Below are positions 1 through 32,906 of a stretch of DNA of 32,906 nucleotides, piece by piece; the stretch's first letter is position 1; the number at the start of each line of letters is the position of its first letter. The stretch is from an uncultured Chitinophagales bacterium. Its GTDB lineage: Bacteria > Bacteroidota > Bacteroidia > Chitinophagales > JAHDHT01. The translations under genes were made by a program, and so were the position numbers. Location of the stretch: assembly GCA_938023075.1 (NCBI GenBank), contig CALHDG010000283.1, forward strand, positions 1 through 32,906. Reading direction: 5' to 3'. The notes beneath the pieces are model-generated. The model was not told the DNA's origin. It ran no database searches and saw nothing but the letters and a program-made list of their open reading frames with translations.

Positions 1-2
1 TA

Positions 3-554
3 CATTGCACCGAATTTATAAACAGACCAGGCGACTTAAAACGAATTAAAAGAAATGACCGGCTTGATATTATAAAAAAGTGTATGGATTGGCTAAACAC
101 ACAATCTCAAATTAGAACATTTTCTGTTGTAGTGGATAAAGAAAATAAAGCTGATACAATTTTTGAGATCGCCTGAAAAACAATGATGATGCATTTTGAA
201 TACGCTATTAAACATAACAAATTTAAGCAATCGTCAAATGAAAACAACAAAGAAATTGTAATAGCTGACCATACAGATGTTGAAAAACTAACAAAATTTG
301 TTAGGCAAATGCGACCTTATGAAGGTAGTGAAAACTTAAAACTGAATAATGTAATTGAAGACCCAGTATTTAGAAACTCACAAAACTCACTTTTACATCA
401 AATGAATGATGTGATAGCTTATTGTTTACGTCAGCGTTATGAAACCAATAATTATATGAAAAAGAAAGGTGGACACAATTTTTATTTTAGAATACCCGAT
501 ATTGTTCTAAAAGAAACCTTTAATACTATTGATTGGGGAATTATAGAGGTATAA
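3..554 (+). pseudogene. DUF3800 family protein, 5' truncated by the window, interrupted by one TGA
   Basis: One reading frame runs from base 3 to the TAA at 552-554 with a single TGA at 174-176. The part before the TGA contains PGDLKRIKRNDRLDI and ends VVVDKENKADTIFEIA; the part after it contains IADHTDVEKLTKF, IEDPVFRNSQNSL and MNDVIAYCLRQRY. These resemble, in order, the conserved blocks of DUF3800 as I remember them, where a Trp is expected just after the DTIFE(I/L)A block. The stop therefore sits where TGG would be normal. The start of the gene, with its acidic N-terminal motif, lies outside the window. DUF3800 proteins are often found on mobile or defence islands and have a predicted RNase H-like fold; no activity is claimed here. 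A sequencing error or a living gene with read-through cannot be excluded. The downstream ATG at 183 alone would make only the C-terminal third. Confidence 0.7.
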
Positions 555-555
555 A

Positions 556-612
556 ATAAAAAAAGGCAGTCTTTCAACCGCCGGGGGGAATCCTACTTTA
601 AGGTCTTGCCTT
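556..612 (-). terminator. Hairpin with T tract, possible minus-strand terminator
   Basis: AAGGCA at 563-568 pairs with TGCCTT at 607-612. Read on the minus strand, the stem is followed by a run of seven T. No minus-strand gene ends here, so it either ends an unrecognised RNA or is part of the structured region 556-777. On the plus strand it could also stop the DUF3800 transcript, but the T tract there is poor. Confidence 0.35.
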
Positions 613-777
613 ATTTCAGATTCGTTAAAAAGATACAACATTTTTTCCATTTTCGTTGCAGTGAGCTTTCGTTTTGTATGCAATCATCATTACCCTCGTG
701 CTGAAAGCTAATCACAATAAAGATGATTCCGTGGTGAAAACATGAAGTTTTGCCTCGGCTTTAAACGGGGCTTTTTT
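563..777 (+). ncRNA. Candidate structured RNA, family unknown
   Basis: This stretch between the DUF3800 remnant and the ComEA-like gene has no convincing reading frame. It is locally more GC-rich than its surroundings and contains several pairings: AAGGCA with TGCCTT (563-568/607-612), GAGCTTTC with GAAAGCT near 662 and 700, and AATCATC with GATGATT near 684 and 723. It ends in a clear plus-strand terminator at 752-777. A length near 215 nt and a long-hairpin tendency would suit a 6S-like RNA, but I cannot identify the family and see no diagnostic motif. The strand is uncertain because the opposite strand also carries a T-tailed hairpin. Confidence 0.3.
752..777 (+). terminator. Rho-independent terminator
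   Basis: GCCTCG (752-757) pairs with CGGGGC (766-771) with one G-U pair, followed by six T at 772-777. It separates whatever is transcribed at 560-750 from the ComEA-like gene, which has its own promoter-like box. Confidence 0.6.
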
Positions 778-991
778 ATGGCTCATACAACAGTTTAGCA
801 ATAAAAAGCTGCGATAAAATCAGCCAATATTCTATAAATATTTACAGAAAAAAGTGTTTTACAAGCCAAAAACCAAACCCAGTTACTGGTTTGCGGTGCT
901 ACAAACAGCACATACTTCAAAAAAAAAATGTAAAAAAAACACACAAATGCTTTTACAATCTTATCTGTTTTGCTATATTTATGTTGTCGTT

Positions 992-2410
992 ATGCATAAC
1001 TTAGAAAAATTATATCATCAAGTTCGAAGATATTTCATTTTTCACCCGCAAGACAAATATGGTATCATCGTGCTGCTAATTATTTGTGCCGTAATGGTAG
1101 CAGCACCAGAAGTGTATTACCATTTTTTTAGAGTTGAAAAAGATTATACCGCCTTTCAACAGCAAAAAATAGAACAATTTATTGCTTGGTCTAAGCAAAA
1201 CGATTCCATAAATGCTGCTTTGGCTAAAACTAAATATATCAAACCAACTGAAGAGGATTATAGAGCTGAATTTTATGAAGCTACGGAATGGAATTCAGCC
1301 ACCACTTCAAGTGATGACTATAGGAATAATGAACCCGTACAACCCATTGACATTAATACCGCTACGGCAGCTGATTTTAAATTATTAAAAGGTATTGGTA
1401 ACGTTTTTTCTGAACGGATTGTTAAATACCGCGATAGCAAAAAAGGCTTCAACAACATAGCTGAACTAAAAACGGTTTACGGAATTACCGACAGTTTATT
1501 CAATGCCCTTTTGCCAAGACTTACTATCAGCAAAAAACCAGCAACTAAACAACAACAGCCGAAGGAATCTAATTATGCCTTTACGCCTAAAAAAACTACC
1601 AATCAAATTCCTTTAAAAGAAGAGAAACCTTTTCAAAAAATTGACATTAATACAGCCACTGCCGAAGAACTTAAAACCTTAAAGGGTATAGGCAACGTAT
1701 TATCAGAACGGATTGTAAAATACAGAGACAGCAAAGGCGGCTTTGAAACTATGGAAGAATTAAACGATGTTTATGGTATTGAAGATAGTTTATATTTCGC
1801 TTTAGCCGACCGTATTGAAATGAGTACTGTTGAAAAACCGGTTACCAAAAAAATTGATTATAATAATGAAAAATCAAATGAAGATTTAAAGACTTATGCA
1901 AGTACCGACAATGCTGCCTTTAATACGGAAACCACAAATGAAAATTTTTCTTTTGACAAGAAGCTAACAAAAACAAAAGCTGAAGTACCACTTGCCAGTA
2001 TAAACATAAACAATGCCACCAAAGAAGATTGGATGCAGTTACGTGGCATTGGCGAATTTAGAGCTAAAGCAATTGTAGAACACCGTTTAAAATTGGGTGG
2101 TTTTTACGAGCTTGAACAAATAGCCGAGGCTTATAGTATTGATGATAGTTTGTACCAAAGCATCTTACCCTCGCTAACATTAGGAACGCCGAATATAAGA
2201 AAAATTAATATTAACGAAGTAGAATTTAAAGCCTTGCTCAAGCATCCTTATATTGATTATAACTTAACCAAACATCTCATCAATTTTAGAGACCAACGCA
2301 AAAAAGGACTGAGAAAGAAAGGCTTAAAAAGTATTGAGGAACTTAAAGAATCTTTTTTAATTGATGAAGCGTTGTATCAAAAGCTTTCTGTTTATCTTAC
2401 CGTTGAATAA
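992..2410 (+). CDS. Membrane-anchored ComEA-like protein with repeated helix-hairpin-helix modules
   Basis: The 472-residue product has one transmembrane segment at about residues 23-41 (GIIVLLIICAVMVAAPEVYY) and then four HhH modules at about 118-180, 216-278, 335-397 and 403-472. The first three carry the ComEA signature, for example DINTATAEELKTLKGIGN followed by IVKYRD and a GF block. The fourth is degenerate and lacks the GIG hairpin. ComEA-type domains bind double-stranded DNA during uptake; an anchored, multi-module version is usual in Bacteroidota, so a DNA-binding role at the envelope is inferred. The reading frame is open back to 854, but ATG 992 is chosen because a TATATTTATG box resembling TAnnTTTG lies at 976-985 and the anchor then stands near the N-terminus. 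No competence genes are adjacent. Confidence 0.8.
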   Translation: MHNLEKLYHQVRRYFIFHPQDKYGIIVLLIICAVMVAAPEVYYHFFRVEKDYTAFQQQKIEQFIAWSKQNDSINAALAKTKYIKPTEEDYRAEFYEATEWNSATTSSDDYRNNEPVQPIDINTATAADFKLLKGIGNVFSERIVKYRDSKKGFNNIAELKTVYGITDSLFNALLPRLTISKKPATKQQQPKESNYAFTPKKTTNQIPLKEEKPFQKIDINTATAEELKTLKGIGNVLSERIVKYRDSKGGFETMEELNDVYGIEDSLYFALADRIEMSTVEKPVTKKIDYNNEKSNEDLKTYASTDNAAFNTETTNENFSFDKKLTKTKAEVPLASININNATKEDWMQLRGIGEFRAKAIVEHRLKLGGFYELEQIAEAYSIDDSLYQSILPSLTLGTPNIRKININEVEFKALLKHPYIDYNLTKHLINFRDQRKKGLRKKGLKSIEELKESFLIDEALYQKLSVYLTVE

Positions 2411-2447
2411 TAATTGAATACCGGTTTGGATAAATTACTATAACCTC

Positions 2448-2471
2448 TTTGCCCCATTTTTTGTAACTTTG
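2448..2471 (+). promoter_or_regulatory. Bacteroidota-type promoter, TTTG and TAnnTTTG boxes
   Basis: TTTG at 2448-2451 and a perfect TAACTTTG at 2464-2471 are separated by 12 bases. The -7 box lies directly before the GTG start of the lipoprotein gene, implying a very short leader or a start slightly further in. The same 12-base spacing occurs before rpmH. Confidence 0.5.
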
Positions 2472-2475
2472 AAAA

Positions 2476-3027
2476 GTGAAACCTAATAAAATTTTTCGAG
2501 CTGTAAAATACTGGTATTTGCTTTGCTGCCTGCCTGTTTGTTTTATGGCTTGTCAAAAAGGTGAGGGACCTGGTTTGAGTGGTTTTGGTAAGCAGCCGGT
2601 TTATCTTCCTGCGTCTGCTTTAGATGATATTAGAAGTTTGGAAGCACAGCCAATTGAAAACACCGGACCCATCTTTTTGTTAGATACCCTTTTTTTTATG
2701 ACCGAAATGAAAAAAGGTATTCACGTATTTAATGTAAAAGACTCTTCCAGTATTAAAAACGTGGTTTATTTTAATATACCGGCGGTTACGGACTTTACAA
2801 TCAATAACGGTTTGTTATATGCCGATAGTTGGACAGATTTGCTGACTATCGATATAAACGATCTCCACAATATACAATTACTCAATAGAGAAAAAAATGT
2901 ATTCGAACCATTGCTTTTTCCTCCATTGTACCGGGGCATCTTTGAATGTGTTAACGTATCTTTGGGCGCAGTAGTCGGTTGGTCAGATGTACGATTACAA
3001 AACGTTAAATGCCAAACTTTCTTATAA
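2476..3027 (+). CDS. LVIVD-type lipoprotein
   Basis: The 183-residue product starts at GTG 2476 and has a lipoprotein signal peptide ending in the lipobox FMAC, with the lipidated Cys at residue 26. The remainder holds short LVIVD-like beta-propeller repeats such as GIHVFNVKD and LLYADSWTDLLTIDI, and ends with a FECVN...GAVVGW...VKC block that I recognise from Bacteroidota LVIVD lipoproteins. It is expected on the periplasmic or outer face of the outer membrane, but the role is unknown. The gap of nine bases to the next gene, which encodes the same fold, indicates co-transcription. The start is uncertain because the promoter-like TAACTTTG box ends only four bases before the GTG; no in-frame ATG precedes the signal peptide. 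Confidence 0.75.
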   Translation: MKPNKIFRAVKYWYLLCCLPVCFMACQKGEGPGLSGFGKQPVYLPASALDDIRSLEAQPIENTGPIFLLDTLFFMTEMKKGIHVFNVKDSSSIKNVVYFNIPAVTDFTINNGLLYADSWTDLLTIDINDLHNIQLLNREKNVFEPLLFPPLYRGIFECVNVSLGAVVGWSDVRLQNVKCQTFL

Positions 3028-3036
3028 AATTAATGA

Positions 3037-3810
3037 ATGATGAAATACAATATACTTAGTATAACCTTTTTACTTTTATTGCTTGGTGCATGCAGTTATC
3101 AATCAGATTTAGTTTCTTCACATAATGACGGGCAGTCCGGTTCTATTACTCGTTTTGTTACGCATAACAATTTTATGTATGTGCTTAACCCTAATCAGGT
3201 TATTACTTATGGTTTAGAAAACCCGGAAAAACCTGCACAGCAAAGTGTACTCTCAACCGACTATGGTTTAGAAACCATTATTATATATGATAACACCATT
3301 TACGTAGGTTCAAGAACAGCTTTGTACATATTGGGTATCGACAATCCGGCAGAACCCGTGCTGCTATCAAAATCCGATCGTCGTGATTTTCCATTTGCCG
3401 GCGGTTGCGACCCCGTAGTAGTTAAAGGCAATTATGCCTTTTCTACTATTAAAATTATCGAGAACATATGTGGAAACATTAATGCAGAAAGTGTGTTAAT
3501 CGTGTATGATGTCAGCAATAAAAATGCTCCAGAATTAATTAGCAGTTATCCGTTAGATGAACCCAATGGTTTGGGTTATAAAGGCGATTATTTGTTGGTT
3601 TGTGATGCCGGTGCAGATGCGCTTATCGTTTTCGACATTAGCGATCCGACCAATTTATTGCGCTTAAATGATTACAATATTCCAATTAACGATCCGGTTG
3701 ATTTAATTATTAATCAAAATACTATGATCGTTTCAACAGCCAATAACTTCGAGATTTTTGATGTAGCAGACATTAGCGATATCAATCAAATTGGTTTTAT
3801 ACCTAAATGA
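3037..3810 (+). CDS. LVIVD-type beta-propeller lipoprotein
   Basis: The 257-residue product begins with two consecutive Met codons and has a clear lipoprotein signal peptide with lipobox LGAC (Cys 19). The mature part is built from repeats of the LVIVD kind, for example YVGSRTALYILGIDNPAEP, LIVYDVSNKNAPELISSY and ALIVFDISDPTNLLRLNDY, predicting a beta-propeller. It follows the previous LVIVD lipoprotein by nine bases and its TGA overlaps the first ATG of the next frame (ATGA at 3807-3810), so the three form a likely operon. The two lipoproteins may be duplicates that now differ in length; together they resemble one complete LVIVD protein cut in two, but each has its own signal peptide. Confidence 0.8.
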   Translation: MMKYNILSITFLLLLLGACSYQSDLVSSHNDGQSGSITRFVTHNNFMYVLNPNQVITYGLENPEKPAQQSVLSTDYGLETIIIYDNTIYVGSRTALYILGIDNPAEPVLLSKSDRRDFPFAGGCDPVVVKGNYAFSTIKIIENICGNINAESVLIVYDVSNKNAPELISSYPLDEPNGLGYKGDYLLVCDAGADALIVFDISDPTNLLRLNDYNIPINDPVDLIINQNTMIVSTANNFEIFDVADISDINQIGFIPK

Positions 3811-4673
3811 TTTATCATATATTAATCCGAAATCTTATCTACAGGATTTGTTTTTTAGTAGCGAAACAGTTGAACTTAGTTAAACTTTTGGTCCCGCTTT
3901 CCGCTATATCTTTCCCGACCTCCGGTACGGGAAAGGATGCCGCTGCAATCGGGGCTAAGTTGCTAACCTCGCCACTTCGTAGTAAGCTATGCAAATATAC
4001 CATAACCGCATTGATAGGGCTATGTGCTTTAACCCAATTAACATATGCACAAAACGACACCATTGCTTTTGATTATCCAAAAGGCGGTGCCGATCGTTTT
4101 CAAATTACCGCCAAATTAGATTTTACCGGTTTACTCAATCCATTCAAAAATTCTACTGGTATTGTATCTGATTTTAGGCTTAATCAACATTGGAGTTTAG
4201 AAGCTACCTTAGGTAGTTATTTTCATTCTTCTCAGTCCTCTCCATTAAGTGGCGAAACCTATCCCGGTTTAAAAACAGCCATAGGTTTCAAAAAATGGAC
4301 TAACCCTAAAAAATTACCCAGTATGTATTTGGGCGTTTTTCTGGGAGGTAACTATATTGTCAACAAAAAATACCGTGATGTCCTTCGCCAAAACCAATTT
4401 ACTCAACTTACGCTAGTTAAACGCAAAATTTTAAGTGCCAGCTTTGATGCACGTTTTGGTTTTCAATGGCATATGGGTGAGCATAAACGTTTTATAATTG
4501 ATTATTTTATAGGTTTAGGTCTGCTAACTTATCGTGTTCAAGTGGTAAGCCCAATTGAAGGTGAAGTATTAAACGATTTCCGCGAGTTTTTAGATTTAGA
4601 ATTACAAGAAGGAAGCGGGCTTTTGCCACATGGCTATTTAATTGGCTTAAATGTTGGCTATGTAGTACGTTAA
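3807..4673 (+). CDS. Exported barrel-like protein; N-terminus disturbed by a REP-like element
   Basis: From DTIAFDYPKGGADRF onward the product looks like a small outer-membrane beta-barrel: alternating aromatic/polar strands, GLNVGYVVR at the very end and several Gly-aromatic turns. No family is assigned. A signal-peptide-like stretch YTITALIGLCALTQLTYAQ lies about 70 residues into the frame, far from ATG 3807. The intervening bases 3891-3982 match the REP-like element also found at 20288, which stays open in this frame. Translation could start at 3807, coupled to the upstream stop, or at TTG 3960, which would give a normal signal peptide; the second fits secretion better but TTG starts are rare. 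The element may have replaced the original start. Confidence 0.6.
   Translation: MIYHILIRNLIYRICFLVAKQLNLVKLLVPLSAISFPTSGTGKDAAAIGAKLLTSPLRSKLCKYTITALIGLCALTQLTYAQNDTIAFDYPKGGADRFQITAKLDFTGLLNPFKNSTGIVSDFRLNQHWSLEATLGSYFHSSQSSPLSGETYPGLKTAIGFKKWTNPKKLPSMYLGVFLGGNYIVNKKYRDVLRQNQFTQLTLVKRKILSASFDARFGFQWHMGEHKRFIIDYFIGLGLLTYRVQVVSPIEGEVLNDFREFLDLELQEGSGLLPHGYLIGLNVGYVVR
3891..3982 (+). repeat. REP-like palindromic element, copy 1
   Basis: The element starts GTCCCGCT (3891) and its core ends ATCGGGGC (3955), imperfect inverted ends. Inside, ATCTTTCCCG (3908-3917) pairs with CGGGAAAGGAT (3928-3938). A shared flank ending CTTCGTAG (3975-3982) also occurs after copy 2. The central palindrome differs in sequence from copy 2 while the ends agree, as expected for a mobile or structurally selected repeat. 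I recall similar elements scattered in other Bacteroidota genomes. Confidence 0.7.
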
Positions 4674-4776
4674 ATTCATCTTTACATAAAAAATCAATAA
4701 TTTCAACATTTCTAACTATTGCAAGGTTGTTCAACAAAATGGTAAGTTTACATTATAGTTATTCATAAGTGACAGA

Positions 4777-4797
4777 TCGCACTGAAGTGCGAGGTTT
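4777..4797 (+). terminator. Hairpin, probable terminator of the LVIVD cluster
   Basis: TCGCAC (4777-4782) and GTGCGA (4787-4792) form a perfect stem with a TGAA loop, followed by GGTTTT. It lies about 100 bases after the exported-protein gene. The T tract is short, so termination is only likely. Confidence 0.4.
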
Positions 4798-4917
4798 TAG
4801 ACCTAAAAAGGGAACCAATAAATGCCAGATTAATATATTGGAAGGAGATTTGAATTCTTCGAGCCAATCATTATCTATAAAAACATAAGTTTTCTACAAT
4901 AATACTCATAAAACATA

Positions 4918-4948
4918 TAAAAAAAGCCAACCTAAAAAGATTGGCTTT
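4918..4948 (-). terminator. Rho-independent terminator of rpmH
   Basis: On the minus strand AAAGCCAA pairs with TTGGCTTT (4941-4948 with 4923-4930), followed by a T run, 20 bases after the rpmH stop. Confidence 0.8.
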
Positions 4949-4967
4949 AAATATTTTATCGAGAAGA

Positions 4968-5123
4968 TTACTTTAATCTGCGTTCATCTGAAACAGAAAT
5001 TTTGCTTCTTCCTTTTGATCTTCGGCTGTTTATTACGTTTCTACCGGCTTTATCAGCCATTCTGGCTCTAAAACCGTGTTTATTCTTTCTTTTTCTCCTA
5101 GAAGGTTGAAATGTACGTTTCAT
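4968..5123 (-). CDS. rpmH: 50S ribosomal protein L34
   Basis: This 51-residue frame begins [20 protein letters not shown] and continues [20 protein letters not shown] before ending DERRLK. It has the L34 hallmarks: the MKRTFQPS start, the KNKHGFR block, RM..KAGR, and an overall very basic composition. L34 is a component of the large ribosomal subunit. The gene stands alone, with a promoter box just upstream and a terminator just downstream; the usual neighbours rnpA and dnaA are not here, which is common in Bacteroidota. It is short enough to be missed by length-filtered gene finding. Confidence 0.97.
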
Positions 5124-5141
5124 CTTTCAAAAATTGAATTG

Positions 5142-5165
5142 CAAAGGTATAAATTTATTTTCAAA
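5142..5165 (-). promoter_or_regulatory. Promoter of rpmH, TTTG-N12-TAnnTTTG
   Basis: On the minus strand TTTG (5162-5165) is followed after 12 bases by TACCTTTG (5142-5149), a perfect Bacteroidota -7 box, 18 bases before the rpmH ATG. Confidence 0.6.
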
Positions 5166-5183
5166 TAGCAAGTGTTTTATGTA

Positions 5184-5218
5184 TAAAAAAGCCCGATAAT
5201 TCAAGAACTATCGGGCTT
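5184..5218 (-). terminator. Rho-independent terminator of the BNR/T9SS gene
   Basis: A perfect 10-bp stem, AAGCCCGATA with TATCGGGCTT (5209-5218 and 5189-5198), is followed on the minus strand by a run of T. It starts 28 bases past the stop of the gene at 5246. Confidence 0.85.
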
Positions 5219-5245
5219 ATAATTTTATTTTTAAAGCAATCTTTA

Positions 5246-8173
5246 TTATTCGGTTACTACTATTTGTTTCGAGACAACCGAATTTTTATTGATTTCAAAA
5301 GCCATAATATAATTACCGGCTGCAAGGTTGCCTTTTTCAATTTCTAAACTGTGCGATCCGGCAGCATATTTCCCAAAATTATATTGTTGCATTAACTGCC
5401 CTGTCATACTTAATACTGTAATATTAATATGGGCAGTTTGCTGCAAAGTAAAATCTACCTTGGCAATATCTGCAATTGGGTTTGGATATACTGTTAAGGA
5501 AGTATTTTCCATATCTATACCATAGTCTTCAGTATCTAATACAAATCTAGGTAAGTCAACATCACATCCTTTATTACGGGCACCTTCTGCTGAACGGAAA
5601 GCTCCTCTACCATGAGTGGCAATATATATTACCGGACAATTTCTGGCATTCATATCTTCTTGTCGGATACGTAAAGTTCTAACTCTGCCTATTCCTTCAT
5701 TGGCTTCGTCCCAAGCCTGTGCAGGCCTTCTGTAAGTCCAAACGCCTAACTCTGTTGCGGCATGAATAATATTACCGTTACCTACTGCCTGATCGAAAAT
5801 AGCTTCGTAAACGGGCATAGCCGGTAAAGCGTTGTTTCCTTCTCCTTGAATAGACTCGAAAGTAGGTGAACTACTACGCGCATTGGTGGATAAATAAATA
5901 TTTGAGGGATTTCCGAAACCTCCGGTAGTTACTACCACTTCATCAATGTTGTTAGGGTTAACATTTACCCCAGTAATATAATCTCCGGCAAAAGGAAGAT
6001 CAGAAAACCTGGTGGTATATTTATCATCGTCCCATTCAAACTCGTCAACTGCTCCGGTGCTTTTAAATCGCCAACCTCTCCTAATTTCAGGTGTTTCAGG
6101 ATTTAAATCAAGACCATTAATTCTAAGCAATTCACCACCTGTAGAACCTACCCATAGCGTTTTACCATCTTTAGTAATACCGGTTGAGGATAATAACCCA
6201 TCAGTAAAAGTACCAATGATAAAACATTCTGAAACACCAGAAACATTCAAGGCATCTAAAGCTGCAAAAACTTTACTACCACCAGAATAAATAACGCCAA
6301 CCGGACGAGGTTTGGTGGGCTCAATAGGCACATAAAGTGGTTTCCACATTTCATCCATAGTATCATTAAATCGATCTAAAGAATCTTGAAAAGAGATTAA
6401 TTCATTTTGATATATGGCTAAATCACGGTCATAAATATTTACATCTTGATTATATTTGTTAAAATCTTCCCATAAATGGTAGGGTGTGATAAACAAATTA
6501 TCTTGAAAAAACTCGACTTGCGTACATTTAGGATCTAAATAACTACCAAATGATTCTCCACTGTTTGCTGACCTTACAAAATTCAAATTTTGTGTGGTAG
6601 CAAAAATAACGTTTGGAGCGATATCTGAAATTTCAGAATAACCACCGTCACCACCAAAAATTAAGTTGGCACTTTGAGTGGAGGTTCCAATATAATCAAT
6701 GTAAGAAGTACCATTATCTTGTGCACCTGCTACTACTCTTCCTTCAAAACTGGCACCGATACCATAAAATTGGGTAACGTTAAAGTTTTTATTTCTTGGA
6801 ATAAAAAATGGATTTTTTTCACTGGCTTGGGTAGTTCTGAAAACACCACCATCACCGCCGACCAATAACAATTCAGGATTTCTTGGATCAAATTCAAAAG
6901 TATGCTTATCTGCGTGGATGTAATATGGATTTACCGATATGCTGCCAAAGTTATCTAACTTTCTCCAGCCGTCTGTTTTAGACCAACTCCATAAGGTAAC
7001 TCCTCCAAAAAATATTCTGTCAGGATTTTGAGGATCAACAATAATAGCATGATCATACCAGCCTTGCCGGTTGGGTCCGAAAGGATCAAAAAATTGTGGA
7101 TCGTACACACCAATTCTCTCCCAGGTTTGTCCACCGTCTGTTGTTCTTATAATACGGTCAATTCTTCCAGTAGGATGGGTAAAAGAAACATATACATAAT
7201 CACTGTTGGTTGGTGAGATCGCCAATTCCGTTCTACCTTCTCCTCTTAAAGAAATTTCTTCTCCGTCGGGCGTTACTCCGTCTTCTAAGCTTTCAAACGA
7301 ACTGGCATTATTGTCAACCGAACGGTATATTCTGCTTTCAATAGAAGCGTAAACGACCTGACCGGTGGCATCAAACTCAATATCAAAGGCATCAAATTTG
7401 GCATTGTTGCTGCCTACCGGTAAACCATCGGGTATCGACCAGCTGTTTCCTCCATTGGTACTTCGTTGAATTCCATAAATATCTAAAGCTGCAAGCAGTA
7501 ACCCTGGATCGGTTGGACTAACAGATACGCGGTTTATTCTTGCCCATTGAGAAGTAATACTATTGGAATCATCTGGTATGGTCGATTCGATTTGCTCAAA
7601 CATCGCATCGGGACCTGATAATTTAAAGATTCCTTCACCCGGTACAAAACCCCCACTCCAGGCACTTCTTTGTCCATGTGCCGGTTCGCCGGTTGAGAAG
7701 AATATTAATCCTTCTGTATTTTGAGTAATAGTACCAATAGACATTACGGGTAATTCTTCATTAAATGCATAAGGTTGCCAAGTGTCTGCACCATTTCTTG
7801 ATATCCATAATCCACCGGCTACACCGCCTGCATAAATCAAGTCCGAATTGTCTTTATCTACTAATAAGGCACGGGTTCTCCCCCCAACATTATTTGGTCC
7901 TAATTCTTCCCAATCTAAAAATTCATTTTTGGCAGTTTGATTTTTCTTTAAAGCATCTGCCTGTTTACGGGCTTTGTTGTAGTAACTATCTTTTAGTTCT
8001 CCATTTTTATCTGCTAAAATCGGCGAAAAGTGAACTAATGATTTATATATGCCTCTTACATCATAATCAGAGAGGTCTATTTGGTAATTGGAATCTTCTG
8101 TAAAACTAACATAGGTAACAAAACCGAATACTACAAAGAGCATTGATATAGTTAGTAGCAACAATTTTTTCAT
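5246..8173 (-). CDS. Secreted sortilin/BNR-type beta-propeller protein with T9SS sorting domain
   Basis: The 975-residue product has a signal peptide (MKKLLLLTISMLFVVFGFV), a long region with Asp-box/BNR-like turns (RSTNGGNSWS, RTTDGGQTWERIG, GGLWISRNGADTWQ), and a C-terminal T9SS type A domain in the last ~75 residues (YPNPIADIAKVDF, then MTGQLMQQYNFGKYAAGSH and SKQIVVTE). This matches the VPS10/sortilin-like propellers common among Bacteroidota secreted proteins; the ligand or substrate is unknown. About halfway there is a charged, Tyr- and Asn-rich insertion of ~60 residues (YNQDVNIYDRDLAIYQN). The frame is open back to an ATG at 8203, but a TAGATTTG promoter box lies at 8205-8212, so transcription should begin downstream of that ATG; ATG 8173 also gives the better signal peptide. 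The gene is single, with its own terminator. Confidence 0.85.
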   Translation of the reverse strand: MKKLLLLTISMLFVVFGFVTYVSFTEDSNYQIDLSDYDVRGIYKSLVHFSPILADKNGELKDSYYNKARKQADALKKNQTAKNEFLDWEELGPNNVGGRTRALLVDKDNSDLIYAGGVAGGLWISRNGADTWQPYAFNEELPVMSIGTITQNTEGLIFFSTGEPAHGQRSAWSGGFVPGEGIFKLSGPDAMFEQIESTIPDDSNSITSQWARINRVSVSPTDPGLLLAALDIYGIQRSTNGGNSWSIPDGLPVGSNNAKFDAFDIEFDATGQVVYASIESRIYRSVDNNASSFESLEDGVTPDGEEISLRGEGRTELAISPTNSDYVYVSFTHPTGRIDRIIRTTDGGQTWERIGVYDPQFFDPFGPNRQGWYDHAIIVDPQNPDRIFFGGVTLWSWSKTDGWRKLDNFGSISVNPYYIHADKHTFEFDPRNPELLLVGGDGGVFRTTQASEKNPFFIPRNKNFNVTQFYGIGASFEGRVVAGAQDNGTSYIDYIGTSTQSANLIFGGDGGYSEISDIAPNVIFATTQNLNFVRSANSGESFGSYLDPKCTQVEFFQDNLFITPYHLWEDFNKYNQDVNIYDRDLAIYQNELISFQDSLDRFNDTMDEMWKPLYVPIEPTKPRPVGVIYSGGSKVFAALDALNVSGVSECFIIGTFTDGLLSSTGITKDGKTLWVGSTGGELLRINGLDLNPETPEIRRGWRFKSTGAVDEFEWDDDKYTTRFSDLPFAGDYITGVNVNPNNIDEVVVTTGGFGNPSNIYLSTNARSSSPTFESIQGEGNNALPAMPVYEAIFDQAVGNGNIIHAATELGVWTYRRPAQAWDEANEGIGRVRTLRIRQEDMNARNCPVIYIATHGRGAFRSAEGARNKGCDVDLPRFVLDTEDYGIDMENTSLTVYPNPIADIAKVDFTLQQTAHINITVLSMTGQLMQQYNFGKYAAGSHSLEIEKGNLAAGNYIMAFEINKNSVVSKQIVVTE

Positions 8174-8204
8174 AAAAACTAATTTTGAATTTATCTTCTC
8201 CATA

Positions 8205-8212
8205 CAAATCTA
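8205..8212 (-). promoter_or_regulatory. -7 promoter box TAGATTTG
   Basis: A perfect TAnnTTTG on the minus strand, 32 bases before the ATG at 8173. It decides the start of the BNR/T9SS gene, because the longer start at 8203 would precede the expected transcription start. Confidence 0.5.
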
Positions 8213-8371
8213 CAAAATAATTGAATTAAAGAAAATTTACGTTAATTCTTTTGACAATATTATGATTAATATACATCAAGTGAGCAGTTAAAAGGCTTCA
8301 TTAGTTTAAAAAGAAGTGTTTTTTGAGTTTATCTAACACAAGTTTACTGGTCTATTGTCAATTGCCAAATG

Positions 8372-9233
8372 TTATAATTTCAATATTTTCACTGCTTTTT
8401 TAGTCTGTCCATCCTCAATTTGTAAAAAATAAAAGCCTCTTTGGGCTTCGGGTAAATTAATTATTTTGCTATTGAAACCTTTATTACTGGCTACCCTACC
8501 CTTTTTAATGAGTTGTTCGTTACTGTTGTAAATATTATATCGAACGGCTTTATCTGCTAAAATGATAAAGCTGAATTGCAAGGCTTCATTTACCGGATTT
8601 TGCACCCTTAAATCCGTTAGTTTTTCATTAGGTATGGTGCAACTATTTTCTTCACACAGTGTTTTAATAATTTGTTGATCTTTTATACATGCTGATCCAT
8701 TCGAAAATATTTCGATATCCATCCTATCATCACTAATTAATTAGGCCTTCATTATACCGACAGTTTACTAAACAACATTGGTTAAGCTGAGGGTTTGCTT
8801 TTAAAACAAACCTATCTTTAATTAAACCAATATTAAAAAAATTATCGATGTTTCTTAAATGAAAGTTATCATAAGTTTCTAACCTACTTTATACTTTCAG
8901 GTTGTTAAAAGCATCTATTTGTCTTAAGTTTCTGTTTTCTGTTATTATTAAAGATGTTAAGTTTGGCAGAAGATTAAAGCCATCAATATGTATTAAATTA
9001 TTATTACGCCTAATCTCTAATACATATAAAAATTCAATATTTGTAAATATTTTTAGTTTTTGTAAATTTGTATTTTTATTGATATCAATATATTTTGCAA
9101 CTGTTAACTTTGTAAATTCAGGCAATTGAAGTAAGCTATTATTACCGGTGATATTTATATCTTCTGCAAATTTCAAATTTTCTAAGCCATTAATTTTTTG
9201 CAACAGGTTATTACCCGAAATAGATAAGCGTAA
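8372..9233 (-). pseudogene. Decayed receptor-L/LRR-like protein with T9SS tail, C-terminal part
   Basis: Three pieces read in order on the minus strand. From 9233 to 8892 there is LRR-like sequence (LRLSISGNN, then LQKINGLENLK, NLTSLIITENRNLRQIDAF). A TAA at 8889-8891 interrupts it, and the same frame goes on (SRLETYDNFHLRNIDNF, then LKANPQLNQCCLV), the last block being typical of the end of such LRR domains. A shift of frame near 8735 leads into SNGSAC and then a T9SS-like tail (VQNPVNEALQFSF, GFYFLQIEDGQ, KAVKILKL) ending at 8372. So one nonsense codon and one frameshift separate about 285 codons of a recognisable gene. The 5' end stops at a TAG at 9234-9236, about 65 bases from the divergent monooxygenase gene; no start or signal peptide remains. 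Confidence 0.7.
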
Positions 9234-9301
9234 CTACCTTATACCTAATACTTAATATAAATTAAAAGTATTATCAAATAATATATTAAAATTAAACAAA
9301 A

Positions 9302-10969
9302 ATGAAACAATCAGGCATTTTATTCATTGCTGCATTAATAAGTTTTACTATTAATGCTCAAGATTCAACATTTGAATCGGTAATGAAAATATTTGAGACG
9401 AGTTGTAACAGCGAATCGTGTCATAGTTCCGTCTCCACGCATCCTTTAAAATTGGCGGGCAGTATAGATGATGTTTATTCAAATCTTATAGATAAAAATC
9501 CAACAAATCCGGCTGCACTTAACAGGGGCAATAAACTTATAGTTCCTGGTGACCCTGCTGCCAGTTTTCTATACCGTAAAATAAATAATGGTTTATACAC
9601 TTTTGATGAAATTAAAGATCAAGAAGGTACACCTATGCCAATTGGTGGAAAAATAAGTGAGGTAGAAAAAGAGACAATACGGCAATGGATTTTATGGGGA
9701 GCACCTAAGGAAGGATTAGTGCATAATGAAGCTTTGCTTGAAGAATACTATGTTGACGGCAATGCCCTTGAAAGGGTTGAGCCACTTGATAAGCCTAAAG
9801 AAGGTGAAGGGTTTCAGTTTTATTTAGGAACGCTGTTTTTGTCTCCCGGTGAAGAAATTGAGATAATGAAATTAGTTGAAATCCCTCTTGGTGATAGTCT
9901 TGAAATTACAGGCTTTAAAGTGAGAATGAATGAATTTTCGCATCATTATGGAGTAGCAAGAACTATCAATGGTTTTGAAGATATTATAAATCCAGGCATA
10001 AACATTGTTGACAATTTTTTTACTGCTTTCGACTTTTTTAATAATTCAGAATATATAACAGGTTCTCAGTTGCCTGAAAATAATTATGTTCTACCCGAAG
10101 ATGTTGCTTTTAGATGGGAAGGATCCAACTTTTTAAACTTTAATTACCATGTTAAAAACTATTCTTCTTCGGCTATCTTACCAGCTGAAGGGTATGTTAA
10201 TCTCTATTTTCAATCAAAATATACAGCTGAAAAAGAGATGAAGGCAAAAACTGTAAACTATCAACCTGATAATAATCCATTTGCGCTTGAAATTTTTCCT
10301 AACGGAAAAGATACCACTTTTGTGATGGAACACTATGAAGAAGGTTCGGACGAATATATTGATATTTGGAGATTGGTACCTCATACCCATTCTTATGGTG
10401 TAGATTATGATATTTTTATGAGAAATGAAGATGGTTCAAAAGGAGATCAATTGTATGAAGGTTTTTATAACTATGACTTAGATTTTAACAGAGGCTACTA
10501 CGATTATAGCCATGCAACAACCCGTACATTTGACGAACCAATAAAAATAAAAATGTCGGAAGGATTAATATTCGAAGCTACCTATAAAAATACTACTGAT
10601 AAATTAGTAAAATTTGGTCAAACAACAGATGATGAAATGTTTATTGGTTATTATTTGTACACCAATGTAGATTCATCTGATATAATAAATAGTACGCCAA
10701 ATAATTTAGCCGTAGATAATCAAATTAAAATAAATGCTTTCCCCAATCCGGTAAAAAACAAATTACTAATTGAAACAGAAGACATTAATACTAAAGCTTC
10801 AATACTTATTTATGATCTTAACGGCAAACTTGTATTGAACGAAATTATAAATACGAATAATTCAATAGAAGAAATTGATGTTTCCACTTTAATGAATGGA
10901 GTGTATTTTATTGAAATAAATGATGAAGAAAATATTTTTTACACAGAAAAGATAATTAAGCAAAACTAA
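9302..10969 (+). CDS. Cytochrome c / PHM-like copper monooxygenase fusion with T9SS sorting domain
   Basis: The 555-residue product has a signal peptide (MKQSGILFIAALISFTINAQ). Residues ~25-140 form a c-type cytochrome-like domain with a CX4CH heme motif (Cys35, Cys40, His41) and a possible axial Met112 in GTPMPIGG. Residues ~170-460 resemble copper type II ascorbate-dependent monooxygenases (PHM/DBH): His214-His215 (SHHYG) and His283 suit the CuH site, His361-x-His363 (PHTHSYG) and Met446 suit the CuM site. The last ~75 residues are a T9SS type A domain (FPNPVKNKLLIE). Such enzymes hydroxylate C-H bonds using two coppers and an electron donor; here the heme domain could supply electrons, which is inference. 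The substrate is unknown. The spacing CX4CH rather than CX2CH is unusual but seen in some Bacteroidota domains of this type. It stands alone, divergent from the pseudogene upstream. Confidence 0.82.
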   Translation: MKQSGILFIAALISFTINAQDSTFESVMKIFETSCNSESCHSSVSTHPLKLAGSIDDVYSNLIDKNPTNPAALNRGNKLIVPGDPAASFLYRKINNGLYTFDEIKDQEGTPMPIGGKISEVEKETIRQWILWGAPKEGLVHNEALLEEYYVDGNALERVEPLDKPKEGEGFQFYLGTLFLSPGEEIEIMKLVEIPLGDSLEITGFKVRMNEFSHHYGVARTINGFEDIINPGINIVDNFFTAFDFFNNSEYITGSQLPENNYVLPEDVAFRWEGSNFLNFNYHVKNYSSSAILPAEGYVNLYFQSKYTAEKEMKAKTVNYQPDNNPFALEIFPNGKDTTFVMEHYEEGSDEYIDIWRLVPHTHSYGVDYDIFMRNEDGSKGDQLYEGFYNYDLDFNRGYYDYSHATTRTFDEPIKIKMSEGLIFEATYKNTTDKLVKFGQTTDDEMFIGYYLYTNVDSSDIINSTPNNLAVDNQIKINAFPNPVKNKLLIETEDINTKASILIYDLNGKLVLNEIINTNNSIEEIDVSTLMNGVYFIEINDEENIFYTEKIIKQN

Positions 10970-10975
10970 AATATT

Positions 10976-11011
10976 GGTTCTTGGTAGATAAAAGAGTATC
11001 TACCAAGAACC
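10976..11011. terminator. Hairpin between convergent genes
   Basis: A perfect 14-bp stem (10976-10989 with 10998-11011, GGTTCTTGGTAGAT) with an 8-base loop lies between the convergent monooxygenase gene and the LRR-like gene. Neither side has a strong T run, but its position suggests a bidirectional terminator. Confidence 0.55.
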
Positions 11012-11023
11012 TTAATAAATTTA

Positions 11024-11758
11024 TTAATTCCGTTCCAGCCTTAATTTTCTAACCTCAGCACCAGTTTGCCACATTTCAGATTCTCTTATTTCTTTTAACT
11101 CACTTTCTAATTGACTACGATAGTCTGCTCTTCCATTAGCTTCAATTACTCTATCAGCTTCTTTGCCAGAGGCTACACTATTATATAACTCATCAAACAA
11201 TGGTTCATTTAAATCTCTAAACTTATGTCTCCAATCTAATGCTCCACGCTGTGCCGTGGCAGAAGTGTTGGCGTACATCCAATCCATTGTTTGGTCTATT
11301 TCCAGAAGTCCTATGGTATGCACCGATTCAAAACCACTTAAGGTGTCGTTACATAAATATTCATCTACAATGCTTAAATGACCAATATGTTCTAATGCAT
11401 TGAAATTTGTTATGTTAGATCGAAGTATTCCATTTACGCTCTTTAGATTTTTCAAAAAGACTTGACTTAAAAACACCTTAGGTAAGTCAAGCAAACATCC
11501 TCCAACAATGGTGTCAATATTATTGAAATCTGGCATTGAAATCAACTTATCGTTAGCAGCAATAATTAAATTGGCATTTAATTTTTTGAGTTTTTCAAAA
11601 CCTTCAATAGTTGCTAAATTTTCATTACCAGCAATAGAGAGTGATAGAAAATAGGAATAATTTCTATAAACAATATCATTTGTACCCAAAAAATCTACCT
11701 GATTAAAGCCTTCAATTTTACGTAAACCTTTATTATTATTGATGCTAATACTGGACAC
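11024..11758 (-). CDS. LRR-like fragment with an unrelated charged C-terminal tail
   Basis: The open frame starts at GTG 11758 (or a little further up, after a TGA) without a signal peptide. Residues ~1-165 contain LRR-like repeats of the type seen in the pseudogene at 8372 (SISINNNKGLRKIEGFN, LSIAGNENLATIEGFEKLK, LEHIGHLSIVDEYL). The last ~75 residues are of a different character: charged, predicted helical, ending SELKEIRESEMWQTGAEVRK. That end weakly resembles the tails of some glycosyltransferases and methyltransferases (an ESxxWxxxxxxRKLR pattern); this is a memory-based impression only. The lack of a secretion signal and of a T9SS tail makes it a truncated or fused gene, perhaps not expressed. 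Confidence 0.45.
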   Translation of the reverse strand: MSSISINNNKGLRKIEGFNQVDFLGTNDIVYRNYSYFLSLSIAGNENLATIEGFEKLKKLNANLIIAANDKLISMPDFNNIDTIVGGCLLDLPKVFLSQVFLKNLKSVNGILRSNITNFNALEHIGHLSIVDEYLCNDTLSGFESVHTIGLLEIDQTMDWMYANTSATAQRGALDWRHKFRDLNEPLFDELYNSVASGKEADRVIEANGRADYRSQLESELKEIRESEMWQTGAEVRKLRLERN

Positions 11759-12720
11759 TTTGCTAGTAAATCAAAAAATAATCAATTACTGATGCTTCTT
11801 GCCATTTCGAGTGAAACGAGAAATCCTACTAATACTCAACAACCACCTACTTCGAAGTAGGTGGGTTCGTGAGAAACAACTTGAAGTCATTTCTGTAAAA
11901 AAGATCCTGCCGGGGTTTTCCAACAGTCCGTCATGCTGCGATTCATTGAGTAGCTTTGAATGCGCAGTATCTTCCAGAGTAATAAGCCCATCGAAATTTA
12001 TTTTTGTCCGGTTTTAGACGGGTAGCCGAAATTTGTATTAAGTTTCTGATTTTCAATCTTTTGTAAAGATTCAATTTTCATTGTTTTACTTAAAATTTTG
12101 TTTTTGTGATGCTTTTCAAGTAGTTTAAATAGTTTATGCTAAAACTTGTCATCTCGACTGAAGGGAAAGATCTTGCATAAATACCTGATTTTCTTTGAAT
12201 TGAGGGAAGATTTCTCATTTCATTCGAAATGACAGAATTTTAAGGACCAAATTCAAAGATTACTTAACTGCCGTAACTTAAGTAATTGAATTAAGTCCAT
12301 CAAATTGCTCCCGAAACTTGGGTCTTATTGAATGGTTTAGAGCAGTCTTTTATAAGTTTTAAACTAGCCCGAACTTTTCTTTCGAATAAGCCCACCTACC
12401 GGTGCATCGGTACAGGCTCTTCAACATTTGAAAGGGAATTCGTCCGGCTTACCTGATAAAATAACATACAACTGTTTCCGCTAAAATGTTAGAAGTATCA
12501 TTAATGTTATATATAAAATAGTAGATAGGATAATGTTCAAAAATAATAAAGTCGAATTGTAATTGTATGCATATCAAATTATTGATGTGCTATGAGCGCT
12601 AAACACAAGATTGTTTTTAATAACCAACTGTTTGCTAAATTTATAAAAAAATCCAGATGACGAAATCTAATACGCCACCTGGATTTACTTCATTCATTTA
12701 AGTGAAACTACTTAATGAAT
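11759..12720. other. Gene-free spacer made of degenerate repeat elements
   Basis: No gene is seen in 962 bases. The stretch 11799-12016 begins with CCATTTCGAGTGAAACGAG and contains a 22-base perfect palindrome at 11843-11864 (centre CTACTTCGAAGTAG) and a GTCATGCTGCGATTC block near 11930; these look like worn intergenic repeat units. A second unit lies at 12147-12235. A further inverted pair (TACCG with CGGTA, flanked by GCC and GGC) is near 12388-12420. The rest is AT-rich without features. Confidence 0.6.
12147..12235. repeat. Imperfect inverted repeat of an intergenic repeat family
   Basis: The left arm TGTCATCTCGACTGAAGGG...GATCTTGC and the right arm (GAAGATTTCTC...CGAAATGACAG) are imperfect reverse complements over about 30 bases each. 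The arms resemble the unit beginning at 11799 and the arm of the terminator at 31575. I recall very similar TGTCAT(C/T)TCGA repeats in many Bacteroidota intergenic regions. Confidence 0.6.
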
Positions 12721-15700
12721 CTAATTTACCACAAATACACTTTTATATAATCTATCATTTGCCTCGGCCATTATTAAATAAACGCCGTGGGCATAGTTGT
12801 TTACTTCAATTGTTGTTATACCAGATTCATCAACCTTGGCATATTCAATTAATTTACCCAAGCTATTGTAAATAGCTATTTGTTGAACCGCTAATTCTGT
12901 ATAATCTATACTAAGCAAGTTGCTTGCCGGATTCGGAAATACATCAATACCATTAAATGTTATATCTACAGATTGATTTACTCCAATTGCTGCCGGATTG
13001 GTTAACCTATTATAACCGCATTTACCTGAAGTTTTAAAGGAGCTATAGTCAGAAATATCAGAAATTACCCAATTGCTGCATGTTACACTTATCGCCCATT
13101 GGTAAGTGGTACAAGGTTCTAAATGAGATAATTCAACTTGTGCATAATCAATATCAAATTCTTGCCATTTATGGCTTCCTTCTGGTCTAATGTATAAGGT
13201 ATACTGTGCATGTTTATAACTTGTCCATTTAATTGTTGCTGTGTTTGAACCAACTGCATATTCTTCTAAGTGAATATCATTAATATTACAAGAATGGTGG
13301 TAGTCATCAACTTCTACAGTTATATCAGCATATACATCGCAACCATTTTTAAAACCGACTACACTGTAGGTAGTGGTTTCGTTTGGACTTACGGTAATAC
13401 AAGCACCATCTTCACCAATTCTCCACCAGTATTTATCTGCTCCGCTGGCACAAAGTTTTACATATTTGCCATCTACAATTTCGCTACTTATGTGTACGTT
13501 AAACGAATCGTTTACATATACAGTAACTTCACCAAAAGCTTCACAACCATTCTTTATACCTTTAACGGTATAGGTTTCGGTATGCGATGGACTTACGGTA
13601 ATACAAGGAACATCTTTACCATTGCTCCACCAATAACCATCGGCACCACTGGCACAAATTTCTACTGACTCACCCGAACAAATGGTTTGGTCGTCGCTGG
13701 TGTGTAAGTTAAACGAATCATTTACGTGCACCGTAACTTCTCCGCTTCCTTCGCAACCATTTTTTGTACCGGTTACTGTAAAAGTTTTGGTGTGCGCTGG
13801 TGATACGGTTATACATTGGCTACTAGAACCATTACTCCAAGTATAATGATCTGCGCCATCGGCACATATTTCTACCGACTCACCTTTACAAATTGTTTGA
13901 TCATCGCTGGTGTGTAAATCGAATGGTACACAAATTTTCTCTTCTACAAAATCATTGTCTCCATCATTTTCACCTGGCGTTAATATTACCGTTATTTCGT
14001 TGTCTATTGGCGTATCAACGGTAGGTTCACCGTCTTCTGGTGTTTGATCACCTTCAGTTACATCATCAAAACCTGCTGGTTGAATTTCCACTACCGTATA
14101 TTCGCCCGGTGGCAAATTGGTAAATTCAAAATCACCATTTTCATCAGTCACTACGGTATCTACCAAATTTCCATCTTCATCATAAAGCTCAATTGTGGTA
14201 CCTGGAATTGGCTCATCCGGAGCATCATCATTATTGGTATCTTCTCCTACATTACCCGAAATACTTCCTAATGGTACAATACCTGCATTAACATGTTCGT
14301 CATCATCTCCATCGGTCGGATCATCATTAGATGGATCAAAACAACTTTCTGCAATACCGGTATCAAAATCTACGTCATCCTGATTTTCCAAAGCACATTC
14401 ATCCGAAGCATCATTTGAACTAAATACAGCACCAGCATATTGCGACGTTTCCGGTATATTAAATTGTATTGTGTAAGAGGCTGTTGGATCTAACAAACAA
14501 GCACCAGAATCGTCTGTACCTTCAAATGTATAGCTTCCATCCGCACCTGTTGTAATGGTTGATACCGGAGTGATTGGACCGCTTGCTGGTGAATCACATT
14601 CCAATAAGGTGACTTCTATACCGGCTGCCGGAGCTTCACCTGCATCTTGACAACCATTATTATTAGCATCAATAAATACTTCTCCACTGATGCTTTCGCA
14701 CGGTGGCGTAATACCTGCATTTACGTGTTCGTCATCATCTCCATCATTTGGATCATCATTTGCCGGATCGAAACAATTCTCTGCAATACCGGTTTCCGGG
14801 TCAACATCATCAGCTGACTCAGCATCACAAGCAGCCGTTTCATCACTAAATGCATGGTCTGCAAACTCTGATGTTTCTGGTATATTAAATTGAATGGTGT
14901 ACGTTGTTTCAGGATCTAAGGTACATTCGTTTGGTGGTGTTCCACCTCCGAAGGTATAACTTCCATCTGCACCAGTAGTAGTGGTAGAAACTGGTATACT
15001 TGGTTCACCTGTAGCCGGATCACATTCCCATAAGGTAACTTCAATACCAGCAGCAGCTTCAGTTTCATTTCCATCTTGACAACCATTATTATTCGTATCG
15101 ATAAATACTTCACCTGAAATAGATTCACAATTACAATCTATTGGTGTACCCGCGCAAGGAATACATACTTCACCTGAACAAGCATCTAATGTTTCCACAT
15201 CATTCTCAGTACAAGGATCACCATCATCACAAGCACTTGGTGCTTCTAATTCTGTACAAGCCACAACTGGTGTACCAGCACATGGAACACATACTTCGCT
15301 TGTGCAAGCATCTAATGTTTCCACGTCATTCTCAGTACAAGGATCACCATCATCACAAGCACTTGGTGCTTCTAATTCTGTACAAGCTGAAACTGGTGTA
15401 CCTGCACATGGAATACATAAAACTTCTGTTCCGTCAGGACAAACAATCAAACTTTCCATATCGTTTTCGGTACATAGATCGCCATCATCACATGCGGATG
15501 GAACTGCTTCGTCACAAGTAGGACAAGGAGCTTCTTCTACAAAATCGTTATCTTCATCATCTTCGCCTGGTGTAACAATAACTGTAATTTCATTATCTAT
15601 TGGTGTATCAACCGTTGGCTCCCCATCTTCCGGAGTTTGATCACCTTCTGTTACATCTAATAAACCTGGTGGTTGAACTTCTACTACTGTATATTCACCT

Positions 15701-17697
15701 GGAGGAACGTTAGTGAATTCAAAATCTCCATTTTCATCCGTAGTAACGGTATCTATCAAATTCCCATTATCATCATATAATTCAATAGTTACACCTGGAA
15801 TTGGCTCGTTTGGTGCATCATCATTGTCTGTGTCTTCACCTACATTACCGGAAATGGTTCCTAATTGTTCTTCTACAAAATCGTTGTCTTCATCATCTTC
15901 ACCTGGTGATAAACTTACTGCAATTACGTTGTCTATTGGTGTGTCAACGGTTGGCTCTCCGTCTTCTGGAGTTTGGTCACCTTCGGTTACATCGGTTAAG
16001 CCTGGTGGTTGAATTTCTACTACTGTATATTCACCTGCTGGTAAATCAGTGAATTCAAAATCTCCATTGCCATCGGTAACTGTGGTGGCTACTAAATTGC
16101 CATTGTCATCATATAGTTCAATGGTTACGCCTGGTATTGGATCATTTGGTGCATCATCATTATCAGTGTCTTCTCCTACATTACCGGAAATGGTGCCTAA
16201 TTGTTGAATGGCAAGCAGTGCAATATCATGATCATCTTCATCCGCATTTGCATTTGGGCCACCTTGGTTGATTTCATTATCCACTACATTTGTTTCATTG
16301 TTTTGATCATCGGGTTGAGAATCAAAATCTGGCAGCGGCAATGGATTACCACTTAAATCTACAATGTCAGGATTGAAGGACTGTGTGATTTCTGCAGTAT
16401 TGATTATAATATCTTCCGTTGTAGAATCACCATCACCTACATAAGCTGGGTCTATCGTAAAAGTTATCGGAACAGTATTTGAGGCTCCACTTTCTAAAGG
16501 ACCGGGTATCGTGATGTTTGCGGTATTGTTGGCTCTTAATGTCCAAGCTGGATCATTTAATATAAGACCATCAGGAATATAATCGGTTATGGTAATATCA
16601 GAATTCGCAAAATCTCCTTGATTATAAACGGTAATAAAAAATGTAACCTCATCTCCTGGCAACACTGGAGGAGTAGCCGGATCTAACACTTTATCTAAAG
16701 CTAAATCATTGAAAGCGGTAAAACAATCAAAACTTTCAAAATCTACATTTGGTCCGTTTTCATCTATGAAAATTAAGGTTTCCGTTGTACCTGCCTGGAG
16801 ATCAATAAATATAAAGGTATTACTATTTAGTTGTGTTGAACCATTATCTCCGGTGGTTGCATACAACTCCCCTAAATAAGTAAATCCAAGACCTTCCACA
16901 TCATCATCTGGTAAATCATAAATTACGGCTATTATTTCGCCTGTTAACACGTCCAATTCTGTAATTACACCTGGTCCATCTTGGTTTTGAATAGCAACCA
17001 TTTGCCCAGAATATGGATTATAGGCAATATCATCTACATCGTAAACATCTCCGCCGAAAGAACCATCAAATACTTCTGGAACAAATACGAAGTCTACGGC
17101 GTTCAAACTCTCCGGGTCTTGCATAGCGCCCGGAACAAATGTACCCGTTGCTACATCAATTTGAAACAACAAATCGTTAGAACCCGGACCGGTGCCGGTA
17201 ACTCTGTGAGAGGCATACATAATCATATTCACCGCATCAAAGGTTAAGCCATCTACGTCATTAAGATCAATAGAAACGCCTCCTGGTCCGGTAGCTGTTC
17301 CTATACCTGTACCAATAGGTGTAAAAGCACCGCTATTGGCATCAAGCGAACCAAACTGCCCCTCATCAATGGCATAAATAATGTCGGTTATGGGATCAGT
17401 TGCAATGGCTTCAATATTAATGGTTGTTGCCGTTCCAACTTCGCCCCATTCATTAGTTACCGGATCATAAGCAAACAAAACATTAGCCAAATCATCCTCT
17501 GAAACCGAATAACAAGGGAAATCAGTAAGAATTTGGGCATGCATAGTTATACTACCGACAATTGTAATAAAAAAAAGTAGTAAGAAGCTCGGACAGTATT
17601 TGACGAATTTGTTAGAAACTTTTTGTCTTTTGTCGAAAAAACACTTGATAATCGTGTTAGTTTTAAGATAACACATATTGAATTGATTTTTTATCAT
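12721..17697 (-). CDS. Giant mosaic adhesin: propeller-like head, DUF11, SdrD B-like, Cys-rich and Ig-like repeats, T9SS tail
   Basis: The 1658-residue product has a long N-region and signal peptide (FLLLFFITIVGSITMHAQ), then a head of ~280 residues with propeller-like repeats, a DUF11 domain (~330-480, PGDEVTFFITVYNQGD), two SdrD B-like repeats (~500-612, 613-724, SGNVGEDTDNDDAPN), three Cys-rich units (~725-860, SACDDGDPCTENDVETLDAC), two related ISGEVFID units with extra Cys (~860-1145), a third SdrD unit (~1146-1258), three Ig/PKD-like units (~1261-1465, GxSVEICASGAD), a fibronectin type III-like domain and a type A T9SS domain (FPNPASNLLSIDY). SdrD B-like repeats bind calcium and form stiff stalks in surface proteins, so a cell-surface adhesin is inferred. 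The long Asp/Glu-rich stretches suit calcium binding. It is the largest gene of the window, preceded by 875 bases without a gene. Confidence 0.88.
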   Translation of the reverse strand: MIKNQFNMCYLKTNTIIKCFFDKRQKVSNKFVKYCPSFLLLFFITIVGSITMHAQILTDFPCYSVSEDDLANVLFAYDPVTNEWGEVGTATTINIEAIATDPITDIIYAIDEGQFGSLDANSGAFTPIGTGIGTATGPGGVSIDLNDVDGLTFDAVNMIMYASHRVTGTGPGSNDLLFQIDVATGTFVPGAMQDPESLNAVDFVFVPEVFDGSFGGDVYDVDDIAYNPYSGQMVAIQNQDGPGVITELDVLTGEIIAVIYDLPDDDVEGLGFTYLGELYATTGDNGSTQLNSNTFIFIDLQAGTTETLIFIDENGPNVDFESFDCFTAFNDLALDKVLDPATPPVLPGDEVTFFITVYNQGDFANSDITITDYIPDGLILNDPAWTLRANNTANITIPGPLESGASNTVPITFTIDPAYVGDGDSTTEDIIINTAEITQSFNPDIVDLSGNPLPLPDFDSQPDDQNNETNVVDNEINQGGPNANADEDDHDIALLAIQQLGTISGNVGEDTDNDDAPNDPIPGVTIELYDDNGNLVATTVTDGNGDFEFTDLPAGEYTVVEIQPPGLTDVTEGDQTPEDGEPTVDTPIDNVIAVSLSPGEDDEDNDFVEEQLGTISGNVGEDTDNDDAPNEPIPGVTIELYDDNGNLIDTVTTDENGDFEFTNVPPGEYTVVEVQPPGLLDVTEGDQTPEDGEPTVDTPIDNEITVIVTPGEDDEDNDFVEEAPCPTCDEAVPSACDDGDLCTENDMESLIVCPDGTEVLCIPCAGTPVSACTELEAPSACDDGDPCTENDVETLDACTSEVCVPCAGTPVVACTELEAPSACDDGDPCTENDVETLDACSGEVCIPCAGTPIDCNCESISGEVFIDTNNNGCQDGNETEAAAGIEVTLWECDPATGEPSIPVSTTTTGADGSYTFGGGTPPNECTLDPETTYTIQFNIPETSEFADHAFSDETAACDAESADDVDPETGIAENCFDPANDDPNDGDDDEHVNAGITPPCESISGEVFIDANNNGCQDAGEAPAAGIEVTLLECDSPASGPITPVSTITTGADGSYTFEGTDDSGACLLDPTASYTIQFNIPETSQYAGAVFSSNDASDECALENQDDVDFDTGIAESCFDPSNDDPTDGDDDEHVNAGIVPLGSISGNVGEDTNNDDAPDEPIPGTTIELYDEDGNLVDTVVTDENGDFEFTNLPPGEYTVVEIQPAGFDDVTEGDQTPEDGEPTVDTPIDNEITVILTPGENDGDNDFVEEKICVPFDLHTSDDQTICKGESVEICADGADHYTWSNGSSSQCITVSPAHTKTFTVTGTKNGCEGSGEVTVHVNDSFNLHTSDDQTICSGESVEICASGADGYWWSNGKDVPCITVSPSHTETYTVKGIKNGCEAFGEVTVYVNDSFNVHISSEIVDGKYVKLCASGADKYWWRIGEDGACITVSPNETTTYSVVGFKNGCDVYADITVEVDDYHHSCNINDIHLEEYAVGSNTATIKWTSYKHAQYTLYIRPEGSHKWQEFDIDYAQVELSHLEPCTTYQWAISVTCSNWVISDISDYSSFKTSGKCGYNRLTNPAAIGVNQSVDITFNGIDVFPNPASNLLSIDYTELAVQQIAIYNSLGKLIEYAKVDESGITTIEVNNYAHGVYLIMAEANDRLYKSVFVVN

Positions 17698-18572
17698 AAA
17701 AATGAAAATTTTAATATTAATACAATTAATAATTATTTAATAAAGACGTTTTTGCAGCAATACTTAATAAAGTGGTATGATCTATAGATACTTTACTTAT
17801 TATAAATTTTTACACTAAAAATCACATTAATGATTTCTTGACTTGTAGAGTAAGTTTGCCTTGCAGGAGTTTTTAATAGGTTTTTTTTGAGAAAAAATCA
17901 AAAAACAACTATTGACTATAAATTTTTGATATTTCCAATCGTCTTCCTAAAAAAACGATAGTATTGAGTCTATTTCAATAAATGTCAACTATGTATTTTC
18001 ACCGTGTTTGCCTTTGAAAATAAGCGCAAATGAATCTTCATCAACCAATATTAGATTTCTGTGTGATACATAGTTTTACTAATGATTTTATCAATAATTT
18101 TTATTTTGATAATATTTTTAAATTTGTTAATTTTAAATAGTCGCAACTTGTACTTAACTACCTATATGTTGTTTAGCTTAAATGTTTAGTTAATAGGTTA
18201 TTATTTAATTGTTGCAAATATAGATTGTTTTAGAACTGTAGAAAGGAAAAAAAAGAAGATAAATGTAAAAAGCAAAAGGTGCGTAATTTTGCTTTTCATC
18301 ATATAAACCATTGAATTTTAAGGATTTATAAGAGAAAAGGAATAGTGTTTTAAAAGTGATAATTAGCACCTATTCTGACGCTTAAATAAATCAGCATTCT
18401 ATCTTTGCTGTATCTTGTTTTTGTTGAAAAGCCTTGTCTCAGCTCTAGCAAAAGGTAGGTTTTCCTAAGCAATAGAATTATCTACTGCTATTTAATCAAT
18501 TTATTTTCTACACATTCCAAAGGCACTAAACCCTATAATTTTAAAAATTTGGCTACTAATCATCTCCAATGA
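17698..18572. other. Gene-free AT-rich spacer
   Basis: Long runs of A and T, no open frame of note, no RNA gene recognised. A TAATTTTG box (a TAnnTTTG match on the plus strand) lies near 18283, without a gene behind it. Regulatory sequence of the giant adhesin gene must lie in the left end of this stretch, but I see no clear box there. Confidence 0.5.
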
Positions 18573-18926
18573 TCATTCAATACGCTCTAACCAATCAAAA
18601 CTATCAATTTTATCAAAAAGATTATCTTTTAATCTCAAATCAGTTTTAATTTTTCGAATACGTCGTAAGCCATAAAAGCCATTAAACTTAACAGTATTAG
18701 AAATGTTTAGGCTGCCATTTATATCAATTAGGGCGTACAAACTATCTACATGCTTAACATCATTACCCTTTATAATTAAATTACCATTAATGGAAGTGCA
18801 ATTGCAAACACGTCTAAAAGCATCCGCATCTGCCTGAGATTTAATTACATAATCACCATGCCAAATGTTGGCAAAACAACAGTGTATACTAAACAGCCAT
18901 ACAACAATAGAATAGCTAATTTTCAT
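18573..18926 (-). CDS. Short exported receptor-L/LRR-like protein, probably truncated
   Basis: The 117-residue product has a signal peptide (MKISYSIVVWLFSIHCCFA) and the beginning of a receptor-L/LRR-like domain: VIKSQADADAFRRVCNCTSI followed by NGNLIIKGNDVKHVDSLYAL and INGSLNISN. In this family the ISG/CTxINGNL block is normally followed by several hundred residues and a T9SS tail, all missing here. The frame closes at TGA 18573-18575 and no LRR-like sequence is seen beyond. It is therefore probably the N-terminal stump of a broken gene, even though it could still make a small exported protein. It follows the LamG gene by 95 bases on the same strand. Confidence 0.55.
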   Translation of the reverse strand: MKISYSIVVWLFSIHCCFANIWHGDYVIKSQADADAFRRVCNCTSINGNLIIKGNDVKHVDSLYALIDINGSLNISNTVKFNGFYGLRRIRKIKTDLRLKDNLFDKIDSFDWLERIE

Positions 18927-19021
18927 AGTAATTTTTTTTTAGTATTACAATTAAACAATATTTCATAAATTTCAAAGCTTACTAATGGCAATAAGGCAAT
19001 GCTACACCTTGCCAATAAATT

Positions 19022-20140
19022 TCAATTATTTCCAATATAAATCACTTCCACTGCATCGCTATTATCATAATCTGAACTCAATTCAATTTTCCGCTCATAC
19101 TTGCCTTCACTAATGGAAATTGCCGCAGTATTTGGTGGAATACGTCCTAAATTTTCGGCTTTTAAAACAATATAGTTATGCTTTTTAGTTAGCTGAATAT
19201 TCAACTCGTATTTTTCTTTTTGCAAACGGTAATTTTCTAAAATCAACTTATCATTCACCAATAACGAAACCGTATCTTCATCAACCTGCCCATCATCCCA
19301 AATTTTAACTAAAATGTTTTTTTGCTTTACGTTCATACTTTCTCTAGTGGTAATGTTAGCTTTGCGCCTGCCGGTTTTGTTTAAAATGCGTGTATCCCGA
19401 TCGTTAATAGGGCGGTTAAAAATACACAATTCATCTAAACCACCAACTCTAAAAATGGTATCGGTTACTTCGTTTAGTTGATTTTGAATAAACGAAGCCC
19501 CCACAATTAAAGGACCGGGTGTATTAGGACTAACAACCGGTTTATTAATATAATTTCGCCGCATTAACTCTCCGTCTAAATAAATTTTAGCCTCGCGAAC
19601 ACTATAAGTAATTACCAAATGATGCCACATTTGCAGTTCAGCTTTTTTGTTAGAATACGTGCTGTTGCGTTCTAAATTGCTATCAAACAAATCAAATTTG
19701 ATATCCTCTCTAATCGAATCTTGCCGTAAACTATCTTCTTTATTACACGAGTAAATGTTGTATTGATGGTGGTTAGTCATTAAACTATCACTTTCAATAA
19801 CCGAACCTTTACATAAGATGGGGTTTTGCACACTCAACGAGTCATAAAACCAAACCGACATCGAAAACTGCTTTAAGTCAAAAATTTCGTGGTGCGGAAT
19901 TTCGATATACGAGCCCTTGCCGGTAAACCACATAGCCGATGCTGGTTTGCTATACCGGTCTTCAATGTTAATTACTTCGCCGTGTACCTCGCCGTGCAAA
20001 CTGTATTTTCCCTCGTCATTAGCATTGCCATCTAAAGGATAATAAGCCACTAAACCTATTAAAGAAGTAATTTTTTGCTGAGCATGTAGTTGCCCAAACA
20101 TCAAAAAAAACCACCCAAACCATAAAAAACGACTTACCAA
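19022..20140 (-). CDS. Exported LamG/concanavalin A-like domain protein
   Basis: The 372-residue product has a signal peptide (FLWFGWFFLMFGQLHAQ) and a LamG-type domain at ~25-250: GLVAYYPLDGNANDEGKYSL, FSMSVWFYD, MWHHLVITYSVREAKIYLDG and GGLDELCIFNRPIND are its characteristic strands. The C-terminal ~105 residues form a second domain (ILVKIWDDGQVDEDTVSLLV and LKAENLGRIPPNTAAISI) that I remember as a recurrent C-terminal domain of Bacteroidota surface proteins. No T9SS tail is seen. The best start is TTG 20138-20140; there is no in-frame ATG before the signal peptide. LamG domains bind carbohydrate or protein, but the ligand is unknown. It lies downstream of the sigma/anti-sigma pair on the same strand. 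Confidence 0.75.
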   Translation of the reverse strand: MVSRFLWFGWFFLMFGQLHAQQKITSLIGLVAYYPLDGNANDEGKYSLHGEVHGEVINIEDRYSKPASAMWFTGKGSYIEIPHHEIFDLKQFSMSVWFYDSLSVQNPILCKGSVIESDSLMTNHHQYNIYSCNKEDSLRQDSIREDIKFDLFDSNLERNSTYSNKKAELQMWHHLVITYSVREAKIYLDGELMRRNYINKPVVSPNTPGPLIVGASFIQNQLNEVTDTIFRVGGLDELCIFNRPINDRDTRILNKTGRRKANITTRESMNVKQKNILVKIWDDGQVDEDTVSLLVNDKLILENYRLQKEKYELNIQLTKKHNYIVLKAENLGRIPPNTAAISISEGKYERKIELSSDYDNSDAVEVIYIGNN

Positions 20141-20287
20141 AATCTGTATTTATATTTTAAAGATAAAAAATTATTGCTGAAATACTAACGAATGTTAACG
20201 AAATATTATTCTCAATAAGTACTAAGTTTATTAAACTACTTATAAATAAAGTTTAGAAAACAAAGCACTAGCATCAATTGAAGGGCA

Positions 20288-20394
20288 GTCCCGCTATCCG
20301 CTCAAATACCATTTTGCAAGGCTTCAAAACCCGTGCGGCAAATGGTATAACCGCTGCTATCGGGTTTAGTTTGGTTAGTTTGCTGCTTCGTAGC
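20288..20394 (+). repeat. REP-like palindromic element, copy 2
   Basis: The element starts GTCCCGCT (20288) and reaches ATCGGGTT (20366), with the shared flank CTTCGTAG near 20387-20394. The central palindrome, ATACCATTTTGC (20306-20317) with GCAAATGGTAT (20338-20348), differs from copy 1 but occupies the same place. It lies between the TPR gene and the LamG gene. An open frame of 101 codons across it is fortuitous. Confidence 0.65.
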
Positions 20395-20482
20395 CGGGTT
20401 TTGCAAAGCAGTTTATCAAGTTCATATGCAGCACTCCATGTTAAACCGAAATTTATGTTTCAAACTAATGGTCAATTTGCTA

Positions 20483-21271
20483 TTACAACGCCTTTAATAA
20501 TTGCCGGGCTTTTTCAAAATAGGTTTCGTTGGGTGAGATACTTTTCAACAGATTCTTCGTTTGTGTATGCTCTCCTTTTTTAAGATGGCATAAAGCGAGA
20601 TACCAACTTGCCATATCGGTATAATCGTTATGCTTAGTGTATAATTGTTGAAAGGTATTCATCGCTTCATCTATTTGATTTAACTCCATTTGTGCGCAAC
20701 CTTTAAAGACCAAGCCCCATGGATTATCAGGCTTTTCACTTAAAGATTTCTCAAATAACGGAATAGCTTTTTGGTAATTTTTACCTTTATATTGATTAAT
20801 CGCCTTTTCAAAATCAGTTAAACTACCAATTTCATCATGGGTATTCAATACTTTTTCTGCCTCAAAATAGTTATCGAAAAGCCGGTCATTTTTATCAGGT
20901 AAAAACAAGAACAACAACAAGGCGGCTGCGGCAGCCAAAGTAGCAAAAGGTAGTAAACGTTTAATGATGGATGGTTTGGCAGCGGCTTCTTCGTGGGCTG
21001 TTTCCGGATAAAGGTCATTTTCAATTTCTTCTGAAAAATATTGATTGCCGAGCTTATCTAAATTAGCTTTAAAAGCTGTATCGATATTAGTGGTCTCTTT
21101 CGGGCTAGTTAAGTTATCTTGTAAAAATATATCCGTGTATTGATAAAAATTTACCTGTTTTTGTAAGGCTTCATCTTTTTCCATTTGCGTTTCAAATGCC
21201 TTTAAAGCCGCTCCCGAAAGTTTGCCTTGTATATATTTTTCGATAATTATATCAGTATTGTCCAATTCCAT
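20483..21271 (-). CDS. Membrane TPR protein, probable anti-sigma factor
   Basis: The 262-residue product has a cytoplasmic N-terminal part of about 100 residues beginning IIIEKYIQGKLSG, a start typical of Bacteroidota proteins paired with ECF sigma factors, one transmembrane segment at ~106-125 (LLPFATLAAAAALLLFLFLP), and TPR-type helical repeats at ~145-262 (KAIPLFEKSLSEKPDNPWGL, EAMNTFQQLYTKHND). By position, 36 bases after the ECF sigma gene on the same strand, it is inferred to hold that sigma factor at the membrane and to sense periplasmic partners through the TPRs. No zinc-finger anti-sigma motif (HxxxCxxC) is present, so the binding mode differs from the classical ZAS family. Confidence 0.7.
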   Translation of the reverse strand: MELDNTDIIIEKYIQGKLSGAALKAFETQMEKDEALQKQVNFYQYTDIFLQDNLTSPKETTNIDTAFKANLDKLGNQYFSEEIENDLYPETAHEEAAAKPSIIKRLLPFATLAAAAALLLFLFLPDKNDRLFDNYFEAEKVLNTHDEIGSLTDFEKAINQYKGKNYQKAIPLFEKSLSEKPDNPWGLVFKGCAQMELNQIDEAMNTFQQLYTKHNDYTDMASWYLALCHLKKGEHTQTKNLLKSISPNETYFEKARQLLKAL

Positions 21272-21307
21272 TTTTCCTTTATTTGCTCAATATTGCTTAC
21301 TTGGGTA

Positions 21308-21871
21308 TCAATTTTTCAATTCTTTATAATCAGGATGTTGTTCAAAAGAAATTCTTAATTTTTTTCTGCAATCCGACATCCGCTGGTAAACTGCATTTGG
21401 TTTTATGTTCAACTTTGCAGCAATTTCATCACCTTTCAGACCATCTTTATACATCATATTTAAAATATCCTGGCAATTCTTTCCTAACTTACCAAAACAT
21501 TCCGCTAAAATCTTGTCCATACTTTCTTTAGTCTGTATGGTTTCGTTCTCATTAGCATCCTTACTTATATATCCAACGTCATTTAAAATTCTTAGCCAAA
21601 TATTTCCTCTATTTAACTTGTTCAGCCACTTGCGCCTGTAAATTGGGTTCATATAGGCACATATAGATACTGTTAGAACTAATTCTTTACACTTTTGATA
21701 TACAATAATCAAGGCTTCTTGAAAAACATCGCGAGCATCATCAAGATTGCCCTTATTTTTTAACACATAATTTTTGCATTGAGGACTGCATTTATCATAA
21801 ATCTCCTGTATCAACACAAAATCATTACTGCACAAAGCCCTTATATATTTTTGATCTTCATGCACTTCCAT
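21308..21871 (-). CDS. ECF-type RNA polymerase sigma factor
   Basis: The 187-residue product has a region 2 with DDARDVFQEALIIVYQK and region 4 at ~115-180 (CFGKLGKNCQDILNMMYKDG followed by LKGDEIAAKLNIKPNAVYQR), the helix-turn-helix that reads the -35 element. Its length and the lack of regions 1 and 3 are normal for ECF factors. It is the first gene of a pair with the membrane TPR protein, and the LamG, LRR-like and giant adhesin genes follow on the same strand, so these secreted proteins are candidate targets. I cannot see a shared promoter that would prove this. Confidence 0.85.
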   Translation of the reverse strand: MEVHEDQKYIRALCSNDFVLIQEIYDKCSPQCKNYVLKNKGNLDDARDVFQEALIIVYQKCKELVLTVSICAYMNPIYRRKWLNKLNRGNIWLRILNDVGYISKDANENETIQTKESMDKILAECFGKLGKNCQDILNMMYKDGLKGDEIAAKLNIKPNAVYQRMSDCRKKLRISFEQHPDYKELKN

Positions 21872-22016
21872 AACACGGTCTACAATAATTTAATAAAAAA
21901 AATTTCAATTTCCACATAAGAATTTTTAAGGCTGTTGGATAGATAATTAAACAAGCAATAAATAACGCAAACTTATGAAATAAGTTAAACAAAATGGTTT
22001 CAGATTTAAGAAAAGC

Positions 22017-22156
22017 ACTCAACTAAAGCCCTTCTGGTTAAACTGGGGCTAGAGAAAACACTTTATGATTCCGGCTTGTTTATGGCTAAACAAGGTGGCT
22101 AAAGAAAACTCAAATAGATAATAGTAAACGGCATAAAAAACAATTCGCCGCTTGCT
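22017..22156 (+). promoter_or_regulatory. Structured leader element A, upstream of the subtilase
   Basis: This and the elements at 23868, 26197 and 27160 share sequence and pairing. Here a first hairpin pairs AGCCC with GGGCT, a second is a perfect 8-bp stem CTTGTTTA/TAAACAAG (22075-22082 with 22087-22094) carrying GGCTAAACA, and a third pairs AGTAAACGGC (22123-22132) with GCCGCTTGCT (22147-22156), one A-C mismatch and one G-U. About 30 bases then lead to the start codon, with a TTAAAACAAATT stretch common to A, B and C. Confidence 0.5.
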
Positions 22157-22185
22157 CAATTATGTAAAATTAAAACAAATTGCAA

Positions 22186-23841
22186 ATGAAAATAGTCATT
22201 ATAAATATATACATATTATTAGCTGTAGTAATTTTTTGTCGAGCGCAGCCGCACCAAATCATACTACAATTGGATGAAGATATAACAATAGACCAACTCA
22301 AATCATCGCAAACAATATCTCCATTCGCCTCATACCAGCAACTATCTGAAAGTTTAAACATATGGCTTATTGAAATACCTGCAGCCTCAACAACCCTAAA
22401 AAAAGAAAGTATACTAACTAACTTAAAAGAGCATCCTCACATAAAAACAGCTCAATTGAACGAAGCAGTTGAATTAAGGAATACACCGAATGATATGGAG
22501 TTTGCCGATCAATGGCAATATAACAATACTGGCGAAGCCCTTGGCATAATGGATGCTGATATGGATGCCCTGAAAGCATGGAATTTAACAACAGGTGGTA
22601 AAACGGCTTTAGGAGATGAAATTGTAGTAGCCATAATTGATGGAGGTGTTGATCTGAACCATCTTGATTTAATCAATAATTTATGGACTAACAATCAGGA
22701 AATACCCAACAACCAAATAGATGATGACCAGAACGGATATGTGGACGATTATTATGGCTGGAATTTTAATAAAAAAAATGGTGATGTTGGCAATGGTGGT
22801 TATGGGCATTTCCACGGCACCCCGGTTGCTGGTATAATAGGTGCAGAAGGTAATAATTATAAAGGAGTTTGTGGTGTAAACTGGCAAGTAAAAATAATGA
22901 ACCTGGCTGCTAACCGAACCGTTGCTAATGTAATAGAAGCTTACGACTATGTTTTGAACATGCGAAAACGCTACAGTGCAACTAATGGACAGCAAGGCGC
23001 TTTTGTAGTAGCTACCAATGCTTCTCTCGGTATTGATTATGGTAAGCCTGCCGACCACCCACTTTGGTGTGCTATGTATAATGCATTAGGTGAGGCAGGT
23101 GTTATAAATGTAGCCGCTACTGCCGACCTTTTTATTAATGTAGATTTGCGAGGTGACATACCCACCACTTGTAGTAGTGATTTTTTAATTAGCGTAACCA
23201 ACACCAACAATCGAGATGAATTAGCGATTGACGCTGCCTATGGAAGACGGCATATAGATTTAAGTGCGCCTGGTAATGGTACTTTTACTACAATCAACAA
23301 TAGTGGCTATGGAGGTTTTGGTGGTACGTCAGCAGCGGCACCTCACGTTGCTGGAGCGGTAGCCTTATTGTATGCCACACCAAATCAAAATTTTATGCAA
23401 ACCGTTCAGCAAAACCCATCGGCAGCCGCCTTATTAGTTAAAGATTTTATTTTAAATGGTGCTGACCCAATTGCAGACTTATATTATAAAAGTGTTACTA
23501 ATGGCAGGTTAAATTTATTTAATAGTTTATGCGAATTGGAAAATTATTTTGATAGCAACAGTTGTGTTGAAGCAGAAGAAGTTTTTCTGCAATTGGATAA
23601 ATTACTTATAAACAATGCTAACCGTGAAATGCACATTCATTTTGAAATGCAAGGCAAAAGCAGTTTAAAAATCAGGTTGTTTAATAGTGCCGGAGCTTTG
23701 GTTCATCAACAAATTTTGCCACAAATTAACAGTGGCAGGCATAAACTTCAGCTTTCATCAGCTCAATTAATAAATGGAATATATTTTTTAAATATAGACA
23801 GCAAAAACGCCTCATTAAATCAATCCATTTTAATTCAATAA
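22186..23841 (+). CDS. Secreted S8 (subtilisin-type) serine peptidase with C-terminal sorting domain
   Basis: The 551-residue product has a signal peptide, an N-terminal propeptide-like part to ~115, and an S8 catalytic domain: Asp152 (AIIDGGVD), His210 (HGTPVAG) and Ser382 (GGTSAAAPHVAG). The place of the oxyanion-hole Asn (AATAN in related T9SS subtilases) reads AATAD, giving Asp314. The last ~85 residues have a T9SS-like tail without the usual YPNP (KIRLFNSAGALVHQQ, NGIYFLNID). Start ATG 22186 is chosen over the in-frame TTG six bases upstream, to agree with neighbours. The Asp substitution is also found in the proprotein convertase PC2, so activity is possible but may be altered. It is the first gene of the RNA-element locus; its own leader is element A. 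Confidence 0.88.
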   Translation: MKIVIINIYILLAVVIFCRAQPHQIILQLDEDITIDQLKSSQTISPFASYQQLSESLNIWLIEIPAASTTLKKESILTNLKEHPHIKTAQLNEAVELRNTPNDMEFADQWQYNNTGEALGIMDADMDALKAWNLTTGGKTALGDEIVVAIIDGGVDLNHLDLINNLWTNNQEIPNNQIDDDQNGYVDDYYGWNFNKKNGDVGNGGYGHFHGTPVAGIIGAEGNNYKGVCGVNWQVKIMNLAANRTVANVIEAYDYVLNMRKRYSATNGQQGAFVVATNASLGIDYGKPADHPLWCAMYNALGEAGVINVAATADLFINVDLRGDIPTTCSSDFLISVTNTNNRDELAIDAAYGRRHIDLSAPGNGTFTTINNSGYGGFGGTSAAAPHVAGAVALLYATPNQNFMQTVQQNPSAAALLVKDFILNGADPIADLYYKSVTNGRLNLFNSLCELENYFDSNSCVEAEEVFLQLDKLLINNANREMHIHFEMQGKSSLKIRLFNSAGALVHQQILPQINSGRHKLQLSSAQLINGIYFLNIDSKNASLNQSILIQ

Positions 23842-23867
23842 TTAAAAAACAAAATAGATACGAAAAA

Positions 23868-24005
23868 GAAAATCAACTAAATCAAACCGGTTTCTCGCTT
23901 TCGAGGAAAGTTAAAAACCAAGCAACCACCGGCTAAACAGAGGGTGCTGAAAAAACTCCAAAAAAAAGAGTAAACAGCTTAAAAAAAATCAACCGCTGCT
24001 TACTC
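23868..24005 (+). promoter_or_regulatory. Structured leader element B, upstream of the first lipoprotein
   Basis: The AGAAAA..TCAACTAAA start (shared with A) is followed by a CTCG/CGAG hairpin near 23893, a CACC/GGTG hairpin (23927-23930 with 23943-23946) whose loop contains GGCTAAACAG, an AAAACTCC stretch, and a third stem GAGTAAACAGC (23968-23978) with GCTGCTTACTC (23995-24005), one A-C mismatch at the same place as in A. TTAAAACAAATTT and the start codon follow. Confidence 0.5.
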
Positions 24006-24034
24006 CATTTTATAAAATTAAAACAAATTTAATA

Positions 24035-24940
24035 ATGAAAATTTTAAAATTAAAATCTATTTTTTTTAGCCTGATGGCTATTGTAATGGTAACTGTATTT
24101 TTAACTTCTTGTGAAAAGGACTACGTAAAAGTGAATCCAAATGAGAACATTAATGAAATTACATTGCAACAATTGAAAACATCTAAACAATTATGGAATG
24201 AGAAATTTTCTGACAAAATCACTTTACTTAATTACAAATATGTAGGGACGGTCGAAAATGAGCAAGACATGCAAGAGGCACTTAATAAAATAGCTGATGA
24301 AGCTAAGATAGTTGCGAGTGGTGATCTTGACCAACCGGAATCAGTAAAAGTTGAAGTGCTTAGAGAGAATAGTGCAAAAGCTGCTATAACGAAAGATAAT
24401 TTACGCAACTATATTAAGGATGGAATTGAAATTAGTAATAAAGTAATCGCATTGAATTGGGATAAAAATGGAGAACAATTTACTACCTATTGTATTGCTA
24501 ATAAAGAAGGTATTGTTTGGGATAATATATTAGGTGGTGTATTGGCTGTCGCCCCTGAAATTGAAGAAGAAAGCGGGATTGACAGCAACTCCAATAAAAA
24601 TGGTGCGGGTTGGAAAAAATGGCAAAGAAGGGGATGGAAAATTAAGGCTTTTTGGGGAAGTACTATAGGAAAATTAGGATGCACATTAACCATATACTAT
24701 AATACTGGAGGCCCGGTTACCAATTCAGATGTTGAAGATTATGCATGGATAAGTGGTGGTAAAGGTGTATCAGAAAGCAAGCTGCTTGTTAAAACTGGCT
24801 CATTCGCTAAGGCACAGTATGCTTTGGCTGTAGCTGGTATAACAGGTAAAGTTAATTTTGACAAAGGCTCTTTTACAGCAAGCGCCAGCGGAGCTTATGA
24901 CGAGGTTCGTAATGGAACATTTTCTCTTTATCCTAACTAA
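24035..24940 (+). CDS. Lipoprotein of unknown family, paralogue 1
   Basis: The 301-residue product has a lipoprotein signal (MKILKLKSIFFSLMAIVMV) with lipobox LTSC (Cys26). Residues ~27-175 are closely shared with the next gene (NPNEN.NE.TL.QLK, then LLNYKYVGT, LDQPESVKVE, ISNKVIALNWDKNG, FTTYCIANKEGIVWDN). The C-terminal ~120 residues diverge strongly from it, keeping only FWG...G.LG...T.YYN and a QYALAV block. No known domain is recognised. The final part is Gly/Ser/Thr-rich and probably beta-structured. It is preceded by element B and followed by a strong terminator, so it forms its own unit; a surface-exposed protein with a constant base and a variable outer domain is inferred. Confidence 0.75.
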   Translation: MKILKLKSIFFSLMAIVMVTVFLTSCEKDYVKVNPNENINEITLQQLKTSKQLWNEKFSDKITLLNYKYVGTVENEQDMQEALNKIADEAKIVASGDLDQPESVKVEVLRENSAKAAITKDNLRNYIKDGIEISNKVIALNWDKNGEQFTTYCIANKEGIVWDNILGGVLAVAPEIEEESGIDSNSNKNGAGWKKWQRRGWKIKAFWGSTIGKLGCTLTIYYNTGGPVTNSDVEDYAWISGGKGVSESKLLVKTGSFAKAQYALAVAGITGKVNFDKGSFTASASGAYDEVRNGTFSLYPN

Positions 24941-24972
24941 CCATAACTTACAATTGAGATTAAAATAGAAAT

Positions 24973-25005
24973 AACAATCAGGCTCTGCAAAAGCCTGATT
25001 GTTTT
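24973..25005 (+). terminator. Rho-independent terminator after lipoprotein 1
   Basis: A perfect 12-bp stem AACAATCAGGCT / AGCCTGATTGTT (24973-24984 with 24992-25003) with T tail. Nearly the same hairpin follows lipoprotein 3 at 27063. Confidence 0.85.
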
Positions 25006-25045
25006 AATCTTTAACTTTATTATAAAACTTCAAACAAATTTGAAT

Positions 25046-25954
25046 ATGAAAATTTATAAATTAAAATCAATCTTATTTAGCCTAATGGCTATTGCAATGG
25101 CGACTGTATTTTTAAGTTCCTGCGAAAAAGATTATGTAAAAGTGAATCCTAATGAAAACCTAAATGAAACTACATTAGATCAGTTGAAAAGTTCTCAACA
25201 AAGGTGGAATGAGCAATTTTCAGAAAAAATCACTTTGCTTAATTATAAATATGTAGGAACTATCGAAAATGAGCAAGACAAGCAAGAAGTACTTAAAAAT
25301 ATAGCTGATGAAGCTAAGATAATTGCAAGTGGTGAACTTGACCAACCAGAATCAGTAAAAGTTGAAATGCTGGATGAAAATAGTGCAAAAACTACTATAA
25401 TAAAAGATAACTTACGTAAATATATTAAAGATGAAATTGAAATTAGTAATAAAGTAATCGCATTAAATTGGGATAAAAATGGAAAACAATTTACTACCTA
25501 TTGCATTGCTAATAAAGAAGGTATTGTTTGGGATAATTTATTAGGTGGTGTATTGGCTGTTGACACTGATGGTAAAGAAGAGAACGGGACTATTAGCAAC
25601 TCCAATAAAATGGGTTCCAGATATTATACTTGGTACAGCTATAATTTGCCAATTAAGTCTTTTTGGGGTGGTTCAGCAGGAAATTTGGGTTATAAAATAA
25701 CTGTATACCATAATGATGGAAAAACGGTTAACAAAACTGCTACTGAAAGTTGGGCAAAGTTTAAATATGGCAGAAGTGTAGCAAAGTCTTGGGCATCTAT
25801 TAACAGTGGTCGTGATTATGGTAAGATACAGTATGCTTTAGCTGTAGGTAATCAAGATGCATGGGTTGGTATTCTTGATCGTAAAGCCGACGCTCGCGGT
25901 CTATATACTAAAGTAAAAAATGGCACAAAAATTCTTTATCCCCAACTACCGTAG
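25046..25954 (+). CDS. Lipoprotein of unknown family, paralogue 2
   Basis: The 302-residue product starts at ATG 25046 by alignment with its paralogues (the frame also offers a TTG six bases earlier). Signal MKIYKLKSILFSLMAIAMA, lipobox LSSC, Cys26. Residues ~27-175 match the first paralogue closely at both protein and DNA level, and the rest diverges (KSFWGGSAGNLGYKITVYHN, IQYALAVG, NGTKILYP remain). Unlike its neighbours it has no leader element: only 105 bases separate it from lipoprotein 1, and those contain a terminator, so expression by read-through, or from a promoter in that gap, is implied. No function is known to me. Confidence 0.75.
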   Translation: MKIYKLKSILFSLMAIAMATVFLSSCEKDYVKVNPNENLNETTLDQLKSSQQRWNEQFSEKITLLNYKYVGTIENEQDKQEVLKNIADEAKIIASGELDQPESVKVEMLDENSAKTTIIKDNLRKYIKDEIEISNKVIALNWDKNGKQFTTYCIANKEGIVWDNLLGGVLAVDTDGKEENGTISNSNKMGSRYYTWYSYNLPIKSFWGGSAGNLGYKITVYHNDGKTVNKTATESWAKFKYGRSVAKSWASINSGRDYGKIQYALAVGNQDAWVGILDRKADARGLYTKVKNGTKILYPQLP

Positions 25955-26123
25955 TTCACAATAGAGATTAAAGTTTTTTCTTTTCAAAAGATTTTACGCA
26001 ATAGTACTATAATATACTTTGGCTGAATTTGTAATACTGTACTATACACTACGATAAGATTGAAAATTTGATTTTTATTCGGTTTAAGAATTTTATACCC
26101 ATAAGAATATTAAACTCGTTAAA

Positions 26124-26186
26124 ATGCGCCACTTCAAAAAAGCATTCAAAAAAAACACTAAAAGAAACGACGATGTAAATTATTAA
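26124..26186 (+). CDS. Possible 20-residue basic peptide before element C
   Basis: ATG 26124 to TAA 26186 reads MRHFKKAFKKNTKRNDDVNY. It is strongly basic and lies immediately before element C. There is no clear ribosome-binding signal, none of the other elements has an equivalent at the same place, and a chance ORF in A-rich DNA is likely. Confidence 0.15.
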   Translation: MRHFKKAFKKNTKRNDDVNY

Positions 26187-26196
26187 CAAATGAAAA

Positions 26197-26323
26197 ACGG
26201 TGACCTTACTTCAAGGAGGTGAGTTAACCCAGCAACTCCAGGCTACACAGGGAGATTAAAAACTACCCAACAAAAAATGAGCAAAGCGATTTTTACTCAG
26301 ACAATGAATACCGCCTTACTCAT
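26197..26323 (+). promoter_or_regulatory. Structured leader element C, upstream of the third lipoprotein
   Basis: The first hairpin is ACCT/AGGT (26203-26206 with 26217-26220), the second CTCC/GGAG (26236-26239 with 26251-26254) with GGCTACACAG in its loop, and the third ATGAGCAAAGCG (26277-26288) with CGCCTTACTCAT (26312-26323), two mismatches of which one is at the A-C position of A and B. TTAAAACAAATTTT and, 37 bases after the third stem, the ATG follow. Confidence 0.5.
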
Positions 26324-26359
26324 CATTATTAATTAAAACAAATTTTAAACAAAAATTTA

Positions 26360-27064
26360 ATGAAAATTTTAAAATTAAAATCAATTTTATTTGGGCTAAT
26401 AGCAGTTTTTGCTGTTACCGCTTTATTAACTTCTTGCGAGCAAGATGCACTTGATATTCCCGATACTGTAGAATCAGATGTAAATGAACTATCCTTTAAA
26501 CATAACAGGGATATAGAAATTTTGAGCGAAAATGGACGTAGTAAAGCGACCATTACTGCTTCTACCAATGATGTATCTTTATTGAATGAAATTAAGCAAG
26601 GAGATTTTAAGATTATTCCGATTTTTGAGCAACCAGCGGAAGACTTAAATCAATTTACCGATGACGGGACTTCAAATATTTCCGAAGATGCAGAATCTTT
26701 TACTGGAGGAGTATCTATGGGTATTTCTGTAAAGAATGTAGAATTAGAAGAGGGTGCAATTGGATATTCAATTGACGTTAAGGAAACTATTTCCAGTCGT
26801 TCGTCGGGAAGCAAGATGTTTTGGAGCTCAGCTAATAATGTCGTGATAGAAAGATTCTTTGGATGTGTCAGAGCAGAAATTTGGCAAAAAAAATCATGGA
26901 ACACTGGCTATTCCTATAAAAAGAATGATAATAAGTGTAATAGGAAGTGTACAATTTACTGTGGTGGAAGTTCTGATCAATTGCAAGTTAAAATGAGTGG
27001 TTCTGCTGCGTATAGGATTACCTTTGGTAACGACTGTGGGAAATTATATAGGCAAGGGTGTTAA
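26360..27064 (+). CDS. Lipoprotein of unknown family, distant paralogue 3
   Basis: The 234-residue product keeps the signal peptide of the two previous lipoproteins (MKILKLKSILFGLIAVFAV, lipobox LTSC, Cys26) but has a different middle (VNELSFKHNRDIEILSENGR, IKQGDFKIIPIFEQPAEDL). In the C-terminal third a short FW(S/G)S...GC......W/Y pattern recalls the others, followed by a Cys-rich end (NKCNRKCTIYCGG and NDCGKLYRQGC) with six to seven Cys, which suggests disulfides outside the cell. It is preceded by element C and followed at once by a terminator that overlaps its stop codon. Shared signal and leader with a replaced body suggest duplication followed by cassette-like exchange or rapid divergence. 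Confidence 0.7.
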   Translation: MKILKLKSILFGLIAVFAVTALLTSCEQDALDIPDTVESDVNELSFKHNRDIEILSENGRSKATITASTNDVSLLNEIKQGDFKIIPIFEQPAEDLNQFTDDGTSNISEDAESFTGGVSMGISVKNVELEEGAIGYSIDVKETISSRSSGSKMFWSSANNVVIERFFGCVRAEIWQKKSWNTGYSYKKNDNKCNRKCTIYCGGSSDQLQVKMSGSAAYRITFGNDCGKLYRQGC

Positions 27065-27097
27065 ACAATCAGGCTTTACCCCAGCTTGATTGTTTTT
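27063..27097 (+). terminator. Rho-independent terminator after lipoprotein 3
   Basis: AAACAATCAGGCT (27063-27075) pairs with AGCTTGATTGTTT (27083-27095), one G-U pair, with a T6 tail. It overlaps the stop codon by two bases and is almost identical to the terminator after lipoprotein 1. Confidence 0.85.
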
Positions 27098-27159
27098 TAT
27101 TACTATTAAATATGAAAACAATAACACTCAATGCAAGCAAAACTACTATGCGAATTATT

Positions 27160-27220
27160 AAAAACGGTGATCTTATTTGAAGGAGATGAGTAAACCAAGC
27201 TACCCCTGGCTATGCTTATA
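27160..27220 (+). ncRNA. Shortened element D, followed by a terminator and no gene
   Basis: AAAACGGTGATCTT matches element C, and its first hairpin ATCT/AGAT (27170-27173 with 27184-27187) covaries with ACCT/AGGT of C. A second AAGC/GCTT pairing encloses TGGCTAT. The third stem of the other copies is missing; instead a terminator follows at 27225. It is either a degraded leader or a small RNA of its own. A 22-residue open frame (27112-27180) ends inside it and is probably not real. Confidence 0.4.
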
Positions 27221-27224
27221 ACAG

Positions 27225-27261
27225 AAACTGTCCGGTGTTAATTTAAAGCCGGGCAGTTTTT
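27225..27261 (+). terminator. Rho-independent terminator after element D
   Basis: AAACTGTCCGG (27225-27235) pairs with CCGGGCAGTTT (27249-27259) with one G-U pair, then a T run. Confidence 0.85.
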
Positions 27262-27284
27262 ATTAATAAAAATAAAAAAAGTAA

Positions 27285-27413
27285 TTTCTCCAGTCATCTA
27301 ATACACAAAACTATAATTTATATGTTTGGCTTAATGAAATACAAACGACTCTTACGACCCTTACAAAAGAAACAACCCTCGCTTTTGTTAAAGCATCTAT
27401 AAATAGAGATTGA
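27285..27413 (+). pseudogene. Remnant of a subtilase propeptide
   Basis: This 42-codon open stretch reads NYNLYVWLNEIQTTL and then TTLTKETTLAFVKASI before a TGA. It aligns with the subtilase at 22186 in the propeptide part (SLNIWLIEIPAASTTLKKES): same L-x-(V/I)-W-L-x-E-I core and TTL-x-K-E. A VISP stretch just upstream in another frame matches TISP of the same protein, suggesting a frameshift. Nothing else of the peptidase follows. The stretch 27262-27694 otherwise shows no gene. The similarity is short, so the call is tentative. Confidence 0.4.
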
Positions 27414-27694
27414 TCTCCTAAAAAACATTCATTTATTTGGTCTTAAACAATTACAGATAATACACTAAAATTAAATACGAAAAACAAATGAAAACAATGA
27501 CTTTTTAAAACTGCGGATTATCATGAAGAATTACCCTAATGTCTATTCTAATTTTGCTACTAATCAATACCAAACTCAAAGTACCCAAAACAAGCCAATA
27601 TTTAACGCTTGTTTAATAATTGAACAGTTTACATTTAGCAACCACCTTATTGTAACATAAAACTCAAAATTTTAATTAACCATAACGCTTTAAA

Positions 27695-30600
27695 ATGTTA
27701 ACATTAAAAAAATCAAAATTAATTACCATTAGTTTCATCCTATTATTTATTGGCTTCAATAATAAGCAAATACAGGCGCAATGCCATATTGATGATTGGA
27801 CGGCTCTGAAAGCTTTGTATGAAAGTACGGATGGGGATAATTGGAAAAACAGAGCTGGTTGGAATGTAATGATTGACAATGAAAGTACTCCAAGTACGAA
27901 TTGCAATTTAGAAGAATTGTATGGCGTAAGTATAGATGAAAGTGGAAGAGTTGATCGTTTGACAATGGGCTTCAATCAACTCAAGGGTAATATACCTGCT
28001 GAAATTGGCGATTTAAGTAATTTGACTCATCTGGTCTTGTACGCTAATGAGCTTAGTGGGATTATACCCGTTCAACTGGGTAACCTAAGCAAGTTAAAAG
28101 AATTGGATTTATCCAGAAATGATCTTAGCGGAGCCATTTTAATTGAACTTTCCAATTTAAAAGATTTAACAAAATTGAAGTTAAGTGGTAATGCCTTCAA
28201 CGGTAAAATTCCTTTACAACTAAGTAACTTAAGCAATTTGACAGACTTAAATTTGAGTAATAATGATCTTAGTGGAAATATACCCGCACAACTAAGCAGC
28301 TTAAGTAATTTAACCTACTTAAATTTGAGTTACAATGCACTCACTGATGGCATTCCGCCAGAACTGGTTAACTTAAGCAGTTTGAAAAGCTTGAATTTGG
28401 GCAACAATATACTTGGTGGCAATATTCTTGCAGTGTTGGGTAATTTAACTCAATTAACTTATTTAAATTTAGATAACAATAATTTAAGTGGGGCAATTCC
28501 AGTTGAATTAAGCAACCTAAGTAATTTAACAACATTAAAATTATCAAAAAATCGGCTAAGTGAAAGTATTCCTGCTCAATTGGGCGGCTTAACTAATTTA
28601 ATAGAGTTGGGTTTGGCTTACAACAATTTATGTGGTAGCATCCCAACTGAACTGGGAACGATTGAAAGTTTAAATATTTTATATCTTAATAATAATGAAT
28701 TAAGTGGTACAGTTCCTATCTTACCAAAAACCATTAGTGGTTTAAGTCCGGTTTTGCATAGAATAGATCACAACTGCTTTTCTTGTCAAGATATTAAGAC
28801 AAATTTTGAATATAACAATCTACAAAATGCTTTTAAGTTTTTCCCCCAGTTATACCGCCCAACAAATTATAATTCTATTCAAAGCAATATATTCGATACT
28901 ATTGCTACTAGCAGAAACTTATTATTAGATATTGGTTATCCTTGGAGTGGTGATACCTATTATCAATGGTTTCAAAATGGCATTTCAATTGCTGGAGCAA
29001 CTAAACCTACCTTAAGCATAGAAAATGTACAAGTTGAAAACGCAGGAGTTTATACCCTTCGTATTTATTTCAGTAATTGTTTGCCTAACAGTGGTGAGTT
29101 TCCTACTCGTGATGAGTCTCCTCCCGGTAGCGAGTCGCCTCCCGGTAGCGAGTCGCCTTCTGGTGGCGAGTCGCCTTCTAGTGGCGGACCTCCTTACAAT
29201 GATGAGTTTCTTAATACGGATCAGTTTCCTTATAGTTTTGAGCTAATTTCTGAGCCTATCTATGTAATTGTAAAAGGCTACGATTTATTTGGACAACCCG
29301 TAGAATACGATCAAATAATGGTAGAGTTTGACCATGCAAAAGATACTGAAGAATATAAAGAAGATATTTTATACCCAAATGGCGGTACAGTAGAAAAATC
29401 TTGCGACTGCGAAAGAGAATTACATTTATGGCAATTTCCAAGCACTGAAGATGCAGTAACAGCTTTAATAGAAATTGATCAAAAATATGCGAGGGTTAAA
29501 AGAAAGAGCGAAACAAGAGGAGGGTTTAATAATAAGTTTACTATTGAAGAAAATAATAGCCTCTCTAAAGCTTTTACGGTGCTTAGTGAACCAACCAATG
29601 AAATCTATCCTGATAGTGTAAACATATTCATTTTAGATTCAGGTATTGATAGTTTAAGTTTAAATGAGACTTCATTCTTAATGCCTAATGCGCCTGTTGA
29701 TAGTTGTTATGGTATTGATAAGGGATCTGGATATGGGTATGTTAATACCGATTCTACAGATGTATTTATATCAACCAACTATCAGGATGATCTTTGGCAT
29801 GGAACATTTGGTTATCATAGTATTATAGAAAATTTAAATGAAAACCTCAACCTTAAAATAGTACCTTTAAAGGTATTTGACAAAAACGGAGAAGGTAATT
29901 TGTTTAATTTAACATGTGCTGTATACCATGCAATAGATCATAATGCAGATGTGATTAACATTAGTGCCAGTTATCAAGGACAGCCATCAGAAATATTAGA
30001 AAATGCTATCTTAACAGCATATGAAAAAGGAATTTTTATTGTAACTGCCGCTGGTAATGATACCCTTAATATTGATAGTTTACCACATTATCCAGCCTAC
30101 TATTCAGGACAATATTTTACTTTAGAAACAAAGGATGAACTCGGTAATGTACAAGAAGATTTGCATCGCTATACTAATGTGATTTCAGTTGCTTCAATTG
30201 ACACAACCAATACCTTAAGCCAGTTTTCTAATTTTGGCAAAGGTGCAACAACGCTTGCAGCTTATGGCGAAAACATTCATAGCTATGGTTTAGAAGGATT
30301 GGATGTAGTGGCAAGTGGCACTTCAATGGCTACCTACTTAGTAACCAAAGAACTGGCTTTAGAAATTGCTTCAAACAGAAACAGGCCTTTTTTGGAAATA
30401 TGGGATGATTTTGAACAAGATCATTTGGTTGACAATGAATCAATTAGAGACTTTACAAGTACCGGTAAGCAACTAAAGGTACAATTGAAAGAATCACAAA
30501 TTGGTGGTTGCACCGACCCGAATAGCTGTAATTACTATGAGTTTGCAACTTTTGATGACGGCTCTTGCGAAAATAGTACCTGCAATTGTGTTTACGCCGA

Positions 30601-31555
30601 TTGGCTTGCATTAAAAGCATTATACAACCATACCGAAGGGGATAACTGGAAAAGAAATGACAATTGGAATTTGGTAAACCAAAATACCATGCCAGATGAT
30701 TGCAATTTTGAGAATCTATATGGTGTGCAACTCCATGAAAATGGAAGAGTAGCAGGTATTAATTTGTATAATAACAATTTAACAGGTCCTATTCCAAAAG
30801 AAATTACAGGTTTAACTGAATTACGTGACCTGTACTTAGCTGCCAATAATTTAAATGGTGAAATTCCGGCTGCGTTGAGTAAACTAAACAATATTAAACA
30901 TATAATTTTATCAGCTAATAATTTAAGCGGTTCCATCCCAGCCGAAATTGGAGCACTAACTAATTTAGAAAGATTATATTTATCTTATAATCAACTAAGT
31001 GGAGAAATTCCAGCTACAATTAATCAGTTGGAGCAGTTAAAGTATCTATTGTTAGATAATAATAAATTTCAAGGGAAGATACCTGAGGAATTTACACAAC
31101 TAAGTAAATTAATCTTACTCAAAATTAATAATAATGATTTATCTGGATGTTATGAACCTGATCTAATCTCACTTTGTGATCAATTAAGGTCATCTCAATT
31201 TAAAGGCAATAGCAGTATAAGCACTGGAAATAATTTTGATGCTGACTGGGAAAATTTTTGTATCAATACCAATGGAGTTTGTTCTAACAATAGAACAATA
31301 TTAAATGTTGATGCAGTAAAAGTATATCCAAATCCTGCTAATGAACAGTTATTTATTGAATTTATATCTGCTAAACAGCAAATAAAATCAATTGATATAT
31401 TGACTTTGCAAGGAAAAAGTCTTTTACAATTATTTGATATTCCCTTTAACGATCAATTGTTTGATTTTGATATAAGCCATTTTTCTAAAGGAATGTATTT
31501 TGTTAAAATTAAAACTGAAAATAATAGCTACACACAGAAATTTATTATTCAATAA
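27695..31555 (+). CDS. LRR - Ig - S8 peptidase - LRR mosaic with T9SS sorting domain
   Basis: The 1286-residue product has a signal peptide (FILLFIGFNNKQIQAQ), then a plant-type LRR N-cap (WTALKALYESTDGDNWKNR) and about ten 24-residue LRRs to ~350, an Ig-like domain (~385-465), a low-complexity linker (474-497), a propeptide-like region (~530-610), an S8 domain with Asp648 (FILDSGID), His702 (WHGTFGYHS), Asn788 (AAGND) and Ser877 (SGTSMATYL), a Cys-containing CTDPNSCNYYEFATFDDGSC unit (~937-956), a second LRR N-cap and LRR set (~960-1190), and a T9SS type A tail (YPNPANEQLFIEF, SYTQKFIIQ). All four catalytic positions are intact, although the usual Pro after GTSMAT is Tyr. The protein is probably an exported, surface-delivered protease whose LRRs choose the target; this is inference. 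Confidence 0.88.
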   Translation: MLTLKKSKLITISFILLFIGFNNKQIQAQCHIDDWTALKALYESTDGDNWKNRAGWNVMIDNESTPSTNCNLEELYGVSIDESGRVDRLTMGFNQLKGNIPAEIGDLSNLTHLVLYANELSGIIPVQLGNLSKLKELDLSRNDLSGAILIELSNLKDLTKLKLSGNAFNGKIPLQLSNLSNLTDLNLSNNDLSGNIPAQLSSLSNLTYLNLSYNALTDGIPPELVNLSSLKSLNLGNNILGGNILAVLGNLTQLTYLNLDNNNLSGAIPVELSNLSNLTTLKLSKNRLSESIPAQLGGLTNLIELGLAYNNLCGSIPTELGTIESLNILYLNNNELSGTVPILPKTISGLSPVLHRIDHNCFSCQDIKTNFEYNNLQNAFKFFPQLYRPTNYNSIQSNIFDTIATSRNLLLDIGYPWSGDTYYQWFQNGISIAGATKPTLSIENVQVENAGVYTLRIYFSNCLPNSGEFPTRDESPPGSESPPGSESPSGGESPSSGGPPYNDEFLNTDQFPYSFELISEPIYVIVKGYDLFGQPVEYDQIMVEFDHAKDTEEYKEDILYPNGGTVEKSCDCERELHLWQFPSTEDAVTALIEIDQKYARVKRKSETRGGFNNKFTIEENNSLSKAFTVLSEPTNEIYPDSVNIFILDSGIDSLSLNETSFLMPNAPVDSCYGIDKGSGYGYVNTDSTDVFISTNYQDDLWHGTFGYHSIIENLNENLNLKIVPLKVFDKNGEGNLFNLTCAVYHAIDHNADVINISASYQGQPSEILENAILTAYEKGIFIVTAAGNDTLNIDSLPHYPAYYSGQYFTLETKDELGNVQEDLHRYTNVISVASIDTTNTLSQFSNFGKGATTLAAYGENIHSYGLEGLDVVASGTSMATYLVTKELALEIASNRNRPFLEIWDDFEQDHLVDNESIRDFTSTGKQLKVQLKESQIGGCTDPNSCNYYEFATFDDGSCENSTCNCVYADWLALKALYNHTEGDNWKRNDNWNLVNQNTMPDDCNFENLYGVQLHENGRVAGINLYNNNLTGPIPKEITGLTELRDLYLAANNLNGEIPAALSKLNNIKHIILSANNLSGSIPAEIGALTNLERLYLSYNQLSGEIPATINQLEQLKYLLLDNNKFQGKIPEEFTQLSKLILLKINNNDLSGCYEPDLISLCDQLRSSQFKGNSSISTGNNFDADWENFCINTNGVCSNNRTILNVDAVKVYPNPANEQLFIEFISAKQQIKSIDILTLQGKSLLQLFDIPFNDQLFDFDISHFSKGMYFVKIKTENNSYTQKFIIQ
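29114..29185 (+). repeat. Four tandem 18-bp repeats coding an ESP linker
   Basis: Four in-frame 18-bp units (starting 29114, 29132, 29150, 29168) encode ESPPGS, ESPPGS, ESPSGG and ESPSSG in the linker before the propeptide-like region. The unit count could change by slippage without breaking the frame. Confidence 0.9.
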
Positions 31556-31574
31556 TACTTGCTGCTTACTAAGG

Positions 31575-31640
31575 AATGAGAGATCTTGCTTTAACCAATT
31601 AAAAGGTAGTTAGTGGTTTTTGCAAGATCTCTCATTTTTG
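31575..31640 (+). terminator. Long hairpin, probable terminator of the LRR-peptidase gene
   Basis: A perfect 15-bp stem (31575-31589 with 31622-31636, AATGAGAGATCTTGC) encloses a smaller AACCA/TGGTT pairing and is followed by a T run. The arm shares AGATCTTGC with the intergenic repeat at 12147, so a repeat seems to have been used as a terminator. Confidence 0.7.
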
Positions 31641-31773
31641 CTTCATACTCACTATAAACAATGAAATTTTAAATTCAATACTTCTAATGACTCCTAAGAA
31701 GTTCTACATGCCTGTTTTTGCAAAATTATTTCTATAATTGCAAAAAGTTAGCTTTTTAAAATTCAGTTGTTAA

Positions 31774-32906
31774 ATGTACTATATCAATCACCAAATAATT
31801 CTTAGCGTATTTCTATTTTTTTGCAAACTTAATGTATTATGCTCACAGCCATTACCCATTGTATCAACATTTAATGATGATATGGGTTATACTTGTGAAA
31901 GGTTGAATAATAATGAACTAAGCCAAGAACAGATTAAGTATACTTTAAGGCTTATACAAAACAGCGAAATAAAAGACACTGCTCTATTAGCCTGCTGCTA
32001 TCATCAAATAGCGCGTAATTATTACATTCATAATAATCTAATTGAATCCATTAATTTTTATAAAAAAGCAAAACAATTAAGAATTACCTTTAATGATAAT
32101 TTGCTCTGGTTAAACTATTTAAATTTGGGCATAAATTATTTTGAATTAGGACAATATGAACTTGCTATACGTAATTTAACCAAGTCTCTTTATGAGCCGG
32201 GATTTAAAGAAAATTTAGATTCTGTAAACATTTATCGAACATTAGGCAACAGCTATGCTGAAATTGGAGATTATGAAAATGCAATTGATTTTGGAAAATT
32301 AGCAGCAAAGGATAATATCAAAACGGATACCTACAATCTTAATTATGCAAAAATGGATGTAGCCAATACATTAATTCGCACCAAAAATACAAATAATGTC
32401 AATAGTGCAATTGAATATGCAAATGAGGTTTACAAAACAGGTACAGATAAATCTAATGAAATATATGCATTATTTAATTTAGCAGAAGCTTATGCGCATT
32501 TGAAAAATTTTAATAAATCGCTTCACTTTTATAAACTAATTATTTCGTCGGTAGGGCAAGATACTTTGGAAAGAGCAACAGTTTTAAATAATATTGGAAT
32601 TTTATATAAAAATAAATATTTGCACCAATCAGGTAGCTCCTTGAATGCAGCAATTGATACATTGAAAATATCGTTGAATTTGCATAAAGATTATTATGGA
32701 ACCAACACAAACTACTTTTATTCACCTCCATACGAGAATCTTGCTGACGCTTACACCGCTCTGCAACAATTCGACACCGCACTTCTCCACTACCAAAAAG
32801 CCTTAATCAACCTAACCAACAACTTCCGAATAGAAAACATCTTCCAAAATCCAAACCCAAAAGACACAACCCTATTCCTCTACTCTAACCCAGATATGAT
32901 TAGAGT
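31774..32906 (+). CDS. Exported TPR protein, 5' part; probably continues into a CHAT domain
   Basis: The frame opens at ATG 31774 and is still open at the window edge (377 codons). An N-terminal signal-like stretch (IILSVFLFFCKLNVLCSQ) is followed by TPR-type helical repeats: CCYHQIARNYYIHNNLIESI, LGINYFELGQYELAIRNLTK, RTLGNSYAEIGDYENAIDFG, LFNLAEAYAHLKNFNKSLHF, LADAYTALQQFDTALLHYQK. The stretch SPPYENLADAYTA followed by NPDMIRV is one I remember from Bacteroidota proteins in which TPRs precede a caspase-like CHAT domain. The CHAT part itself is outside the window, so the call is by analogy. A TATAATTG box, one mismatch from TAnnTTTG, lies at 31733-31740. Confidence 0.7.
   Translation, partial: MYYINHQIILSVFLFFCKLNVLCSQPLPIVSTFNDDMGYTCERLNNNELSQEQIKYTLRLIQNSEIKDTALLACCYHQIARNYYIHNNLIESINFYKKAKQLRITFNDNLLWLNYLNLGINYFELGQYELAIRNLTKSLYEPGFKENLDSVNIYRTLGNSYAEIGDYENAIDFGKLAAKDNIKTDTYNLNYAKMDVANTLIRTKNTNNVNSAIEYANEVYKTGTDKSNEIYALFNLAEAYAHLKNFNKSLHFYKLIISSVGQDTLERATVLNNIGILYKNKYLHQSGSSLNAAIDTLKISLNLHKDYYGTNTNYFYSPPYENLADAYTALQQFDTALLHYQKALINLTNNFRIENIFQNPNPKDTTLFLYSNPDMIR

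Follow-up and report, generated by a model that had tools for sequence, protein, structure and literature searches.

The genome of an uncultured Chitinophagales bacterium (Bacteroidota) contains 21 copies of a structured element of roughly 110-170 nt, which lies in the predicted 5' UTR of genes that nearly all encode exported proteins, or between cistrons. We consider it fairly probable that these copies are a family of cis-acting leader RNAs, in which a core would be bound by a factor, a long hairpin (P4) would set translation or mRNA stability, and several copies would be transcribed from ECF-type promoters. The element probably controls the amount of each exported protein made. As is generally expected of cis-regulatory leader RNAs, the copies exhibit compensatory base-pair changes, and their place and orientation relative to the genes that follow, which are related in function, are consistent.

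Copies of the element and their range

Four of the copies, A to D, are located in the window, which is the whole stretch of 32,906 nucleotides analysed here (contig C283 of a 6.12 Mb genome in 288 contigs, whose T9SS sorting domains and Flavo-1 RNA point to Bacteroidota). DNA searches with B and C as queries already matched other contigs. Two covariance models were used: R1, a model of the core made from ten aligned copies, and R2, which includes P4 and was made from eleven aligned full-length copies. R1 revealed 17 genome-wide matches at E < 0.001, and C108, C127, C247b and C247c were added by R2. The complete set comprises A, B, C, D, C273, C126, C85, C186, C204, C193, C247x, C247a, C247b, C247c, C23, C201a, C201b, C249, C76, C108 and C127; due to gene duplication behind several of them, these are not 21 independent events. 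The weakest members are C201b (28.2 bits), C247c, of which P4 alone is typical, and D.

The presence of four elements in the window, as stated in the preliminary description, is confirmed by R2 scores far above chance (Table 1). B and C belong to the training set of R2, while A and D do not and are therefore independent matches. A had been placed at 22017; its core begins at about 21990, and it has an extra hairpin. D was correctly described as lacking its third stem, which is P4, and as having a terminator instead. It also lacks the 3' arm of P3, and the next gene does not start before 27695. Cut in the P3 loop and without a gene, D looks like a relic.

Table 1. Elements and adjoining features in the window.
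Feature	Position	Strand	Basis and remarks
TPR protein, anti-sigma-like N-terminal segment, one hydrophobic stretch	20483..21271	-	Pfam TPR_19 5.8e-11; gene order repeated at four further copies
ECF-type sigma factor, divergent from A	21308..21871	-	Pfam Sigma70_r4_2 3.5e-07
Putative ECF-type promoter of A (TAAGAA-N15-GAT..TTAAAC)	21917..21952	+	motif common to C85, C186, C247x and C247a at similar relative place
Element A	21990..22161	+	degenerate P1-P3 core, extra hairpin, intact typical P4; R1 E 7.7e-4, R2 47.6 bits, fold
P4 of element A	5' arm about 22122-22132, 3' arm 22147-22157	+	fold
Subtilase (S8) with T9SS C-terminal sorting domain, gene of A	22186..23841	+	Pfam Peptidase_S8 2.6e-28, Por_Secre_tail 4.6e-06
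Element B	23883..24009	+	P1-P2-P3 core, P4 at 23968-24005; R2 110.9 bits, pattern, fold
Orphan lipoprotein, gene of B	24035..24940	+	lipobox LTSC; no Pfam/NCBIfam family above cut-off
Possible ECF-type promoter of C (TAAGAA...GAATATTAAAC)	26085..26115	+	loose match
Element C	26193..26325	+	P1-P2-P3 core and P4; R2 103.4 bits, fold
Orphan lipoprotein, gene of C	26360..27064	+	lipobox LTSC; 30% identity over 1-218 with the gene behind C273
Element D	27160..27222	+	P1-P2 core, cut in P3 loop; R1 6.1e-8, R2 41.2 bits
Intrinsic terminator directly 3' of truncated D	about 27224..27262	+	fold z -4.51, long stem and U-tract

No credible homologue was found by R1 in 60 relatives, or by R2 in 398 genomes of the order, 395 of the phylum and the 40 closest genomes, which are overlapping sets. 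Those R2 matches in other genomes that were examined (L107-L109, L123) proved to be hairpins of the terminator type or to lack a gene at the right place. Where a search spanned more than 40 genomes, just 8-80 candidates per genome were scored, so that single weak copies could be missed, and the same family was represented in the sets by only one further genome, with a completeness of 83%. A pattern scan of genome contigs (GTDB) gave 7 scattered matches in other phyla vs. about 5 expected, none of them credible, and the same kind of scan gave 0 matches in viral contigs. Further copies had been expected across the Bacteroidota, but several hundred genomes yielded none that is credible. As far as tested, the element family is thus lineage-restricted.

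Rfam 15 supports the earlier statement that the elements fit no known riboswitch class. At the gathering threshold the window gave Flavo-1 only, away from the elements, and at a permissive E-value no relevant match was obtained for the elements and eight copy loci. The Flavo-1 RNA (RF01705, 3886-3960 on the minus strand, 65.9 bits and above the gathering score) is a structured RNA of the same window; it has a family of its own, which Rfam classifies as sRNA and which the elements do not match. Orphan cis-regulatory RNA motifs have been collected by comparative genomics, with 104 candidates (PMC2864571). Like the element, they are covarying structured RNAs upstream of a set of genes. However, those motifs occur across species, whereas the numerous copies of the element all come from one genome, and no Rfam 15 family matches them.

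Fold and covariation

The fold comprises, in this order, P1 enclosing P2, which is capped by a NAG triloop, then P3, a linker of variable length and the long P4. Arms of P1 are GGTTTG/CAAACC (C193), GGCAAC/GTTGCC (C247x) and GTTGC/GCAGC (C204), and examples for P2 are CTGCTTT/AAAGTAG, CTTACTT/AGGTGAG and TAACTTT/AAAGTTA. P2 is followed by AAGC and then by P3 (CCC/GGG, CTCC/GGAG, GTTC/GAAC, ACTC/GAGT), which encloses a RGCTA(A/C)ACA loop. AAGC, this loop and the NAG triloop are the near-invariant parts of the core. The arms of P4 are GAGTAAACGGC/GCCGCTTACTC, and in C249 GGGTAAAGCG/CGCTTTACCC. Its loop has 12-20 nt in most copies, and this variable length disfavours P4 as a DNA dimer operator. 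The 3' end of P4 lies 26-38 nt from the start codon, where measured, and the sequence downstream of it is A/T-rich without a U-tract. MFE folds of single copies recovered P1, P2 and P4 in most cases; folded singly, some copies reach only weak z-scores (C85 -0.61, C193 -0.40, C201a 0.09).

The three stems proposed earlier had to be reassigned. The first, reported to covary between C and D, was read in a competing register (ACCT/AGGT); the pairing that is backed by other copies and by the MFE folds is P2, with CTTACTT/AGGTGAG in C and CTTATTT/AGATGAG in D. P1 (GGT/ACC), which encloses P2, was not among the stems listed. The second stem (CACC/GGTG in B, CTCC/GGAG in C) is P3, and the third is the tip of the 11-bp P4 (GAGTAA.C.GC/GC.GCTTACTC). 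The A-C mismatch said to be always next to it exists in six copies, while others have G-C or A-U.

In the MAFFT alignment of 11 copies (A3) 18 of 30 pairs show changes on both sides, with a score of 0.352 vs. a shuffled mean of 0.152 (0/500) and a sharp covariation peak at zero slide. With all 21 copies, 21 of 27 pairs change on both sides, which gives 101 double-change cells vs. 41 (0/500 shuffles), in an alignment that was fitted to the model and hence leans towards its pairing. Therefore, an alignment-free arm-swap test was run, in which the 3' arms are exchanged among the copies. It gave 0/20,000 for each of P1, P2 and P4, and a weaker result for P3 with corrected anchors (216-360/20,000, about 0.01-0.02). 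The top pair of an all-pairs covariation scan (columns 20-24; C-G, U-A, G-C) closes the P2 loop and leaves the NAG triloop; this pair was absent from the input structure. The earlier claim of a conserved RNA with compensatory changes, probably acting in cis, is supported by these tests, which do not fully remove the ancestry common to duplicated copies.

Within P1-P3, 21 G-U pairs stand against 4 A-C mismatches, which points to an RNA on the strand of the gene. In P4 the relation is reversed (3 G-U vs. 11 A-C), and much of this excess is one A-C step in six copies that is perhaps inherited. The prevalence of A-C in P4 might reflect a non-canonical pair that is conserved, or else an activity on the opposite strand. 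A leader peptide was ruled out, because six elements lack an ATG, the frames contain stops and the lengths are not multiples of 3. The element is thus not coding; conservation of the coding potential alone had been named in the preliminary description as speaking against an RNA.

The many diverged copies in one genome, with none found elsewhere, could also mean that a DNA element serving mobility or recombination (REP/MITE-like, or a cassette site) lies before these genes by chance. Relics are present (D, C201a), and lipoproteins with different mature parts have leader and signal peptide in common, as might be expected of such an element. We regard this explanation as very improbable. Against it speak the compensatory changes and the strand-specific G-U excess in the core, the fixed orientation and ATG spacing, and the loop of P4, which varies in length unlike that of a dimeric operator.

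Genes and promoters adjoining the element

The element is followed by 21 genes or gene remnants, nearly all of which encode exported proteins. An export-signal heuristic was passed by 18 of 19 downstream genes vs. 7 of 39 background ORFs (Fisher 1.7e-8, a value inflated by duplicates and based on a background of few loci), in agreement with the recurrence before exported proteins noticed earlier. The one gene that fails, behind C76, carries a visible lipobox. The products include the subtilase, two M43/M12B-type metallopeptidases with T9SS tails, a LamG protein with a HELGH motif, a DUF4214 lipoprotein, PKD and HYR proteins, and orphan lipoproteins; the genes belong to several apparently unrelated families. 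The lipoproteins have a common signal peptide (like MKILKLKSIFFSLMAIVMVTVFLTSC). The proteins of C247a, C247b and C247c match that of C over the first ~45 residues only. Since the signal peptide is common and the mature parts are not, leader and signal peptide appear to move as one unit.

Both the C247 array (L010 2889-4997) and the window (24035-27064) contain lipoproteins with a constant signal peptide and differing mature parts. Some of these proteins have ends that are short and rich in Cys, and match no Pfam family; the arrays look like a shuffling surface repertoire. Similar terminators (ACAATCAGGCT...GCCTGATTGTTTT) follow members of the arrays at 24973-25003 and 27063-27095 of the window and at about 5033-5075 of L010. 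A paralogue of B's lipoprotein (25046-25954, plus strand) has no element; the terminator-like hairpin at 24973-25003 lies upstream instead, which makes it a natural comparison gene. Two genes look decayed: the one behind C201a (L098 about 3790) has an early stop in the lipoprotein signal peptide, and the one behind C76 (L100 4908-5117) encodes 70 aa vs. 390 aa in the paralogue of C127.

A divergent ECF sigma factor and a TPR protein, the putative anti-sigma partner, adjoin five copies (A, C85, C186, C249, C247x). The genome encodes about 11 such sigma paralogues, five of which have the element at their divergent start; the other paralogues examined (C41, C163, C8, C144, C162, C273) have none there. 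A TAASAA-N15-GAT motif is located 59-81 nt upstream of the element at A, C85, C186, C247x and C247a. This motif was picked after inspection and occurs 21 times in 139 kb, and therefore we only propose it as a candidate promoter. A scan for sigma-70 promoters gave nothing above shuffles. The copies C76, C108 and C127 (L100, L127, L128) have an upstream block in common (CCCGACAACACTC...AAAGGTAGGGAATCA) that does not resemble the ECF-type motif and hints at another type of promoter.

Control of surface or secretion genes by ECF sigma factors, as proposed here, is reported for SigP of Porphyromonas (PMC7712824) and for the SM6 promoters of Flavobacterium (PMC9723704). The cited parts of both papers describe no structured leader. 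The 5' UTR predicted with the element exceeds 150 nt, compared to a median of 24 nt given for F. psychrophilum (PMC9723704).

Possible modes of action

Four copies lack P4 (C193, C23, C201b, D), whereas A and C247c have P4 and a poor or absent core. Both kinds together suggest that core and P4 may do separate jobs. As an alternative to a sensing leader, the element might be a passive stabiliser or processing signal, whose hairpins protect the mRNA or mark cleavage between cistrons without any sensing. The strong P4, its near-constant distance to the ATG, its occurrence alone in C247c and the intercistronic copies are consistent with that, but neither the sequence-conserved loops of the core nor the copies with core and without P4 are accounted for, and we consider such a role improbable.

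A putative H-type pseudoknot (AGC/GCT plus CCC/GGG), in which AGC/GCT would be a second stem crossing P3, is predicted from sequence complementarity. AGC/GCT is complementary by eye in 16 of 18 copies, with one compensatory change (C201a), and so nearly invariant that it offers hardly any covariation (arm-swap 6906/20,000). H-type pseudoknots with A-rich loops are known from small riboswitches. Being small, with a possible H-type pseudoknot and an A-rich loop, the core resembles what we take to be the architecture of the preQ1-I and SAM-II riboswitches. In contrast to these it has no Rfam match, an extra enclosed P1-P2 arm and a distant P4, and its genes are unrelated to queuosine or methionine.

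A small-molecule riboswitch, with the P1-P2-pseudoknot core as aptamer and P4 or the linker as expression platform, would account for the compact covarying core with its near-invariant parts, for this likeness and for the terminator at D. We nevertheless regard it as unlikely. The genes have export in common and not a pathway or metabolite, the element is, as far as tested, limited to one genome, unlike most riboswitch classes, and most copies lack an expression platform, as P4 ends before the start codon without covering it and a terminator is found nowhere but at D. The linker (ACTC) can pair with the 5' arm of P4 (GAGT) in some copies, but this alternative fold is not kept in C, C126 and C186. 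The switch between stopping and continuing that had been suggested is not supported either: the terminator is present in 1 of 21 copies, the geneless D, P4 has no U-tract, and B is close behind a stop codon.

P4 leaves the start region open and presumably lies close to the upstream border of the footprint of the ribosome. We thus favour a model in which a factor recognises the core and controls translation or mRNA stability. B, which starts about 26-40 nt past the stop codon of the subtilase, as well as C247b and C247c, which follow closely on coding genes, are intercistronic; a role in transcription start is unlikely there, and this argues for an action after it. According to this proposal several copies would be transcribed from ECF-type promoters under the neighbouring sigma/anti-sigma pair, the core would be bound by a protein (less probably by a ligand), and P4, from its place at the margin of the 30S footprint, would set translation or mRNA stability, so that the exported proteins would be made together. 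More tentatively, and somewhat doubtful at present, the copies might form a genome-private RNA regulon, in which a sensor-like leader was duplicated before about 20 exported-protein genes and coupled to ECF sigma/anti-sigma modules as a common post-transcriptional gate on surface proteins.

Structured leader RNAs are normally recognised through their recurrence across species, and such surveys would miss this element, which as far as tested is restricted to one lineage and for which the support comes from many covarying paralogous copies inside one genome. One RNA ties together exported proteins such as proteases and diverse lipoproteins and adjoins ECF sigma modules. With this element, the idea that Bacteroidota control exported proteins post-transcriptionally can be tested directly.
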